This document shows, piece by piece, positions 1 to 64,000 of a DNA stretch of 64,000 nucleotides; positions within the stretch are counted from its first letter, which is position 1, and each line of letters starts with the position of its first letter. The position numbers and the translations under genes were made by a program. The DNA is from Duganella sp. CF402 (GTDB taxonomy: Bacteria; Pseudomonadota; Gammaproteobacteria; Burkholderiales; Burkholderiaceae_D), in contig NZ_FOBG01000001.1 of NCBI RefSeq assembly GCF_900109645.1, positions 3,268,262-3,332,261 on the forward strand, in the 5' to 3' direction. Under the pieces are notes generated by a model that saw only the letters and a list, made by a program, of their open reading frames with translations, searched no databases and had not been told where the DNA came from.

Positions 1-1114
<1,114 letters not shown>

Positions 1115-1450
1115 AGGCGCTTTCGATTACGGATAAAGTTTCGATCCCTCGGGGATCACTACGTCTTCGAACTTGCCGACTACACAAGTCCGACAATACT
1201 ACGACTTACTTATACCTAGGTCAGGCCGACCAAGCCTACAGCGAATTCGAAAGAATTCTACTGCATCAGACACGTGCGTGGGGGCAAGAAACCGTGACTC
1301 GGTTAGGAAGCAAACAGACTCGTTGCTTAACCAAAGCTGGCCCTGGCCGCCGACACCCGTCCATCCGCGTCGATCAAGAGCCTAACTCACTGAAAACAAA
1401 CACACTCTGAACAGAAAAACGATGCCAAAAATTACAACACTTAGCGTTTT
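1115..1450 (-). other. Long untranslated leader upstream of rpoD
   Basis: About 335 bases between the putative rpoD promoter and its GTG codon hold no convincing gene on either strand. Near the start codon a small palindrome at 1143-1157 (GATCCC, 3-base loop, GGGATC) could fold in the mRNA. The visible Shine-Dalgarno sequence before the GTG is weak. A leader this long may host post-transcriptional control of sigma-70 synthesis, but that is inference from length and position only. Confidence 0.5.
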
Positions 1451-1478
1451 ATTATAGCACGTCACTTTTCAATTTCCA
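1451..1478 (-). promoter_or_regulatory. Putative internal promoter for rpoD
   Basis: On the minus strand a perfect TATAAT (complement of 1451-1456) is preceded by a 16-base spacer and TGGAAA (complement of 1473-1478, four of six matches to TTGACA). It lies in the dnaG-rpoD gap, so rpoD could be transcribed separately from the rest of the operon. Internal rpoD promoters are well known in enterobacteria, there located within dnaG. Confidence 0.6.
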
Positions 1479-1506
1479 GAGGGAAGACCGGCGCCTCTCC
1501 CTCTGG
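1476..1506 (-). other. Perfect 9-bp stem-loop just after dnaG
   Basis: Arms 1476-1484 (CCAGAGGGA) and 1498-1506 (TCCCTCTGG) are exact inverted repeats around a 13-base loop, extendable by two A-T pairs. On the minus strand no T-tract follows, so a Rho-independent terminator is unlikely. It could stabilise the dnaG 3' end or mark an RNA processing site. It overlaps the -35 side of the rpoD promoter. Confidence 0.6.
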
Positions 1507-1546
1507 AATAGTGACAGAAACATTACGTCACAAACCCGCGACAACT

Positions 1547-3343
1547 TTAGCGGTTCGGCAACTCCGTCTGCGCCTCGCGCAACAGCTGATCTTGCTGCGC
1601 CGTCAACTCACGGTAGCGCACACCGATCTCGTCCGAGGTCAGGCCCGAAGCGAACAACTGGCTCAACTCCTGCTTGAGCGCATCGGTCTTGACCTGGCGG
1701 ATCGCCGCCCGCAGCACCAGCCGCTCGGTATCGCGCTCGGACTCCGGTTCCTTGACGATTTCGCTGATGATGCCGTCGTACTCGTCACCCTGCGACTTCA
1801 AATGCTGCGCAAATGCTGCGAAAGTGCCGCTTTCACCCAGCATCTGCGCCGAAGCGACCAGCTGCGCCAGACGCTCGGCGGCTTCGGCGCCGAAGAACTG
1901 GAACGCCGCCAGCGCAGACGCGTCGACTTCCAGCGCCAGCGCCGGGTGCGCCACCAGCAGGCGCACGATCTGCAATTCCAGCCCTTTCGGCTGCGGCCGG
2001 CCGCTTTTCGGCGGCGCGATCTTGGCCGGCGCGGTCGGCCTCGACAGCTCGAACAGGGACTCGATCTCGTAAGTCGAGGTCAGGCTCACCTGCGCCAGCG
2101 CGTGCACGATTTGCAGGCGCAGCGCGGTCGGCGTCATCGCCTGCAGCATCGGCTTGGCGTCGAACTGGGCGCGCGCCCGGCCTTCCGGGCTGCTCATATC
2201 GTGCTCGCCGACCGCTTCCTTGATCAGGAATTGCGACAGCGGCATGGCCTCGTGAATCTCTTGCTCGAACGCTTCCTTGCCGTAAGCGCGTACATAGCTG
2301 TCCGGATCGTGCTCGGTCGGCAAGAACAGGAACTTGATGGTCTTGTTGTCCGTCACATGCGGCAGGCAGGCTTCCAGCGCGCGCCGTGCAGCGCGGCGGC
2401 CGGCCTTGTCGCCGTCGAAACTGAAGATCACCGTGTCGGTCTGGCGCAACAGTTTTTGCACGTGATTGGTGGTGCAAGCCGTACCCAGCGTCGCCACCGC
2501 CTGCGGGAAGCCCATCTGCGCCAGCGCCACCACGTCCATATAGCCTTCCGTCACCAGCACATAACCCGCATCGCGGATGGCCTGGCGCGCCTCGAACAAG
2601 CCATACAGCTCGTGACCCTTTGAAAATAAAGGCGTTTCCGGGGAATTCAAGTATTTCGGCTCGCCGTGATCGAGTACCCGGCCGCCGAAGGCGATCACCT
2701 GCCCCTTGGTGTTTTTGATCGGGAACATGACGCGTTCGCGGAAGCGGTCGTAGCGTTTCTTGTTGCCGCCGTCCTCGTCCACCTTGTCGATCACCAGGCC
2801 GGACTCGGCCAGCACCACGGCATCGTAGTCGGGAAATACGGAACGCAGGTTGTCCCAGCCGGCCGGCGCGTAGCCCAGGCCGAAGCGGGCGGCGATTTCG
2901 CCGGTCAGGCCGCGGTTTTTCAGGTAGGCGATAGCGTTGGGCGCGCTGCGCAGTTGCAGCTTGAAGAAATCGCTGGCGCGCGTCATCGCGTCGGTCAGCG
3001 CCATCGTCTGGGCCTGCATCTGGGCGCGCTGCGCCGGCGGAATCTTGTCATCCTGCTCGGGCACCACCATGCCGACGTTTTGCGCCAGTTCTTTGACGGC
3101 ATCGACAAAGCCCATGCCGGAATATTCGATCATGAAGCCGATCGAGGTGCCGTGCGCGCCGCAGCCGAAGCAGTGGTAGAACTGCTTGGTCGGGCTGACC
3201 GTGAAGCTGGGCGACTTTTCATTGTGGAACGGGCACAGGCCCATGAAGTTCGCGCCGCCTTTTTTCAGCTGCACATAACGTCCGACCACGTCGACGATAT
3301 CGACGCGGTTCAGCAAATCGGCGATAAAAGATTGTGGGATCAC
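1547..3343 (-). CDS. dnaG: DNA primase DnaG
   Basis: Synthesises RNA primers at the replication fork together with DnaB helicase. The 598-residue product has the CHC2 zinc-binding domain at residues about 37-65 (CPFHNEKSPSF then YHCFGCG), the primase catalytic core with the TOPRIM region (VTEGYMDVVALAQMG, then FSFDGDKAGRRAARRALE), and a C-terminal DnaB-interaction domain. Length fits the family. The start is GTG, giving MIPQSFIADLLNRVDIV, the usual DnaG N-terminus. No strong Shine-Dalgarno sequence is visible, which fits the low translation known for this gene in other bacteria. It lies 87 bases downstream of the yqeY-like gene and upstream of rpoD in the macromolecular synthesis operon. Confidence 0.98.
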   Translation of the reverse strand: MIPQSFIADLLNRVDIVDVVGRYVQLKKGGANFMGLCPFHNEKSPSFTVSPTKQFYHCFGCGAHGTSIGFMIEYSGMGFVDAVKELAQNVGMVVPEQDDKIPPAQRAQMQAQTMALTDAMTRASDFFKLQLRSAPNAIAYLKNRGLTGEIAARFGLGYAPAGWDNLRSVFPDYDAVVLAESGLVIDKVDEDGGNKKRYDRFRERVMFPIKNTKGQVIAFGGRVLDHGEPKYLNSPETPLFSKGHELYGLFEARQAIRDAGYVLVTEGYMDVVALAQMGFPQAVATLGTACTTNHVQKLLRQTDTVIFSFDGDKAGRRAARRALEACLPHVTDNKTIKFLFLPTEHDPDSYVRAYGKEAFEQEIHEAMPLSQFLIKEAVGEHDMSSPEGRARAQFDAKPMLQAMTPTALRLQIVHALAQVSLTSTYEIESLFELSRPTAPAKIAPPKSGRPQPKGLELQIVRLLVAHPALALEVDASALAAFQFFGAEAAERLAQLVASAQMLGESGTFAAFAQHLKSQGDEYDGIISEIVKEPESERDTERLVLRAAIRQVKTDALKQELSQLFASGLTSDEIGVRYRELTAQQDQLLREAQTELPNR

Positions 3344-3430
3344 TGGGCTGGACGGTCTTGTTATTAATCAGACTATACCGCCGCAGCCGATGCGTTTTGA
3401 CGCACATCAAACTGCGGCGGCGGGACTTGC

Positions 3431-3883
3431 TTAGGCTGCTGGCGACAGCGCTTTTTTGACCAGCGCGGACACCACTGTCATGTCGGCGCGGCCGGCCAGT
3501 TTCGGCTTGACGATGCCCATCACCTTGCCCATGTCCTGCGGACCAGCGGCGCCCGAGGCGGCCACGGCGGCAGCCACTTCGGCGGCGATTTCCTCGTCCG
3601 ACAGGCCGGCAGGCATGTAGGCTGCCAGCACCGCCAGTTCGGCTTTTTCAATGTCGGCCAGGTCGGCGCGGCCGCCGGCTTCGAACTGGGTGATCGAATC
3701 CTTGCGCTGCTTGATCATTTTTTCCACGATGGCCACGGTTTGCTCATCGCTGACTTCGATCTGCTCATCCACTTCCTTGCGCTTGATTTCAGCCAGGATC
3801 AGGCGGATGGTCGCCAGACGGCCTGCTTCCTTGGCGCGCATGGCGGTTTTCATGTCTTCGGTGATTTGTGCTTTCAAGCCCAT
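3431..3883 (-). CDS. GatB/YqeY domain-containing protein
   Basis: A 150-residue, mostly helical protein of the YqeY family (MGLKAQITEDMKTAMRAKEAGRL...; central ADIEKAELAVLAAYMPAGLSDEEI; C-terminal MGKVMGIVKPKLAGRADM). The family resembles the tail domain of the GatB subunit of tRNA-dependent amidotransferase and is thought to contact tRNA, but its own role is not established. Its position between rpsU and dnaG is common in betaproteobacteria. It would be co-transcribed with dnaG after partial read-through of the hairpin behind rpsU. Confidence 0.93.
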   Translation of the reverse strand: MGLKAQITEDMKTAMRAKEAGRLATIRLILAEIKRKEVDEQIEVSDEQTVAIVEKMIKQRKDSITQFEAGGRADLADIEKAELAVLAAYMPAGLSDEEIAAEVAAAVAASGAAGPQDMGKVMGIVKPKLAGRADMTVVSALVKKALSPAA

Positions 3884-3922
3884 GACGTTTCTTTCGGAAA
3901 ATAGTGGAGTAAAAATGCGAAA

Positions 3923-3952
3923 ACCCGCACGGGCTCGAAAGCCGGAGCGGGT
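3923..3952 (-). terminator. Terminator-like hairpin between rpsU and yqeY
   Basis: Nested inverted repeats read on the minus strand: outer arms ACCCGC/GCGGGT (3947-3952 and 3923-3928) and inner GGCT-TTCG-AGCC, followed by a T-rich tract (GGGTTTTCGCATTTTT). Position after rpsU parallels the attenuating terminator of the enterobacterial rpsU-dnaG-rpoD operon, which lets S21 be made in excess over primase. Confidence 0.75.
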
Positions 3953-4012
3953 ATTCTCTTAGATGCCGCTAAACACAACCGGCGTGCGCCAGGTTGGCCT
4001 GCGTAAGCAATC

Positions 4013-4225
4013 TTAGAAGAGTTTTTTCGGCAGCTGTTGGCTGCGGATGCGCTTGTAGTGACGCTTAACAGCAGCAGCCAGCTTGCGCTTGCGCTCTGCG
4101 GTTGGCTTCTCGTAGAACTCGCGTGCGCGCAGTTCGGTCAGCAGGCCGGTTTTTTCGATGGTGCGCTTGAAGCGACGCATTGCGACTTCGAACGGCTCGT
4201 TTTCTTTAAGGCGAATAGTGGTCAT
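4013..4225 (-). CDS. rpsU: 30S ribosomal protein S21
   Basis: Small basic ribosomal protein that helps initiation on the 30S subunit. The 70-residue product ([21 protein letters not shown]..., ending [12 protein letters not shown]) matches S21 over its full length. First gene of the macromolecular synthesis operon. The stretch just before the ATG (GGTTTGAATTTAC) shows no good Shine-Dalgarno sequence. Confidence 0.98.
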
Positions 4226-4262
4226 GTAAATTCAAACCGTTGGAGGTTATAGGGAGACAGAG

Positions 4263-4291
4263 ACTATAGCAGCTTTTTCCGGAAAATGGAA
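4263..4291 (-). promoter_or_regulatory. Putative rpsU operon promoter
   Basis: A -10 like TATAGT (complement of 4263-4268, five of six consensus bases) lies 38 bases before the rpsU ATG. The upstream -35 region (around 4284-4291, TTTTCC-like) matches poorly. This is the only reasonable sigma-70 element in the rpsU upstream gap. Confidence 0.45.
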
Positions 4292-4364
4292 GCCCGTGGC
4301 CGCTGAACACAGCCTGTTATGCGGCTTTCCTAGGAAAAACAACAACGTGCAGGCCGCCAGTATA

Positions 4365-5570
4365 TCAAACTGCCTGGCCCGCCGCCACACCTGAAGCCCA
4401 AGCCCACTGGAAGTTGTAGCCGCCCAGCCACCCGGTCACATCGACAGTTTCACCGATGAAATACAGGCCCGGGACCTTGTTTGCCATCATGGTTTGCTGC
4501 GACAGCTCGCGGGTGTCGATGCCGCCGCGTGTGACTTCGGCCTTGCGGTAGCCTTCGGAACCGTTGGGGATCAGGCTCCACTGGTTGATGGCGGCGCCCA
4601 GCTTGCGCAGTTGCGCATCCGGCATGTCGGCCAGGCGGACGTCCAGCGCGAAGCCGTGCGCCAGCAACAAGCCTTCGGCCAGGCGCGCCGGCAGCCATTG
4701 CGCCAGCACATTGCCCAACTGCTTCTTGATGGTGCCCTTGCCTTCGATCAGGGTTTGCGCCAGATCCAGCTCCGGCAGCAGGTTGATGATGATCGGCGTA
4801 CCGGGCTGCCAGTACGAGGAAATTTGCAGGATCGCCGGACCGGACAGGCCGCGATGGGTGAACAGCAAGTCTTCGCGGAAGCGCGCGCCGGTCGGGTTGC
4901 GGCCTTTCAGCGAGCCGGTTTCCACATCCACTTCCAGCGCGATGCCGGACATTTCAACGAAGGGCGCCCACTGTTCGGCGTCGAAGGTCAGCGGCACCAG
5001 CGCCGGGCGCGGCTCGACCATGCGCAGGCCGAACTGGGCGGCAATGCGGTAGCCAAAGTCGGTGGCGCCGATTTTCGGGATCGACAGGCCGCCGGTGGCA
5101 ATCACCACGCTGCTTGCTTCGATCGGGCCGCTGTCGGTTTCCAGCACGAAGCCTTCGTCGGCTTGCGCCAGCGATTCCACCTTGCACGGCATGCGCCAGT
5201 GGACGTCGCCGCCGGCGCACTCGTCTTTCAGCATCTCGATGATCTGTTCGGCGGAATCGTCGCAGAACAATTGGCCGCGATGTTTCTCGTGGTAGCCGAT
5301 GCGGTGTTTCTTCACCAGCGCGACGAAGTCCTGCGGCGTGTAGCGCGACAAGGCGCTCTTGCAGAAGTGCGGGTTCTCCGACAGGAAGTTGGCCGGGCCG
5401 GCGTTGATGTTGGTGAAGTTGCAGCGGCCGCCGCCCGAGATGCGGATCTTCTCGGCCAGCTTGGCGGCGTGGTCGATCAGGACCACGCGCAGGCCGCGCT
5501 GGGCGGCCGTGGCCGCACACATCATCCCGGCCGCACCCGCGCCGATTACCGCTACATCAAACTTTGCCAT
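4365..5570 (-). CDS. NAD(P)/FAD-dependent oxidoreductase, HI0933/YhiN family
   Basis: A 401-residue flavoprotein of the HI0933-like (YhiN) family, whose substrate is unknown. The N-terminal dinucleotide-binding motif (VAVIGAGAAGMMCAATAAQRG, residues about 5-25, followed by the Asp at the end of the second strand) and the C-terminal FAD motif (GLYFIGETVDVTGWLGGYNFQWAWASG) are both clear. RISGGGRCNFTN near residue 43 is the family signature. It is monocistronic on the minus strand; the ybiB-like gene upstream is separated by a palindromic repeat. Confidence 0.93.
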   Translation of the reverse strand: MAKFDVAVIGAGAAGMMCAATAAQRGLRVVLIDHAAKLAEKIRISGGGRCNFTNINAGPANFLSENPHFCKSALSRYTPQDFVALVKKHRIGYHEKHRGQLFCDDSAEQIIEMLKDECAGGDVHWRMPCKVESLAQADEGFVLETDSGPIEASSVVIATGGLSIPKIGATDFGYRIAAQFGLRMVEPRPALVPLTFDAEQWAPFVEMSGIALEVDVETGSLKGRNPTGARFREDLLFTHRGLSGPAILQISSYWQPGTPIIINLLPELDLAQTLIEGKGTIKKQLGNVLAQWLPARLAEGLLLAHGFALDVRLADMPDAQLRKLGAAINQWSLIPNGSEGYRKAEVTRGGIDTRELSQQTMMANKVPGLYFIGETVDVTGWLGGYNFQWAWASGVAAGQAV

Positions 5571-5593
5571 GTCATTCCCGTCAGTTAGCTACC

Positions 5594-5670
5594 CGTCGTC
5601 CCGGCGCAGGCCGGGACCCATAGAACCTATGCACACGCATAATTGGGCCCCGGCCTGCGCCGGGGCGACG
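5594..5670. repeat. Palindromic extragenic repeat, copy 1
   Basis: Two GC-rich arms (5594-5620, CGTCGTCCCGGCGCAGGC...; and 5645-5670, ending CGCCGGGGCGACG) are inverted copies with two mismatches, separated by about 25 bases. A second copy with the same arms lies at 25822-25905. Both sit between genes. The pattern resembles REP/BIME-type extragenic palindromes. Confidence 0.8.
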
Positions 5671-5685
5671 CGAAAGGGCGAGATT

Positions 5686-6669
5686 TTACGCTATCGGCTC
5701 GCTCACATGCTGGCGCGAGGCCACGGTGCGCGAAACCAGCAGGCACTGCGCCACCTGTTCGGCGATCGGCGGCGGCACCGGCACCGCGCCGTCCAGCACC
5801 GACTTGATCCACGCAGCGGTAGTAGCCGCATCCTTGTTTTCCGGCAGCAGCGGCAGCTCACCGACCAGCGTCTGCTTGGGTACCAGCGTGGTGCGCAGGC
5901 CGCCGTGGAACCAGTCGATCTGCTGCGCCTTGTTGGCATTGGCCACCGTCTCGCCTTCGGTGCCGCGCATCAGGAAAGCATCGCCGCGCTCGTGCGGAGC
6001 CGCAGTGGTGAAATATTCGCCCAGCATTTCCAGGTATTCCGGATGCGTGTACGACACCAGCCGCAACGCCGGCCCGGCAAACGGCTGCATAATTTTGACT
6101 AACGTATGCGTCGAATTGCGCACCCCGAGGATGCGGCGCAAGGACAGCATATGCGCCAGCTTGGGCGCCATCGTCTCGATGGTGATGAAGGCCGGCTTGC
6201 CCTGCGACATAGACTCCTCCGCCTCCGAGCGGTGGCGCGCCGCCGGCACGCCCAGCTCGGCAAACACCTCCGCCGTCGCCACGCGGCCGAGGTCGGTCGC
6301 CACGCCGTGCACCAGCACCGGCACGCCCTCGCGCGCCAACAGCATGGCCAGCAACGGCGTCAGGTTGGCCATCTTGCGTGCGCCGTTGTAGGTCGGGATC
6401 ACCACCGGGGCGAACTGGCCGGGCGGCGCGTTGAACGGCTCGAACGCCGCCTCGGCCGCGTCGAGGAAACCGGCGATTTCCTCCACCGACTCGCCCTTGA
6501 TGCGCATCGACAGCAAAATGCCGCCCAGCTCCAGATCGGACACGCGGCCGTCCAGCATGGCTTGGTACAGGTCATGGGCGTCGTCGCGGGTCATGCTGCG
6601 CGCGCCGTTCTTGCCGCGACCAATTTCTTTGATGAAACGTGCGGCTGGGAAGGGTTCAAATGTGGTCAT
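5686..6669 (-). CDS. ybiB: YbiB-like DNA-binding protein (TrpD structural family)
   Basis: A 327-residue protein with the fold of anthranilate phosphoribosyltransferase (TrpD) but of the YbiB class, which binds nucleic acid rather than making tryptophan. Visible family segments are FIKEIGRGKNGARSMTRDDA at residues 12-31, LELGGILLSMRIKGES, and the altered glycine-rich loop (PTYNGARKMANLTPLLA). No trp genes adjoin it. It is divergent from aroG with 76 bases between the starts. Function assignment rests on resemblance to Escherichia coli YbiB, including overall length. Confidence 0.85.
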   Translation of the reverse strand: MTTFEPFPAARFIKEIGRGKNGARSMTRDDAHDLYQAMLDGRVSDLELGGILLSMRIKGESVEEIAGFLDAAEAAFEPFNAPPGQFAPVVIPTYNGARKMANLTPLLAMLLAREGVPVLVHGVATDLGRVATAEVFAELGVPAARHRSEAEESMSQGKPAFITIETMAPKLAHMLSLRRILGVRNSTHTLVKIMQPFAGPALRLVSYTHPEYLEMLGEYFTTAAPHERGDAFLMRGTEGETVANANKAQQIDWFHGGLRTTLVPKQTLVGELPLLPENKDAATTAAWIKSVLDGAVPVPPPIAEQVAQCLLVSRTVASRQHVSEPIA

Positions 6670-6745
6670 GGCGCCAAGCTTAAACCACCGGGGCGCATTT
6701 CGGCTACACTATCTGGCTCCCGAAAATGAAACTACTGTAGAGATC

Positions 6746-7804
6746 ATGATTTCCCCAGACATTGAAAACGTCAACGTCACCTCGTTTGGCGCGATGCCGT
6801 CGCCGGAAGCCTTGCACAGCAAGCTGCCGCTGACCGACCTCGCCTCCGAGACCGTGATGCAAGGCCGCGAAGCCCTGCGCAACATCATCGACCGCAAGGA
6901 CAAGCGCCTGTTCGTGGTGGTCGGCCCCTGCTCGATCCACGACCCGGTGGCCGGCCTGGACTATGCGCGCCGCTTGAAGGCGCTGCAGGCCGAAGTGGCC
7001 GACACCATGCTGCTGGTGATGCGCGTGTATTTCGAAAAGCCGCGCACCACCACCGGCTGGAAGGGCTATATCAATGATCCGGACATGGACGATTCGTTCC
7101 GCGTCAACGTTGGCATGGAAAAGGCGCGCCAGTTCCTGCTGGACGTGTGCGAGCTGGGCCTGCCAACCGCCACCGAAGCGCTGGACCCGATCTCGCCGCA
7201 GTACCTGGGCGACCTGATCGCCTGGACCGCCATCGGCGCCCGTACCACCGAATCGCAGACCCACCGCGAAATGTCGTCCGGCCTGTCGACTCCGGTCGGC
7301 TTCAAGAACGGCACCGATGGCGACATCAGCATCGCCATCAACGCCATCCTGTCGTCGGCGCACCCGCACTCCTTCCTGGGCATCAACGCACAGGGCAATG
7401 TGTCGATCGTGCGTACCCGTGGCAATGCCTACGGCCACGTGGTGCTGCGCGGCGGCGACGGCCGTCCGAACTACGATTCGGTGTCGATCGCGATTGCCGA
7501 ACAGGCGCTGGCCAAGGCCAAGCTGCCGGCCAATCTGGTAGTCGACTGCTCGCATGCCAACAGCTACAAGAAGCCGGAGCTGCAACCGCTGGTGATGGCC
7601 GACGTCATCCACCAGATCGTGCAGGGCAACAAGTCGCTAGTGGGCGTGATGATTGAATCGAATATCGTTGGCGGCAACCAGAAGATCCCGGCGGACCTGA
7701 GCCAGCTGGTGTACGGCTGCTCGGTGACCGACGGCTGCATCGACTGGGACACCACCGAAAAGATGCTGCGCGACGCGCACCAGCAGCTGAAGAACCGCCC
7801 ATAA
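6746..7804 (+). CDS. aroG: 3-deoxy-7-phosphoheptulonate synthase (class I DAHP synthase)
   Basis: Condenses phosphoenolpyruvate with erythrose 4-phosphate, the first step of the shikimate pathway. The 352-residue product carries the class I landmarks: VVGPCSIHDPVAGLDYARRL near residue 60, YFEKPRTTTGWKGYINDP near 95, GARTTESQTHREMSSG near 165, and the C-terminal DCSHANSYKKPELQ. Length agrees with the AroG/F/H family. The ATG at 6746 fits the family N-terminus; an in-frame ORF extends upstream but overlaps the ybiB start. Any feedback specificity cannot be read from sequence alone here. Confidence 0.97.
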   Translation: MISPDIENVNVTSFGAMPSPEALHSKLPLTDLASETVMQGREALRNIIDRKDKRLFVVVGPCSIHDPVAGLDYARRLKALQAEVADTMLLVMRVYFEKPRTTTGWKGYINDPDMDDSFRVNVGMEKARQFLLDVCELGLPTATEALDPISPQYLGDLIAWTAIGARTTESQTHREMSSGLSTPVGFKNGTDGDISIAINAILSSAHPHSFLGINAQGNVSIVRTRGNAYGHVVLRGGDGRPNYDSVSIAIAEQALAKAKLPANLVVDCSHANSYKKPELQPLVMADVIHQIVQGNKSLVGVMIESNIVGGNQKIPADLSQLVYGCSVTDGCIDWDTTEKMLRDAHQQLKNRP

Positions 7805-7812
7805 TCAGTAAC

Positions 7813-8112
7813 TCAGTAGCAGTAAGCCACCAGACTGGTGGCCACGCCAAACTGCCCCGCCAGCGCCGCCTCGGCCCTGCTGGCGGGCGCACTCAGTTCA
7901 TCCAGGTCGAGATAGACCTTCGTCCCCTCCACCTTCACCGAGTAACGCCGCGCGCGATCACTTTCGAGCACCGCATGCACGCTCTCTTCGCCGGTGCGGA
8001 ACAGCGCCACACCCGGCAGCTCTTGCCACGCCAGCCCGCGCGGAATGAGGCGCACGCCATCGCCCAGCGGTACATCCTTCAATTTGCATATCAGCTTCCA
8101 GTGTCTGTCCAT
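7813..8112 (-). CDS. NirD-like protein lacking the Rieske cluster region
   Basis: A 99-residue product beginning [18 protein letters not shown]... and continuing ...[18 protein letters not shown], which resembles the N-terminal strand set of the nitrite reductase small subunit NirD. It then jumps straight to [19 protein letters not shown], resembling the NirD C-terminus. The middle part that in NirD holds the CPHK and CPLH ligands of the 2Fe-2S cluster is absent and there is no frameshift. No nirB lies nearby. The second ATG (MDRHW) is chosen because GGGAGGG sits seven bases upstream of it but only one base before the first ATG. It may be a decayed NirD paralogue or a repurposed fold. Confidence 0.65.
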
Positions 8113-8290
8113 CGCCATACCCTCCCCTGCCCGCAGAGAAGCAAAAGCGATGCCACTCAAAACACGTGAAAATCCTGTCCATTTGGCAAAAAATCGCACC
8201 CGGCCAGTGCATGCCGGCGCGGCGCTGGTGCATGCTTGCACGCCATTTCCATTACAATGGCGGATTCCCCTTTTGATTTCTGCTGCTTCC

Positions 8291-9331
8291 ATGATCGTTC
8301 TTGGCGTTGAATCCTCCTGCGACGAAACCGGCCTGGCCCTGTACGACACGCAACACGGCCTGCTGTCCCACGCCCTGCATTCGCAGGTCGCCATGCACGA
8401 GGAATACGGTGGTGTGGTGCCCGAGCTGGCCTCGCGCGACCACATCCGCCGCGCCATCCCGCTGCTGACGCAGACGCTGGAAAGCGCCGGCAAATCGCTC
8501 ACCGACATCGACGCCATCGCCTACACCCAAGGCCCTGGCCTGGCCGGCGCGCTGCTGGTCGGCTCGTCGGTGGCGTGCAGCCTGGGGCTGGCGCTGGACA
8601 AGCCAGTGCTGGGCGTGCACCACCTCGAAGGCCACCTGCTGTCGCCGCTGCTGGCGTCGGAGCCGCCGGAATTCCCGTTCATCGCCCTGCTGGTGTCGGG
8701 CGGCCATACCCAGCTGATGCGGGTGGACGGCGTCGGCCAGTACACCCTGCTGGGCGAAACGCTGGACGATGCGGCCGGCGAAGCATTCGACAAGTCGGCC
8801 AAGCTGCTGGGCCTCGGTTATCCGGGCGGCCCGGCGATTTCGCGCCTGGCGGAATTCGGCGATCCGGCCGCCTACAAGCTGCCGCGCCCGATGATGCACA
8901 CCAAGGATTTCAATTTCAGCTTCTCCGGCCTGAAAACGGCGGTGCTGACCGTGGTGAAGAACCACGAGGAAAAAATCATCGCCAACATCTGCGAGCAGGA
9001 CAAAGCCAACATCGCGCGCGGCTTCGTCGACGCGATTGTGGAAGTACTGACCGCGAAATGCGTGTCCGCGCTCAAGCACACCGGCCTGAAGCGGCTGGTG
9101 ATCGCGGGCGGCGTGGGCGCGAACGCCCAGCTGCGCGCCTCGTTGAACGCGGCGGCAGCCAAGAAGAAGTTCAAGGTCTATTACCCGGAACTGGAGTTTT
9201 GCACCGATAACGGCGCAATGATCGCCTTCGCCGGGGCCATGCGTTTGATGATTAACCCGGACGCGGCGAAGAAAGATTACTCGTTCAATGTGCGGCCACG
9301 CTGGCCGCTGGACGAGCTCAGAGTGATCTAA
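8291..9331 (+). CDS. tsaD: tRNA N6-adenosine threonylcarbamoyltransferase TsaD
   Basis: Transfers threonylcarbamoyl to A37 of ANN-decoding tRNAs, together with TsaB, TsaC and TsaE. The 346-residue protein opens [19 protein letters not shown] and has the metal-binding HLEGH motif ([13 protein letters not shown]), the nucleotide-binding [13 protein letters not shown], and the C-terminal [13 protein letters not shown] and CTDNGAMIA motifs of the Kae1/TsaD family. The start at 8291 removes a spurious upstream extension. tsaE, another member of the same complex, lies at 37493-37978 in this window. Confidence 0.97.
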
Positions 9332-9513
9332 CTCTGGGCGAACGCCATCCCGGCGAGGACGGCCAGGCCGACCAGCGGGATCAGGTATTTGGCCTTGCCC
9401 TTGCCCAGGCTGATACCTTGAGCGGCAATGCGTTCGCTACGCAGGCGATGTTCATCGGCCGGCGATTCGTGTTGTACTGCGGTCTTGTTGTCTTTTTCAG
9501 TTACGGTATTCAT
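9328..9513 (-). CDS. Small single-pass membrane protein, unknown function
   Basis: A 61-residue product with a charged N-terminal half ([29 protein letters not shown]) and one C-terminal hydrophobic segment ([19 protein letters not shown]). The ATG at 9513 is preceded by GGAGG at five-base spacing, which favours this start over an ATG further upstream. The stop overlaps the tsaD stop on the other strand by four bases. I recognise no family; a real gene is supported by the ribosome-binding site and membrane segment. Confidence 0.6.
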
Positions 9514-9681
9514 AACAGCCTCCATAGTCATCGATCTTCTTCCTTTCTGGAGAGCAATGCAATTGTTGTGCCAACCAATTAGGCGGAAAGTGGCCTATAC
9601 AGCTTGATTTTAGGTGCTTTTGTGGCGAAGTAGCCACACAGTACAACGCATCAGGCACCAATTCCGTGCACACACGCACCT

Positions 9682-10626
9682 TCATGTGGTTGATTTTTTC
9701 TTGCTAGTATAGACAGCCTGGCGCTGCGCCTGAAGCAGCACCGGCGCCCGCTCGGCCATGAAATCGATGAAATGGCGCACCCGCAGCGGCATCTGCGTGC
9801 GTTGCTGGTAGTACATGAAAACGCCGTTGTTGGCGGTGATGGTGGGCGTCAGCAGCGGCACCAGCGTGCCGCTGGCCAGCGCGTCTTCGATCATGAACAC
9901 CGGCATCTGGCCGATCCCCAGTCCGCTCAGCACCGCCGTCAACTCCCCCTCCACCGTATTGAAACTGGCCACCACCGGCACGTCCTGATAGACCGTGGCG
10001 CCGTCGATGTGGAATTCCCACGGCATCAGGCGCCCGGTGCTGGGCCGGCGGAAACCGGTGCAGCGGTGCGCGGCCAGATCGCTCACCTTCTTCGGCGTGC
10101 CATGCCGCTCAAGATAAGACGGCGCGGCACAGGTCAGCAGCGCAATGTCGCCCAGCTTGCGCGAAATGAGATTGCGCTCGGGCGGACTGCCGGCGCGGAA
10201 GCCGACGTCGATCTTGTTCTCCACCAGATCGGTGAAATGGTCGTCCAGCTGCATGTCGAAATGGGCGCCGGGGTAGCGCTGCTGGAACGCCGGCAGCAAC
10301 GGCACGATGATGGCGGTGCCGATCGACATGGGCGCAGCCACGCGGATCAGGCCGTCCACCTCGAGCCGGCTGCCCTGGATCTGGTCAAGCGCATCATCCA
10401 GCAGGCGCATGCCGGGCTGGGCCAGCTCGAACAAGCGCGTGCCCTCGTCGGTCAGGCTGAGGCTGCGTGTGGTGCGGTGGAACAGGCGCACGCCGAGGTG
10501 ATCCTCCAGCTGCCGCACCGCCTTGCTGACCGCTTGCGGCGTCAGGCCGGCATCCACCGCCGCCTGGCTGAAACTCCTGGCGCGCACCACGCCGATGAAC
10601 AAACTGACGACCCGGGCTTTATCCAT
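9682..10626 (-). CDS. LysR-family transcriptional regulator
   Basis: A 314-residue LysR-type regulator: N-terminal winged helix-turn-helix (residues 1-60, ARSFSQAAVDAGLTPQAVSKAVRQLEDHLGVRLFHRTTRS) followed by the effector-binding domain (VDGLIRVAAPMSIGTAIIVPLLPAFQQRYPGA...). MDKARVVSLF at 10626 is the first ATG; a TTG five codons upstream is the alternative. It is divergent from an SDR gene with 109 bases between the starts, the usual arrangement for a LysR protein controlling its neighbour, possibly with NAD(P)-linked redox substrate as cue. The effector is unknown. Confidence 0.94.
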   Translation of the reverse strand: MDKARVVSLFIGVVRARSFSQAAVDAGLTPQAVSKAVRQLEDHLGVRLFHRTTRSLSLTDEGTRLFELAQPGMRLLDDALDQIQGSRLEVDGLIRVAAPMSIGTAIIVPLLPAFQQRYPGAHFDMQLDDHFTDLVENKIDVGFRAGSPPERNLISRKLGDIALLTCAAPSYLERHGTPKKVSDLAAHRCTGFRRPSTGRLMPWEFHIDGATVYQDVPVVASFNTVEGELTAVLSGLGIGQMPVFMIEDALASGTLVPLLTPTITANNGVFMYYQQRTQMPLRVRHFIDFMAERAPVLLQAQRQAVYTSKKKSTT

Positions 10627-10735
10627 GTTATTTACAACCAAAAGGTGAAAATCAAACAGCTTTCGTATGGCTAGTGTAGCAGGTGATGGAAGCCTAAACT
10701 GGGCTCCATCAACTCACCTCGAAAGGAAAAGCATC

Positions 10736-11587
10736 ATGAACAAAGTATGGTTTATCACCGGTGCATCGCGCGGCTTCGGCGTACTGACGGCACAAAAAGC
10801 ACTGGAACGTGGCGACTTCGTGGTGGCCACCGCACGCGATCCGCAAACCGTCATCGCCGCGCTGGGCGAGCATCCCAACCTGCTGGCGTTGCGCCTGGAC
10901 GTGAAGCTGGAAGCCCAAGCCATCACCGCCGCGCAGCAAGCGGTGGCGCGCTTCGGCCGCATCGACGTGTTGGTCAACAATGCCGGCTACGGCCTGCTGG
11001 GCGCGGTGGAAGAAGCCAGCGCCGAGGAAGTGCGCGCGCTGTACGAGACCAACGTGTTCGGCCTGCTCAACGTCAGCCGCGCCGTGCTGCCAGTGATGCG
11101 CAAACAAGGCAGCGGCCACGTGATGAACATCTCGTCAGTGGGCGGCTATTCTTCCTATGCCGGCTGGGGCGTGTACGGCTCGACCAAGTTTGCGGTGGAA
11201 GGGCTGAGCGAGGCGATGGCGATTGAACTGGAACCGCTGGGCATCAAGGTGACAGTGGTAGAGCCGGGATTCTTCCGCACCGACTTCCTCGACGCTTCGT
11301 CGCTGGTGGCCACGCGCGACCGCATTGATTCTTACGCCGCCACGGTCGGCGTGATGCGTGACTTCGCGGCCGGCGTCAACCACGCGCAGCCGGGCGATCC
11401 GCTCAAGCTGGCCGGCGCTCTGCTGCAACTGGCCGACAGCGCCACGCCGCCGACCCGCCTGCAACTGGGCTCGGACACGGTGCAGCGCGTGCGCGCCAAA
11501 AACCAGTTCGTGGAAAAAGAGATGGCCGAATGGCTGGACGTCGCGCTCTCCACCGATCACGACGACGTTTTGAAACAGGCCGCCTAA
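10736..11587 (+). CDS. Short-chain dehydrogenase/reductase (SDR) family oxidoreductase
   Basis: A 283-residue classical SDR: cofactor motif TGASRGFG at residues 9-16, NNAGYG near 83, the catalytic Ser (MNISSVGGYSS) and YxxxK (VYGSTKFAVEG) tetrad residues. The substrate cannot be told from sequence. GAAAGGA is placed suitably before the ATG at 10736. Divergent LysR regulator upstream suggests inducible expression. Its 3' end overlaps the convergent hydrolase gene by four bases. Confidence 0.94.
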   Translation: MNKVWFITGASRGFGVLTAQKALERGDFVVATARDPQTVIAALGEHPNLLALRLDVKLEAQAITAAQQAVARFGRIDVLVNNAGYGLLGAVEEASAEEVRALYETNVFGLLNVSRAVLPVMRKQGSGHVMNISSVGGYSSYAGWGVYGSTKFAVEGLSEAMAIELEPLGIKVTVVEPGFFRTDFLDASSLVATRDRIDSYAATVGVMRDFAAGVNHAQPGDPLKLAGALLQLADSATPPTRLQLGSDTVQRVRAKNQFVEKEMAEWLDVALSTDHDDVLKQAA

Positions 11588-12759
11588 AACAGGTCGGCGC
11601 GCGGGTAACTCCATGCCGGCACACCTTGCGGGCATGGAGTTTTTTCGTCCACGTGCAGCGAGGTGAAGTTCCCGCGCGGGGTGGTGGCAAAGCGGTAGTC
11701 GGACAGTACGCCATCGGCCAATATAGGCATGCGGCCGAAGCGCAGCCAGGCATCGACGTGGCAACTGTTGGCTTTCAGCGCGCGCAGTTCCTGCAAGCTG
11801 CCGCTGACACTCTGCGTCCGCTCGCGCAGGCCCGCCGGGCAAGCTTCCGCAGCCAGCCACGCCGGCGCTGCGCTGGCCACACCGCGCTGCAAGCGGTACT
11901 GCGTGCCATTGCTCTGCATGCTGACGTAGGCCCAGCACAGCGGCTGCGACGGGAATGCCGTCATCGCCACATCCAGCACCCGCGCGGATGGATCGATGCG
12001 CTGCAAGTCCGCCGTCACGAGCGCCCTGCCTGCATGCGAGGCCACGCCCTGCACCGCGATGAACGCCACGCTGACGCCCAGCGCCAGCAGCAAACCCGCG
12101 CGTCCCTGCTCGCCAGCACGCCACTGCGCGAAGCCGCAAGCCGCAGCAATCAGCAACAGCGCCGCAAACGACATCCATCCGAGATATTCGCGCGCAGCAA
12201 AGAACACCAACGCCGCGAACAAAGCCAGCAGCCCGGCCATGCGCAACCAGCGCCAGCGCATGATGAGCGCCATCGGCACACCAATCGCCACCCAGAATAG
12301 CGGCTCGATGATGAACACCATGTCGCCATATAACCAGCGCCCATCGAACGGATACCACGGATGCACGCCATACGAATTGGTGAAGTCCATCAGCAGGTGC
12401 AGCGCCAGGCCGAGGCCTATGCTCAGCGTCAGCCCAAGCCGCGCCGGGCGACTGGCACGCAGCAATGAGCGCGCCGACGGCCAGCAAAGCCACAGCAGCG
12501 CCGCCAGCAGCAAGGCCTGCGGCACGGCCCACAGCACCGTATGTGTATGCCCGCGATGGTTAAGCAGATAGCCCAAAGGATCAGGCAGCAGCTTGGTCAG
12601 GAACAGATCGAGGTCAGGAAAATTGCTGGCCAGCGCGCACGCCACCAGCAGCAAGCGATGCCGCACACGCTGCGACAGCGCGTCCGCCTCCGCAGGCAGG
12701 CTGCGGTGCACCACTTCGCCAACACCAAATCCGATAATGCTGTGGGTGATGTTATCCAA
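11584..12759 (-). CDS. YdjM-type membrane-bound metal-dependent hydrolase
   Basis: A 391-residue protein starting DNITHSIIGFGVGEVV with SNFPDLDLFLTKLL and HRGHTHTVLWAVPQ, the His/Asp signature of the membrane-bound metal-dependent hydrolase (YdjM, DUF457) family. Several hydrophobic segments follow between residues about 75 and 245, then a soluble C-terminal domain. The start is TTG: its first base follows immediately after the TAG stop of the DUF427 gene, and the family characteristically begins MDN(L/I)THS, so the TTG is very likely correct. Substrate is not known. Confidence 0.85.
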   Translation of the reverse strand: MDNITHSIIGFGVGEVVHRSLPAEADALSQRVRHRLLLVACALASNFPDLDLFLTKLLPDPLGYLLNHRGHTHTVLWAVPQALLLAALLWLCWPSARSLLRASRPARLGLTLSIGLGLALHLLMDFTNSYGVHPWYPFDGRWLYGDMVFIIEPLFWVAIGVPMALIMRWRWLRMAGLLALFAALVFFAAREYLGWMSFAALLLIAAACGFAQWRAGEQGRAGLLLALGVSVAFIAVQGVASHAGRALVTADLQRIDPSARVLDVAMTAFPSQPLCWAYVSMQSNGTQYRLQRGVASAAPAWLAAEACPAGLRERTQSVSGSLQELRALKANSCHVDAWLRFGRMPILADGVLSDYRFATTPRGNFTSLHVDEKTPCPQGVPAWSYPRADLF

Positions 12760-13050
12760 CTAGCGCTGCACCTCGACGCCGCGCCAGAAGGCCACGTGGT
12801 CCTTGATCTGCGCCGCCTTCTCGGAAGGCTCCGAGTAGTACCACGCGGCGTTCTCGTTGATCTTGCCATCCACGTTCAGCGAGTAGTAGCTGGCCAGGCC
12901 TTTCCACGGACAGCGCGAGGTATGGCTGCTGGCCTGCAGGTATTCCCGCTTGACGCTGGCAGGCGGGAAGTAGACGTTGTTTTCCACGATTTGAACCTGG
13001 TCGTCGCTCGCCTGCGCGATGACGACCCCATTCCAGATAGCAGTAGGCAT
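12760..13050 (-). CDS. DUF427 domain-containing protein
   Basis: A 96-residue DUF427 protein (MPTAIWNGVVIAQ..., VENNVYFPPASVKREYL, HTSRCPWKGLASYYSLNVDGK, AAWYYSEPSEKAAQIKDHVAFWRGVEV). The family is small and widespread with no established function. A GGAG seven bases before the ATG at 13050 sets the start. It ends directly against the TTG start of the YdjM-type gene, so the two are probably translationally coupled. Confidence 0.92.
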   Translation of the reverse strand: MPTAIWNGVVIAQASDDQVQIVENNVYFPPASVKREYLQASSHTSRCPWKGLASYYSLNVDGKINENAAWYYSEPSEKAAQIKDHVAFWRGVEVQR

Positions 13051-13062
13051 GACCACTCTCCT

Positions 13063-14115
13063 TTATTCGGACCCGCACTCCACACGATTACGGCCTGCGT
13101 GCTTGGCGCGGTACAACGCGGCATCGGCCTGTTGCAGCAGGCTGTCCGCATCGTTGATTTCCATATGATTGAACGCACCCACGCCGATGCTGGCCGTCAC
13201 CTGGAACTGGCGCGCGCCGGCGCTGTGCAGCAACGCTTCAATTTTAACGCGTAGATTTTCCGCCAGCTTGCACGCGCCGTCCACCGGGGTGTTCGGCAAG
13301 ACGATGCACAGCTCTTCGCCGCCGTAGCGGCTCGGCAGGTCGATCACGCGCAGGCTCTCGCGCAGCATGCGGCCGATGTTGGCCAGCACCTGGTCGCCCA
13401 CCATGTGGCCGTATTCATCGTTGACCTTCTTGAAGTGATCGACATCGATCATCAGCGCGGACAGCGGTGAGCGGAAACGGCGCGCGCGCGCCACTTCAAA
13501 CTTCAGCCGGTGCTGCAGCGAGCGCCGGTTGTGCAAACCCGTCAGATCATCGGTGGTGGCCAGCAGTTCCAGCTCGCGCACCGCCGCTTCCAGGCTGCGC
13601 TCATTGGCGCGCAGTTCGATCAACGCCATCACCTGGCGCGCCAGCCTGGCCAGCGTGGTGCGCTGCGCCTCGCTCAGGCGGCCCGGCTTGGTGTCCAGCA
13701 CGCACAGGGTGCCGATGGCATGGCCGTCCGACGACGACAGCGCCACGCTGCTGTACATGCGCATGTGCGGCGCGTTGACCGTCAGCGTCATGTGCGCGGT
13801 GCGCGGGTCTTCGGCGAGATCGGGAATTTCAGTAACGGCATCGCCCAGCACGGCCAGCGAGCAATAGCTCTCGCCGCGCGGCAGTTCGCCCAGCTGCATG
13901 CCGGCGCAGGACTTGATCCAGACGCGCTCGGCGTCGACCAGCGAGATGAAAGCGTAGGGGACTTCGCAGACTTGCGCCGCCAGCTCGGTGAGGAAGCTGA
14001 AATCTTCGCAGGCGGGGGTGTCGAGGATGTGATAACGATGCAGCGCAGCTAAACGGAACTGGTCAGCCTGCGGACGAGCGGTAATCAGCGTGTGAACTTT
14101 TTCTACGGCCAGCAT
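13063..14115 (-). CDS. GAF domain-containing diguanylate cyclase
   Basis: A 350-residue soluble cyclase predicted to make cyclic di-GMP from GTP. Residues about 20-165 form a GAF-type sensor (DFSFLTELAAQVCEVPYAFISLVDAERVWIKS... AIGTLCVLDTKPGRLSEAQ), then a short helical linker, then a GGDEF domain with TTDDLTGLHNRRSL, the metal-binding DVDHFKKVND, and the active-site GGEEL at residues 265-269. GGEEL is a catalytically competent variant. MLAVEKVHT at 14115 is chosen because GGGAGG lies just before it; the in-frame TTG upstream is not supported. Confidence 0.92.
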   Translation of the reverse strand: MLAVEKVHTLITARPQADQFRLAALHRYHILDTPACEDFSFLTELAAQVCEVPYAFISLVDAERVWIKSCAGMQLGELPRGESYCSLAVLGDAVTEIPDLAEDPRTAHMTLTVNAPHMRMYSSVALSSSDGHAIGTLCVLDTKPGRLSEAQRTTLARLARQVMALIELRANERSLEAAVRELELLATTDDLTGLHNRRSLQHRLKFEVARARRFRSPLSALMIDVDHFKKVNDEYGHMVGDQVLANIGRMLRESLRVIDLPSRYGGEELCIVLPNTPVDGACKLAENLRVKIEALLHSAGARQFQVTASIGVGAFNHMEINDADSLLQQADAALYRAKHAGRNRVECGSE

Positions 14116-14210
14116 GGGCCTCCCTGAGTAATTGACAAGATTCTTATCATTTTTACCCAAGGAGTGTATAGCAAAACAAGATCGCGCAAGGCGACTTTTT
14201 ACGCTGCTTT

Positions 14211-14858
14211 TTACGTTTTCGTCATAATCTCGCGCAGCGCGCGTTCAAACACTTCCGCCGGCTGGCCGCCGGAAATCAGGTGGCGCTCGTTGATGATCAC
14301 GGCCGGCACCGAGTTGATGCCGTGGCGCTGGAAGAACTGCTCGGCCTCGCGCACTTCCGGGCCATACTCGCCCGTATGCAGCACCTGGCGCGCCGCGTCC
14401 TTGTCCAGCCCCACTTCGCCGGCAAGGTAGATCAGCACTTCATGCGCGCTCGGATCCAGGCCTTGGGTAAAGTAAGCCTTGAACAGCGCCTGCTTCAATT
14501 CCTTCTGCTTGCCCTGCAAGCCGGCCCAATGCAGCAGGCGGTGGGCGTCGAAGGTGTTGTAGATACGGCCGCGCTTGTCCATCGCGAAATCGAAGCCGAC
14601 TTCGGCGCCGCGCGCGCGGATCATCTCGCGCGCCTGCTGTTGCTGTTCGGCGGTCGAACCGTATTTCTCGGTCAGGTGCTCGCCGATGTCCTGCCCTTCC
14701 GGCGGCATGTTGGCGTTCAGCTCGAATGGCTGGAAGTGGATGCTCACTTCGGCGTCAGCGCCGATGTTGGCCAGCGCCTTGTCCAGCGAGCTCAGGCCGA
14801 TGGCGCACCACGGGCAGGAGACGTCGGAGACGAAATCGATTTTGAGAGGAGTTGCCAT
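14211..14858 (-). CDS. DsbA-family (FrnE-like) oxidoreductase
   Basis: A 215-residue thioredoxin-fold protein of the FrnE/2-hydroxychromene-2-carboxylate isomerase branch. The active site CPWC sits at residues about 14-17 (DFVSDVSCPWCAIG), and the C-terminal NSVPAVIINERHLISGGQP gives the conserved cis-Pro loop. No signal peptide, so it is cytoplasmic. It starts five bases after the plsY stop, so the two probably share a transcript, though no functional link is evident. Confidence 0.92.
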   Translation of the reverse strand: MATPLKIDFVSDVSCPWCAIGLSSLDKALANIGADAEVSIHFQPFELNANMPPEGQDIGEHLTEKYGSTAEQQQQAREMIRARGAEVGFDFAMDKRGRIYNTFDAHRLLHWAGLQGKQKELKQALFKAYFTQGLDPSAHEVLIYLAGEVGLDKDAARQVLHTGEYGPEVREAEQFFQRHGINSVPAVIINERHLISGGQPAEVFERALREIMTKT

Positions 14859-14863
14859 TTTAT

Positions 14864-15475
14864 TTACTTGCCTTTCGCTTTGCTGCCGATGCGGCTCTCC
14901 TTGCCTGCGATCAGGTTGGAGATATTTTTGCTGTGACGGAACACCAGCAGCGCGCTCATGGCAAACACGGCGAACAGCTGCGGCTCCACGCCAAACAACA
15001 ATCCATAATAGAACGGCGCAAACACTGCCGCCACCAAAGCTGCCAGCGACGAATAACGGAATGCAAACGCCACGGCCAGCCACGTCACCAAGGTGGCGAC
15101 GCCCAGCCAAGGATTCAAGCCCAGCAGTACACCGGCCGCCGTCGCCACACCCTTGCCGCCGACAAAGCGGAAGAATACCGGCCACAGGTGGCCCAGGAAC
15201 ACGGCGATCGCCACCAGCGCGATGGTCGCATCGCCGATATTCAGCTGCGGCGCAAAATGGATCGCCAGCCACACCGCCAGCCAGCCTTTGACGGCATCGC
15301 CGATCAGGGTAGCGATGGCTGCGCCTTTGTTGCCGCTTCGCAACACATTGGTGGCGCCCGGGTTTTTCGAACCATAGGTGCGGGGATCGGCCAGGCCGAA
15401 CAGCTTGCTGCTGACGACGGCAAACGAGATCGAGCCGATCAGGTAGGCGGCCACGGTCATCCAAACAGTATTCAT
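14864..15475 (-). CDS. plsY: Glycerol-3-phosphate acyltransferase PlsY
   Basis: Membrane acyltransferase that moves an acyl group from acyl-phosphate to glycerol 3-phosphate, starting phospholipid synthesis. The 203-residue protein has the PlsY motifs GSISFAVV near residue 14, [19 protein letters not shown] near 36-54 and [18 protein letters not shown] near 100, with about five hydrophobic segments. GAGGAAAAG directly precedes the ATG. A perfect inverted repeat lies upstream. Confidence 0.96.
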
Positions 15476-15499
15476 CTTTTCCTCAAATTATTGTTATCT

Positions 15500-15572
15500 A
15501 AATTCGGGGTCAGAGCCGACAATCGGACATTCGCGCACGAAATGTCCGATTGTCGGCTCTGACCCCGAATTT
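15500..15572. repeat. Perfect 32-bp inverted repeat
   Basis: Arms 15500-15531 and 15541-15572 are exact reverse complements over 32 bases around the 9-base loop CGCGCACGA. The arm core GGGGTCAGAGCCGAC joins AATCGGACATT. It lies between ybaK and plsY, 28 bases after the ybaK stop, so it could end ybaK transcription. The exactness and the sequence style resemble mobile REP-type or miniature elements more than a simple terminator. Confidence 0.9.
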
Positions 15573-15600
15573 GCAGCCGACGAATATACACTGCCGCGCC

Positions 15601-16092
15601 TTACTCGGCCAGAGCGCAGTGTACCGCCTTGGCGTTGAGCAGCTCGGTCAGCACCTGGGGCTTGATGCCCACCAGGTAGCCGCGCCTGCCCCCATTGATA
15701 TAAATCGTTTCCAGCGCAAGGATGCTATCCTCCACATACACCGGCATGGTCTTCTTGGTGCCGAACGGCGAAGTCCCGCCGATCATGTAGCCGCTGTGGC
15801 GCGACGCCACTTCCGGCTTGCACGGTTCAACGGACTTGCAGCCGATGTTGCGGGCGAGATTCTTGGTCGAGACCTTGCAATCGCCGTGCATCAGCACAAT
15901 TAAGGGTTTAGCGGCTTCGTCCTGCATCACCAGCGTCTTGACCACGTGGTGCTCGTCGACGCCCAGTTCGCGCGAAGACACGCCGGTGCCGCCGTGCTCC
16001 TCGTAATCGTAGGGGTGCTCGGTGAAGGCCACCTTGTGCTTGCGCAGCAGCTGGGTGGCCGGGGTTTCGGAGATGTGCTCTTTTTTCGCCAT
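15601..16092 (-). CDS. ybaK: Cys-tRNA(Pro)/Cys-tRNA(Cys) deacylase YbaK
   Basis: Trans-editing enzyme that hydrolyses mischarged Cys-tRNA(Pro). The 163-residue product (MAKKEHISETPATQLLRKHKV...) carries the YbaK/EbsC core: HYDYEE-like strand (HPYDYEEHGG), VVKTLVMQ, the conserved Lys region (GDCKVSTKNLARNIGCKSVEP) and the GYMIGGTSPFG motif. Length and N-terminus fit the family. It is divergent from the EEP phosphatase gene with only 24 bases between the starts, so their promoters must overlap the opposite coding regions. Confidence 0.95.
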   Translation of the reverse strand: MAKKEHISETPATQLLRKHKVAFTEHPYDYEEHGGTGVSSRELGVDEHHVVKTLVMQDEAAKPLIVLMHGDCKVSTKNLARNIGCKSVEPCKPEVASRHSGYMIGGTSPFGTKKTMPVYVEDSILALETIYINGGRRGYLVGIKPQVLTELLNAKAVHCALAE

Positions 16093-16116
16093 GATCGGTT
16101 CGGGGAGTTGTCCATT

Positions 16117-17091
16117 ATGCAGCAGGAAATTCGCTTTGCTACTTTCAATGTATGCAATCTTTCCCAGCCTGGGGCGAAATTGTACGACAATCTGGCGCCC
16201 CTGACCGAGGCCGAGTACGAAGCGAAAGTCGCCTGGACCGCGCAACAGCTCGATGCGCTCGATGCCGATGTGATCGGCCTGCAGGAAATCTTCTCCCTGC
16301 CCGCGTTGCGCGAGGTGCTGGCCAAAACCACCCGCTACCGGGAAGCCACCCTGGCCGGCTTCGAACCGCCGCCCGATCCCGTCACCGGCGCACCGCGCCT
16401 GACGCCGGAAGTGGCGCTCATTACACGCCTGCCGCTGGCGGCGCCGCCGCAAGCCTACATCGTCTTCCCCGACGGCGTGGCCCTGCCCGAAGGCAGCCGC
16501 GACGCCGACCGCTTCGCGCGCGCGCCGCTGCATGTGCAGGTGGTGCTGCCGAACCAGCAGATTGCCGACGTGATCGTGATCCACCTCAAATCCAAGCGCC
16601 CCGACTACCGCAACGGCGACGTCGGCGACGACCCGATGCTGCATGCGCAAGCCAACCTGCGCTCACTGATCCGGCGCGGCACCGAGGCGGTGGCCTTGCG
16701 CGCCCTGCTCAGCGCGCTGGACAAGGAACAGCACCGCCCGCGCGTGGTGCTGGGCGATTTCAACGACACGGTGGACGCCGTCACCACCCACATCGTGATG
16801 GGCGCCGGCAAGGCCTGCGAGCCGGGCGAGGAATTGCGCGGCCAGCTGTTCGACAGCCGCCAGCTCCAGCCCGGCGGCGACGGCGGCTACACCGACGGCG
16901 GCTACACCATCACCCACGACAGCCGCCTGATGACCATCGACCATGTGCTGGTGTCGGAGGAATTCCACCCGGCCTCGCCCCGCGCGGTGGGTGAAGTGCT
17001 ACAGGTCAGCTACCTGAACGCCCACCTGCAGCCGCAGCTGCCGGAGGCGTCCGACCACGGCCAGGTGCTGGTAACCTTGTCCATGTACTAA
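16117..17091 (+). CDS. Endonuclease/exonuclease/phosphatase (EEP) family protein
   Basis: A 324-residue EEP-superfamily hydrolase. RFATFNVCNLSQPG at residues 5-18 supplies the metal-binding Asn, VIGLQEIFSLPALREV the Glu, VLGDFNDTVDAV the GDFND motif, and MTIDHVLVS plus ASDHGQVLV the C-terminal Asp and His. Substrate could be phosphodiester or phosphomonoester; no signal peptide is seen. GGGGAG lies ahead of the ATG at 16117. A longer in-frame reading upstream is discounted because it runs across ybaK. Confidence 0.9.
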   Translation: MQQEIRFATFNVCNLSQPGAKLYDNLAPLTEAEYEAKVAWTAQQLDALDADVIGLQEIFSLPALREVLAKTTRYREATLAGFEPPPDPVTGAPRLTPEVALITRLPLAAPPQAYIVFPDGVALPEGSRDADRFARAPLHVQVVLPNQQIADVIVIHLKSKRPDYRNGDVGDDPMLHAQANLRSLIRRGTEAVALRALLSALDKEQHRPRVVLGDFNDTVDAVTTHIVMGAGKACEPGEELRGQLFDSRQLQPGGDGGYTDGGYTITHDSRLMTIDHVLVSEEFHPASPRAVGEVLQVSYLNAHLQPQLPEASDHGQVLVTLSMY

Positions 17092-17227
17092 GCATGTACT
17101 AAGTTTCATCCCATCTCGTTTTTCTGCATTTCAGGCGTGTTTTTACACCGCCTATCGCATTTCGCTGGCTGTCGCCCTTGCAACATCCTAAAGTGACACC
17201 ATGCGCAATCCACACTAGAAAAACGAT

Positions 17228-18463
17228 ATGAAACTTGAAACCCTTCCCCCGTACACCCAGCCTACCGTGCGCAGCAAACGCTGGCGCAAGCCGGTAGCCG
17301 TTCTGATTGTGGTTGCGCTGGCCGGCGGCGGCTGGACCGTCTGGCACGGCAAGCAAGCCGCACCTGCCCAGGCCGCTGCGCCCGCCGCGCCTGCGGCTGC
17401 AGCCAAAGAGAAGAAAGACGTTTTCGAATTGTCGACCGGCGATATCGCGGCGGTCGACGCCCGTTCACTGGCGGTCAGCTTGCCCCTCTCGGGCTCGCTG
17501 GCGCCACTGAGTTCGGCCACCATCAAGTCCAAGGTTTCGGGCGTGGTGGAAGCCACCACGCTGCAGGAAGGCATGGCGGTGCACGCCGGCCAGGTGCTGG
17601 CCCGCATCGACCAGGCCGACCTGCGCGCGCGCCTGCAACAGCAGCAAGCCATGCTCGATGAAGCGCAGGCCAAGCTGGCGATGGCGACCAAGAACGAAGC
17701 CAACAGCCAGGCCCTGCTCAAGCAGAAATACATTTCGCAAAACGCCTATGACTCGACCCAGAACTCGGTTGACCTGGCGCGCGCGGCGGTGAAGTCGGCG
17801 GCAGCGATGGTGGAAATCGCCCGCATCGCCCTCAACGACGGCGTGATCAAGGCGCCGATCGATGGCGTGATCAGCAAACGCCACGTGCAGGCCGGCGAAA
17901 AGCTGGCGCCGGACATGGCGGTGTACAGCATCGTCAACCTGTCCGAGCTGACCCTGGAAGCGCAGGTGCCGGCGTCCGAAGTGCCGCGCGTGAAAGTCGG
18001 GCAGGATGTGAAATTCCGCGTCGACGGTTTCGCCCAGCGCGAATTCCACGGCAAGGTGGCGCGCATCAATCCAGCCACCGAAACCGGCTCGCGCGCGATG
18101 CTGGTCTACATCGCCGTCAAGAACGATGACAGCGCGCTGCGCGCCGGCATGTTCGCCAAGGGCAGCATCGTCACCGACCGCTCGGCGGTGGCGCCGGTGG
18201 TGCCGCTGGCAGCAATCCGCAGCGACAAGGATGGCAAACAGATCGTCTACAAGGTAGAACAAGGCAAGCTGCTGGCGCAGCCGGTCAAGATCGGCCTGCG
18301 CAATGAAGAGGAAGGTTACGCCGAAGTGCAGGAAGGCTTGCAGCAAGGCGCGCACGTCATCATCTCGCGCCTGGACAGCCTGAAGCCCGGCGCTGCGGTC
18401 AAACTGCCGGCCGCGCCGCCACCATCGGCGCAAGCGATGACCGCTGAACCGGCGAAGGGCTGA
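17228..18463 (+). CDS. RND efflux periplasmic adaptor (membrane fusion protein)
   Basis: A 411-residue adaptor that links an inner-membrane RND pump to an outer-membrane channel. An N-terminal signal/anchor (VAVLIVVALAGGGWTVW, residues 23-40) precedes a lipoyl-type half motif (SGVVEATTLQEGMAVHAGQVLARID), an alpha-helical hairpin (residues about 130-185), the second lipoyl half (IKAPIDGVISKRHVQAGE), a beta-barrel and a membrane-proximal domain. The RND pump gene begins two bases after its stop. No outer-membrane factor gene is in the cluster, so it probably uses a TolC-like protein from elsewhere. Confidence 0.95.
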   Translation: MKLETLPPYTQPTVRSKRWRKPVAVLIVVALAGGGWTVWHGKQAAPAQAAAPAAPAAAAKEKKDVFELSTGDIAAVDARSLAVSLPLSGSLAPLSSATIKSKVSGVVEATTLQEGMAVHAGQVLARIDQADLRARLQQQQAMLDEAQAKLAMATKNEANSQALLKQKYISQNAYDSTQNSVDLARAAVKSAAAMVEIARIALNDGVIKAPIDGVISKRHVQAGEKLAPDMAVYSIVNLSELTLEAQVPASEVPRVKVGQDVKFRVDGFAQREFHGKVARINPATETGSRAMLVYIAVKNDDSALRAGMFAKGSIVTDRSAVAPVVPLAAIRSDKDGKQIVYKVEQGKLLAQPVKIGLRNEEEGYAEVQEGLQQGAHVIISRLDSLKPGAAVKLPAAPPPSAQAMTAEPAKG

Positions 18464-18465
18464 TC

Positions 18466-21400
18466 ATGTGGATCACTAAAGTCAGCATTCAGAACCCGGT
18501 GTTCGCCACGATGGTAATGGTGGCGCTGATGGTGCTGGGCCTGTTCTCGTATCGCGGCCTGGGCCTGGAAGCGATGCCGAACGTCGAGATTCCCGGCGCC
18601 GCCATTGAGGTGCAGTATCCGGGCGCCTCGCCGGAAGCGGTGGAAAACGATATCACCCGTCCGATCGAGGAAGCGGTCAACACCGTCAGCGGCATCAAGA
18701 CGCTGCGCTCCAACTCGTGGGAAGGCCGCGCCGGCGTCTACATCGACTTCGAACTGTCGGCCGACATGGACCGCGCCATGCAGGACTTGCGCGACAAAGT
18801 GGCGCAAGTGCGGCCGCGCTTCCCGCGTGAGGCCAAGGACCCGTTCATCATCCGCTTCGAAGGCGAGAACGCGCGTCCGATCGCGCAGATCGGCCTGACC
18901 GCCAGCGAACACTCGCTGCGCGAACTGTCGACGCTGGCCGACCAGATCATCGCCAAACGCTTCCAGGGCGTGGCCGGCGTTGGCCAGGTGCGCGTCAACG
19001 GCATGACGGCGCGCCAGATCCTGATCCAGCTGCGCCCTAACGACCTGACGGCGCAAGCGGTCGGCGTGGACGAAGTGCTGAACGCGATCCAGAACACCAA
19101 CACCAACCTGCCGGCCGGCTTCATCAGCTACGGCGCCAGCGAACGGCTGGTGCGCGTCGAAGGCAAGATGAAGGATCCGCGCGACTTCAACAAGATCATC
19201 GTGGCGCGCCGCGCCAACGGGCCAGTCTATCTGGAGCAAGTGGCCACGGTGGAAGACGGCGCGCAGGAAGAGCTGTCGATCTCGCGCATCAACGGCAACC
19301 GCGCCGTCACGCTCGACATCACCAAGGTGCAGGACGCCAACGTGGTGGAAGTGGGCCGCCGCATCCAGCAGGTCGCCGCCGACCTGAAGAAAACCCTGCC
19401 GTCCGATATCAAGGTCGAAGTGCTGAATGACGAATCGCTGAAGGTGCAGGCGCAGCTGGACAACGTCAAGAAAACCATCATCGAAGGCGCGGTGCTGACG
19501 ATGGTGATCGTGTTCTTCTTCCTGCACTCGTGGCGCTCGACCATCATCACCGGCCTGACGCTGCCGATCTCGGTGCTGGCCAGCTTCATCGCCATGAAGG
19601 CGTTCGGCTTCACGCTCAACTTCCTGACCCTGATGGCGCTGTCGCTGTGTATTGGCCTGCTGATTGACGATGCGATTGTGGTGCGCGAGAACATCGTGCG
19701 CCACCTCGGCATGGGCAAGAAGCACCGCCAGGCGGCCGAAGACGGCACCAACGAAATCGGCCTGGCCGTGATGGCCACCACCTTTGCGATTGTGGCCGTG
19801 TTCATTCCGGTGGCATTCATGGACGGCATCATCGGCCGCTTCTTCCTGCAATTCGGGATTACCGTGGCGGTGGCGGTGCTGGTGTCCTTGTTTGTCTCGT
19901 TCACGCTGGACCCGATGCTGTCGTCGGTGTGGCCGGACCCGGTGCAGGACCGCTTCAAATACCTGCCGTGGCTGGGCCGCTTCATGCACTGGCTGGAAGG
20001 CGGCGTGGAGTGGCTGCACAAAGTGTACGGCAAGGTGCTGGCACTGGCGCTGCGCTGGAAGAAGTCGACGCTGCTACTGGCCTTTGCGCTGTTCGCCGGC
20101 AGCATCCTGCTGGTGCCGCGCATCGGCGGCGAGATGATGCCGGAGCAGGATAACGGCTGGGTCAACTTCCTGGTCAAGACCCCGGTCGGCTCCAGCCTGG
20201 ACTACACCAACAACAAGGTGCATCAGGTGGAAGCGGCGCTCAAGGCCTTCCCTGAAATCGACAGCGTCATCGCCGTGGTCGGCACCTGGGACGGCCGCAA
20301 CACCGCGCAGATCGACATCAAGCTAAAGGACCGCAAGTTCCACGCTCGCCGCACGCAGCAGCAGATGGAGGCAGCGATCCGCGCCCGCCTGAACCAGATC
20401 GCCGGCATCACGCTGACGGCCGGCATGAAGCCGATCTTCATCGCCATCCTCGGCACCGACGAAGCCAAGCTGGACGACGTCGCCCATCGCCTGATGGAGA
20501 AGATGCGCAAGATCAAAGGCCTGGTCGATCTGGAATACAGCCAGGAAGGCGCCAACCCGTCGACCAACATCAAGATCAACAACGAGCTGGCCAGCGACCT
20601 TGGCCTGACTACGCAGCAGATCGGCGCCGCCCTGCGGCCGTTCGTGGCGGGTGACACCACCTCGCACTTCCTGGCCGCTGATGGCCAGAACTACGAAGTC
20701 AACGTGCAACTGCCGAAATCGGGCCGCCAGAAAGTGACCGACCTGGCCGACCTGTCGCTGGCGTCGAGCAAGCTGGGGCCTGACGGCCGTCCGGTGATGG
20801 TGCCGCTGCGCCAGGTGGTGGACTTCGTGCCGGCCTTCAGCCCGCAAGTGCTGAAGCGCCAGGCGCTGCAACGCCGCGTGGCGGTGTACGCCAGCACCGA
20901 AGGCCGTCCCGGCGGCGACGTCGACAGCGACGTGAAGAAGGCCATGAAGGAAATCGAACTGCCGTCCGGCGTGCGCTTCGACGTCGGCGGCAATGCGCAG
21001 GAGATGGAACAGTCGATGACCTCGGCCATGATCGCGCTGGGCATCGCGGTGATCTTCATCTACCTGGTGCTGGCTTCGCAGTTCGGCAGCTTCCTGCAGC
21101 CGGTGGCCATCATGATGTCCTTGCCGCTGTCGCTGATCGGCGTGCTGGTGGCGCTGCTGGTGACTGGCAGCACGCTCAACATCTTCTCGGTGATTGGCTT
21201 CATCATGCTGATGGGCCTGGTGACCAAGAACGCCATCCTGCTGGTGGACTTCACCAACCACGCGCAGAAGGAAGGCCAGAGCCAGCACGAAGCGCTGATG
21301 ACGGCCGGCCAGGTGCGCCTGCGCCCTATCCTGATGACGACGCTGGCGATGGTGTTCGGTATGCTGCCAATGGCGATCGGCATGGGTGAAGGCGGCGAGA

Positions 21401-21591
21401 CGCAGGCCCCGATGGGCCGCGCGGTGATCGGCGGGGTGCTGACCTCAACCCTGCTGACGCTGGTGGTGGTGCCGGTGGCCTATACCTACCTGGACAGCCT
21501 CGGCAAACGCTGCGCGCGCTTCTTCAAGCGTCATCACGAAGAAGAGCACGGGCTGCACGAAGTGAAAAAAGAAGAAGCCGAAGTGGCTTAA
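18466..21591 (+). CDS. RND-family efflux transporter permease subunit (HAE1 type)
   Basis: A 1041-residue proton-driven exporter of the hydrophobe/amphiphile efflux class. It begins MWITKVSIQNPVFATMVMVALMVLG, has the large periplasmic loops and twelve-helix pattern of AcrB-type pumps, and the proton-relay Asp pair in GLLIDDAIVVRENIVRH. The second half repeats the layout (GGNAQEMEQSMTSAMIALGIAVIFIYLVLASQF; MGLVTKNAILLVDF). It forms one operon with the adaptor gene. The substrate range cannot be inferred from sequence. Confidence 0.96.
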   Translation: MWITKVSIQNPVFATMVMVALMVLGLFSYRGLGLEAMPNVEIPGAAIEVQYPGASPEAVENDITRPIEEAVNTVSGIKTLRSNSWEGRAGVYIDFELSADMDRAMQDLRDKVAQVRPRFPREAKDPFIIRFEGENARPIAQIGLTASEHSLRELSTLADQIIAKRFQGVAGVGQVRVNGMTARQILIQLRPNDLTAQAVGVDEVLNAIQNTNTNLPAGFISYGASERLVRVEGKMKDPRDFNKIIVARRANGPVYLEQVATVEDGAQEELSISRINGNRAVTLDITKVQDANVVEVGRRIQQVAADLKKTLPSDIKVEVLNDESLKVQAQLDNVKKTIIEGAVLTMVIVFFFLHSWRSTIITGLTLPISVLASFIAMKAFGFTLNFLTLMALSLCIGLLIDDAIVVRENIVRHLGMGKKHRQAAEDGTNEIGLAVMATTFAIVAVFIPVAFMDGIIGRFFLQFGITVAVAVLVSLFVSFTLDPMLSSVWPDPVQDRFKYLPWLGRFMHWLEGGVEWLHKVYGKVLALALRWKKSTLLLAFALFAGSILLVPRIGGEMMPEQDNGWVNFLVKTPVGSSLDYTNNKVHQVEAALKAFPEIDSVIAVVGTWDGRNTAQIDIKLKDRKFHARRTQQQMEAAIRARLNQIAGITLTAGMKPIFIAILGTDEAKLDDVAHRLMEKMRKIKGLVDLEYSQEGANPSTNIKINNELASDLGLTTQQIGAALRPFVAGDTTSHFLAADGQNYEVNVQLPKSGRQKVTDLADLSLASSKLGPDGRPVMVPLRQVVDFVPAFSPQVLKRQALQRRVAVYASTEGRPGGDVDSDVKKAMKEIELPSGVRFDVGGNAQEMEQSMTSAMIALGIAVIFIYLVLASQFGSFLQPVAIMMSLPLSLIGVLVALLVTGSTLNIFSVIGFIMLMGLVTKNAILLVDFTNHAQKEGQSQHEALMTAGQVRLRPILMTTLAMVFGMLPMAIGMGEGGETQAPMGRAVIGGVLTSTLLTLVVVPVAYTYLDSLGKRCARFFKRHHEEEHGLHEVKKEEAEVA

Positions 21592-21780
21592 TCAGTTCTC
21601 GTCATCATCATCGTTGCGGGCGAGGCCGGAAACCTCGCCCTCGGCGAGATCCTCCTCGCCCTCCTGGGCCAGCCCGGGATTGTTCTTCAACTCGGCCTTG
21701 CGCCGGGCTTTCTCTTCCTGCTTTTTCTTCTTTTCCAACTCCCGCTGCCGCTTTTCATACGCGAAGTTCGTTTTGGCCAT
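21592..21780 (-). CDS. Small Lys/Glu-rich protein, unknown function
   Basis: A 62-residue product, MAKTNFAYEKRQRELEKKKKQEEKARRK..., with a basic coiled-coil-like first half and an acidic tail ending NDDDDEN. The ATG at 21780 is preceded by AGAGGAG at seven-base spacing, which decides it over a longer reading. It abuts the RND gene end on the other strand. Similar short proteins are common in betaproteobacteria; no function is known to me. Confidence 0.8.
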   Translation of the reverse strand: MAKTNFAYEKRQRELEKKKKQEEKARRKAELKNNPGLAQEGEEDLAEGEVSGLARNDDDDEN

Positions 21781-21833
21781 TTGCCCACTCCTCTTTAAAA
21801 GCGTTGCCCTGCCTTCATTATGACGCAAGTTCC

Positions 21834-22736
21834 TCAACCACGAGGATGATGTTGCGCATGCAAATGCTTCAAACGCTCGCGCGCGACGTGGGTGTAGATT
21901 TGCGTAGTTGAAATATCGGAATGCCCCAATAACAATTGCACAACACGCAAGTCAGCGCCGTGGTTGAGCAAATGTGTGGCAAACGCGTGGCGCAGGGTGT
22001 GCGGTGACAGCGGCGCTGTGATGCCGGCCTTCAGGGCATGTTTTTTAATCAAGACCCAGAACATCTGCCGCGTCATGCCGGAACCGCGCCCGGTGACGAA
22101 CAGGGCGTCGTCCTGCTGGCCGTTGAGGATGACGCCGCGCGCCTCCTTCAAATAGCGCTCCAGCCACGATCGCGCCTGCGCGCCGAACGGCACCAGCCGC
22201 GTCTTGGCGCCCTTGCCGGTGACGCGCAACACGCCATCGTTCAGGCTCAGCTCCAGCAGCTTGAGCTCGACCAGCTCGGACACCCGCAGGCCGCTGGCGT
22301 ACATCAATTCCAGCATGGTGCGCTCGCGCAGGCCTAATGGGGTATTGACGTCCGGCGCGGCCAGTAAAGCCTCCACCTGCGCCTCGCTCAGGGTGTGCAC
22401 GAAACGCTGCGGCTGCTTGGCGGAAGCCAGTTTCAGGCTGGGATCAGCCTCGATGCGCCGCTGCCGCAGCAGCATCTGATAAAAGCGCTTGATCACCGAC
22501 AGGCGCCGGTTGGACGAGGTGGCCTTGCCCTGCTCGTGGCGCGCCGCGATATAGCTTTCGATATCGTGCGCCTGCACCGCCAGCAAGCCATCGACCTGCG
22601 TGCGCTTTTGCTCCAGCCACTGCACGAACAGGCGCATGTCGCGCCGGTAGGCTTCCAGCGTGTTCTTGGACAGCCCGTCCTCCAGCCACAGGCTGTCGCA
22701 GAACTCGTCGATCAGAGCAAGGTTGTCTGCTGCCAT
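21834..22736 (-). CDS. xerD: Site-specific tyrosine recombinase XerD
   Basis: Resolves chromosome dimers at dif with XerC. The 300-residue protein has the N-terminal SAM-like core-binding domain (LIDEFCDSLWLEDGLSKNTLEAYRRDM) and the catalytic domain with the Arg (YASGLRVSELVEL), Lys, HxxR (SPHTLRHAFATHLLNHGADLRVVQ), His (LLGHSDISTTQ) and nucleophilic Tyr (IYTHVARERL). Length 300 and these signatures fit XerD better than a phage integrase. Its start overlaps the end of ogt by 25 bases on the same strand. Confidence 0.93.
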   Translation of the reverse strand: MAADNLALIDEFCDSLWLEDGLSKNTLEAYRRDMRLFVQWLEQKRTQVDGLLAVQAHDIESYIAARHEQGKATSSNRRLSVIKRFYQMLLRQRRIEADPSLKLASAKQPQRFVHTLSEAQVEALLAAPDVNTPLGLRERTMLELMYASGLRVSELVELKLLELSLNDGVLRVTGKGAKTRLVPFGAQARSWLERYLKEARGVILNGQQDDALFVTGRGSGMTRQMFWVLIKKHALKAGITAPLSPHTLRHAFATHLLNHGADLRVVQLLLGHSDISTTQIYTHVARERLKHLHAQHHPRG

Positions 22737-23272
22737 GCGTACTCGCTCGAACCTTCATGCGCCAGCAGCCAGCGCTTGATGCCCAGCAGGTAGCCGTTGG
22801 GATCGTCGCTGTTGGAGAAGCCGCCCAGGCCGCCTGCTGCCGTCACCCGGTGGCACGGCACCACGATCGGGAACCAATTGGCGCCACAGGCCTGCCCCAC
22901 CGCGCGCGGCGCCGAGCCGATGTGTTTGGCCAGCTCGCCGTAGGTGCGCATGCTGCCGCGCGGGATCGAGCTGATCGCCGCCCACACTTTTTGCTGGAAC
23001 TCGGTACCGGCGCGCTTGAGCGGCAAGGTAAATTGGTAATCGGCATTGGCGCAGTATTGCTCGACCTGGTAGGCCGCCAGTTCGGCGGTCGCATCCTGCG
23101 GCGCCTTTGCCTCAAAATGGGGCGGCAGGTAGCACATCTCGGTTACCACGCCGGCGGCCGTCCGTATCCCTAGCATGCCGAAAGGCAGGGCGAGAATGGC
23201 GGAAAACAGCTCGCTGCCTTGTTGTATTTTGTTCACAGTTGCTTGCACCAAAAAGTTGTCTCTATGCACCAT
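22712..23272 (-). CDS. ogt: Methylated-DNA--[protein]-cysteine S-methyltransferase
   Basis: Suicide repair enzyme that takes the methyl group from O6-methylguanine. The 186-residue product has the Ada/Ogt C-terminal domain (FQQKVWAAISSIPRGSMRTYGELAKHIGSAPRAVGQACGANWFPIVVPCHRV as separate blocks, residues about 90-142) with acceptor Cys140 in PCHRV. The N-terminus from the ATG at 23272 is about 25 residues longer than needed; a GTG at the VNKIQQG position is a possible alternative. It precedes and overlaps xerD. Confidence 0.93.
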   Translation of the reverse strand: MVHRDNFLVQATVNKIQQGSELFSAILALPFGMLGIRTAAGVVTEMCYLPPHFEAKAPQDATAELAAYQVEQYCANADYQFTLPLKRAGTEFQQKVWAAISSIPRGSMRTYGELAKHIGSAPRAVGQACGANWFPIVVPCHRVTAAGGLGGFSNSDDPNGYLLGIKRWLLAHEGSSEYAWQQTTLL

Positions 23273-23332
23273 TATGTTGCATCCCTGCTACAGCAAAAAT
23301 GCCACAGTGTTTCTATTGTAATTGGCGCGGGC

Positions 23333-23360
23333 AAAAAAAAAACGCACCATCTGGTGCGTT
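23333..23360 (-). terminator. Rho-independent terminator on the minus strand
   Basis: Perfect 9-bp hairpin AACGCACCA/TGGTGCGTT (23341-23349 and 23352-23360) with a 2-base loop, followed on the minus strand by a run of ten T (plus-strand A run 23333-23342). It points toward ogt and would end a transcript coming from 23361 rightwards, where no gene is evident on that strand. Confidence 0.8.
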
Positions 23361-23782
23361 CTCAAATCCTGCTTCACGTTCCCGGTCGCTTGCCTGGTTC
23401 CGTAGCACGCTTGTGGCGGCTTGCAGACCCTATAACAGCGACATTCTGTAAAACGTGTGTCTCCTCAATCTAGTGCCGGTATTGGTTACCGTTTCTATAC
23501 ACACTCCCCACTTACAATTCTTTGCTACCGGGCTGCATATCGTTATGCACGTTTCCCTGAGAGCGACGCCATCATAACGCAACCCCTCCGGTTTTTCGCA
23601 AATTTTTTGAGTTCGACGGACGGACTATTTGAGGCATAAACAAAATACTCGGCAAACCAAAAAAGTTGTGGTAAGCCCCTGGCATGCGACTTAGTAGTAC
23701 CCCTTATTGCCACATTGTCACCACGCGGATAAGTTATCTAGAATGCTGGATTTCCCAGTGCCAATAAAACCTAGAGACACCT
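23361..23782. other. Gene-poor 420-base interval upstream of dctQ
   Basis: No convincing protein gene on either strand; short readings here lack ribosome-binding sites and recognisable sequence. The base composition is less GC-rich than the flanks. It must hold the dctQM promoter and, given the orphan terminator at its left end, may hold a minus-strand small RNA. I could not identify clear -35/-10 pairs. Confidence 0.4.
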
Positions 23783-24427
23783 ATGCTGACCAAACTACTA
23801 GATCATCTGGAGGAGTGGATCATCACCTTCCTGATGGGCGGCGCGACGCTCATCATCTTCCTCTCCGTGGTGCACCGCTACGGCACCGGCCTGCCAATAC
23901 CCTACGTCCAGGATTACCTGCTGTCGCTGCACTTTGAGTGGGCACAGGAACTGGCCATCATCATGTTCGTGTGGATGGCCAAGTTCGGCGCCGCCTACGG
24001 CGTGCGCAAAGGCGTGCACGTGGGCGTGGACGTGCTGGTCAACCGCATGCCGCCGGAGTGGCGCCGCTTCACGGTGCTGCTGGCGATCGGCTGCGGCACC
24101 CTGTTCACCGGCATCGTCGGCACGCTGGGCCTGACCTTCGTGTGGGAGAACGGCATGCACCACGCCACCTACACCCTGCTCGGCTGGGACGCCTCCGACG
24201 TACCGGAAGGCCCGACCACGCCGGACCTGGAATGGCCAACGTGGTTCATCTACTCGGCTGTGCCGCTGGGCTCCTACCTGATGTGCTTCCGTTTCCTGCA
24301 AGTGGGCTGGACCTTCCTGCGCCACGGCGAGTTGCCGCATCATGACGAATCGCACGTCGAAGGCCTCGATGACGACGACCACGACGAACTGTTTGCCGCC
24401 GCCCCGGCGCATGGAGGTGCACGATGA
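23783..24427 (+). CDS. dctQ: TRAP transporter small permease subunit (DctQ)
   Basis: Small membrane subunit of a tripartite ATP-independent periplasmic transporter. The 214-residue protein has about four transmembrane segments (ITFLMGGATLIIFLSVVHRY; ELAIIMFVWMAKFGAAYGV; FTVLLAIGCGTLFTGIVGTLGL; WFIYSAVPLGSYLMCFRFLQV) and the DctQ motif GVRKGVHVGVDVLVNRMP. The C-terminal tail is His/Asp-rich. It overlaps dctM by ATGA. Substrate class is suggested by the neighbouring DctP-like protein and two-component system. Confidence 0.94.
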   Translation: MLTKLLDHLEEWIITFLMGGATLIIFLSVVHRYGTGLPIPYVQDYLLSLHFEWAQELAIIMFVWMAKFGAAYGVRKGVHVGVDVLVNRMPPEWRRFTVLLAIGCGTLFTGIVGTLGLTFVWENGMHHATYTLLGWDASDVPEGPTTPDLEWPTWFIYSAVPLGSYLMCFRFLQVGWTFLRHGELPHHDESHVEGLDDDDHDELFAAAPAHGGAR

Positions 24428-25815
24428 GCGGCGCCGTCACCATGCAGGGCATCGAGCCCTGGAGCAAAAAGAAAGCCGGCACTATCATCAGCGTGATCGC
24501 CGGCATCCTGCTGGCCGTGTGCATATTAGGCGGCAAGGTCGGCATCGTGTTCGCGCTGCTGATCCTGCTAATGCTGACCGGGATCCCGGTCTCCATCGCG
24601 CTCGGCCTGACGGTGCTGATGTTTATGTACCTGCTGACGCAAGTGCCGGTGGAAGCGGTGGCGCTGAAACTCTTCAGCGGCATCGAGAAGTTCGAGATCA
24701 TGGCCATCCCGCTGTTTATTTTGGCCGGTAACTTCCTGACCCACGGCGGCGTCGCCAAGCGCATGATCGCCTTTGCCACCAGCCTGATAGGCCACTGGCA
24801 CGGCGGCCTGGCGCTGGCCGGCATCATCGCCTGCGCCATGTTCGCGCTGGTGTGCGGCTCCTCGGTGGCGACGGTGGTGGCGATCGGCTCCATCATCCTG
24901 CCGGCGATGGTCAAGCAGGGTTACCCGAAACACTTCGGCGCGGGCGTCATCATCACCGCCGGCTCGCTGGGTATCCTGATGCTGCCGTCGATCCCGAAAG
25001 TCATCTACGCAATTTCGACCAACACCTCGATCGGCGCGCTGTTCCTGGCCGGCCTGTTCCCCGGCATCCTGCTGACCGTGATGTTGTGTGGTACCACCTG
25101 GGTGCTGGCCAAAAAGAACGGCTACCCGCGCATGCGCAAGGCCGGCTGGAAGCAGCGCTGGACCGCGTTCCGCAAGAGCGTGTGGGGCCTGATGCTGGTG
25201 GTGATTATCATCGGCGGTATCACCAAAGGCATCTTCACGCCGACCGAAGCGGCGGCCATGAGCGCGGTGTATGCGTTCCTGATTTCGGTGTTCGTCTACC
25301 GCGACATGCCGCTGTCGAAAACGCCGGAGGTGCTGAAGAAATCGGCGGCGCTGTCGGCCATGCTGTTGTACATCATCACCAACGCCGTACTGTTCTCGTT
25401 CCTGATGGCGCACGAGAATATCCCGCAGGCGATGGCGGACTGGATCCTGAACAAGGATCTTGGCCAGGCCGGTTTCCTGTTCTTCACCAACATCCTGCTG
25501 CTGTTGGCCGGTAACGTGATGGAGCCTTCGTCGATCATCCTGGTGATGGCGCCGATCCTGCACCCTGCCGCGATTCGTCTGGGGATTGACGCCGTCCACT
25601 TCGGCATCATGATCGATGCGAACATGGAAGTGGGCCTGTGCCACCCGCCGGTGGGCCTGAACCTGTATGTCGCGAGCGGTATCTCGAAGATGAGCATCTC
25701 GGAACTGACCGTGGCAGTGATGCCGTGGCTGATTACGATGCTGGTGTTCCTGGTGATCGTGACCTACTGGCCGGGACTGTCGCTCTGGCTGCCCAAGGCG
25801 ATGGGCCTGATGTAG
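24424..25815 (+). CDS. dctM: TRAP transporter large permease subunit (DctM)
   Basis: Large subunit of the TRAP transporter that carries out sodium-coupled uptake. The 463-residue protein has about twelve hydrophobic segments and DctM signatures (MAIPLFILAGNFLTHGGVAKRM; GSSVATVVAIGSIILPAMVKQGYPK; GSLGILMLPSIPKVIYA; TPTEAAAMSAVYAF; CHPPVGLNLYVASGI). Starts at ATG overlapping the dctQ stop. Ends 95 bases before the convergent dctP stop, with a palindromic repeat in between. Confidence 0.95.
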   Translation: MSGAVTMQGIEPWSKKKAGTIISVIAGILLAVCILGGKVGIVFALLILLMLTGIPVSIALGLTVLMFMYLLTQVPVEAVALKLFSGIEKFEIMAIPLFILAGNFLTHGGVAKRMIAFATSLIGHWHGGLALAGIIACAMFALVCGSSVATVVAIGSIILPAMVKQGYPKHFGAGVIITAGSLGILMLPSIPKVIYAISTNTSIGALFLAGLFPGILLTVMLCGTTWVLAKKNGYPRMRKAGWKQRWTAFRKSVWGLMLVVIIIGGITKGIFTPTEAAAMSAVYAFLISVFVYRDMPLSKTPEVLKKSAALSAMLLYIITNAVLFSFLMAHENIPQAMADWILNKDLGQAGFLFFTNILLLLAGNVMEPSSIILVMAPILHPAAIRLGIDAVHFGIMIDANMEVGLCHPPVGLNLYVASGISKMSISELTVAVMPWLITMLVFLVIVTYWPGLSLWLPKAMGLM

Positions 25816-25821
25816 CACGCT

Positions 25822-25905
25822 CGTCGTCCCGGCGAAAGCCGGGACCCATACTGAGTGTGCCTTGCTGCGAACGTTCTATGGGTCCCGGCCTGCGCCGGGA
25901 CGACA
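25822..25905. repeat. Palindromic extragenic repeat, copy 2
   Basis: Arms 25822-25850 (CGTCGTCCCGGCGAAAGCCG...) and 25877-25905 are near-perfect inverted copies, with only the AAA/GCA triplet differing, separated by 26 bases. Each arm is itself a small palindrome (CCCGGC-GCCGGG). Same family as 5594-5670. It fills the convergent dctM/dctP gap and could act as a bidirectional terminator. Confidence 0.85.
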
Positions 25906-25910
25906 ACCGA

Positions 25911-26897
25911 TTATTTAGCTGCTTCCTTGTTGATCGCCGAGATCAGCTCCTTACCAATACGGCCTTCCATCTGCTGGTGCACCGGCAGCAGTGCCTTGCG
26001 CCAGTCGGCTTGCTCTTTCACGCTGAGGGTGTAGATCTCAGTCTTGCCGGCTTTCTTGATCGCTTCCAGCGCCAGGTCGTTGTCGCGTTGAGCAATCGCC
26101 TTCTCGAAGGTGGTGGCATCCTTCATCGCCTTATCCAGCGCGGTGCGGATATCGGCTGGCAGGCCGTCCCAGAACTTCTTGTTGACGATCACCGCATAGC
26201 CCAGGTAACCGTGATTCGACACGGTCACATACTTCTGCACCTCGTGCATCTTCTGGGTGTACATATTCGACGGCGGATTCTCGGTGCCATCCACCACGCC
26301 GGTTTGCAGCGCCTGATACACCTCGGAGAACGCCAGCACCTGCGGGTTCGCACCCAGCGCGCGCATCTGCGCGTCCAGCACCTTGGACGACTGGATACGC
26401 ATCTTCAGGCCTTTGAAGTCGGTCGGATTGCGCAGCGGCTTATTCGCCGACATCACCTTGAAGCCGTTATCCCAGAACGCCAGGCCGGTGATGCCCTTCG
26501 GTTCCAGCTTCTTCAGCAGCGACTTGCCGATTTCGCCTTCGGTCACGTTGTACAGCGCCGTCTTCGACGGGAAGATGTACGGCAGGTCGAAGGCTTCAAA
26601 CTCCTTCACGCCCAGCGGGCCGAATTTGGCCAGCGATGGCGCCAGCATCTGCACCGCGCCCAGCTGCAGCGCTTCCAGTTCTTCCTTGTCCTTGTAAAGC
26701 TGGCTATTTGGATACACCTCGACCTTCACGCGGCCATTGGTGGCCTTTTCCGCCAGTTGTTTGAAACGCTCTGCGGCCTGGCCCTTCGGCGTATCGGTGG
26801 CCACCACGTGGCTGAATTTGATGACGATAGGCGCTTGCGCGTATGCGTTGAAGCTCAGGGCCGCGCTCAGGACGAGCAGGACGGGTTTCAGTTTCAT
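25911..26897 (-). CDS. dctP: TRAP transporter substrate-binding protein (DctP)
   Basis: Periplasmic solute receptor for a dicarboxylate-type TRAP transporter. The 328-residue protein has a signal peptide (MKLKPVLLVLSAALSFNAYAQA), then IVIKFSHVVATDTPKGQAAERFKQLAEKA, the NPTDFKGLKMRIQSSKVLDAQMRALGANP block holding the conserved carboxylate-binding Arg, and GVVDGTENPPSNMY. AGGAG precedes the ATG. Unusually it is on the opposite strand to dctQM, with its start facing the dctS gene, so receptor and permease are expressed from different promoters. Confidence 0.95.
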   Translation of the reverse strand: MKLKPVLLVLSAALSFNAYAQAPIVIKFSHVVATDTPKGQAAERFKQLAEKATNGRVKVEVYPNSQLYKDKEELEALQLGAVQMLAPSLAKFGPLGVKEFEAFDLPYIFPSKTALYNVTEGEIGKSLLKKLEPKGITGLAFWDNGFKVMSANKPLRNPTDFKGLKMRIQSSKVLDAQMRALGANPQVLAFSEVYQALQTGVVDGTENPPSNMYTQKMHEVQKYVTVSNHGYLGYAVIVNKKFWDGLPADIRTALDKAMKDATTFEKAIAQRDNDLALEAIKKAGKTEIYTLSVKEQADWRKALLPVHQQMEGRIGKELISAINKEAAK

Positions 26898-27026
26898 GAA
26901 GTCTCCTGGTGGGTTTAAAGTTACACTATTCTTCTATTCTGAACGATTGTTATAAATAGCTGCAAGGGCGGCAAGTGTGGATAACCACAATGGCCGCCCC
27001 ATCACGACAAGCTACCCTGATCGCCC

Positions 27027-29048
27027 ATGACATCTGCCCATTCTACCGCGCCTGTTGCCTCTGCCGCGCGCCGCCGCCCGCACTCCAGCACCTCGCTGCG
27101 CTGGCTGCTGCCTATCGTGCTGGTGTTGTTTTTCCTGGCCATCCTGATCTGGCTACCGTGGCAGGCGCGCCAGATGGAGAGCAACGAGCGCCAGGAGCAG
27201 CTGATCGCCGATACGCTGTGGGTCGAGCAAACCATCCGCTTCCAGCTCGGGCGCGATGAAGAGAGCCTGCGCGCGCTGGGCGTGGAAATCGCCACCGGCC
27301 ACCTGACGCCGGCGCAGCTGCACGAGCGCATGGCGCGCCTGCTGAAGAATGGCCACGAATTGCTGCGCGTGGTGTGGCTCAAGCCGGACGGCCAGTTAGT
27401 GGGCAGCAGCGATCCGCTGGCCGCGCCGGTGGAACTGTCGCCGGCCTCCAAAGCCACCGCCGAAATCACGCGCAAGACGCGCCGGCCGATGTATACCCAG
27501 CCGGAGGCGCAAACCCACATTTCGGCAGCCGCGCCGTCCGCCGTGCTGATGGACTACCACGTGCCGCTGTTCCGTGGCGACGAATATCTGGGCGACCTGG
27601 TTGCCACCTACCAGACCAGCGCCCTGCTCGAGGAAATGGTGCCGTGGTGGTTCGCCCAGGATAATCAGGTGTCGCTGGTGGATCGCGACGACAAGGTGCT
27701 GGCGCGGCGCGCGGCGGCCGGTCCGGGCCACGGCGTCTACACTCACAAGCGCGCGCTCGACCTGCCCGGCGCCTCGGTCACGCTGGTGACGGACAGCGTA
27801 AAGAGCGAACCGCAATTGCTGCCCAACCTGCTGGTCGGTTCGGTAATCGTGCTATCGCTTGGCTTGTTATGGAGCCTGCTCGCGCTGTGGGGCCACATCT
27901 CGAAACGCCTTGCGGCGGAAGGCGCGCTGCGCCAGCAAATGTCGTTCCGCACCGCGATGGAAAATTCGCTGGTGACCGGCTTGCGCGCGCGCGACCTTGA
28001 AGGCCGCATCACCTATGTGAATCCGGCGTTCTGCCAGATCGTCGGCTATCCGGCCGAGGAAATCGTCGGCAAGCTGCCGCCCATGCCCTACTGGGCGCCG
28101 GAAGCGATGGCGGAATACCAGACGCGCTTTGCCAACGTCCTGGCGGGCAAGGTCACACCGCAGTTCGAAACCTTCTTCCTGCGTCCGGATGGCGAGCGCG
28201 TGCCGGTGCTGGTTTTCGAAGCGCCACTGGTCGACAACGACGGCAAGCAGACCGGCTGGATGGGCTCCATCCTCGACATCTCGGACCGCAAGCGCATCGA
28301 AGAACTGAACCGCCAGCAGCAGGAAAAGCTGCAAGCCTCGGCGCGCATGGCAACGATGGGGGAAATCGCCTCCATGCTGGCGCATGAACTGAACCAGCCA
28401 CTGGCCGCGATTTCCAGCTACACCACCGGCGCACTCAATGTGCTGGAGCGCGAAGGCCCGGTCGACTGCGCCATCCTCAAGCCGGCGCTGGAACAGGCAG
28501 GCGCGCAGGCGCAGCGGGCCGGCCAGATCATCCGCAGCGTGCACGAATTCGTGAAGAAGCGCGAACCGCTGCGGCAGCAAGTGGGCATCGCCTCGCTGCT
28601 GGACAGCATCCGCGCGCTGATCGAACTGCAGGCGCGCCAGAGCTACGTCTCGTTCCGCGCCGAGATCCCGGCCGACCTGCCGCCGGTGCGTGCCGACCGC
28701 GTGATGATCGAGCAGGTGCTGCTCAACCTCACCCGCAACGGCATCGAGGCGATGCAGCACGTGCAGCCGCAGCGCCGCGTCCTCAACGTGGTGGCGTCCT
28801 ACGACGAAGCCACCGCGCAAGTCAGCGTGGCGGTGATCGATCATGGCCACGGCATCCCGGACGAAGTGGCGCAGCGCTTGTTCTCGCCGTTCTTCTCGAC
28901 CAAGGCGGAAGGCATGGGCATGGGACTCAACATCTGCCGGACTGCGATAGAATTCCACGGCGGCGCGCTGACCTTCCGCGCCAACCCCGAAGGCGGGACC
29001 ATATTTACGTTCGTGCTGCCGGCGGCAACGAACCTGGAGACACTATAA
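27027..29048 (+). CDS. dctS: PAS-containing sensor histidine kinase, DctS-like
   Basis: Membrane sensor kinase of 673 residues. A first transmembrane segment (residues about 28-46), a periplasmic region of about 220 residues, a second transmembrane segment (LLVGSVIVLSLGLLWSLLALWGH, near 272-294), a PAS domain (about 305-430, ending GSILDISDRKR), then a HisKA domain with phospho-acceptor His453 (LAHELNQPLAAISS) and an ATPase domain (NLTRNGIEA; DHGHGIP; GMGMGLNICRT). The layout and neighbouring TRAP genes fit DctS of Rhodobacter-type C4-dicarboxylate systems. Its stop is directly followed by the response regulator start. Confidence 0.92.
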   Translation: MTSAHSTAPVASAARRRPHSSTSLRWLLPIVLVLFFLAILIWLPWQARQMESNERQEQLIADTLWVEQTIRFQLGRDEESLRALGVEIATGHLTPAQLHERMARLLKNGHELLRVVWLKPDGQLVGSSDPLAAPVELSPASKATAEITRKTRRPMYTQPEAQTHISAAAPSAVLMDYHVPLFRGDEYLGDLVATYQTSALLEEMVPWWFAQDNQVSLVDRDDKVLARRAAAGPGHGVYTHKRALDLPGASVTLVTDSVKSEPQLLPNLLVGSVIVLSLGLLWSLLALWGHISKRLAAEGALRQQMSFRTAMENSLVTGLRARDLEGRITYVNPAFCQIVGYPAEEIVGKLPPMPYWAPEAMAEYQTRFANVLAGKVTPQFETFFLRPDGERVPVLVFEAPLVDNDGKQTGWMGSILDISDRKRIEELNRQQQEKLQASARMATMGEIASMLAHELNQPLAAISSYTTGALNVLEREGPVDCAILKPALEQAGAQAQRAGQIIRSVHEFVKKREPLRQQVGIASLLDSIRALIELQARQSYVSFRAEIPADLPPVRADRVMIEQVLLNLTRNGIEAMQHVQPQRRVLNVVASYDEATAQVSVAVIDHGHGIPDEVAQRLFSPFFSTKAEGMGMGLNICRTAIEFHGGALTFRANPEGGTIFTFVLPAATNLETL

Positions 29049-29636
29049 ATGCTGCATATCGTTGACGATGAAGCGGTCGTGCGCGACTCACTGAGCTGGC
29101 TGGCCACGTCGCGGGCGATTCCCGCGCGCGCCTACGAATCGGGCCTGCACTTCCTCGCGCAGATCGGCAACGGCGCCTTCGACGTCGATGGCGACTGCGT
29201 GCTGCTCGACGTGCGCATGCCGGACATGAACGGCGTGGCGGTATTCGACCAGCTGCTGGCGCGCGGCGTGGCGCAGCGCATGCCGGTGATCTTCCTGACC
29301 GGCCACGGCGACGTGCCGATGGCGGTGGATACGCTCAAGCGCGGCGCCTTCGACTTCTTCGAAAAACCGTTCAACGACAACCAGCTGATGGACCGCGTAC
29401 AGGAAGCCCTGGCGACTTCGCGCCGCGCTGGCGAAACCGCCGCCGTGCATGCGCGCCTGGCCACGCTGTCGGTGCGCGAGCGCGAAGTGCTAGACCTGAT
29501 CCTGGCCGGCAAAATGAACAAGGTGGTGGCCGACCAGTTGGGCATCAGCATGCGCACGGTGGAAGTCCACCGCGCCCACATCTTCGACAAGATGCAAGTT
29601 AAAACTGCCGTGGAGCTTGCCGGTTTGCTAAAATAA
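29049..29636 (+). CDS. dctR: FixJ-family response regulator, DctR-like
   Basis: A 195-residue two-component regulator: receiver domain with phospho-acceptor Asp54 (CVLLDVRMPDMNG), conserved Thr (VIFLTGHGDVPMAV) and Lys (DFFEKPF), then a LuxR-type helix-turn-helix (LSVREREVLDLILAGKMNKVVADQLGIS blocks, HRAHIFDKM). Co-transcribed with the kinase without a gap. It probably activates dctP and dctQM in response to C4-dicarboxylates; the FixJ type implies a sigma-70 target promoter rather than sigma-54. Confidence 0.93.
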   Translation: MLHIVDDEAVVRDSLSWLATSRAIPARAYESGLHFLAQIGNGAFDVDGDCVLLDVRMPDMNGVAVFDQLLARGVAQRMPVIFLTGHGDVPMAVDTLKRGAFDFFEKPFNDNQLMDRVQEALATSRRAGETAAVHARLATLSVREREVLDLILAGKMNKVVADQLGISMRTVEVHRAHIFDKMQVKTAVELAGLLK

Positions 29637-29658
29637 CAAAAAAGCAACTGGAGAGCAC

Positions 29659-30495
29659 ATGAGCAGCACGCAGCACGTCATTCCGACCGTCCCAAGCTTC
29701 CGCAATCGTTTCTTCTCGCATCCCATCACGCGCATGGTCTTCGGCGTCATCGCCGTGCTGGCGCCGATTACCATCACCATGATCCTGGCCGACATCCTCG
29801 TGCCCAAGCCGCTGCGCGTGGGCGGCTGGCCGTTCCTGCTGGCGGCGGCCATCAGCGTGTTGAGCTATCGCTGGTTCGTGCGCCGCACCGAATCCGGCCG
29901 CGCGCTGACCGAACTGGCGCTGCCTGGCGCGGCGCGTGAAGCGGGCCTCGGCGTGGCGCTCGGTGCCGGGTTGGGACTGGCCGTGGCCGGCCTGCTGGCG
30001 ATGGCCGGCGCCTTCCACATCACCGGCAGCAACGACTGGCACATCATGCTCAAGACCCTGCCGGAGCAAATGATGGTGGCGATGTTTGAAGAACTGATCT
30101 TCCGCGCGGTGCTGTTCCGCCTGATCGAGCAGCGCTGGGGAACGCGCGCGGCGCTGGTGTCATCGTTCGTACTGTTCGCGCTGGCACACATGTCCAACGA
30201 GGGCGTGAGCGTACTGGCCGTGGTCATCACCGGCGTGGCCGGCGTGGCGCATAGCGCCGCCTACCTGTTGACGCGCCGTCTGTGGCTGCCGATCGGCCTG
30301 CACCTCGGCTGGAACTACCTGTACGACGGCTTGTTTGTGGTACCGGTGTCCGGCCACGCCGCGCGCGGCTGGCTGCAAGTCAGCATGCCCGGCCCCGAAT
30401 GGCTGAACGGCGGCGCCTACGGCGTCGAAGCCTCCGCCGCCACGCTGCTGATCTGGACCGCCGCCGCCCTCTTCCTCCTGCGCCGCAAACAATAA
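29659..30495 (+). CDS. CPBP family intramembrane metalloprotease
   Basis: A 278-residue multi-pass protein of the CPBP/Abi family. The metal-binding EExxxR motif is FEELIFRAVLFR with Glu144-Glu145, followed by the second motif FVLFALAHMSNEG (His) and the third GLHLGWNYLYDG (His, Asn). About seven hydrophobic segments. GGAG precedes the ATG. It follows the two-component operon by 22 bases and may ride on that transcript. Targets are unknown. Confidence 0.9.
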   Translation: MSSTQHVIPTVPSFRNRFFSHPITRMVFGVIAVLAPITITMILADILVPKPLRVGGWPFLLAAAISVLSYRWFVRRTESGRALTELALPGAAREAGLGVALGAGLGLAVAGLLAMAGAFHITGSNDWHIMLKTLPEQMMVAMFEELIFRAVLFRLIEQRWGTRAALVSSFVLFALAHMSNEGVSVLAVVITGVAGVAHSAAYLLTRRLWLPIGLHLGWNYLYDGLFVVPVSGHAARGWLQVSMPGPEWLNGGAYGVEASAATLLIWTAAALFLLRRKQ

Positions 30496-30508
30496 ATCCC
30501 ACCTGCGC

Positions 30509-30530
30509 CCGCTTGAGTTACCTCAAGCGG
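30509..30530 (+). terminator. Hairpin after the CPBP protease gene
   Basis: Perfect 9-bp inverted repeat CCGCTTGAG/CTCAAGCGG (30509-30517 and 30522-30530) with loop TTAC, 13 bases after the stop. A T6 run follows only some 14 bases later, so termination efficiency is uncertain. The remaining 140 bases to the DUF4142 gene hold no gene. Confidence 0.55.
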
Positions 30531-30670
30531 CGTGACGTGCTGATTTTTTGCCAGTGATCGAGCGTTATGCCAAAAATCGGTACGCTGGCACACGGTGCTG
30601 CTGGCGCGCCAGCGTTACAGTCACTGCAGACTTCCGTTAAACACCTTTACGCCAAATTGGAGATAACGAC

Positions 30671-31183
30671 ATGAAGACTGCACACGTTGCCACCGCATTG
30701 ATCGTCGGCGCCATTGCCGCGCCATTCGCTTCCGCCCAGACCGCGATCAGCAAGGCCGACTCTGATCGCCTAATCGCCATCGCCCAGGCCAACATCGCCG
30801 AAATCGCCACCGGCAAACTGGCCGTCGAGAAAAGCAGCAATAGCGACATCAAACAATTCGCCCAGATGATGATCGACGATCACAGCAAGGGATTGGCCGA
30901 TACCCAGAAACTGGCCGCCGCCGAGAACGTCACCCTGCCAACTGAGCCAGACGACGCCCACAAGCAAATCGCCGCCGAACTGAAGCAGCTGTCGGGATCA
31001 GCATTCGATAAAGCTTATGTCAGCAAGGCGGGCGTGCAAGACCACGTCAAGGTTCACGCAGCCTTGAAAAACGACATCGCCAACGCCAAAGATGCCGACG
31101 TCAAAGCCCTGGCCAGCAAACTGGAACCGATCGTCGCCCATCATGAAGCAATGGCCAAGAAACTGGACGCCGCCTCCCGCTAA
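30671..31183 (+). CDS. DUF4142 domain-containing protein, exported
   Basis: A 170-residue protein with a signal peptide (MKTAHVATALIVGAIAAPFASAQ) and a DUF4142 helical bundle (IAQANIAEIATGKLAVEKSSNSDIKQFAQMMIDDHSKG; later FDKAYVSKAGVQDHVKVHAALKNDI). The family has a ferritin-like four-helix arrangement and is periplasmic; a biochemical role is not established. GGAGA precedes the ATG. It is followed 15 bases later by the DUF421 gene. Confidence 0.92.
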   Translation: MKTAHVATALIVGAIAAPFASAQTAISKADSDRLIAIAQANIAEIATGKLAVEKSSNSDIKQFAQMMIDDHSKGLADTQKLAAAENVTLPTEPDDAHKQIAAELKQLSGSAFDKAYVSKAGVQDHVKVHAALKNDIANAKDADVKALASKLEPIVAHHEAMAKKLDAASR

Positions 31184-31198
31184 AATCGGAGCACGTCC

Positions 31199-31666
31199 AT
31201 GTTCGATATTGACCTGCCTTGGTGGGAATTCGTCTTGCGCGGCGCAATCGTGTATTGCGCCTTGCTGGTACTGGTGCGCGTCTCCGGCAAACGCACGGTG
31301 GGACAATTCACGCCCTTCGATCTACTGGTAGTGATGTTGCTGAGCGAGTCCGTGTCCAATTCCCTCTCGGGTGGAGATGATTCGATTACCGGAGGACTGC
31401 TGATCGCAGGCACGCTGGTCGCGTTGAACATCACAATGGCCGCCTTGTCCGCGCGCAGTCCGAAACTCGCGAAGTTGATCGACGGCGAAAGTGTGCTGAT
31501 CGGCCGGGATGGGAAAATTTTCTACGACGTCGCCAAACGCAGCCGCATAGCAGAAAGCGATATCGAACAAGCGCTGCGCGAAGCAGACGTAGAACTCAGC
31601 GAAGCGCGCTGCATTTTCCTCGAAGCCGACGGCACGATCACGGTCCTGAAAAAGAGAGACACCTAG
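31199..31666 (+). CDS. DUF421 domain-containing membrane protein
   Basis: A 155-residue protein with two to three N-terminal membrane segments (WEFVLRGAIVYCALLVLVRVSG; LLVVMLLSESVSNSLSG; GGLLIAGTLVALNITMAAL) and the cytoplasmic YetF-type DUF421 domain (KLIDGESVLIGRDGKIFYDVAKRSRIAESDIEQALREADV blocks). Function unknown. It shares a likely transcript with the DUF4142 gene. Confidence 0.92.
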   Translation: MFDIDLPWWEFVLRGAIVYCALLVLVRVSGKRTVGQFTPFDLLVVMLLSESVSNSLSGGDDSITGGLLIAGTLVALNITMAALSARSPKLAKLIDGESVLIGRDGKIFYDVAKRSRIAESDIEQALREADVELSEARCIFLEADGTITVLKKRDT

Positions 31667-31681
31667 GCTGGTGCCCGCTCA

Positions 31682-32128
31682 CTAAACCTTCTGATCGTAG
31701 AAATCAAACTCTATGTCCGCAGCCCGAAGCCGAGCGTAGATATCACTCCCGACCATCCAACCCGCAGGCATAGTTTCTCTAAGTCGCAAAGTATGGTCGA
31801 GATAAACTTGCTCTTCACGGGAGATCACAACAACCCGGAGGTGCGCTGCAATAAATTTTGCGACGTCATCGATTGACCGATTCGCAGCAAATAATCGATG
31901 ACATTCATGGCAAATGAAAACTCGAGGAACAACATGCTCTCTGTGAACCGCACCTTTGCGAGACTGCCCCACCGTGATGAGCTTGTTAGAAATTAACGGT
32001 TCGATGAGCAAACGCGTGTCAGAACTTCCTGTCTCTTCCCACATACAGTGCATGCAGGATGCAATGCGAAGGCAAGAACGCAGTAGCATTTCATCCGCAG
32101 TGAATTTTTGGGATATATGACTAACCAT
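31682..32128 (-). CDS. Uncharacterised protein with Cys pairs and a REHVVPR motif
   Basis: A 148-residue soluble protein. CMHCMW at residues 28-33, then HREHVVPRVFICHECHRLF around residues 63-81, give a Cys/His arrangement reminiscent of HNH-type metal sites, followed by DDVAKFIAAHLRVVVISREEQVYLD and MPAGWMVGSDIYARLRAADI. I recall similar unnamed bacterial proteins but no assigned function; nuclease activity is only a possibility. It is the last gene of a compact minus-strand set, 12 bases after the zinc-ribbon gene. GGAG lies only two bases before the ATG, so the start is not fully certain. Confidence 0.7.
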   Translation of the reverse strand: MVSHISQKFTADEMLLRSCLRIASCMHCMWEETGSSDTRLLIEPLISNKLITVGQSRKGAVHREHVVPRVFICHECHRLFAANRSIDDVAKFIAAHLRVVVISREEQVYLDHTLRLRETMPAGWMVGSDIYARLRAADIEFDFYDQKV

Positions 32129-32140
32129 AGCTCCGGAGAC

Positions 32141-32608
32141 CTAATCGGTCAGCTTGCCGATGGCTTCGATGATCTCGGCAGACAATTCCAGGATGTCTCC
32201 GATGCCATCAAGCGTGTTGAAAGCATCGGGGCTGCTTAAGCCGAATGTGCCCTGCGTAGCCGCCAATCCCGGCACGACGCCTGACAAATCCGTTTGCTTG
32301 GGTGGCCCCACCATGTCCAGCAGGCGGACCCATTGGTCATGGCTTAGCCAAAGGTTCAGGCACTGAGGGCAAGCGCACATGGCAACACCTTTGTAGTCCA
32401 GTGTCATCATCGCTTGGGAATCTGCAGGGCAAGGGCCAACGTCTGCGACACCACCCTGCTGCTTGTGCATTTTCAACGCTGCATAAGCATGCACGTCCCG
32501 CAATAGCTTCCCGCTGAGCGCAACGCCAGAGCATTGCACGCAGCGGTGAACCTGATAACCGTCGACGCTATCCATCAGCAATTCAGAATGATCAACTGGA
32601 CACAGCAT
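32141..32608 (-). CDS. Zinc-ribbon (TFIIB-type) protein
   Basis: A 155-residue protein with two zinc-ribbon-like modules. The first is CPVDHSELLMDSVDGYQVHRCVQCSGVAL at residues 3-31 (two CxxD/CxxC half sites). The second is CPADSQAMMTLDYKG followed by CACPQCLNLWLSHDQW, residues about 60-93. This matches zf-TFIIB family proteins, whose targets are unknown. The C-terminal 50 residues are not recognised. Start overlaps the arr-like gene closely (two bases after its stop) with GAGGA inside the arr end, so the two are co-translated. Confidence 0.8.
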   Translation of the reverse strand: MLCPVDHSELLMDSVDGYQVHRCVQCSGVALSGKLLRDVHAYAALKMHKQQGGVADVGPCPADSQAMMTLDYKGVAMCACPQCLNLWLSHDQWVRLLDMVGPPKQTDLSGVVPGLAATQGTFGLSSPDAFNTLDGIGDILELSAEIIEAIGKLTD

Positions 32609-32610
32609 AT

Positions 32611-33066
32611 TTAGTCCTCGATCGCAGCCAGGCCGTTGCGCATTTTTTCTTTGAGGCTGTCGAGCATCAGTTGCAGCACTTCAGGCGGATGCCCCTGCCA
32701 GTCCTGCACTTCACCCACGATCTTTAAGGGATGACGGGTACGGTAGGATTGCGTGGGGTTGCCGGCAAACCGTTTGTTGGTCAGGTTGGGATCATCCTCG
32801 AAGGGGCCCGTAGCTTCGACGATGTAGATGCGGCCGCGCTCCTCCATGCCGGCCAGCGCGGTGGCTAATTCCGCCCCCCACACCGCCGGCTCCAACAGGG
32901 CACTGAAATACACGTTGTTTGAAATCCGCCCCGCCTCGAAATTGGACGCGAATCCCGGCACCAACAGGTCGCCTACCTTAAGATCGTATTTCGTACCATG
33001 ATAGAAAGGCCCTTTCAGGTCGCCGCAATTCTCATACGTGACTGGCACCCAATCCTGATTGTTCAT
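32611..33066 (-). CDS. arr: Rifampin ADP-ribosyltransferase (Arr) homologue
   Basis: Arr enzymes inactivate rifamycins by transferring ADP-ribose from NAD. The 151-residue product fits the family along its whole length: FYHGTKYDLKVGDLLVPGFASNF (His23), NNVYFSALLEPAVWGAEL (Tyr53), IYIVEATGPFEDDPNLT (Asp91/Asp92), GNPTQSYRTRHPL and GEVQDWQGHPPE. These three sites correspond to the His-Tyr-Asp catalytic set of Arr. GGAGG at five-base spacing sets the ATG. It follows the DUF885 gene by 14 bases and leads the zinc-ribbon gene, so it is part of a chromosomal operon rather than a gene cassette. Confidence 0.9.
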   Translation of the reverse strand: MNNQDWVPVTYENCGDLKGPFYHGTKYDLKVGDLLVPGFASNFEAGRISNNVYFSALLEPAVWGAELATALAGMEERGRIYIVEATGPFEDDPNLTNKRFAGNPTQSYRTRHPLKIVGEVQDWQGHPPEVLQLMLDSLKEKMRNGLAAIED

Positions 33067-33080
33067 ACGTACCTCCGCGA

Positions 33081-34838
33081 TTAGCCCTTCTGCTTGGCGA
33101 TCCACTCGTCGACGACTTTTTCCAGCACCGACAGCGGCACGTTGCCGGTTTCGAGCACGGTGTTGTGGAAGCCTTTGATGTTGAATTTGTCGCCCAGGGC
33201 TTTCTCCGCTTTGGCGCGCAGGTCGAGGATGCGGATCATGCCGATTTTGTAGGCGCACGCCTGGCCCGGCATCACCACGTAACGATCCACTTCCGCCGGC
33301 GGAATGCCGTAGTCGATGCCTTGCTGGCGCGTCCATTTCATCGCGTGCAGGCCGGTGTCCACCACCAGGCGGCGCGCGCGGAACAGTTCTGCATCCAGCT
33401 GCCCCAGCTTGCCCACCACGTCATCGCCATACCAGCCGTTTTCCGACGCCAGCTGTTCCGCATACAGCGCCCAGCCTTCGCCATACGCCGAGCCGACGCC
33501 GAACACGCGGTCGCGGCGATAGCGCGGCAGGCCGGTGTTCTCCTGCTGCAGCGCCACCTGGAAGTGGTGGCCCGGCACCGCTTCGTGGTACACCAGCGTG
33601 CGCATGCCGACGATGCGGAACTCAGGCCCCGGCATCGGCGCCCAGAAAATGCCAGGGCGCGTGCCATCCTTGGCCGGCCCGGTGTAGTGCGCCGCCGCCG
33701 TCTTCTCGGTGAACAGCGGCTCGCGCCGCACTTCCACCGGTGCTTTCGGCACGTTGTCGAACAGGGTTTTGGCGCGCGCCTCGGCGTCACGCATGATGGC
33801 GTCATAACGCGCCAGCAGTTGCGGACGCGGATCCGCTTCCTTCGGCTGCTGGTCTTTCTCCAGCTTGGCCATGCGCTCCTTGATGCTGCCGTCGGCGTAG
33901 CCAATCGACACCAGCAAGCCGTTCATCTCCTTCTCGATGCGCGCCACTTCCAGCTGGCCGATCTCGTGGATCTGCTGCGGGGTGTAGTCGGTGGAGGTCA
34001 TCTGGCGCAGCACCACGGCATACGCTTTGTCGCCGTTCGGCAGGCGCCACAGTCCCGCATCGTTGTTCGTGTGCGGCAGCTGTTCCTGCAGCAGCGCGCG
34101 GGTGCGCTGGAATACCGGGATGATGGACTGCTTGACGATGGCCGTGGCATCGGCCGTGAATTTGGCCTGGTCTTCCGCCGATACTTCCTTCACATTGGCC
34201 ATGCGCTGCACCAGCGAGGCCACGAACACATTGCTCTCCGGCGTGCCGTCCAGGAAGCGATCGAGCTGGCCAATGGACGCTTGCGTGATAAAGGTCGGCA
34301 TCAGGATGCCGCGACCGGCCGCGCCGCGTGCCTGCACGATGCCGGTATCCATCTTGCCCGCCACCGCTTTCAGGCGCACCAGATAGTTCTCGATATCGCG
34401 GCGATTGCGGATCGGGTGCTGCTGCGACAGGAAGTTCACGATCTGCACATGCAGGCCGGTGAACTGGTTGAACACGAAGTTATAGTCGCGGTACTGGTAC
34501 GCGTCGACCGTGCCCTGCAAACTCCACGCGATGGTGGCGGCGCTGGCGCGCTGCTGCGGCGTCAGTTTCGACTGGTCGATCTTGGCCAGTTCCGCCAGCG
34601 ATTTCTTCGCCGCCGCCACTTCGGCGGCGCGGAACACCACGGTATTCGGCGTCAGCTTGCGGTCCAGGCCATCCTGCTCTTTGGCGTCGAAGTACTGCTT
34701 TTGCGTGGCTTGTTCCGGGTCGTTGCGCACCTTGGCGTTGGCGACCTTGTCGGCCCAATCGTCAAAGGATACGGCTTGCGCAGCGAGGGTGAGCGATGCG
34801 CCAGCCAGCAGCGACATGAATCTAATTGAAGTTTGCAT
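33081..34838 (-). CDS. DUF885 domain-containing exported protein, probable metallopeptidase
   Basis: A 585-residue protein with a signal peptide (MQTSIRFMSLLAGASLTLAAQA) and a DUF885 domain. The domain holds YHEAVPGHHFQVALQQE, an HExxxGHH-like zinc site, then SAYGEGWALYAEQLASE and the C-terminal PGQACAYKIGMIRILDLRAKAEKALGDKF. This architecture resembles M32-like carboxypeptidases, but a substrate is not established. The MQTS ATG is chosen because it begins the signal peptide; an in-frame TTG ten codons upstream is disfavoured. First gene of the four-gene minus-strand series. Confidence 0.9.
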   Translation of the reverse strand: MQTSIRFMSLLAGASLTLAAQAVSFDDWADKVANAKVRNDPEQATQKQYFDAKEQDGLDRKLTPNTVVFRAAEVAAAKKSLAELAKIDQSKLTPQQRASAATIAWSLQGTVDAYQYRDYNFVFNQFTGLHVQIVNFLSQQHPIRNRRDIENYLVRLKAVAGKMDTGIVQARGAAGRGILMPTFITQASIGQLDRFLDGTPESNVFVASLVQRMANVKEVSAEDQAKFTADATAIVKQSIIPVFQRTRALLQEQLPHTNNDAGLWRLPNGDKAYAVVLRQMTSTDYTPQQIHEIGQLEVARIEKEMNGLLVSIGYADGSIKERMAKLEKDQQPKEADPRPQLLARYDAIMRDAEARAKTLFDNVPKAPVEVRREPLFTEKTAAAHYTGPAKDGTRPGIFWAPMPGPEFRIVGMRTLVYHEAVPGHHFQVALQQENTGLPRYRRDRVFGVGSAYGEGWALYAEQLASENGWYGDDVVGKLGQLDAELFRARRLVVDTGLHAMKWTRQQGIDYGIPPAEVDRYVVMPGQACAYKIGMIRILDLRAKAEKALGDKFNIKGFHNTVLETGNVPLSVLEKVVDEWIAKQKG

Positions 34839-34882
34839 CTCATGGGCCTTTGTAAGGAAAGAACCCAACGAGTGTAGCCCAC

Positions 34883-36301
34883 TCAGGCGAGGTTCTCAAC
34901 CGCCGGAACATCAAGTTCGGTGCGATTGCGGCCGCCCTGCTTGGCGCGGTACAGCGCCTGGTCGGTGCGTGACAGCCAGCGCTCGCAACTGGCGTCGTCG
35001 TCGCGCACTGCGGCCACGCCCAGGCTCACGCGCATCTGGAAGCTGTGGCCATCATGCTTGACGACCGAGGCTTCCACTTCCTCGCGCAGGCGTTCGGCAA
35101 AGGCATGCGCGCCGCGCAGGCTGGTATTCGGCAGCACGATCAGGAATTCCTCGCCGCCGTAGCGCGCCGCAGAATCGACCGTGCGCGCCACCGACATAAT
35201 CACGCCGGCCAGCCGGCGCAAGGCAGCGTCGCCGGCCGGATGGCCGTATTTGTCGTTGATCTGCTTGAAGTGGTCGATATCGAGCATCACCATCGACGCG
35301 CTATGCCCCGAGCGCTGGGTGCGCTGCCACTCGGCCGCCAGCCGGCGGTCGGCTTCGCGCCGGTTCAGCAATCCGGTCAGGCCGTCGGTGATGGCCAGCT
35401 TCTGCACCTCGGCCAGCAGCGCATCCTGCGTCTGCTGCCAATGCAGGAACAGCTGGTAGCCGAAGAAGGCGATGAACAGCACGATGACCACGAACACCCA
35501 GTAGAAGATCCACATGGTCTGGCGCAGCGCATCGAGGTTGACCTGCGCATCGGCCAGGCCGGTGGTGGCATAACCGTAGGTCAGCACGCCCAGCGTGACG
35601 GAGGCGAGCAGGCCAAGCAGGGTTTTGCGCGAGCGGATGCGCGTCTCGCGCAGCAGCTGCGGATGGGCGTCCTGCCAGCGCCGGATGCGCGGCCACAGCG
35701 CCGCCATCACCGGTCCGACCAGCACCACGCTCTGCACGAAGGCGCCCAGCCACCAGCCCTGCCACACCGGCAGCACGGCGGTGCGGTCGTAGCCATTGGT
35801 GTAGCTCCAGATCAGCGCACCGCTGGAACCGAATACGGCGGCCACGAAGGACTGCTGCACGTAGAACAGCAAGTCGGTCAGGCCGCGCAAGTCGCGCCGC
35901 ATGGCGGTGGCGCGGTAGCCGATCACCATCACCGCAAAGCCCAGCGGATTGGCAAGACCGAACAGCAGCGCCCATGACAGCGGCATGCCGGCGTACAGCG
36001 CCAGCGACACGGTGGCGCAATAGGCGGGAATGGCGCCCCACCACCAGCCCAGCGTGAGCGTGAGCAGCAGGCAAATCAGCAGCGGAGGATAAACGGTGAG
36101 GTAGACGGCGACGCCGCCGAATTCAAACGGGATGCCGGACCAGCCCCACACCACACTGCCGATGCCCAGCCATACGCACAGGGCGAGCAGTGCCAGCCAG
36201 CCGCCAAACAGGCCGGCTTTCTGCCCAAGGCTGCCATTGCGCCACAGGCGCGAGGGTGAGAGCTCCCGGTATTGTGGAGTGAGCGCTTCAGGTTTGGACA
36301 A
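34883..36301 (-). CDS. Membrane-bound diguanylate cyclase (MASE1-like sensor, GGDEF)
   Basis: A 472-residue cyclase predicted to make cyclic di-GMP. Residues about 25-310 hold eight or so hydrophobic segments of the MASE1 type (LALLALCVWLGIGSVVWGW; VYLTVYPPLLICLLLTLTLGW; last near IFYWVFVVIVLFIAFFGYQLFL). The C-terminal GGDEF domain has ITDGLTGLLNRREADR, DIDHFKQIND and the active-site GGEEF at residues 382-386. The start appears to be TTG at 36301: AAAGGGGA is about six bases upstream and no ATG in frame is near. Confidence 0.9.
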   Translation of the reverse strand: MSKPEALTPQYRELSPSRLWRNGSLGQKAGLFGGWLALLALCVWLGIGSVVWGWSGIPFEFGGVAVYLTVYPPLLICLLLTLTLGWWWGAIPAYCATVSLALYAGMPLSWALLFGLANPLGFAVMVIGYRATAMRRDLRGLTDLLFYVQQSFVAAVFGSSGALIWSYTNGYDRTAVLPVWQGWWLGAFVQSVVLVGPVMAALWPRIRRWQDAHPQLLRETRIRSRKTLLGLLASVTLGVLTYGYATTGLADAQVNLDALRQTMWIFYWVFVVIVLFIAFFGYQLFLHWQQTQDALLAEVQKLAITDGLTGLLNRREADRRLAAEWQRTQRSGHSASMVMLDIDHFKQINDKYGHPAGDAALRRLAGVIMSVARTVDSAARYGGEEFLIVLPNTSLRGAHAFAERLREEVEASVVKHDGHSFQMRVSLGVAAVRDDDASCERWLSRTDQALYRAKQGGRNRTELDVPAVENLA

Positions 36302-36326
36302 AACATTCCCCTTTGTTGTCCAAAAT

Positions 36327-36332
36327 ATTATA
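36327..36332 (-). promoter_or_regulatory. -10 element upstream of the MASE1-GGDEF gene
   Basis: Perfect TATAAT on the minus strand (complement of 36327-36332), 25 bases before the TTG start, in the short gap after queG. No good -35 is visible at the right distance. It suggests the cyclase has its own promoter with a very short leader. Confidence 0.4.
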
Positions 36333-36343
36333 CCGCCGTTGTC

Positions 36344-37435
36344 CTAGACGGAATGACAGGCCAGCGCCCACTCCACATGTTCGCGCACCAGGGACGACGG
36401 ATCGTCGCGCCGCGCCAACAGTGCCGTCACGATAGCCGCATCGCCCTTGGCCCCGGCCGCCGCCGCGTTGCCCAGGCCGACCGCCAGGTTGCGCAGCCAG
36501 CGTTCATGGCCGATGCGGCGTATCGGACTGCCTTCCATCTTGCGATTGAACTCCTCTTCGCTCCACGCGAACAGCTCCACCAGCGAGGCGTGGCCCAGTC
36601 CATGCCGTTCGTCGAAGTCCGGCAGCACCGCGCGCTGCGCGAATTTGTTCCACGGACAGGCGGTCTGGCAATCGTCGCAGCCGTAGATACGATTGCCGAT
36701 CAACGGCCGCAGCTCGACCGGAATGGCGTTTTTCAGTTCGATGGTCAGGTAGGAGATGCAGCGCCGCGCGTCCAGCTTGCCGGGACCGAGAATGGCTTGC
36801 GTCGGGCAAGCCGTGATGCATGCCGAGCACTGGCCGCAGTGGGCGCCGGTCGGCTCATCAATCGGCAGCGGCAGGTCGACCAGGAACTCGCCCATGAAGA
36901 ACATGGAGCCGGCAGTGCGCGACAGCAGCAAGGTGTGCTTGCCGCGCCAGCCCAGGCCGGCCTTCTCGGCCAGCGGCAGCTCCATCACCGGCGCCGAGTC
37001 GGTGAACACGCGGTAGCCGAAGTCGCCGATCTGCGCTTTCACCTTGTCGGCCAGCTGCTGCAGGCGGGCGCGCAGCACCTTGTGGTAGTCCCTGCCGCGC
37101 GCGTAGACCGAGATGACGGCGGCATTGGGATCGGTCAGGCGTGCCTGCTCGCGGTCCTTCCAGTCGTTTTCCGTGTCCCTCGGCAGGTAGTCCATGCGGG
37201 CGCTGACCACGCGGATGGTACCCGGCACCAGCTCGGCGGGACGGGCGCGTTTCATGCCGTGGGCGGCCATGTAGTCCATTTCGCCGTGCATGCCGGCGTC
37301 CAGCCAGGCCTGCAGGCCGGCTTCGGCGTGACTGAGGTCGACGTCGGTGATGCGGATTTCGGCAAAGCCGAGTTCTACGCCCCAGCGCTTGATGCTGAGG
37401 GCGAGTTCGGCTAAATTGGTTTGATTGAGGGACAT
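36344..37435 (-). CDS. queG: Epoxyqueuosine reductase QueG
   Basis: Cobalamin-dependent iron-sulphur enzyme that reduces epoxyqueuosine to queuosine in tRNA. The 363-residue protein has the QueG N-terminal domain (WGVELGFAEIRITDVDLSHAEAGLQAWLDAGMHGEMDYM blocks), two 4Fe-4S motifs (HCGQCSACITACPTQAI and CDDCQTACPWN) and a C-terminal HEAT-like repeat region (ERWLRNLAVGLGN). MSLNQTN at 37435 is chosen as start; the longer reading would overlap tsaE regulatory sequence. Divergent from tsaE, the classic queG-tsaE-amiC neighbourhood. Confidence 0.96.
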   Translation of the reverse strand: MSLNQTNLAELALSIKRWGVELGFAEIRITDVDLSHAEAGLQAWLDAGMHGEMDYMAAHGMKRARPAELVPGTIRVVSARMDYLPRDTENDWKDREQARLTDPNAAVISVYARGRDYHKVLRARLQQLADKVKAQIGDFGYRVFTDSAPVMELPLAEKAGLGWRGKHTLLLSRTAGSMFFMGEFLVDLPLPIDEPTGAHCGQCSACITACPTQAILGPGKLDARRCISYLTIELKNAIPVELRPLIGNRIYGCDDCQTACPWNKFAQRAVLPDFDERHGLGHASLVELFAWSEEEFNRKMEGSPIRRIGHERWLRNLAVGLGNAAAAGAKGDAAIVTALLARRDDPSSLVREHVEWALACHSV

Positions 37436-37492
37436 CGGGCGCGGGCTAGAAGGTACAATGGCTGGCGATCCAACCAACCGTTATTTTATTCG

Positions 37493-37978
37493 ATGCAGCA
37501 CTTCACAGCCCATCTCCACGACGAAGAAGGCACAGCCGCCCTGGGCGCGGCGCTCGCGCGCGCGCTCGCGCCCGGCCTGGCGATCCACCTGCACGGCGAC
37601 CTTGGCGCCGGCAAAACCGCCCTCACCCGCGCCCTGCTGCACGCCGCCGGCCATACCGGCACGGTGAAAAGCCCGACCTACACCCTGTCCGAACCGTACA
37701 GCATCCAGCTCGACGGCCGCGCCGTCAGCGTGATCCACTTCGACTTGTACCGCATGGCCAGCGCCGAGGAATTCCTCGACGCCGGCTTCCGCGAAGACTT
37801 CAACGGCGATAACATCTGCATCGTCGAATGGCCGGAAAAGGCCGACGGCGTGCTGCCGCCGCCGGATCTTAACGTGGTGCTGACTGTGGCCGGACACGGT
37901 CGTGATGTAGAATTGCAGGCGTCGACCGCCCTGGGTAACTCATGCCTTCAACGCCTCAAATTCGCGCCCAACATGTGA
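37493..37978 (+). CDS. tsaE: tRNA threonylcarbamoyladenosine biosynthesis ATPase TsaE
   Basis: P-loop ATPase that supports TsaD/TsaB in making t6A. The 161-residue product has the Walker A LHGDLGAGKTALTRALL near residue 35, the SPTYTLSEPY motif, HFDLYRMASAEEFLDAGF and the downstream IVEWPEKADGVLP. MQHFTAHLHDEEG at 37493 begins it. Its last 37 bases overlap the amidase gene in another frame, so the pair is translationally coupled. Confidence 0.95.
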   Translation: MQHFTAHLHDEEGTAALGAALARALAPGLAIHLHGDLGAGKTALTRALLHAAGHTGTVKSPTYTLSEPYSIQLDGRAVSVIHFDLYRMASAEEFLDAGFREDFNGDNICIVEWPEKADGVLPPPDLNVVLTVAGHGRDVELQASTALGNSCLQRLKFAPNM

Positions 37979-39306
37979 GCCGCCGCACCGTCCTGAAGGC
38001 CGGCGCCACCCTGCTGCTTTCCGTGCTTGCTCCCCTGCGCGCCTATGCCGCGCAAATTCTCGCCGTGCGCGTATGGCCGGCCGAGGACTACACCCGCGTC
38101 ACGCTGGAAAACGATACCGACCTCAAAGCCACGCACTTCATCGTCAAGGACCCGGAGCGCATGGTGGTCGATATCGAAGGGCTGGAGCTGAACCCGACGC
38201 TGAAATCGCTGGTCGCCAAGATCCAGTCGAACGACCCGTACATCAAGCAGGTGCGCGTGGGCCAGAACCGGCCCAACGTGGTGCGGCTGGTGTTCGACCT
38301 GAAAGAGGAAGTCACGCCGCAGGTGTTCACGCTGGCGCCGGCCGGCAACTACAAGCACCGCTTGATTTTCGACCTGTATCCGAACAAGCCAATCGATCCG
38401 ATCGCCGCCATGATCGAAAAAGGCGACTGGACCGATCCGGCGCCGGAAACTGGCGCCGCTGCCGCTGCCGTTGCGCCAAAGCCGACGCCGAAGGAGCAGC
38501 TCGCGGAGCTCAAGCCCGACCTCAAGGCCGAGCCGCGCGAAGAGCTGAAGAACGAACTCAAAACCGCCGAGAAATTCGACAAGAACGGCAAGCTGGTACG
38601 CATGATCACCATCGCGCTCGATCCGGGCCACGGCGGCGAAGATCCCGGCGCCTCCGGCAAGAACGGCAGCCGCGAGAAGGACATCGTGCTGTCGATCGCC
38701 AAGCGATTGAAAGCCAAGCTGGAAGACGTCCCGAACATCCGCGTGATGCTCACGCGCGATGGCGACTACTTCGTGCCGCTTGGCACCCGCGTGGAAAAGG
38801 CGCGCAAGGTGCAGGCCGATTTGTTCGTCTCGATTCACGCCGACGCTTTCGTGCAGCCGACCGCGCGCGGTTCGTCGGTGTTCGTACTGTCGGAAAAAGG
38901 CGCCACCTCGTCGGCGGCGCGCTGGCTGGCCGATAAAGAAAACCTCGCCGACACCATCGGCGGCGTCAACGTCAAGAACCACGACAAGCAACTGGCTAGC
39001 GTGTTGTTCGACCTGTCCACCACGGCGCAGATCAACGACAGCATGAAGCTGGGCCGCTCCGTGCTGGGCGAAATCGGCGGCATCAACCGCCTGCACAAAG
39101 GCTCGGTCGAACAGGCCGGCTTCGCGGTGCTGAAAGCGCCGGACATTCCGTCCATCCTGATCGAGACGGCCTTCATCTCCAACCCGGAAGAGGAAGCCAA
39201 GCTGCTCGATGAGGCTTACCAGAACAAGCTGGCCGATGCCATCGTCACCGGCATCCGCCGTTATTTCGCAAAGAATCCACCGCTGGCAAAGAACCGGCTT
39301 ACTTAA
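37942..39306 (+). CDS. amiC: N-acetylmuramoyl-L-alanine amidase (AmiC type)
   Basis: Periplasmic cell-separation amidase that cleaves the peptide stem from murein. The 454-residue protein has a twin-arginine signal (SRRTVLKAGATLLLSVLAPLRAYA), an AMIN domain (residues about 38-150, VRVWPAEDYTRVTLEND) that localises it, a charged linker, and an Amidase_3 domain with ALDPGHGGEDPGASG, the Glu in NGSREKDIVL, SIHADAF and the C-terminal ILIETAFISNPEEE. Starts inside tsaE. In other bacteria this amidase is activated by EnvC/NlpD, not encoded here. Confidence 0.95.
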   Translation: MPSTPQIRAQHVSRRTVLKAGATLLLSVLAPLRAYAAQILAVRVWPAEDYTRVTLENDTDLKATHFIVKDPERMVVDIEGLELNPTLKSLVAKIQSNDPYIKQVRVGQNRPNVVRLVFDLKEEVTPQVFTLAPAGNYKHRLIFDLYPNKPIDPIAAMIEKGDWTDPAPETGAAAAAVAPKPTPKEQLAELKPDLKAEPREELKNELKTAEKFDKNGKLVRMITIALDPGHGGEDPGASGKNGSREKDIVLSIAKRLKAKLEDVPNIRVMLTRDGDYFVPLGTRVEKARKVQADLFVSIHADAFVQPTARGSSVFVLSEKGATSSAARWLADKENLADTIGGVNVKNHDKQLASVLFDLSTTAQINDSMKLGRSVLGEIGGINRLHKGSVEQAGFAVLKAPDIPSILIETAFISNPEEEAKLLDEAYQNKLADAIVTGIRRYFAKNPPLAKNRLT

Positions 39307-39318
39307 AACGAGAGCAAT

Positions 39319-40158
39319 ATGGCTGTAGTAACGATGACCGAATACGGCGCCCTGCCCGCCGCAAGCCTGACCGCCGCCGACGGCGCACAGATCACCGCCT
39401 CCCTGTTTGGCGCACACCTGCTGTCATGGAAAACCGCCGACGGCAAGGAGCGTTTGTTCGTCAGCTCGCAAACGCCGCTGGACGGCAGCAAGGCGATACG
39501 CGGCGGCGTGCCGGTGATCTTCCCGCAATTTAATGTGCGCGGCCCCGGCCTGCGCCACGGCTTCGCGCGCGTCAGCACCTGGCGCCTGACCGGCAAGGGC
39601 GGCGACGGCGGCAGCTCCTACATGGAGTTCAGCCTGAATCAAAACGACCTGTCGGCGGAACACGCGCAGGCATGGCCGTACGCGTTTGAACTGACGCTGC
39701 GCTTCACGCTGCACGGCGATGCGCTGGAAATGGACTACACGGTGCACAACAGCGGCGCGCAGGATTTCCCGTTCGGCGTGGCGCTGCACACCTACTACGA
39801 TGTCGGCAATCTGGACGCCACCAGCATCAGCGGCCTGCAGCACCAGCAGTACACCGACCATCACCAGCAAACGCGCACGCAGGAATATCCTGCGCTGCAC
39901 TTCACCGAGAAGCACGACCGCCTGTACCAATCCACGCCGTCGCTGACGCTGAACACGGCCGACGCCACGCTACGCCTGGAGCAGCAAGGGTTCAGCGAAT
40001 GGGTGGTGTGGAATCCGGGCCAGGACGACGCCAAGGCATTGGTTGACCTGGCCGATGAAGAATACCTGCGCTTCGTGTGCATCGAACCGGCACGCGTCGA
40101 CCAGCAGCCGCTGGCGGCCGGTGCCAGCTGGACCGGCAAGCATACGATCGCGGTTTAA
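39319..40158 (+). CDS. D-hexose-6-phosphate mutarotase (YeaD-like)
   Basis: A 279-residue aldose-1-epimerase-fold protein of the YeaD type, which interconverts anomers of hexose 6-phosphates. Visible landmarks are GAHLLSWKTADGKERLFVSSQTPLDGSKAIRGGVPVIFPQF (in parts), HGFARVSTW with a catalytic His, VALHTYYDVGNL with the second His, and the C-terminal VVWNPGQDDAKALVD and FVCIEPARV (catalytic Glu). Begins 12 bases after amiC with GAGAG ahead of its ATG. Confidence 0.93.
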   Translation: MAVVTMTEYGALPAASLTAADGAQITASLFGAHLLSWKTADGKERLFVSSQTPLDGSKAIRGGVPVIFPQFNVRGPGLRHGFARVSTWRLTGKGGDGGSSYMEFSLNQNDLSAEHAQAWPYAFELTLRFTLHGDALEMDYTVHNSGAQDFPFGVALHTYYDVGNLDATSISGLQHQQYTDHHQQTRTQEYPALHFTEKHDRLYQSTPSLTLNTADATLRLEQQGFSEWVVWNPGQDDAKALVDLADEEYLRFVCIEPARVDQQPLAAGASWTGKHTIAV

Positions 40159-41171
40159 TTCGACTCTTTGATGATGCGGCCGGAACCCGGCTGCACCGGG
40201 CGCGCGTTCAGCGGATACAGTCGGCTGAACAGCGCCATTTGCTGCGGCGAAGCCTGCACCGGCTCCTTCATCACAATCCACAGCACACCCTCTTGGCATG
40301 GCGGCGTGGTCATCGATCCCATGAAGGTGTAGTAGTCGCGACGCGCCGGCAGCAGCTCGAGCGGATCGAGCACGGTCGACGGCGCGGCGGTATCGTATTT
40401 TTCCAGCGGCAGGTTATTCCACACGGTCTGGATCACCGGCTGCGGCTTGCCGCGTTCCAGCAGCAGCGCCAGCATGGCGATATGGCCTTCCGCATCCTTG
40501 TGCACCAGGTGCACCACCATCTCGTAACCCTTGCCGTTGATGCGCTCTTCCGACGGACGGTGGAAGTGGAACTGCACCAGCTCATACATGCGGTTGCCGA
40601 CGTTGAGGAAGTTGCCGCTGCCGACCATCACCTGCACCGTCTTGCCGTTGTCCGTTACATTGAACGAGGACGGATGGTAGTCGAAGCCGATCTGCTCCAA
40701 TTCTACTTTCATGCCGTCGCGGATATCGATCGGCGACTGGCGGTTGCCGGTGCCGCACTTGGCCCACGCCGGATTGATGGTGCCCCAGTTGGCCGGGCCG
40801 TTCTCGCCTTCATACGACCACACATTGCTGTACACCTTGGGCTTGGCCGCTTCCTTGGCCGCATGAGCAGCGGCGTCCTTCTTGGCCTTGGCCGCCGCCG
40901 CCACGCGCGCGGCCTGGTTGGCGCGCATGATGGCCAGCCGTTCCTGGATCTTGGCCGACAGGTCGGCCTCGGCCTGCGCCTCCTGCTCGCGCTGGCTCAG
41001 CTTGCGTGCCGGGCCGGAGGCCGACGCGCCGGCCGCCGCCGACGATCCCACGCCCGCAGCACCGCCCACGCCGGTCTTCATCGACGGCGAAATCAGCGGA
41101 TCGCTGGCCGCCCCGCTGGCTGCGCTAATGACGCAGCAAGAGGCAAGCAGGGGAAGGAAGAAAGCGCGCAT
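40155..41171 (-). CDS. Alpha-class carbonic anhydrase, exported
   Basis: Interconverts CO2 and bicarbonate, here probably in the periplasm. The 338-residue protein has a signal peptide (MRAFFLPLLASCCVISAASG), then about 85 residues rich in Ala, Lys and Glu (coiled-coil-like, KLSQREQEAQAEADLSAKIQ...), then the catalytic domain from WSYEGENGPANWGTINPAWAKC onward. Zinc ligands are His202 and His204 (QFHFHRPSEE) and the His in MVVHLVHKD; the TTPPCQEGV signature is intact. The linker is an unusual addition. Ends overlapping the mutarotase by four bases. Confidence 0.93.
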   Translation of the reverse strand: MRAFFLPLLASCCVISAASGAASDPLISPSMKTGVGGAAGVGSSAAAGASASGPARKLSQREQEAQAEADLSAKIQERLAIMRANQAARVAAAAKAKKDAAAHAAKEAAKPKVYSNVWSYEGENGPANWGTINPAWAKCGTGNRQSPIDIRDGMKVELEQIGFDYHPSSFNVTDNGKTVQVMVGSGNFLNVGNRMYELVQFHFHRPSEERINGKGYEMVVHLVHKDAEGHIAMLALLLERGKPQPVIQTVWNNLPLEKYDTAAPSTVLDPLELLPARRDYYTFMGSMTTPPCQEGVLWIVMKEPVQASPQQMALFSRLYPLNARPVQPGSGRIIKESN

Positions 41172-41270
41172 GGGTATCCAGAATGAACAATTACATTCTG
41201 GTTTACGGATGCTTTTGGGAAAAACTTGAGAGGGGATGGCCGCGCGGGATGAAATTTCTTTGCAAATCGT

Positions 41271-41295
41271 CACGCTGCGGCGGCCGCGCAGCGTG
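41271..41295. other. 9-bp inverted repeat between the anhydrase and DedA genes
   Basis: CACGCTGCG/CGCAGCGTG arms (41271-41279, 41287-41295) around a 7-base GC loop, 15 bases beyond the dedA stop. No T-run follows on either strand, so it is only a weak terminator candidate for dedA. Confidence 0.4.
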
Positions 41296-41309
41296 GATTC
41301 ATGCGGGTT

Positions 41310-41954
41310 TCAGCGGCGTTGCAGGCGGCGCGACAACTTGTACACGCCCCCCAGCGCCATCGGCACCACGGCCACGCCTACGCCGACCAGCACGATCTCG
41401 GTCAGGTGGTCGCGCACGATAGGGATGTTGCCGAAGAAGTAGCCGGCGGTGGTCAGCAGCAGCACCCACAGGATGGCGCCGGTGAAGTTATACAGCTGGA
41501 AGCGGGCAAAGGTCATGTCCGACACGCCGGCCACGAACGGCGCGAAAGTACGCACCACAGGCACGAAACGCGCCAGCACGATGGTCTTGCCGCCGTGTTT
41601 TTCAAAGAAATCGTGGGTTTTCTTGAGGGCGTCCTTGTTGATCCAGCGGTAGTCGTGGGTGAACACTTTCTGCCCGACCTTCTCGCCGATCCAGTAATTG
41701 ACGGTGTTACCGGTGATGGCCGCCGTGGTCAGCAGGAACATCAGCAGCGGCAAGTTCATCTCGCCGACCGCGCACAGGGCGCCGGCGATGAACAGCAGCG
41801 TATCTCCAGGGAAGAAGAACAGCACCACCAGGCCGGTCTCGGCAAAGATGATGGCGAACAGAACGACGTAAATCAGCGTCCCGTATTGTTGGATCAGCAC
41901 TTCGAGAGTTTTGTCGACATGCAGGAGCATGTCAAAAAATTGCATAAAATCCAT
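41310..41954 (-). CDS. DedA family membrane protein
   Basis: A 214-residue DedA/VTT-domain protein (FFPGDTLLFIAGALCAVGEMNLPLLMFLLTTAAITGNTVNYWIGEKVGQKVF; FFEKHGGKTIVLARFVPVVRTFAPFVAGVSDMTFARFQLYNFTGAILWV in blocks). Conserved Glu near residue 40 and the R-x-x-P-x-x-R motif (ARFVPVVRT) are present. Family members affect lipid flipping and proton-motive-force dependent processes. Single gene with its promoter toward the cyclophilin gene. Confidence 0.94.
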   Translation of the reverse strand: MDFMQFFDMLLHVDKTLEVLIQQYGTLIYVVLFAIIFAETGLVVLFFFPGDTLLFIAGALCAVGEMNLPLLMFLLTTAAITGNTVNYWIGEKVGQKVFTHDYRWINKDALKKTHDFFEKHGGKTIVLARFVPVVRTFAPFVAGVSDMTFARFQLYNFTGAILWVLLLTTAGYFFGNIPIVRDHLTEIVLVGVGVAVVPMALGGVYKLSRRLQRR

Positions 41955-42045
41955 ATTCTTCCTATAAAGTGTGCGCCGGAATCATACACCACTGACGTAC
42001 GTCGTCGGTAGTTTACAATGCCTCGACTAACCTGGGAGAGTTTGA

Positions 42046-42957
42046 ATGGCTATTATCCGTAGCTTGTGCGTTTTATCCCTGTCTGCGCTGGCCGTGGTTG
42101 CCCACGCCGCCGACCTGCCGGTGCGCAAAAGCGCCAGCGAGATCGTCAAACAGTCCAAGCCGTCCGACTGGCGGCCGCTGGACCCGCAAAATACCCTGTA
42201 CATGGAGCTGCCAACCGGCCGCGTGGTGATCGAACTGGCGCCGGACTTCGCGCCGCTGGCCATCGCCAATATCAAGACGCTGGTCAAGGAACGCTATTTC
42301 GACGGCCTGGCGGTGAACCGCTCGCAGGATAACTACGTGGCCCAATGGGGCGACCCGAACGCCGAGACCAGCCCGAAATCGCTGGGCAGCGCCAAGGCCA
42401 AGGTGCCGGGCGAGTTCTCGGTGCCGATCTCGAACGACAAGCGCTTCGTGCGCCAGAAGGATTTCGACGGCTATGCGCCGCAGATCGGCCACTCGAACGG
42501 CTTCCCGGTCGGACGCGATCCCAAGGCCGGCACCACCTGGCTGGCACACTGCTACGGCATGGTCGGCGTGGGCCGCGACAACGATACCGACAGCGGCAGC
42601 GGCGCCGAGCTGTATGCGGTGAACGGCCACGCGCCGCGCCACCTCGACCGCAATATCACCGTGGTGGGCCGCGTAGTGTCGGGCATGCCGCTGCTGGCGA
42701 CCCTGCCGCGCGGTGGCGAGACGATGGGCTTCTACGGCCCGAAAGAAGCGCGCACGCCGATCATCTCGGTGCGGCTGGCGGCCGAGGTGCCGGAAGCGGA
42801 ACGCAGCCATCTGGAAGTGATGCGCAGCGAGGCGCCGATTTACCAGAAAGTGATCGAAGCGCAGCGCAATCGCGGCGGGCCGTGGAATAAATACGCGGCC
42901 AACTACGTAGAGCTGTGCAACGCCACAATCCCGGTGCGGGAAGCGCCCAAGTTATAA
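42046..42957 (+). CDS. Cyclophilin-type peptidylprolyl isomerase, exported
   Basis: A 303-residue protein with a signal peptide ([21 protein letters not shown]) and a cyclophilin domain ([54 protein letters not shown] in blocks). The domain carries long insertions, and the usual active-site segments are diverged, so catalytic activity is not certain. Periplasmic folding role is inferred. It lies 7 bases before mutL and may share its transcript. Confidence 0.88.
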
Positions 42958-42964
42958 TCCCGGG

Positions 42965-44923
42965 ATGAACGCGCCAGATACCTCCGCCCACGCCCCACGC
43001 CCTATCCAGGCCCTGCCTGACCAGCTGATTTCCCAGATCGCCGCCGGCGAGGTGGTGGAACGGCCGTCGGCAGTGGTCAAGGAACTGCTGGAAAACGCGC
43101 TGGACGCGGGCGCCACGCAGATCACCGTGCGGCTGGAGGAAGGCGGCGTGAAACGCATCGCCATCACCGACAATGGGCGCGGCATTCCGCCGGAGCAGAT
43201 GCCGCTGGCTTTGGCGCGCCATGCCACCTCCAAGATCGCTTCTTTGCAGGATCTGGAAAACGTCGGCACGCTGGGCTTCCGTGGCGAGGCTTTGGCTTCC
43301 ATCGCCTCGGTGGCGCAGGTGACCATCACCTCGCGCACCGCCGATGCGGCGCATGCGTGGGAAATAGAAGGCTCGCACCTGGCCACGCCGACGCCGTCCT
43401 CGGGCGCGCTGGGCACCACCATCGACGTCAAAGACCTGTACTACAACACGCCGGCACGCCGCAAATTCCTCAAGTCCGAGCAGACCGAATACGGCCACTG
43501 CGCTGAAGTGGTGCGCCGCATTGCGCTGGCGCGGCCGGACGTGTCGTTCTCGCTGACCCACAACGGCCGCACGGTCGATCACTGGAACACCAGCGAAATC
43601 GCGCGCCGCAGCGCGCAGATCCTGGGCGATGGTTTTGCCGAGGCGCGTCTGCCGGTGGATGAGACCATCGGCCCACTGCGCCTGCACGGCTACATTGGCT
43701 TGCCGACCGCCTCCAAGGCGCGCGCCGACGGCCAATTCTTCTACGTGAATGGCCGCTTCGTGCGCGACAAGGTGCTGGTGCACGCCGTCAAAGCGGCTTA
43801 CCAGGACGTGCTGCATGGCGACCGCTTCCCGTCGTACGTGCTGTCGCTGGACATGGACCCGGCGCTGGTCGACGTCAACGTGCACCCGTCGAAAATTGAA
43901 GTGCGCTTCCGTGATGGACGCGCGGTGCACCAGTGCGTATTCCACGCCGTGCAGCGCGCGCTGGCGCAAACCTCGGCCACCTCGCACGGCAGCGTGCCAT
44001 CGCCATTGCCGGCGGCCGATAGCCTGAATACGACGCCGGTATGGCGCGGCGAGCAGACCTCGTTCGGCCCATTGCTGGCGCCCGACTACGCGCCAACCTT
44101 CTCGCCGTCGCCATTCGGCTCGCGCAGCGCGGACACCGGCAGCGTCGGCACCAGCTACATGCCGCCGCGCTTCACCGCAGAAGGTGGTGTCGCCCAGAGC
44201 ACCGAAAAATACGGCGCCCTGTTCCGCAATGACGACAGCCCTGTCCCGCTCGCGCGCAACGAATCCGACATGGCGCTGCCGCAGGCCAGCAGCTTCACCG
44301 TCTCCTCGGCCGCGATGGCGCAGGAAGAATTCCCGCTCGGCTTCGCACTGGCACAGCTGCACGGCATCTACATCCTGGCGCAGAACGCCAAGGGCCTGGT
44401 GCTGGTCGACATGCACGCCGCGCACGAGCGCATCTTGTACGAACAACTGAAGAACGCCTTGAACAGCCGTGTGGCCGGCGAAGAAATGCAGGTGCAACCG
44501 CTGCTGATCCCGATCACCTTCTATGCAGACGCAGTGGAAGTCGGCACCGCCGAAGAGCATCAGGAAACCTTGCAGGCGCTGGGCTTCGACATCGCCGTGC
44601 TGTCGCCGACAACGCTGGCCGTACGCTCGGTACCAGTGCTGCTGAAAAACGCCGACGCCCAGACGCTGGCGCGCGACGTGCTGCGCGACGTGCGCGAATT
44701 CGGCGGCTCGCGCGTACTGATCGAGCGCCAGAACGAACTGCTCGGCACCCTCGCCTGCCACACCGCCGTGCGCGCCAACCGCATCCTGTCGCTGCAGGAA
44801 ATGAACGCCCTGCTGCGCCAGATGGAAATCACCGAGCGCGCCGACCAGTGCAACCACGGCCGCCCGACCTGGGTGCAGGTCGAAATCAACGCCCTCGATA
44901 AGCTCTTCCTGCGCGGTCAATAA
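42965..44923 (+). CDS. mutL: DNA mismatch repair protein MutL
   Basis: Couples mismatch recognition by MutS to strand incision. The 652-residue protein has the GHKL ATPase motifs ([54 protein letters not shown]), the transducer domain, a flexible linker around residues 335-450, and a C-terminal dimerisation domain. That domain carries [12 protein letters not shown], a DQHA-type endonuclease motif with Met in the second place, plus ACHTAVRA and CNHGRPTW, so this MutL probably nicks DNA itself, consistent with a lineage lacking MutH. One base separates its stop from miaA. Confidence 0.97.
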
Positions 44924-44924
44924 C

Positions 44925-45872
44925 ATGAGTACCAAACCACTGGCCGTCGCCATCATGGGCCCGACGGCATCGGGCAAAACCGCCTCCGCGTTGGCGATTG
45001 CGGAACGCATCCCATCCGAAATCATCTCGGTCGATTCCGCGCTCGTGTATCGCGGCATGGACATCGGCACCGCCAAGCCGACGCGCGAAGAGCTGGCCGC
45101 CGTGCCGCACCACCTGATCGATATCATCGACCCGCTGGACTCGTACTCGGTGGCGCAATTTCGCAAGGACACGCTGCGGCTGGTGGAAGAAATCAACGCG
45201 CGCGGCAAGCTGCCGCTGCTGGTCGGCGGCACCATGCTGTACTTCAAAGGCCTGGCCGATGGACTGGACGACCTGCCCGGCGCCGATCCCGCAGTGCGCG
45301 CCGCGCTGGATGAGGAAGCGGCCCGCCTCGGCTGGCCCGCCATGCACGCGCGCCTGGCCGCCGTCGATCCTGAAACGGCAGCGCGCCTTGCGCCGGCTGA
45401 CTCGCAACGGATCCAGCGCGCGCTGGAAATCCATACCCTGAGCGGCAAGCCCATGTCCGAACTGCTGGCGCTGCGCGAGAAAACCGAACTGCCGTTTGAT
45501 CTGCTGTCGTTCGCGCTGGAGCCCTCCGACCGCGCCGTGCTGCACAAGCGCATCGCGCGCCGCTTCGACATCATGCTGGAAGAAACGCCACAAGGTAACC
45601 TGATCACCGAAGTGGAAGCGCTGCGCAAGCGCGGCGACCTGCACCTCGGCCTGCCGTCGATCCGCTGCGTTGGTTATCGCCAGGCATGGGAATACCTCGA
45701 CGGCACCATCGACTACGCGACGATGCGCGAGACCGGCATCATCGCCACGCGCCAGCTGGCCAAACGCCAGTTGACGTGGCTGCGCTCCATGCCTGAGCGC
45801 GTGGTGCTCGACTGCCTGGGGCCGAATCCGGCCGGCGCCATGCTGGCGCAGATCGCCGAACGGCTGGGCTAG
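44925..45872 (+). CDS. miaA: tRNA dimethylallyltransferase MiaA
   Basis: Adds a dimethylallyl group to A37 of UNN-decoding tRNAs. The 315-residue protein has the P-loop [64 protein letters not shown] and the C-terminal [13 protein letters not shown] plus [16 protein letters not shown]. Forms the widespread mutL-miaA pair. Confidence 0.97.
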
Positions 45873-45879
45873 GTAGCCA

Positions 45880-46284
45880 TTACTGCTTGGGCGGCTCGCC
45901 GCTCATGTGCACCAGTTCCCACAAGTGACCGTCCAGGTCCTGGTAGCCGTGGCCGTACATGAAGCCGTGATCCTGCGGCTCCTTGTAGGCGCTGCCGCCA
46001 GCCTCGATAGCCTTGGCGACCATCGCCTGCACAGCCGCGCGCGACTCCAGCGTCAGGCACACCAGCACCTCGGTCGAAGTGCGCGCGTCCACCACCGGTT
46101 TCGGCGTAAACTCCTTGAAGCGGGTCTCGGTCAACAGCATCACATAAATATTCTCGGCCACGATCATGCAGGTGGCGCTCTCGTCCGTGTAGTTCTGGTT
46201 GAAGCTGTAGCCGAGATGCGTGAAGAACTTGACCGACTGCTGCAAGTCACGCACCGGCAGGTTCACAAAGATATTGGTTGCCAT
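45880..46284 (-). CDS. VOC (glyoxalase/bleomycin resistance) family protein
   Basis: A 134-residue single-domain VOC protein (MATNIFVNLPVRDLQQSVKFFTHLGYSFNQNYTDES..., later YGHGYQDLDGHLWELVHM, which contains the usual metal-site Glu). The family includes lyases, dioxygenases and binding proteins; this subgroup (PhnB/YaeR-like) has no firm substrate. GGGGG precedes the ATG at 46284; the longer reading has no support. Convergent with miaA, seven bases apart. Confidence 0.9.
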   Translation of the reverse strand: MATNIFVNLPVRDLQQSVKFFTHLGYSFNQNYTDESATCMIVAENIYVMLLTETRFKEFTPKPVVDARTSTEVLVCLTLESRAAVQAMVAKAIEAGGSAYKEPQDHGFMYGHGYQDLDGHLWELVHMSGEPPKQ

Positions 46285-46392
46285 GTCGCCCCCGTTAAAA
46301 AAATGTTCACATCGCAGAATACCAATATGCCAACGTTTTGACGACGGGAGCACGATAGCAGTCACTTTTTCAAAAAAAGTAGCGCCGCTTCC

Positions 46393-46421
46393 TTGACAGC
46401 ATAGGCCTCAGCCACGATAAT
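46393..46421 (+). promoter_or_regulatory. Sigma-70 promoter of tRNA-Met
   Basis: Consensus TTGACA (46393-46398), 17-base spacer, GATAAT (46416-46421). It ends 13 bases before the mature tRNA. The stretch after the -10 (GCTGGGCG) is GC-rich like the discriminator of stringently controlled stable-RNA promoters. Confidence 0.85.
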
Positions 46422-46434
46422 GCTGGGCGTTGCA

Positions 46435-46511
46435 GGTGATATAGCTCAGCTGGTTAGAGCACAGCACTCATAATGCTGGGGTCGGTGGTTCAAGTCCACC
46501 TATCACCACCA
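46435..46511 (+). tRNA. tRNA-Met (CAT anticodon, elongator type)
   Basis: A 77-base cloverleaf with encoded CCA. Acceptor GGTGATA pairs with TATCACC, the D arm has AGCTCAGCTGGTTAGAGC, and the anticodon stem CAGCA/TGCTG frames CTCATAA with CAT at 46469-46471. The T arm is GGTGG-TTCAAGT-CCACC. The GGGGTC variable segment favours elongator Met over Ile2 (lysidine-modified CAT), and the paired first acceptor base excludes initiator tRNA. Confidence 0.93.
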
Positions 46512-46520
46512 AAATTCCAA

Positions 46521-46557
46521 AAGCCGTAAATCGCCCTAAACGATTTACGGCTTTTTC
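46521..46557 (+). terminator. Rho-independent terminator of tRNA-Met
   Basis: Perfect 13-bp arms AAGCCGTAAATCG (46521-46533) and CGATTTACGGCTT (46541-46553), 7-base loop, followed by TTTTT. Starts ten bases after the tRNA CCA end. Confidence 0.95.
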
Positions 46558-46563
46558 CTTTTC

Positions 46564-46858
46564 CTAGCTACGCCAAGGTCGGCAAGCCACTGCGAAGTCG
46601 ACGTGGTAATGCTCGGTATGGGCCACGCGCAGTTCTGAGCAGCCTCTCCGTCAGGACAGGATCAAAAATCACACGGACCAAGCCTACTGACAATCCAGCC
46701 TGGTGCGTTTTATGCGGCCGCATGGCCCCGCCCTTGGCCAGGCCAGTCTCGCCATAGACAAATTTCTTCTGCGGTGCAGTTTGCTCCAGTGAGTGATACG
46801 CTTCGAGCACCACCTCGCTCAACTTCCTCCTTGCCTTGGGTGTCCCGTTTTGTACCAC
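46564..46858 (-). pseudogene. Decayed penicillin-insensitive murein endopeptidase (MepA-like)
   Basis: In one frame the minus strand gives LEQTAPQKKFVYGETGLAKGGAMRP then HKTHQAGLSV, a MepA-like zinc segment, and continues directly to RVIFDPVLTERLLRTARG, which in intact relatives comes some 70 residues later. Then the frame is lost, and a second frame reads HTEHYHVDFAVAC, the C-terminal MepA motif, ending at the TAG complementing 46564-46566. So there is an internal deletion, a frameshift and a missing N-terminus. Upstream sequence is occupied by the antitoxin gene on the other strand, suggesting replacement at this site next to tRNA-Met. Confidence 0.75.
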
Positions 46859-46946
46859 ACCTGCGCCAGATCAAACTGATCGCCGCCAAGCAGCGAGACA
46901 ATACCCTCTTCCCATACCGCGCTAAACTAACGACAGGAGGTGCATG

Positions 46947-47177
46947 ATGAACGACCGACCTGAGCAATGGGACTGGCCAGAACCAGTCCAGGACGAAATA
47001 TCCCCAGAAGACTTGGCCATGATCGTCCAGGAAATGAAAAAAAGTCCCGGGTATGAAGAAAGACGTGCGCGCCGGATGGCGGCGTTGAAAGAGATCTTCG
47101 GCTTGTGGGCTGAACGTACTGACATCCCCAAGGACGGCCTGGAGTACCAACGCATGATGAGGGCGGAATGGGAATAG
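46947..47177 (+). CDS. Putative antitoxin of a VapBC-type pair
   Basis: A 76-residue acidic/charged protein (MNDRPEQWDWPEPVQDEISPEDLAMIVQEMKKS...) without a recognised DNA-binding fold. AGGAGG lies six bases before the second of two adjacent ATGs, which is taken as start. It overlaps the downstream PIN-domain gene by ten bases, the standard layout for an antitoxin-toxin operon, so antitoxin function is inferred from position and size. Confidence 0.75.
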   Translation: MNDRPEQWDWPEPVQDEISPEDLAMIVQEMKKSPGYEERRARRMAALKEIFGLWAERTDIPKDGLEYQRMMRAEWE

Positions 47178-47596
47178 TCCTGTTTGATACTAATATCCTG
47201 ATCGACGCGCTCCATTCACACCAGGAAGCTTATACCGAACTGTCCTCCTGGGACACGCCTGCGATTAGCGCCATCACATTTGCAGAACTCTATGCAGGCG
47301 CCGGCCCCGTTGAAGCACTAAATATCAGGAAGCTCATAAAGCGCTTTGATTTTGAAGTGATCCACACAGATGATCTGATCATGATGCTTGCAAGCTCACT
47401 CCGGCGCGCAAGTGTTCGCAACCAGCGCAAGATTGCGCTTCCCGACGCCATTATCATGGCGACCGCGCAAGCTCACCGCCTCCTGATCGTCACTCGCAAC
47501 AAGAAGGACTTCAAAGGACAAAATGTGCGGATTCCCTATGAACTGGAAACCGTCACCACCACCCGCGTGATTAACGTCCGGCCCCTGCTCACGTAG
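47168..47596 (+). CDS. PIN-domain toxin, VapC-type ribonuclease
   Basis: A 142-residue PIN-domain protein predicted to cleave RNA, usually tRNA in VapC toxins. The acidic site residues are visible: Asp7 (VLFDTNILID), Glu40 (SAITFAELYAG), Asp93 (LPDAIIMATA) and the Asn111 region (VTRNKKDF). All are intact, so it should be active. The ATG lies inside the antitoxin gene. Such pairs are normally repressed by the antitoxin-toxin complex; no operator could be picked out. Confidence 0.9.
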   Translation: MGIVLFDTNILIDALHSHQEAYTELSSWDTPAISAITFAELYAGAGPVEALNIRKLIKRFDFEVIHTDDLIMMLASSLRRASVRNQRKIALPDAIIMATAQAHRLLIVTRNKKDFKGQNVRIPYELETVTTTRVINVRPLLT

Positions 47597-47771
47597 GTTT
47601 TTTTCCACAAGTCGCTATAGAAAATTTGCGTTGGCCTATACGAAGTCGGCATACCAGAGGGGGCAAATGATCAGCTTATTGATTGTTTCCACTCTATTCA
47701 TGTGAGCAAAAAGCTCTCCTCATAGATAAGTTAAGTTTGCACCCGGCGTCGTAATACCTCCACAGGTCGAT

Positions 47772-47781
47772 AAAACGTTTT
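47772..47781. promoter_or_regulatory. AAAACGTTTT palindrome upstream of the TonB receptor operon
   Basis: A perfect 10-base palindrome about 100 bases before the receptor start. The central CG with A/T flanks is the shape of LacI/GalR-family operators that often control TonB receptor and sugar-hydrolase operons. No LacI gene lies in the window, so the regulator would be elsewhere. The rest of 47597-47878 holds no gene. Confidence 0.4.
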
Positions 47782-47878
47782 CCTTAATGTATTGCGAGCG
47801 TTGCTCGAAGTGTTTAGTCTTGGATCTGACAGGTCATCAGACAACCTGCACCTCCCAGAACTAACCACTGAGGAATAT

Positions 47879-50731
47879 ATGAAAAAGAAAATACTGGAGA
47901 CCCTGGTTCCGCTCGCGCTGGCGGCCATGTATGCGCCGGCGGCACTGGCCCAGGACGGCGCCAAGGAGCAAGGTCCGACCGCAGCCCCTGCCGACGATCC
48001 CGGCACCACCGTGGTGGTCACCGGCTTCCGTTCCAGCCTGCAGAAAGCGCTGAACCTGAAGCAGCAGGCGATCGGCGTACGCGACTCGATCGTGGCCGAA
48101 GACATCGGCAAATTCCCCGAGGCGAACGTGGCCGAATCGCTGCAGCGCGTGCCCGGCGTGATCCTGAACCGCGACGAATCGTCCGGCGAAGGCCAGCGCA
48201 TCTCGATCCGCGGCCTGCCGACCGAATACTCGGTCACCACCCTGAACGGCGCGCCGGTCAACACCACCTCCACCGCCACCATCGGCTCGGCCGCGCGCGG
48301 CTTCAACTACGACGTGTTCGCGTCCGAACTGTTCGGCCGCGTCGACTTCTACAAATCGCCATTGGCCGAACTGACCGAGGGCGGCCTCGGCGGCGTGGTC
48401 GACCTGCAAACCCCACGCCCATTCGACAATCCGAAGCGCACCATCCGCTACGGCCTGACCGATACCTACAACACCGCCTCCAAGCACAATGACCCGAACG
48501 GCTTCGTGCTGTACTCGAACACCTGGGACAACCTCGGCTTCCTGATCGGCGCCTCGCACTCGGGCAGCATCAACACCCGCTCCGGCTTCGAGGCCACCGG
48601 TGGCTACAACAGTTCCTTCAACGGCAGCCAAAGCCCGGTCAAGGGCAACTTCGCGCTGGCGCTGGACTTCGACAGCCCGCTGGCCAACCTGGGCAGCTAC
48701 ACCAAGGACCAGGTGGCGAAAGCCTTCCTGCCGCGTATCTACCGCTTCTATGGCTCGCAGAACGAGCGCACGCGCGATGGCCTGGTGTCGTCGGTGCAGT
48801 GGAAGACCTCGACCCTCAATGTCAGCCTGGATACCATGTACTCCAAGCTGGAAAACACCCGCGCGGAACAGCTGTTCGGCATCCTGGTGCGCAGCACTGC
48901 CACCACCAACCGCAATGCGCCCATCGGCGCATCCGGCAACAACGGCATCATCCCGCTCAACGTCAAGATCGATCCGGCCACCAACCTGCTGACCGGCACC
49001 TTCGGCAACACCACCTACAACGCGGGCGCCGGCTACTCCAAGGACGAAACCAAATTCGGCTACGGCGCCCTGAACGCCAGCTGGAAGGCCAGCAGCAAGC
49101 TGACGCTGAGCGGCCAGGCCAGCCTGAATCAAAGCACGGCCACCAGCGCCAACGGCCAGCTGTCCGGCTACATCTACGGCGCCACCTCGACCATCGACTA
49201 TGGCGACGATCACGTCTACCCATCGATCTCTTCGCCGACCAGCTACACCGATCCAAACAGCTGGAGCGGCTTCACCATCAGCAGCGGCAAGACCAAAGAA
49301 ACCGACAAGGGCAAGCAAGCGCGCGTGGCCGCCGATCTCGATTACGACCTGCCCGGCGGCTGGACCGGCCACTTGAAGACCGGCCTGACCTACGTCGCCA
49401 CCATCAAGGGCGTGGACAAACGCAATGGCACCGCGCCGGCTACCACCAAGCTGAACTCCATCGGCGCGGCAGGCCTGCGCAGCGCCATGACTTCGCAACT
49501 GCCGATCGATAATCTCGACTTCGGCGCCGGCTGGCCGCACAGCTGGGCGACCTGGAACAGCAACTACTTCTACTCGCAGTTCGATCCGGAGGTGTACAGC
49601 AATGCCTCGACCTTCCAGCCATCGCAAAGCTTCGGCGCGGAAGAAGATGTGAAGACCGCCTTCGCGCAATCGGACTTCAAGGGCGAGATCGCCGGCCATG
49701 AACTGCGCATCAACGCCGGTGTGCGCTACTCCAGGACTGAGACCAAGATCGACAACTTCAAGCAGAAGGGCACGAGCCTGGTCTACTCGCCGAATCACGA
49801 GCAAGGCTCCTACAGCAACGTGCTGCCCGCGATCAGCAGCGCCTTCGACGTGACGGATAACCTGATGTGGCGCGCCTCGTGGGGCAAGACCATCACCCGC
49901 GCTTCGCTGTCCATCATCGCGGCGCAGACGGTGATCCCGAATCAGTTCGACACCACCGCCACCTCGGGCAATCCTAGCCTGCGTCCGCAGCAATCGAAGA
50001 ACCTGGACACCAGCCTGGAATGGTACTTCCAGCCCGGCAGCATGCTGTCCGCCGCCGTGTTCCAGAAGAAGCTGACCGACGCCACCGTCGCCAACACCCG
50101 CGTGGTGACCTTCGGTTCCCTGGGCCTGCCGGATACGGCGCTGGGCCCACTGTTCCAGGACGCGAACGGCCACGTCGATCCTAACCTGGCAATGACGCTG
50201 AAGACCTACACCAACGCCGGCGAGCAAACGCTGAAAGGCTACGAGCTGGCTTACCAGCAGGCCTTCAGCTTCCTGCCTGCGCCGTGGAACGGCTTTGGCG
50301 CTCTGGCCAGCTACACCCACATCAATCCGTTCAACAGCACGCCGTGGATTACCAATGCCGGCAAGGTGATTAACGTGAACTCGGTGCCGAAGTACGCCTA
50401 CAGCACCACCATCTACTTCGAGCAGGGTCCGTGGGCGGCGCGCATGTCCTACAACTACAAGGACAAGTCGCTGCACGGCGACAGCCCGCGCAACCTCGGT
50501 GATGACTTGATCCGCTGGCGCGCAGGCCGTGGCTACCTGGACGCGAACGTCAGCTACAAGATCAGCGAGAACCTGGAACTGCGTATCGATGCGCTCAACC
50601 TGAGCAACACGCTGGCGTATGATTACTTCGAAGACGCCAGCGGCAAATACGGCAGCGGTAAAAAGACGCGCATGGACTATGCCAAGTATGATGGCCGCAC
50701 GATCAAATTCGGCATCCGGGGGAAACTCTAA
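47879..50731 (+). CDS. TonB-dependent receptor
   Basis: Outer-membrane active-transport receptor of 950 residues. A signal peptide (MKKKILETLVPLALAAMYAPAALAQ) is followed by a plug domain (TTVVVTGFRSSLQKALNLKQQAIGVRDSIVAEDIGKFPEANVAESLQRVPGV in blocks; GQRISIRGLPTEYSVTTLNGAPV) and a beta-barrel with aromatic-rich strands to the C-terminal FGIRGKL. It belongs to the Caulobacter/Xanthomonas type of TonB receptors used for plant oligosaccharides. GAGGA precedes the ATG at 47879. It is the first gene of an operon with GH105, DUF2264 and GH35 genes, so its ligand is probably an oligosaccharide from plant cell wall. Confidence 0.93.
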   Translation: MKKKILETLVPLALAAMYAPAALAQDGAKEQGPTAAPADDPGTTVVVTGFRSSLQKALNLKQQAIGVRDSIVAEDIGKFPEANVAESLQRVPGVILNRDESSGEGQRISIRGLPTEYSVTTLNGAPVNTTSTATIGSAARGFNYDVFASELFGRVDFYKSPLAELTEGGLGGVVDLQTPRPFDNPKRTIRYGLTDTYNTASKHNDPNGFVLYSNTWDNLGFLIGASHSGSINTRSGFEATGGYNSSFNGSQSPVKGNFALALDFDSPLANLGSYTKDQVAKAFLPRIYRFYGSQNERTRDGLVSSVQWKTSTLNVSLDTMYSKLENTRAEQLFGILVRSTATTNRNAPIGASGNNGIIPLNVKIDPATNLLTGTFGNTTYNAGAGYSKDETKFGYGALNASWKASSKLTLSGQASLNQSTATSANGQLSGYIYGATSTIDYGDDHVYPSISSPTSYTDPNSWSGFTISSGKTKETDKGKQARVAADLDYDLPGGWTGHLKTGLTYVATIKGVDKRNGTAPATTKLNSIGAAGLRSAMTSQLPIDNLDFGAGWPHSWATWNSNYFYSQFDPEVYSNASTFQPSQSFGAEEDVKTAFAQSDFKGEIAGHELRINAGVRYSRTETKIDNFKQKGTSLVYSPNHEQGSYSNVLPAISSAFDVTDNLMWRASWGKTITRASLSIIAAQTVIPNQFDTTATSGNPSLRPQQSKNLDTSLEWYFQPGSMLSAAVFQKKLTDATVANTRVVTFGSLGLPDTALGPLFQDANGHVDPNLAMTLKTYTNAGEQTLKGYELAYQQAFSFLPAPWNGFGALASYTHINPFNSTPWITNAGKVINVNSVPKYAYSTTIYFEQGPWAARMSYNYKDKSLHGDSPRNLGDDLIRWRAGRGYLDANVSYKISENLELRIDALNLSNTLAYDYFEDASGKYGSGKKTRMDYAKYDGRTIKFGIRGKL

Positions 50732-50734
50732 ACT

Positions 50735-51865
50735 ATGATGAAACGACTCTACGCCGCCACTTTGCTGGCGGCTAGCCTGGCCGGCTGCGCTTCGGCGCCG
50801 CCGGCAGTCGACACCTCCGAACAGGAGGTTGTCGGCATTATGAACAAGGTCAATAACTACTGGCAGCAGCGCGAGCCGGCGCAGAAGTGGGCGTTCTGGG
50901 ATATCGCCGCCTACCACACGGGGAATATCGAGGCCTACCGCATCACCGGCAACAAGGCGTGGCTCAAATATTCCCAGGACTGGGCGGAGCACAACCAGTG
51001 GCAAGGCGCCAAACAGACCGACAAGAGCAAGTGGAAGTACCAGTATGGCGAGACCGACGATCATGTGATGTTCGGCGACTGGCAGATCTGCTTCCAGACT
51101 TACGCCGACTTGTACCAGCTCGATAAAGATCCGAAAAAAATCGCCCGCGCCCGCGAGGTGATGGAGTACCAGATGAGCACTCCGAACAAAGACTACTGGT
51201 GGTGGTCGGATGGCTTGTACATGGTGATGCCGGTGATGACCAAGATGTACCAGATCACGGGCAATAAACAGTATCTCTCCAAGCTGTACGAATACTTCGA
51301 TTACTCGAACAGCATCATGTGGGATAAGGACGCGCAGCTGTACTACCGCGATGCGCGCTACGTCTATCCCAAGCATCAAAGCGTGAATGGCAAGAAGGAT
51401 TTCTGGTCGCGCGGCGATGGCTGGGTATTCGCCGGTCTGGCCAAGGTGCTGCAAGACCTGCCGATGGATGATCCGCACCGCACCGATTTCGTGCTCAAGT
51501 TCCAGCAGATGGCGCAGGTCTTGAAGAAGGCGCAGACCGAAGACGGCTACTGGACCCGCAGCCTGCTCGATCCGCAACATGCGCCCGGACCTGAAACCAG
51601 CGGCACGGCGTTCTTCGTGTACGGCTACCTGTGGGGCATCAATCACGGCCTGCTGGACCGCGCGGAATACCTGCCGGTGGTGCGCAAGGGTTGGCGCTAC
51701 CTGAGCACCACCGCACTGCAAGCCGATGGCAAGATCGGCTACGTGCAGCCGATCGGCGACCGCGCGATTCCGGGACAGGTGGTGGATCAGAATTCGACCA
51801 CGGCGTTCGGCGTCGGCGCGTATTTGCTGGCGTCCTCGGAGCTGGTGCGCCTGCTGCGTCATTAA
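50735..51865 (+). CDS. GH88/GH105 family unsaturated uronyl hydrolase, lipoprotein
   Basis: A 376-residue enzyme with a lipoprotein signal (ATLLAASLAGC). The (alpha/alpha)6-barrel family removes unsaturated uronic acids left by lyases from rhamnogalacturonan and related glycans. Visible conserved blocks include WAFWDIAAYHTGNIEAYRITG, ETDDHVMFGDWQICFQTY, KDYWWWSDGLYMVMPVMTKM, FWSRGDGWVFAGLAKVL and TSGTAFFVYGYLWGIN; catalytic Asp candidates lie in the FGDW and WWSDGL motifs. Three bases after the receptor stop. No polysaccharide lyase is in this cluster, so lyase products must come from elsewhere. Confidence 0.9.
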   Translation: MMKRLYAATLLAASLAGCASAPPAVDTSEQEVVGIMNKVNNYWQQREPAQKWAFWDIAAYHTGNIEAYRITGNKAWLKYSQDWAEHNQWQGAKQTDKSKWKYQYGETDDHVMFGDWQICFQTYADLYQLDKDPKKIARAREVMEYQMSTPNKDYWWWSDGLYMVMPVMTKMYQITGNKQYLSKLYEYFDYSNSIMWDKDAQLYYRDARYVYPKHQSVNGKKDFWSRGDGWVFAGLAKVLQDLPMDDPHRTDFVLKFQQMAQVLKKAQTEDGYWTRSLLDPQHAPGPETSGTAFFVYGYLWGINHGLLDRAEYLPVVRKGWRYLSTTALQADGKIGYVQPIGDRAIPGQVVDQNSTTAFGVGAYLLASSELVRLLRH

Positions 51866-51878
51866 TAACGGAGACTGA

Positions 51879-53168
51879 ATGGAACGACGGAATTTTATCC
51901 AGGCGCTCGCCGCCGGCGCCGCAGCCGGCGGCATCGCGGCGACGCAGGCCGCTAACGCTGCAACCGCAGCAACCGCAGCAACGACTGGCGCGGGTGGCGC
52001 CAGCGGCGCCGAAGCCCGCGCGCAGCTCGCGGCGCTGGCGCAAAAAATGTCCGAGCCGGTGCTGGTCAACATGGCCGCCGGCACGCTGAAAAAGAACTTC
52101 GCACTGGAAGTCAGCCCAACCTGGGACGGCCGCGACAAAGGCGTGGCCTATCTTGAATGCTTCGGCCGCCTGATCGCCGGCATCGCCCCGTGGCTCGCCC
52201 TGCCCGACGACGGCACACCGGAAGGCCGCACGCGCAAGCGCCTGCACCAACTGGCGCTGCAAAGCTACACCAACTCGGTCGACCCGGCGAGCCCTGACTA
52301 CCTGTCATGGAAAGTCCCCGGCCAGACGCTGGTCGACTCGGCCTACTTCACCAACGCCCTGATGCGCACACCGCAAGCACTGTGGGATCCGCTGGATGCG
52401 AAGACCAAGCAGCGCATCATCGCCGAAATCAAATCCCTGCGCCGCATCGAACCACCCTACATCAACTGGATGCTGTTCGCCGCCATGAACGAAGCGTGGC
52501 TGATGTCCATCGGCGAAGAATTCGACCCGATGCGCATGAACGTCGCCATCCGAAAAATCAACGAATGGTACGTCGGCGACGGCTGGATCAAGGACGGCGA
52601 AGCCTTCCACTTCGACTACTACAACGCCTTCGTCATGCATCCCATGCTGGTTGAAATCCTCGACGTGCTGGATGCGAAAAAAGGCGCCTTCTGGAACGGC
52701 AAGCCGGAAGAGCTGCGCGCGCAAGCGATCAAGCGCATGCAGCGCTACGGCGAACACCTTGAGCGCTTCATCGCCACCGACGGCAGCTTCCCGCCGATAG
52801 GCCGCTCGCTCACCTACCGCACCGCCGCCTTCCAGCCACTGGCGCTGCTGGCCCTGCGCAAGCAACTGCCGCAAACCCTGCCCGAAGGCCAGATCCGCGC
52901 CGCGCTGCAAGCCGTGCATAAAGCCGTATGGAACGCGCCGTCCAACTTCACCAAGGACGGCTACCTGACCATCGGCTTCGTCGGCCATCAGCCGGAGCTG
53001 GGTGACTGGTACTCCAACAACGGCAGCATGTACATCGCCTCCGCCAGCCTGCTGCCACTGGGCCTGCCCGCCAGCGACAGTTACTGGACCGCGCCCGCGC
53101 AGGACTGGACCCAGAAGAAAGCCTTCGCCGGCGCGCGCTTCCCCAAAGACTACCCAGTGAACTACTAA
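51879..53168 (+). CDS. DUF2264 domain-containing protein, exported
   Basis: A 429-residue protein with a signal peptide (MERRNFIQALAAGAAAGGIAATQA), an Ala/Thr-rich linker, then a DUF2264 domain (residues about 65-420, GRDKGVAYLECFGRLIAGIAPWLAL; NWMLFAAMNEAWLM; YVGDGWIKDGEAFHFDYYNAFVMHPM; LTYRTAAFQPLALLAL). DUF2264 proteins accompany pectin and rhamnogalacturonan loci and look like alpha/alpha-toroid glycosidases or lyases; activity is not settled. GGAGA precedes its ATG. Its stop touches the GH35 start. Confidence 0.9.
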   Translation: MERRNFIQALAAGAAAGGIAATQAANAATAATAATTGAGGASGAEARAQLAALAQKMSEPVLVNMAAGTLKKNFALEVSPTWDGRDKGVAYLECFGRLIAGIAPWLALPDDGTPEGRTRKRLHQLALQSYTNSVDPASPDYLSWKVPGQTLVDSAYFTNALMRTPQALWDPLDAKTKQRIIAEIKSLRRIEPPYINWMLFAAMNEAWLMSIGEEFDPMRMNVAIRKINEWYVGDGWIKDGEAFHFDYYNAFVMHPMLVEILDVLDAKKGAFWNGKPEELRAQAIKRMQRYGEHLERFIATDGSFPPIGRSLTYRTAAFQPLALLALRKQLPQTLPEGQIRAALQAVHKAVWNAPSNFTKDGYLTIGFVGHQPELGDWYSNNGSMYIASASLLPLGLPASDSYWTAPAQDWTQKKAFAGARFPKDYPVNY

Positions 53169-55520
53169 ATGACGATCACCTCCACATCCCGCCGCCGCAT
53201 GCTGCGCGGCGCTGGCGCAGCTACGATAGGTAGTTTGCTGCTGCCGCTGTCCGCACAAGCGGCAGCGCGCTTCACCATCGGCGAAACCGACTTCCTGCTG
53301 GACGGCCAGCGACTGCAAATCCGCTGCGGCGAAATGCACTTCGCCCGCGTGCCGCGCGAGTACTGGCAGCACCGCCTGAAAGCGATCAAGGCGATGGGCC
53401 TGAACACCGTCTGTGCCTACCTGTTCTGGAACTACCACGAGTGGCGCGAAGGCCGCTTCGATTGGCAGGGCCAGCGCGATGCCGCAGAGTTCTGCCGCCT
53501 CGCGCAGCAGGAAGGCCTGTGGGTGATCCTGCGTCCGGGCCCGTATGCTTGCGCCGAATGGGAAATGGGCGGCCTGCCGTGGTGGCTGTTGAAGCAGCCC
53601 GGCGATGCCTTCCTGCGCACCCGCGATGCCAACTTCGTACAGCCTGCACGCCGCTACATGAAGGAAGTAGGCCGCATACTCGGTCCGCAGCAGATCACGC
53701 ACGGCGGCCCGATATTGATGGTGCAGGTCGAGAACGAATACGGATTCTTCGGCGAAGACCTGTCCTACATGCGCGAGATGCGCGGCATGCTGCAGGATGC
53801 GGGTTTCGACGTGCCGCTGTTCCAGTGCAACCCGACCAATGCGGTGGTCAAGTCGCACATCGACGGCTTGTTCAATGTGGTGAACTTCGGCAGCGACCCG
53901 GTGGCCGGCTTCAAGGTGCTGGACCAGGTGCAGAAAGGCCCGCGCATGTGCGGCGAATACTACTCCGGCTGGTTCGACACCTGGGGCGCGCCACACCGTC
54001 GCGGCTCAGCCAACGGCGCCGTGGCCGATATCCAGACCATGCTGAAGATGAACGGCTCCTTCAGCCTGTACATGGCGCACGGCGGCACCAGCTTCGGCCT
54101 GTGGGGCGGCTGCGACCGTCCGTTCCGTCCCGACACCAGCAGCTACGACTACGACGCGCCGATCAGCGAAGCCGGATGGACCGGCGAGAAATTCGCCGCC
54201 TACCGCGATGGCATCAAGCCTTTCCTGCAGGCCGGTGAAACACTGCCACCCGCGCCGGCGCCGAATCCGCTGATCGCCATCAAGCCATTCGCGTTGAAGG
54301 AGTCCTGCGCCGTCGCCGACGCACTGCCGGCGAACATTATCCGCGCCGTGTCGCCACTGCCAATCGAGCAGTACGACATTAGCCGTGGCCTGGTCTCGTA
54401 CCGTGTCACGCTGCCGGCCGGTCCTGCCGGCACACTGGAAGCGGCCAAGGTGCGCGACCTCGCGTGGGTCAGCATCGATGGCAAGCAAGTCGGCACGATG
54501 GACACCCGCTACCGCCGTTTCAGCGTCGACCTGCCCGCGCGCAGCAAGCCTGCCGTGCTGGAGATTCTGCTGTACACCATCGCGCGCGTGAACTTCGGCG
54601 TCGAGATCCACGACCGCAAAGGCCTGCATGGGCCGGTGCGTTTCAACGGCCAGCCGCTGGAAAACTGGGAAATCCGCGCCATCGATTTCGACGCCGACGG
54701 CGTGCTGCCGCCGCTGACATGGAAGACCGGCCGCACGCAAGGCGCAGCCTTCTGGCGCGGCAGCTTCGACGCCGCACAAACCGGCGACACCTTCCTCGAC
54801 ATGTCCGGCTGGGGACAAGGCATCGTCTGGATCAACGGCCGCTGCCTCGGACGCTACTGGAGCATCGGTCCGACGCAGACCATGTACCTGCCCGGCCCGT
54901 GGATCAAACAAGGCCGCAACGAAGTCGTGGTGCTGGACCTGACCGGCCCACGCAGCGCGCGCATTGAAGGCGTGAAGGCGCCCATCCTCGACAAGCTGCG
55001 CCCGGAACTGGACCTTGCGCGTCCGCCGAGCAAAGTGAAGCCGGCGCTGGAAGGCGTCAAGCCGGCGCAGGAAGGCGAGTTCGCGCGCGGCGCCGCCGTA
55101 CAGGATGTGATGTTTGCGCAGCCGCTGAAAGGCCGCCAGTTCTGCCTCGAATCACTGGACGCCTTCGACGGCAAGCAATACGCCGCCGTGGCCGAACTGG
55201 CGCTGCTGGGCACAGATGGCAAGCCGCTCAACCAGTCCAACTGGACCATCGCCTACGTCAGCAGCGAGGAAGCGACCAAGGAAGACGGCGGCGCCCTCAA
55301 CGCCATCAACGGCCAGGCCACCGACCACTGGCACACCGCCTACAGCGGCAGGGCCGCCACCGCGCCGGGCAGCAAGCACCCGCACCGCATCATCATCGAC
55401 CTCGGTCGTGAAGACGTGGTAGCCGGCATGCGCTACACGCCACGCCAGGGCCCGGAAGGCGTCACCGGTCGCATCAGGCACTATCGCGCCTACGTCGGCG
55501 AAAAGCTGGTGAAGGGTTAA
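53169..55520 (+). CDS. GH35 beta-galactosidase, exported
   Basis: A 783-residue enzyme with a probable twin-arginine signal (SRRRMLRGAGAATIGSLLLPLSAQA). The GH35 barrel has GEMHFARVPREYWQHRLKAIKAMGLNTVCAYLFWNYHE (in parts), the acid/base Glu190 in QVENEYG and the nucleophile Glu263 in CGEYYSGWFDTWG. Beta-sandwich domains follow, and the last 150 residues form a C-terminal discoidin-like domain ending RIRHYRAYVGEKL. It would release terminal beta-galactose from pectic galactan or arabinogalactan. Its end overlaps the convergent AraC gene by four bases. Confidence 0.95.
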   Translation: MTITSTSRRRMLRGAGAATIGSLLLPLSAQAAARFTIGETDFLLDGQRLQIRCGEMHFARVPREYWQHRLKAIKAMGLNTVCAYLFWNYHEWREGRFDWQGQRDAAEFCRLAQQEGLWVILRPGPYACAEWEMGGLPWWLLKQPGDAFLRTRDANFVQPARRYMKEVGRILGPQQITHGGPILMVQVENEYGFFGEDLSYMREMRGMLQDAGFDVPLFQCNPTNAVVKSHIDGLFNVVNFGSDPVAGFKVLDQVQKGPRMCGEYYSGWFDTWGAPHRRGSANGAVADIQTMLKMNGSFSLYMAHGGTSFGLWGGCDRPFRPDTSSYDYDAPISEAGWTGEKFAAYRDGIKPFLQAGETLPPAPAPNPLIAIKPFALKESCAVADALPANIIRAVSPLPIEQYDISRGLVSYRVTLPAGPAGTLEAAKVRDLAWVSIDGKQVGTMDTRYRRFSVDLPARSKPAVLEILLYTIARVNFGVEIHDRKGLHGPVRFNGQPLENWEIRAIDFDADGVLPPLTWKTGRTQGAAFWRGSFDAAQTGDTFLDMSGWGQGIVWINGRCLGRYWSIGPTQTMYLPGPWIKQGRNEVVVLDLTGPRSARIEGVKAPILDKLRPELDLARPPSKVKPALEGVKPAQEGEFARGAAVQDVMFAQPLKGRQFCLESLDAFDGKQYAAVAELALLGTDGKPLNQSNWTIAYVSSEEATKEDGGALNAINGQATDHWHTAYSGRAATAPGSKHPHRIIIDLGREDVVAGMRYTPRQGPEGVTGRIRHYRAYVGEKLVKG

Positions 55521-56278
55521 GTCTCCGCCTTGCGCCCAGCGGCTATCTGCCGGAACTGGCTGGGCGTGAGGCCGGTAGTGGCCTTGAATTGGCGGGTGAA
55601 GGCGGAGTGGTCGCCGTAGCCGCAGGCTTGCGCGATTTCGGCCACGCTGGCGTCGCCGCCCAGCATGCGCGAAGCGGCGTCCACGCGCGTCTGGATAATC
55701 ATCTGGCGCGGCGTCAGGTGGAAGATGCGCAGGAAGTAGCGCTCGATCTGCGCCACCGACATGTTAGCGATGCGCGCCAACTCCGGCAGCTGCAAGGGCT
55801 GGCCGTACTGTTCGTGAATCACACTCACCGCCGCCGCCACCTTGCGGTAGGCGGGATTCTTCTTGTCCGCCATTGCGAGGTCGCGCGAGATGCCGGTCAG
55901 GCCGATGATGCGGCCATGCTTGTCGCGCAGCGCGGTCTTGCGCGTCAGGCACCAGCCGGGATCGCGGTTGGGGTACAGATGTAGTTCCAGCTGGTCTTCG
56001 ATGTCGGCATCGCCGCCCAGTACCGCCATGTCCTGCGCCAGATAAGTCTGGCCGAACGGATGGGCAAACACCTCCGCCGGGGTGCGCCCGATCAGCGCCG
56101 ACTTGTGCCGCTGGCCGCAGCGCTGCACCAGGGTCTGGTTGACCACCACATAGCGTCCCTCGAGGTCCTTGACGAAGAACACCACGTCCGGCAAGGCGTC
56201 AAACAACCCTTCCGCAAAAAAGGGATCGGCGATATCGGCGCCGATTGCACGGCGCATGCTGTCGTTGTCTTTAACCAT
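55517..56278 (-). CDS. PAS domain-containing AraC-family transcriptional regulator
   Basis: A 253-residue protein with an N-terminal PAS domain (residues about 24-135, [31 protein letters not shown] ... [14 protein letters not shown]) and a C-terminal AraC DNA-binding domain ([67 protein letters not shown] in blocks). Divergent from the hydroxyproline operon with about 92 bases between starts and convergent with GH35. It most likely controls hydroxyproline genes, possibly responding to hydroxyproline or a metabolite bound by PAS. Confidence 0.92.
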
Positions 56279-56370
56279 GCGCCTTATTGTGCACCATTAT
56301 GCAGATTTCGTCACCCATCGTGCGCAGGCGGTGCAAGACAGGCCGCTACACAAAGCCTAAGATTTATGGC

Positions 56371-57303
56371 ATGAAAACCATCTCCATCATCGATTCCCAC
56401 ACCGGCGGCGAACCTACCCGCCTGGTCACCGCCGGCGGTCCGGAACTGGGCAATGGTCCGCTCAGCGAGCGCGTCGCCCTGCTGCGCGCCGCCCATGACA
56501 ATTTCCGCTCCGCCGTGGTGTGCGAGCCGCGCGGTTCGGACGTGCTGGTGGGTGCCCTGCTGTGCGAACCGCACGCCCCCGATTGCGCAGCCGGCGTTAT
56601 CTTCTTTAACAACGTTGGCTATCTGGGCATGTGCGGCCACGGCACCATCGGCCTGGTGGCCTCGCTGGCCTTCATGGGCCGCATCGGGCCGGGACGCCAT
56701 CGTATCGATACGCCGGTGGGCGTGGTGGAGGCGGAACTGCATGCCGACGGCAGCGTCACCGTGGACAACGTGGCTTCCTACCGCAGCCGTGCCGCCGTCA
56801 CCGTCGAGGTGCCGGGTTACGGTCCGGTCACCGGCGACATCGCCTACGGCGGCAACTGGTTCTACCTGGTCGCCGACCACGGCATGGAACTGGGCGTGCG
56901 CAATGTGGACCTGCTGACCAGCTACACCGTAGCCATCACCAAGGCGCTGGCCGACAACGGCATCACCGGCGACAACGGCGCGGTGATCGACCACATCGAA
57001 CTGTTTGCCGACTCGCGCACCGGCGCCGACAGCCAAAGCTTCGTGCTCTGCCCCGGCAAGGCCTACGACCGCTCGCCATGCGGCACCGGCACCAGCGCCA
57101 AGCTGGCCTGCCTGGCCGCCGACGGCAAGCTGGCCGAAGGCGCGATCTGGAAACAGGAAAGCGTCATCGGCAGCGTGTTCGACGCCTCTTACCGCCTGCG
57201 CGACGGCCAGCTGCTGCCTAGCGTACGCGGCAAGGCGTGGGTCAATTCGCAGGCGCAGCTGATCCTCGATCCAACCGATCCATTCGTGTGGGGCATCCGC
57301 TGA
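56371..57303 (+). CDS. 4-hydroxyproline epimerase
   Basis: Converts trans-4-hydroxy-L-proline to cis-4-hydroxy-D-proline. The 310-residue proline-racemase family enzyme has the paired catalytic cysteines Cys88 (MCGHGTIG) and Cys237 (SPCGTGTSA), which distinguish it from dehydratase members with Thr. It begins [19 protein letters not shown]. Its stop overlaps the ATG of the dehydrogenase gene. First gene of a four-gene operon. Confidence 0.95.
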
Positions 57304-58409
57304 TGAGGAATGCCGAGGTAATCGTCATCGGCGCCGGCATCGTCGGCGCGGCGTGTGCGGATGCGCTCAGCGAGCGCGGCGTACGCGTGGCGATTATCGA
57401 GCAGGACATCCCCGGCGGCGGCGCCACGGCGGCCGGCATGGGCCACCTGGTGGTCATGGACGACAACGCGGCCGAACTGGCGCTGTCGGCCTACTCGCTG
57501 TCGCTGTGGAAGGACCTGGTGGGCGACCGTCCGCAGCGCCATGAGTACAGCGGCTGCGGCACCATCTGGGTCGCCGCCGATGAAGAAGAAATGCAGGCCG
57601 CGATGGAGAAGGCGCAAACCCTGTCCGGCCACGGCCTGCTGTGCGAGATGCTGACGCCCGCCGCGCTGTATGCGCGCGAGCCGCAGCTGCGCGCCGGCCT
57701 GGCCGGCGGCCTGCTGGTGCGCGGCGATGGGCTGGTGTATCCGCCCAAGACCACCCGCATCCTGCTGGATCGCGCCATGCGGCGCGGCGCCGTCACCAAG
57801 CGCGCCACTGTGACGACAATCGAAGACAACTGCGTGGTGCTGAGCGACGGCACTCGCCATCTGGCGCAGCACATCGTGCTGGCGGCCGGCGCGCGTTCCA
57901 GCGCCCTGCTGCCCGAGCTGCCGATCCAGCCGAAGAAAGGACACCTGGCCATCACCGACCGCTATCCCGGCTTTGTAAAGCACCAGCTGGTGGAGCTGGG
58001 CTACATCAAGAGCGCGCACGCCGCCAGCGGCGATTCGGTGGCCTTCAATTTGCAGCCCCGCCCTACAGGGCAGATATTGATCGGCTCCTCCCGCCAGTTC
58101 GACACAATCGATCCTGCGGTGGAGCCGGCCATGCTGCAGCGTATGCTGCGCCATGCAACCAGCTTCACGCCGCGACTGGCGGAGCTGAACATCGTGCGTA
58201 CCTGGACCGGCTTCCGCGCCGCCACGCCGGACGGCCTGCCGCTGATCGGCCCGTGCGCCGCAAGGCGCGGCTTGTGGCTGGCTACCGGCCATGAAGGCTT
58301 GGGCATCACCACCTCGCTGGCCACGGCGCAGCTGCTGGCCGCACAGATACAGAACGAAAACTCGCGCATCCCGTTTGCGCCGTACCTGCCGGGACGCTTC
58401 CATGCCTGA
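57303..58409 (+). CDS. FAD-dependent D-hydroxyproline dehydrogenase, DAO-type (catalytic) subunit
   Basis: Oxidises cis-4-hydroxy-D-proline, by context. The 368-residue protein is a DAO-fold flavoenzyme (VIVIGAGIVGAACADALSERGVRVAIIEQD, then GGGATAAGMGHLV; C-terminal WTGFRAATPDGLPLIGPC and GHEGLGITTSLATAQLLA). It matches HcnC/hydroxyproline dehydrogenase beta subunits. ATG overlaps the epimerase stop (TGATG). Partner subunits are the next two genes. Confidence 0.92.
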   Translation: MRNAEVIVIGAGIVGAACADALSERGVRVAIIEQDIPGGGATAAGMGHLVVMDDNAAELALSAYSLSLWKDLVGDRPQRHEYSGCGTIWVAADEEEMQAAMEKAQTLSGHGLLCEMLTPAALYAREPQLRAGLAGGLLVRGDGLVYPPKTTRILLDRAMRRGAVTKRATVTTIEDNCVVLSDGTRHLAQHIVLAAGARSSALLPELPIQPKKGHLAITDRYPGFVKHQLVELGYIKSAHAASGDSVAFNLQPRPTGQILIGSSRQFDTIDPAVEPAMLQRMLRHATSFTPRLAELNIVRTWTGFRAATPDGLPLIGPCAARRGLWLATGHEGLGITTSLATAQLLAAQIQNENSRIPFAPYLPGRFHA

Positions 58410-58665
58410 CCAACTGATTAACCTCTGCATCGATGCGCGCAGTGTCAGCGTGCCGTCCGGCGTGACCGTGGCCGCCGCGATTGCCATGAGCGGCAGCGGC
58501 GTCACCCGCCTGTCTGTCGGCGGCGCGGCGCGGGCGCCATTGTGCGGCATGGGCATCTGCCAGGAATGCCGCGTCACCATCAACGGCCGCGCGCACCAGC
58601 TGTCGTGCCAGACCTTGTGCGCCGACGGCATGCACGTGGTCACCGCCAGCGAGGTGGCGGCATGA
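58402..58665 (+). CDS. (2Fe-2S)-binding subunit of hydroxyproline dehydrogenase
   Basis: An 87-residue ferredoxin-like protein with the plant-type cluster motif CGMGICQECRVTINGRAHQLSC (split here: CGMGICQEC and QLSC), giving four Cys ligands. It corresponds to the small HcnA-like subunit of the heteromeric dehydrogenase. Overlaps the preceding gene by eight bases and the next by four. Confidence 0.93.
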   Translation: MPDQLINLCIDARSVSVPSGVTVAAAIAMSGSGVTRLSVGGAARAPLCGMGICQECRVTINGRAHQLSCQTLCADGMHVVTASEVAA

Positions 58666-59924
58666 AGCACTTCGATGTATTGATCGTTGGCGCCGGCCCT
58701 GCCGGGTTGGCGGCGGCGCATGCCGCGATGTCGAAAGGCGCGCACGTCGGCATCATCGACGACAACCCGCTGGCCGGCGGCCAGATCTGGCGCGGCGGTC
58801 CCGAACAGCAAGCCGACCCGCGCGCACCGCAGCTGTGGCACGCCTTGCAGCGGGCCGACAACGTCGAATTCCTGCAACAGACGCGCGTGATGTATGCACC
58901 GGAACCGCACCACCTGCTGGTGCAAACGCCGGACGCCGCGCATACGCTGCACTACAAAAAACTGATCCTCGCCACCGGCGCGCGTGAACGCCTGCTGCCC
59001 TTCCCCGGCTGGACGCTGCCCGGCGTCACCGGCGCCGGCGGCCTGCAGGCGCTGTCCAAAGGCGGCTATCCGCTGGAGGGCAAGCGCGTGGTGGTGGCGG
59101 GCAGCGGGCCGCTGCTGCTGGCGGCGGCCGCCACACTGAAGAGCAAGGGAGCGCACATCGTCGCCATCATCGAGCAAGCCAGCACACCGGCGCTGGCCGG
59201 CTTTGCGTTTGGCCTGCTGGCCACGCCGTCCAAGATCACGCAAGCGCTGCAACTGGCGTCGCAGCTGCGCGGCGTGCCTTACCTGCGCAACAGCTACGTG
59301 CATTCGGCGCACGGCGACGGCACGCTGCAATCGATACAGGTACAGCGCGGCGTGGCGCGCGACCAGGAAACCCTGCAATGCGACTACCTCGCCTGCGGCT
59401 ACGGCCTGCTGCCCAACGTGGAACTGGCGCAGGCGCTCGGCTGCGCCACCGCCCGGCGCGATGGGCAGACCGCAGTGACGGTCGACGAATGGCAGCAAAC
59501 TTCGGTGGAAGACGTCTACTGCGCCGGTGAAGGCACCGGCATTGGCGGCGTCGACCTGGCACTGGCCGAGGGCCGCATTGCCGGCCTGGCCGCCAGCGGC
59601 GACCGGGCGCAAGCCAGGGAAGCCTTTGCCCGCCGCGCGGGCTGGCGGAAATTCGCCGCCCGCCTGGCGCGCGCATTCGCACTGCGTCCCGAACTGCGCA
59701 CGCTGGCTGGCGACGACACCGTCGTCTGCCGCTGCGAAGACGTGTGCCACGGCGAGCTGCGCACCCACACCGCATGGCGCAGCGCCAAGCTGCAAACACG
59801 CTGCGGCATGGGCCCGTGCCAGGGCCGCATCTGCGGCGGCGCCACCGAAATCCTCTACGGCTGGCGTCCCGACGCCGTGCGCATGCCGATCTCGCCGACG
59901 CGCATTTCCAGCATCATCGACTAA
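58662..59924 (+). CDS. FAD/NAD(P)-binding subunit of hydroxyproline dehydrogenase
   Basis: A 420-residue HcnB-like flavoprotein. Two dinucleotide-binding motifs (VLIVGAGPAGLAAAHAAMSKG at residue 5; VVVAGSGPLLLAAAATL near 143) are followed by a C-terminal BFD-like 2Fe-2S site (VVCRCEDVCHGEL and CGMGPCQGRICGG). It transfers electrons from the DAO-type subunit. The operon ends here; the pyrroline deaminase and semialdehyde dehydrogenase needed to finish hydroxyproline breakdown are not in the window. Confidence 0.92.
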   Translation: MKHFDVLIVGAGPAGLAAAHAAMSKGAHVGIIDDNPLAGGQIWRGGPEQQADPRAPQLWHALQRADNVEFLQQTRVMYAPEPHHLLVQTPDAAHTLHYKKLILATGARERLLPFPGWTLPGVTGAGGLQALSKGGYPLEGKRVVVAGSGPLLLAAAATLKSKGAHIVAIIEQASTPALAGFAFGLLATPSKITQALQLASQLRGVPYLRNSYVHSAHGDGTLQSIQVQRGVARDQETLQCDYLACGYGLLPNVELAQALGCATARRDGQTAVTVDEWQQTSVEDVYCAGEGTGIGGVDLALAEGRIAGLAASGDRAQAREAFARRAGWRKFAARLARAFALRPELRTLAGDDTVVCRCEDVCHGELRTHTAWRSAKLQTRCGMGPCQGRICGGATEILYGWRPDAVRMPISPTRISSIID

Positions 59925-60010
59925 TTTGATTACAGGTGAGAAAACGAGAGAGTATTGGTGAATTTATAAGGTAAAATTTCTTAATTGAAATTTTTGCTGC
60001 CAGATCACCA

Positions 60011-62761
60011 ATGCCCAAGCACCTTCGCCTGTTGTGCGCCTGCCTGTTCTCCTCCGTTCTCTGCGCCGTGCCGGCGCCGGCCCAGCCCACCACCTCGGCC
60101 GCCACCCGCAGCGTGCAAATCGCCGAAAGCGCGTTCACGCGCGGCGATGCGGCGCCGGCCTGGGTCGACGATCTCCGCGAACTGCCGGCGGCGATGAAGG
60201 CGCCGCTGTCGATGCGACTGTCCGACGTCCAGTTCTACGTGGCGGACCAGCCCACCGTCTACATCCACCGCGCGCTGACGGCCAACGAAGCGGCCAGCCT
60301 GTCGGCGCTGGGCCAGTTTGAAATCAGCTTCCAGCCCGAGTACCAGCGCGTGCAGCTGCATAGCCTGCGCCTGCTGCGCGGCGGCCAGGTGATCGACAAA
60401 CTGAAGGCGGCCGACATCCGCTTCCTGCAGCGCGAAACCAGCCTCGATCAGGGCCTGTATTCGGGCGCGGTGACCGCCGCCATCGTCACCGACGACGTGC
60501 GCGTGGGCGACACGCTGGACATTGCGTACTCGCTGATCGGCGACAATCCCGTCTTCGGCGGAAAATTCTACGACGCCGCCTCGTGGGACAGCACGGCGCC
60601 GGTGAGCCTGCGCCGGGTGACGCTCAACACGCCGCAGGGACGCACCATCTACCATCGCATGATCGGCAAGGGCGACGCCGTCAAGCCGGTCGAAACGCTG
60701 CGCGACGGCCGCCGCATCCTGCGCTTCGAAGCGCGCAACATCGCCGCGATTCTGGGCGAGCCGTATGTGCCGACCGACGTGCACGGCCACCGCTTCATCC
60801 AGTTCTCTGAACTGAACCGCTGGCGCGACGTCAGCCAGTGGGCGACCGCGCTGTTCGATACCGGTCCGGCCGGTCCCGCGCTGGACGAAGCGCTGCGCGA
60901 GGCGCGCAAGGCCGCCACCGTGCAAGACAAGGTAGGCAAAGTGCTGGAGTTCGTGCAGAACGATATCCGCTACCTGTCGCTGTCGATGGGCGAGAACTCG
61001 CACCGCCCCTATCCGCCGGCGCAGGTGCTGCAGCGCCGCTACGGCGACTGCAAGGACAAGACCCTGCTGATGGTGACCATGCTGCGCGCGCTCGGCGTCG
61101 AAGCGCAGCCGGTGCTGGTCTCGACCAGCTCGAAGAAAGGACTGGACCAGATGCTGCCTAGTCCCGTGCTGTTCAACCATGCCATCGTGCGCGCGCGCGT
61201 GCAGGACAAGACCTACTATTTCGACCCGACCCGCCTGGGCCAGTACGGCAAACTCGATCGCATGGGGCAAGTGCATGCGGGCGCGCAGGTGCTGGCCATC
61301 GCCGCCGGCAACGACGCGCTGGAAACCATCCCGCTGCCGGCCGATCCGGAACTGTACACCGACCAGCGCAGCGAGCGCGTGGTGGTCGCCGCCGCCGACA
61401 AGCCGGCCGAGATGCAAGTGCACAACGAATACGCCGGCACCGACGCCGAATTCCTGCGGGTGCAGCTGGCCAACCTGTCCACGGCGCAGCTGCGCAAAGG
61501 CTACGAAGCCTCGATGGGCCGCCGCTACACCGAATTCGCGCTGCTGGATGATCCGAAGATCAACGATGACCGTGTCAATAATCGCCTCAGCATCGACCTG
61601 CGCTACCGCATCGACAACTTCATGGAAAAGGAAACCGAAGGCTGGAAGGTGCGCTACCTGCCGGTCAACCTCACCGACCAGCTGTACGTACCCGACGTGG
61701 CGCATCGCGAGCTGCCGCTGGCGGTGCCCAATGCGCCGGCCATCCACCTCTACAACTTCGACGCCACGCTGCCGCCCGATATCGATGCGCGCTACTCGCC
61801 GTCGCAAACCAGCATCGCCAGCGACGCCTTCACGCTAACCAAGGCGCTCAACTTCAGCGGCCGCGAAGTCAACCTCAAGCTGCGGCTGCAGGTCACTGCC
61901 GACCGCGTGGCGGCGCCGCAGGTGCCGGAGTTTGTCGGCGCCGCGCGCAAGATGAATGAAGCCATCCAGACCAGCCTTTACGTGCGGCCGAACGTGGTCA
62001 AGCCGGCCAATGCGGTGGACTTCGCGCAGCAGGTTCAGGACCGCATCAACGCCGCCATCAAAGCCACCAGCAAAGTGATCGGCGATGCCGCGATCACCGG
62101 CCAGGATGCTGGCGGCGCCTTGTGTGAACGGGCGCGCGCCTATTCCTGGCAAGGCAAGCACGCCGAGGCACTGAAGGACGCCAACAAAGCGCTGCAAGGA
62201 CAAAACACCTCGCCGGACAAGCTGCTGTGCCGCGCGGAGGTCAACTTCGGCGCAGGCAATTTCAAGGAGAGCGCCGCCGACTACGCGCGCGCCACGGCAC
62301 TGGGCGCCGGCGACGACGGTGTCTGGCTGCGCAAAGGCTGGGCCGATCTGTATCAGGGCAACAAGCCGGAAGCCCTGAGCGACTTCACGCGCGCCGGCAA
62401 AGCCGCCGACGATCCGCTGCTGCGCATGCGCGCCCTGATCTGGCTGGCCATGAATGGCGCAGCCGTCGACGCGCCAGCCGCCGGCAGCAGCGACGTGCCG
62501 CTGGCTGAAACCTGGCTGAGCGCCGCGCTGCACATGTTCAAAACCAGGCAGTCGGCCGAGCCGATGCTGCGCCAGGCCAGCCACGACGGCGTCAATGGAC
62601 TGGAAGCACGCCTGACCGAAGCCTATTTCTACGCCGGTAAAGCCAGTGCGCTGGCGCAGGACAAAATGAAAGCGCGCGTTTACTTCCAGCGCGCGATTGA
62701 GAAGGGTGCTGTCAGCAGCAGCTACTACCGGATGGCGGTGCTGGAACTGGCGCGCCTGTAA
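60011..62761 (+). CDS. DUF3857 / transglutaminase-like / TPR exported protein
   Basis: A 916-residue protein with a signal peptide (LRLLCACLFSSVLCAVPAPAQ), a DUF3857 domain (residues about 50-240), a transglutaminase-like domain with the Cys-centred YGDCKDKTLLMVTMLRALG near residue 347 and His in FNHAIVRARV, and a C-terminal TPR region (residues about 685-910, ALCERARAYSWQGKHAEALKDANKAL ...). Such proteins are common and envelope-linked, with unknown substrate. It ends one base inside the earliest ATG of the downstream gene, so they are probably one operon. Confidence 0.9.
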   Translation: MPKHLRLLCACLFSSVLCAVPAPAQPTTSAATRSVQIAESAFTRGDAAPAWVDDLRELPAAMKAPLSMRLSDVQFYVADQPTVYIHRALTANEAASLSALGQFEISFQPEYQRVQLHSLRLLRGGQVIDKLKAADIRFLQRETSLDQGLYSGAVTAAIVTDDVRVGDTLDIAYSLIGDNPVFGGKFYDAASWDSTAPVSLRRVTLNTPQGRTIYHRMIGKGDAVKPVETLRDGRRILRFEARNIAAILGEPYVPTDVHGHRFIQFSELNRWRDVSQWATALFDTGPAGPALDEALREARKAATVQDKVGKVLEFVQNDIRYLSLSMGENSHRPYPPAQVLQRRYGDCKDKTLLMVTMLRALGVEAQPVLVSTSSKKGLDQMLPSPVLFNHAIVRARVQDKTYYFDPTRLGQYGKLDRMGQVHAGAQVLAIAAGNDALETIPLPADPELYTDQRSERVVVAAADKPAEMQVHNEYAGTDAEFLRVQLANLSTAQLRKGYEASMGRRYTEFALLDDPKINDDRVNNRLSIDLRYRIDNFMEKETEGWKVRYLPVNLTDQLYVPDVAHRELPLAVPNAPAIHLYNFDATLPPDIDARYSPSQTSIASDAFTLTKALNFSGREVNLKLRLQVTADRVAAPQVPEFVGAARKMNEAIQTSLYVRPNVVKPANAVDFAQQVQDRINAAIKATSKVIGDAAITGQDAGGALCERARAYSWQGKHAEALKDANKALQGQNTSPDKLLCRAEVNFGAGNFKESAADYARATALGAGDDGVWLRKGWADLYQGNKPEALSDFTRAGKAADDPLLRMRALIWLAMNGAAVDAPAAGSSDVPLAETWLSAALHMFKTRQSAEPMLRQASHDGVNGLEARLTEAYFYAGKASALAQDKMKARVYFQRAIEKGAVSSSYYRMAVLELARL

Positions 62762-62781
62762 TGATCATGAAGGGAATCACG

Positions 62782-64000
62782 ATGAACAAAATCGCTTCAC
62801 CCCTGCTGCTGTGCGGCGCGCTGTCGCTGGCGTTTGCAGCCGGTGCGCAAACCGCCGCGCCCAGCGCCAACAGCCCGTTCATCGCCACCGCGCCGGCCGC
62901 TCCGCTGCTACTGCCCGGCGTTGAGCAACTGGCGGCGGCCAGGCGCATGCTGCAGGCATTCGGCATGCCCGCCCTGCTGCGCCATCAGCTGGGACGAGCG
63001 CCCACCACCGATCCGGAAGTGGCGCAACTGCTGCAGCACATGAGCCGCAATGCGACCGACGCTGAAATCTGCGATACGTTTGCGCCGGCCTACGCCCGCT
63101 ACACCACCACGCAGCAGCTGGACCAGCTGACCGCCGCTTACAGCACGCCGCTGGGACGCCGCCAGGTGCAGGCGCTGCTGGCCAAAGCCGGGGTCGAAGG
63201 AGCCAAAGCGCAAATCTTCACGCCGGCGGAACAGGCGGAGATACGCGCTAGCGACCAACTGCCGGCCAACAAGATCTTCGAAGGCAAGCGAATCCAGATC
63301 GCCGCCGACATCACTGCGGCCACGCAGCGCTGGCGCGGCGCCTACCACGCCAGGCTTATGCGGCAAGCCACCACGCAAATGGCCGCGTTCCGCGAGGTGG
63401 TCTCCAGCCGCAAGCAGGATGATCCCGAGCCGAAGTTCAATTACCAGCGCACTGGGCTTGCCACCCTCGACCGCGCCATCATTGCCATGTCCGACCACCT
63501 GATCTCGGTCAGCAACGCCGGCGTTGCCATGAACCGGGACCTGATCAGCTACGGTGCGGAACACATGCTCGATAGTGACCGGCTGGTGTCGGCCAAGGGC
63601 ATTGCTGCCAGCAAGGCAGCGCTGGTCAAGACCGACGAGCGGGTCGAGCGCTACCTGCGCGCGCTCGACGGCCTGCAGGGCCTGTACCGCCAACGCCTGG
63701 CGGACATCATGAAAAACACCAGCACACCGGACGCGATGGACAAGGCCATTTCGAACGACTACGAACTGCTGCTGCGGCTCGGCGAAAACCAGCGCGCGCA
63801 AACGGAGCTGGCAGGACGCATACTCGATTTCGCCCAGTCCCGGCTGGGCAAGGTGCGCGTGGACCAGCAGCGCATGGTGTTTGAAGACGACGCCGACGTC
63901 CAGCTGTACAACACCCTGCTTGAGCAGCGGCGCAAGCTGCTGGCGGAATTCGCAGACATCACCAGGCGCCCGGCATCGGTGGCCTCCAGCGACCAGCCCA
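62782..64000 (+). CDS. Exported DUF2059-like protein, N-terminal part; cut by window end
   Basis: The first 406 residues are visible. A signal peptide (MNKIASPLLLCGALSLAFAAGAQ) precedes a segment (DTFAPAYARYTTTQQLDQLTAAYSTPLGRRQVQALLAKAG) that resembles DUF2059. The remainder is helical and rich in Gln, Arg and Ala (EHMLDSDRLVSAKGIAASKAALVKTDERVERYLRAL) and is not recognised. AAGGGA at six-base spacing decides the ATG at 62782 over two earlier in-frame ATGs. Probably co-transcribed with the DUF3857 gene. Confidence 0.75.
   Translation, partial: MNKIASPLLLCGALSLAFAAGAQTAAPSANSPFIATAPAAPLLLPGVEQLAAARRMLQAFGMPALLRHQLGRAPTTDPEVAQLLQHMSRNATDAEICDTFAPAYARYTTTQQLDQLTAAYSTPLGRRQVQALLAKAGVEGAKAQIFTPAEQAEIRASDQLPANKIFEGKRIQIAADITAATQRWRGAYHARLMRQATTQMAAFREVVSSRKQDDPEPKFNYQRTGLATLDRAIIAMSDHLISVSNAGVAMNRDLISYGAEHMLDSDRLVSAKGIAASKAALVKTDERVERYLRALDGLQGLYRQRLADIMKNTSTPDAMDKAISNDYELLLRLGENQRAQTELAGRILDFAQSRLGKVRVDQQRMVFEDDADVQLYNTLLEQRRKLLAEFADITRRPASVASSDQP

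Follow-up and report, generated by a model that had tools for sequence, protein, structure and literature searches.

The window, a 64,000-nucleotide stretch of the Duganella sp. CF402 genome, carries at 47879–59924 the genes listed in Table 1. Matches to Pfam, NCBIfam and PDB bear out the layout proposed in the first-pass annotation, in which a TonB receptor, GH105, DUF2264 and GH35 on the forward strand are followed by a PAS-AraC regulator on the reverse strand and by an epimerase and dehydrogenase on the forward strand. The 4-base overlap described there is also present: positions 55517–55520 are common to the GH35 and regulator genes, so the end of the former reaches 4 bases into the latter, tail to tail. 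All genes of the block score well above the Pfam gathering scores and are therefore not chance frames.

Table 1. Genes and putative operators of the block (positions in the window).
Feature	Position	Strand	Evidence
Conserved block TATAGAAAATTTGCG...CTATACGAAGTSGGMATA, putative glycan-operon operator	47616..47655	+	18 promoters aligned, some shortened
TonB-dependent receptor, TonB-Xanth-Caul subfamily	47879..50731	+	TIGR01782 584 bits (cut-off 310)
GH105 (Pfam GH88 family) unsaturated uronyl hydrolase	50735..51865	+	PF07470 294 bits
DUF2264 (former GH154), predicted beta-D-glucuronate dehydratase	51879..53168	+	PF10022 379 bits
GH35 beta-galactosidase	53169..55520	+	PF01301 341 bits; 6eon 660 bits
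PAS_4 + AraC-HTH regulator	55517..56278	-	PF08448, PF12833
Operator-like block TGCAGATTTCGTCA-N6-RTGCNNA...GTGCAAGAC	56297..56339	+	Between AraC and epimerase genes
Predicted trans-4-hydroxy-L-proline 2-epimerase (4HypE), proline-racemase family	56371..57303	+	PRK13970 472 bits (cut-off 442)
FAD (DAO) subunit, predicted cis-4-hydroxy-D-proline dehydrogenase	57303..58409	+	PF01266 227 bits
2Fe-2S subunit, dehydrogenase	58402..58665	+	PF13510 69 bits; Cys48, 53, 56, 69, 73
Pyr_redox FAD subunit, dehydrogenase	58662..59924	+	PF07992 120 bits

The TonB receptor, whose TIGR01782 scan began at an upstream start at 47792 (the ATG used here is at 47879), has an N-terminus that is signal-peptide-like by eye, and it would take up oligosaccharides across the outer membrane. 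The N-terminus of the GH105 protein is lipobox-like (LAGC), and its best PDB matches are 5noa (570 bits) and 4q88 (508 bits). GH88 and GH105 are not told apart by Pfam on its own; we favour GH105 because, among ten PDB matches, there are YteR and 'putative GH105' entries with weak scores (24–53 bits) and 4ce7 (172 bits), which we take to be a GH105 member. The GH35 protein begins with a Tat-like sequence, can be aligned with 6eon at VENEYG and MCGEYYSGWFD, and carries a C-terminal F5/8-type module that, at 27 bits, narrowly misses the Pfam cut-off of 28. Both 5noa and 6eon presumably come from work on arabinogalactan.

The DUF2264 protein also has a Tat-like N-terminus (MERRNFIQ). Its PDB matches are 8oi4 (496 bits) and the glucuronate dehydratase entries 9o4u and 9nwf (395 and 392 bits), which places it closer to 8oi4 than to BcGDH (395 bits); the 9o4u match extends over residues 42–429, giving homology across the whole domain. 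The proposed catalytic residues of BcGDH, Y229, R285 and Y289, are all identical in our alignment inspected by eye. Mutants at these three and seven other BcGDH residues are inactive in the account of PMC12269599, and 9 of the 10 are identical here, counted by eye; the position of N176 is Ile in the Duganella protein and Thr in 8oi4. According to the same source, the former GH154 family includes beta-glucuronate dehydratases whose action on terminal GlcA primes it for GH88/GH105 enzymes, and we predict that the Duganella protein is a dehydratase of this kind, acting on terminal GlcA. A hydrolase was not our first choice and was set aside because PMC12269599 finds dehydratase activity in two members of the family and makes the case against hydrolysis; it also cites earlier reports of glucuronidase and galactosidase activities. 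BcGDH/BcGH88 of Bacteroides caccae and BT3677 of B. thetaiotaomicron resemble the Duganella block in having a former GH154 dehydratase, and in the B. caccae pair, as described there, terminal beta-GlcA is first primed by the dehydratase and then taken off by an unsaturated uronyl hydrolase acting as its partner (PMC12269599). The partners differ, being GH105 and GH35 in Duganella versus GH88 and GH109 in B. caccae (PMC12269599), which suggests galactan rather than chondroitin as the substrate.

The epimerase exceeds the cut-off of PRK13970, a 4-hydroxyproline epimerase model, and scores below those of another such model, NF052296 (428 bits, cut-off 450), and of NF010578 (208 bits, cut-off 376). 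It matches the structure of PA1268 (2azp) with 442 bits, an epimerase that presumably belongs to the Pseudomonas hydroxyproline pathway. A two-Cys pair is present (C88 in MCGHG, C237 in PCGTG); the acid-base pair of PFL_1412 is Cys88/Cys236, and another 4HypE family uses Ser/Cys, as reported in PMC4113996. The three dehydrogenase genes overlap by 8 (DAO/2Fe-2S) and 4 bases (2Fe-2S/Pyr_redox) and share one operon with the epimerase, the layout of a hetero-oligomeric D-hydroxyproline dehydrogenase. Among the matches listed, the subunits reach no NCBIfam cut-off, so the activity is assigned by context. In the 4HypE clusters described in PMC4113996 and at PA1268, as in Duganella, a two-Cys 4HypE lies beside a DAO-family oxidase or dehydrogenase. 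The Duganella block differs from these in its PAS-AraC regulator and in having neither a DHDPS-type deaminase nor an aldehyde (KGSA) dehydrogenase; neither occurs at 47879–62761, and this region therefore does not hold a complete hydroxyproline cluster.

With a fuller hydroxyproline cluster (L276) as query, whose proteins themselves reach no NCBIfam cut-off, the Duganella genome gave four DHDPS-family matches on contigs C2, C4 and C5 (27–32% identity) and two aldehyde dehydrogenases (63% and 59%). A DapA-like gene on C5 (L194) has an AraC motif upstream, and 8 of 25 such promoters in the genus exceed the 99% level. The promoters also share a ATTGTATAAAATATCC-like block that, by eye, would fit the gene's own GntR neighbour, and the protein shares only about 30% identity with the DHDPS-type protein of fuller clusters such as L276; the gene is a candidate deaminase only. 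Stop codons lie inside many of the DapA-like matches, probably in the part of the query before the likely ATG.

We compared 74 Duganella genomes, counting epimerase matches at E below 1e-100 (weaker matches, including one of 1.4e-41 in G057, were dropped, as were tblastn pieces covering <30% of the query at the genus loci), and obtained 66 epimerase loci besides that of the window. In 60 of them the PAS-AraC and epimerase genes are divergent. The glycan operon accompanies this pair in 21 loci, GH35 alone in 1, and no glycan gene in 38 (in 5 of these 38 the contig breaks off no more than 8.4 kb upstream); DUF2264 at ≥87% identity occurs in none of these 38 genomes. In the genus as a whole, 46 of 74 genomes have DUF2264. 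It is at least 87% identical in 22 (window included), always at this locus; the best matches of the other 24 are 61–82% identical, and none lies in the stretch around an epimerase. All 8 genomes without an epimerase have DUF2264.

In every one of the 22 carriers, no more than about 14 kb separates the glycan operon from the epimerase, though the interval otherwise varies. GH35 and the AraC gene are separated by <200 bp in 6 carriers and by 1.5–8.8 kb in 16. By names assigned by eye, 11 carriers have a GGDEF-type gene in the interval and 7 have VgrG-like ones; L132, a locus lacking the glycan operon, likewise has the GGDEF-type gene upstream of AraC. Genes upstream of AraC in non-carriers are heterogeneous, and by eye no glycan or hydroxyproline gene was recognised among them. 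In a tree built from the hydroxyproline genes rather than a species marker set (L175 and L176, without AraC and DhA, left out), the carriers, the GH35 remnant and two non-carriers form a clade of 25 rows (SH-aLRT 97, quick method). Three changes suffice on this tree, and one gain with two losses fits. The members without the full glycan set (L130, L154, L117; two with no glycan gene, one with GH35 only) all keep the hydroxyproline genes.

Outside the genus, we examined the loci of 40 of the 53 genomes with an epimerase match, dropping tblastn pieces of <40% of the query. GH154, GH105 and GH35 are absent within about 10 kb of the epimerase in all 40, whereas PAS-AraC occurs in 18, the dehydrogenase in 19 and a TonB receptor, at 24% identity, in one. 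Where present, PAS-AraC is mostly not divergent from the epimerase. Conversely, 16 of the best 80 of 173 GH154 loci represent the Duganella block (pieces covering <45% of the query dropped), and no epimerase was found in the DNA around the other 64. In L006, L016 and L025 there is no epimerase within 10 kb; their apparent counterparts L127, L122 and L128 have one farther away. Adjacency of the two operons, which the first-pass annotation had proposed to look for in relatives, is thus rare: the operons abut in 6 of 74 genus genomes, lie within about 14 kb in 22, and occur together in none of the 40 loci elsewhere. Such rarity, named beforehand as the first of two conditions that together would refute a single unit, is largely what we found. 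A protein search with PAS-AraC, of which we considered the best 120 of 2301 relatives, showed a widespread regulator type and nothing more.

The 14-base core of the predicted AraC site has 0 or 1 mismatch in all 61 AraC-epimerase intergenic regions, and the 28-base pattern has one further match in the whole genome at ≤3 mismatches (reversed control, 0). The motif exceeds the 99% shuffle level in 61/61 of these regions, from which its matrix was itself made, and PAS-AraC is predicted to be the local regulator of the hydroxyproline genes. Among TonB-receptor promoters the motif exceeds this level in 0 of 18, which speaks against a shared site; these represent 18 of the 22 carriers (in 4 the promoter lies past the stretch end), and at least one is shortened. 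The TonB promoters share a block whose core 18-mer has a single exact genome match, at this promoter, and 10 more at 3 mismatches, versus 7 for a reversed control. On its other strand, this block contains TATGCCGACTTCGT, which matches TATGCAGATTTCGT, part of the AraC site, at 12 of 14 positions. When scored with a 31-bp matrix, it is the promoter's best site and comes 47th among 127,940 window positions, with about 0.2 such sites expected by chance (hand calculation); a 43-bp matrix puts it 884th.

The best explanation of the locus, and in our judgement a probable one, is that two ordinary, self-contained and separately controlled catabolic modules became neighbours through one insertion event. 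It draws on gene families, conservation pattern, motif distribution and tree computed here and on the dehydratase-hydrolase pairing (PMC12269599) and 4HypE pathway (PMC4113996) reported in relatives; substrate, transport, localisation, regulation and the order of gain and loss are what we infer. In the glycan module, galacto-oligosaccharides capped with GlcA, with type II arabinogalactan as their most likely source, would enter through the TonB receptor. Dehydration of the beta-GlcA at the non-reducing end by the DUF2264 enzyme would then leave a 4,5-unsaturated residue for GH105 to hydrolyse off, and GH35 would take off the exposed beta-galactose. The epimerase would convert trans-4-hydroxy-L-proline to cis-4-hydroxy-D-proline for oxidation by the three-subunit dehydrogenase, with later steps encoded elsewhere, and the divergent PAS-AraC would control this operon via the conserved site between AraC and epimerase genes. 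A Duganella clade would have acquired the glycan operon at a site flanked by miaA and the AraC gene, and some lineages would have lost intervening genes, so that GH35 abuts AraC.

The first-pass annotation had suggested that the two operons may form a single functional unit for plant glycoproteins, which our results do not support: in the genus loci and in the motif distribution, PAS-AraC goes with the hydroxyproline genes. Under such a scheme PAS-AraC would control both operons, the GH genes trimming the sugars of arabinogalactan-proteins or extensins and the epimerase operon using the core hydroxyproline. Arabinogalactan sugars and hydroxyproline co-occur in plant hydroxyproline-rich glycoproteins, and this, the linkage in 22/22 carriers and the weak operator resemblance in the TonB promoter speak for it; we nevertheless consider it improbable, since PAS-AraC accompanies the epimerase without the glycan operon in 38/60 loci, the motif is above threshold in none of the TonB promoters, other DNA interrupts 16/22 carriers, none of the 40 loci examined outside the genus has both operons, and DUF2264 is present in every epimerase-less genus genome. 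Moreover, Pfam domains reveal no peptidase or inner-membrane peptide transporter at 47879–59924. Among the matches listed in the open-licence literature we found no published account of a joint GH/hydroxyproline unit. Some observations count against two independent modules: the complete retention of linkage, for which a benefit of staying linked could be another explanation, the mostly non-divergent PAS-AraC in other genera and, weakly, the likeness of the TonB block to the AraC site. Separately regulated modules held together by selection, for joint transfer or in a shared plant-surface niche, would account for the retention, but a single insertion passed down within one clade accounts for the same pattern with no need of selection, and L130, L154 and L117 lack all or most glycan genes while keeping the hydroxyproline genes; this too we regard as unlikely. 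Very unlikely, in our view, is that the captured glycan operon is being drawn into the hydroxyproline regulon of one Duganella clade, with PAS-AraC binding a diverged site, the conserved block at 47624–47654, in the TonB promoter and hydroxyproline signalling arabinogalactan-protein; were it so, hydroxyproline would switch on glycan trimming via PAS-AraC. The locus illustrates how a plausible neighbourhood story can be checked, by following the shared regulator into genomes that lack one of the two halves.

For the glycan module itself, we clustered the neighbours of 43 of the 64 GH154 loci that do not belong to the Duganella block (the 21 left out are mostly Bacteroidota). By cluster representative, a GH145/PL42-type gene recurs in 15 of the 43 and GH2 beta-galactosidases in 20. 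An 816-aa ORF cluster (22/43), whose best match in the Duganella genome runs antisense over the GH105/DUF2264 region, has no Pfam or PDB match and is therefore considered an antisense-frame artefact; owing to this effect the counts for real genes are lower bounds. GH145/PL42-type enzymes have been linked to arabinogalactan-protein caps, and because of their recurrence arabinogalactan-type glycans are the likely substrate. The arabinogalactan-type part of the proposed plant cell-wall role is strengthened by this association and by the dehydratase role of the DUF2264 family in PMC12269599; the pectin part was set aside, the block itself holding no pectin-specific gene. We took an arabinogalactan-protein locus to combine GH145/PL42 or PL27 and exo-galactanase (GH43_24) with GH105; by Pfam domains, the block holds no GH145-type gene or galactanase. 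This absence, and the use of a GH154-type dehydratase with GH88 on chondroitin by B. caccae (PMC12269599), leave some chance, clearly the smaller one, that the operon serves another GlcA-capped glycan, such as rhamnogalacturonan side chains, a glycosaminoglycan or bacterial exopolysaccharide. The cluster counts argue otherwise, as do the presence of GH35 rather than a hexosaminidase and the single GH145-type gene of the genome, in a TonB locus about 245 kb from the block. As described in PMC8406133, Bacteroides arabinogalactan-protein PULs (GH145, GH105) likewise combine TonB-type uptake, GH105 and a galactosidase, and the GH145/PL42-type gene recurs near GH154 in relatives; GH145, GH43_24, sulfatase and SusD are not among the four genes of the Duganella operon. 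The Latescibacteria reconstruction, in the available text of PMC4454575, similarly concerns hydroxyproline-rich glycoprotein use, proposing arabinogalactan-protein and extensin enzyme sets in one genome; it differs in involving sugars and endopeptidases, with no hydroxyproline operon beside a GH operon. In Duganella and relatives, the recently proposed pairing of glucuronate dehydratase with uronyl hydrolase (former GH154 with GH88/GH105) would occur in TonB-receptor operons, and its partners, GH35 here and GH145/PL42-type in relatives, make an arabinogalactan substrate directly testable.

Coordinates and family matches bear out the gene families, strands and overlaps that the first-pass annotation assigned to the Duganella block, in which a glycan operon lies beside a hydroxyproline operon (table below). 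The window covers positions 3268262-3332261 of contig C2. An open antisense frame of 1425 aa (47861-52138, minus strand) covers the receptor and GH105 genes as well as part of DUF2264; frames of this type cluster among relatives and can distort neighbourhood counts. Immediately 3′ of the dehydrogenase, at 60011-62761, is a DUF3857/transglutaminase/TPR protein with no match in 66 other stretches from the genus, most of which extend only ~1.6 kb beyond the dehydrogenase.

Genes of the Duganella block in the window
Feature	Coordinates	Strand	Basis or remark
TonB receptor	47879-50731	+	family search
GH105	50735-51865	+	family search
DUF2264	51879-53168	+	family search
GH35	53169-55520	+	family search
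PAS-AraC	55517-56278	-	4 bases common to GH35 end
Epimerase	56371-57303	+	family search
Dehydrogenase subunits	57303-58409, 58402-58665, 58662-59924	+	family search

The same annotation proposed that both operons may form one unit for the use of arabinogalactan-proteins or extensin. Counts of co-occurrence, adjacency and the AraC motif go against this, and the joint unit appears disfavoured on sequence comparison. In a sample of 74 Duganella genomes, the epimerase was counted at E below 1e-100 and found in 66 (68 at E 0.001, two of them weak matches). DUF2264 (E up to 1e-60) is present in 46/74, including all 8 genomes without epimerase, and is missing from 28 of the 66 that have it; since each half occurs without the other, each is dispensable to the other. 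Every one of the 22 genomes with DUF2264 at ≥87% identity has it at the epimerase locus, and among the 24 with best matches of 61–82% it was found inside an epimerase stretch in none. For 66 epimerase loci in 65 other genomes we retrieved at most 20 kb of surrounding DNA each (eight shorter, at contig ends). PAS-AraC adjoins the epimerase divergently in 60 of these, a 46–50% relative lies downstream in 4, and PAS-AraC was not seen in 2. Upstream of the 60 divergent pairs, the glycan operon is present in 21, GH35 alone in 1 and neither in 38. That solitary GH35 (L117:11614-13962, genome G019), with no DUF2264 match at E 1e-60, is a partial loss of the glycan operon.

Nor are the operons kept adjacent across relatives: they are near each other in 22/74 genomes of the genus, abut in 6, and are near each other in 0/40 examined loci outside it. 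Measured between match ends, the GH35-AraC gap is <200 bp in 6 of the 22 carriers and 1.5–8.8 kb in the other 16. Eleven carriers have a GGDEF-type gene in this interval, and seven (L116, L120, L121, L122, L124, L127 and L128) have VgrG-like genes, four of them with a DUF2235-like protein as well (names by eye). Direct abutment is best read as a secondary exception, because the GGDEF-type gene lies upstream of AraC even in L132, a locus without the glycan operon. The VgrG-like and DUF2235-like genes suggest that the miaA-AraC interval is prone to insertions. In a tree of the hydroxyproline genes themselves (epimerase, AraC and DhA; 65 rows), a single clade (SH-aLRT 97) holds the carriers together with the GH35 remnant and two non-carriers; 3 changes are enough to account for presence of the glycan operon, and one gain with two losses would fit.

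A family sample of 255 genomes gave epimerase at E 1e-90 in 71, 53 of them from other genera, and 40 of these 53 loci were fetched. Within ~10 kb, 18 of them have PAS-AraC, 19 the dehydrogenase and 12 a DHDPS-type match (29–32%), and a single locus has a TonB receptor match, at 24%; GH154, GH105 and GH35 were found in none of the 40. Among the best 80 of 173 GH154 loci, 16 are the Duganella block and the nearest DUF2264 relatives from named genomes are Duganella species; no epimerase is seen in the available DNA around the other 64, some of whose stretches are short.

The 92-bp AraC-epimerase region contains a block conserved throughout the genus, whose 14-base core is found with 0 or 1 mismatch in 61/61 regions. 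A matrix made from these 61 sites scored above the 99% level of first-order shuffles in 0/18 TonB-receptor promoters and in 8/25 genus promoters of a DapA-like gene. With ≤3 mismatches, a 28-base pattern gave one further match in the window's own genome, at the DapA-like gene (reversed control, 0), and matches in 44/74 genus genomes (control, 0). This second site (L194:7537-10657; contig C5, motif 243102-243129) has an M13 peptidase gene on one side and on the other the DapA-like gene, itself followed by a GntR regulator; the PAS-AraC regulon may include the DapA-like gene as a second member. The TonB promoter has a separate conserved block, its 18-base core exact only there in the whole genome. 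On the other strand, a stretch of this block resembles the AraC core at 12/14 positions over TATGCAGATTTCGT, which could be taken as ground for PAS-AraC binding a diverged site and the glycan operon joining its regulon. We consider this very improbable. The stretch ranks 47 of 127,940 positions with a 31-bp matrix (~0.2 expected by chance in the promoter) and 884 with a 43-bp matrix, and the resemblance appears not to be significant.

Both operons are modules of known kinds; the analysis defines more closely what DUF2264 is and which substrate is likely. The DUF2264 family is the former GH154, because the PDB matches of the window protein are structures treated as GH154 in PMC12269599. That paper describes a Bacteroides caccae member that converts terminal beta-glucuronate by dehydration into a 4,5-unsaturated residue, which GH88 then removes; it reports dehydratase activity likewise for the founding member, BT3677, and notes that GH154-family genes are often found with GH88 or GH105. 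Over the whole domain, the window protein aligns with the B. caccae enzyme (395 bits; 8oi4 is better, at 496 bits). Of the 10 residues mutated in that work it retains 9, among them the arginine and the two tyrosines proposed as catalytic. GH105 matches 5noa (570 bits) and GH35 matches 6eon (660 bits). By eye, the N-termini are Tat-type in DUF2264 and GH35, lipobox-like in GH105 and Sec-type in the receptor. From this precedent, the structure matches and the N-termini, the operon probably works in sequence: the receptor would import a GlcA-capped oligosaccharide, DUF2264 would dehydrate the cap, GH105 would take it off, and GH35 would then cleave off galactose.

The hydroxyproline operon probably acts through epimerase and then dehydrogenase, as in the pathway of PMC4113996 (epimerase, D-hydroxyproline oxidase, DHDPS-type deaminase, KGSA dehydrogenase). 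The epimerase has a Cys/Cys pair and meets one NCBIfam 4-hydroxyproline epimerase cut-off, missing others. Genes for the DHDPS-type deaminase and KGSA dehydrogenase are absent from the block; candidates for the deaminase and an aldehyde dehydrogenase lie elsewhere in the genome, and in L276, a locus from another genus, epimerase, dehydrogenase, PAS-AraC, DHDPS-type and aldehyde-dehydrogenase-type genes are all together.

For the glycan operon, we infer a substrate of arabinogalactan type. Neighbour clusters, each named by one representative and several without Pfam match or annotation, were counted for 43 of the 64 non-block GH154 loci: GH105 recurs in 23, GH2 beta-galactosidase in 20, GH35 in 16, a BNR_4 protein in 15, a LacI-type regulator in 14 and an MFS transporter in 11. 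For the BNR_4 representative, 5muk (GH145 enzyme BT3686) is a 500-bit match; in PMC8406133 and PMC8377490 the Rha-GlcA caps that arabinogalactan-proteins carry are linked to GH145/PL42 together with GH105. The window's own genome has one GH145-type gene, ~245 kb from the block and adjoining a TonB receptor. This gene, of GH145/PL42 type, forms a single run with that receptor and an S10-like peptidase at L254:5181-17129 (contig C2, ~3.57 Mb), a likely second arabinogalactan-related locus; genes for an enolase-superfamily protein and a Reg_prop/Y_Y_Y histidine kinase are close by.
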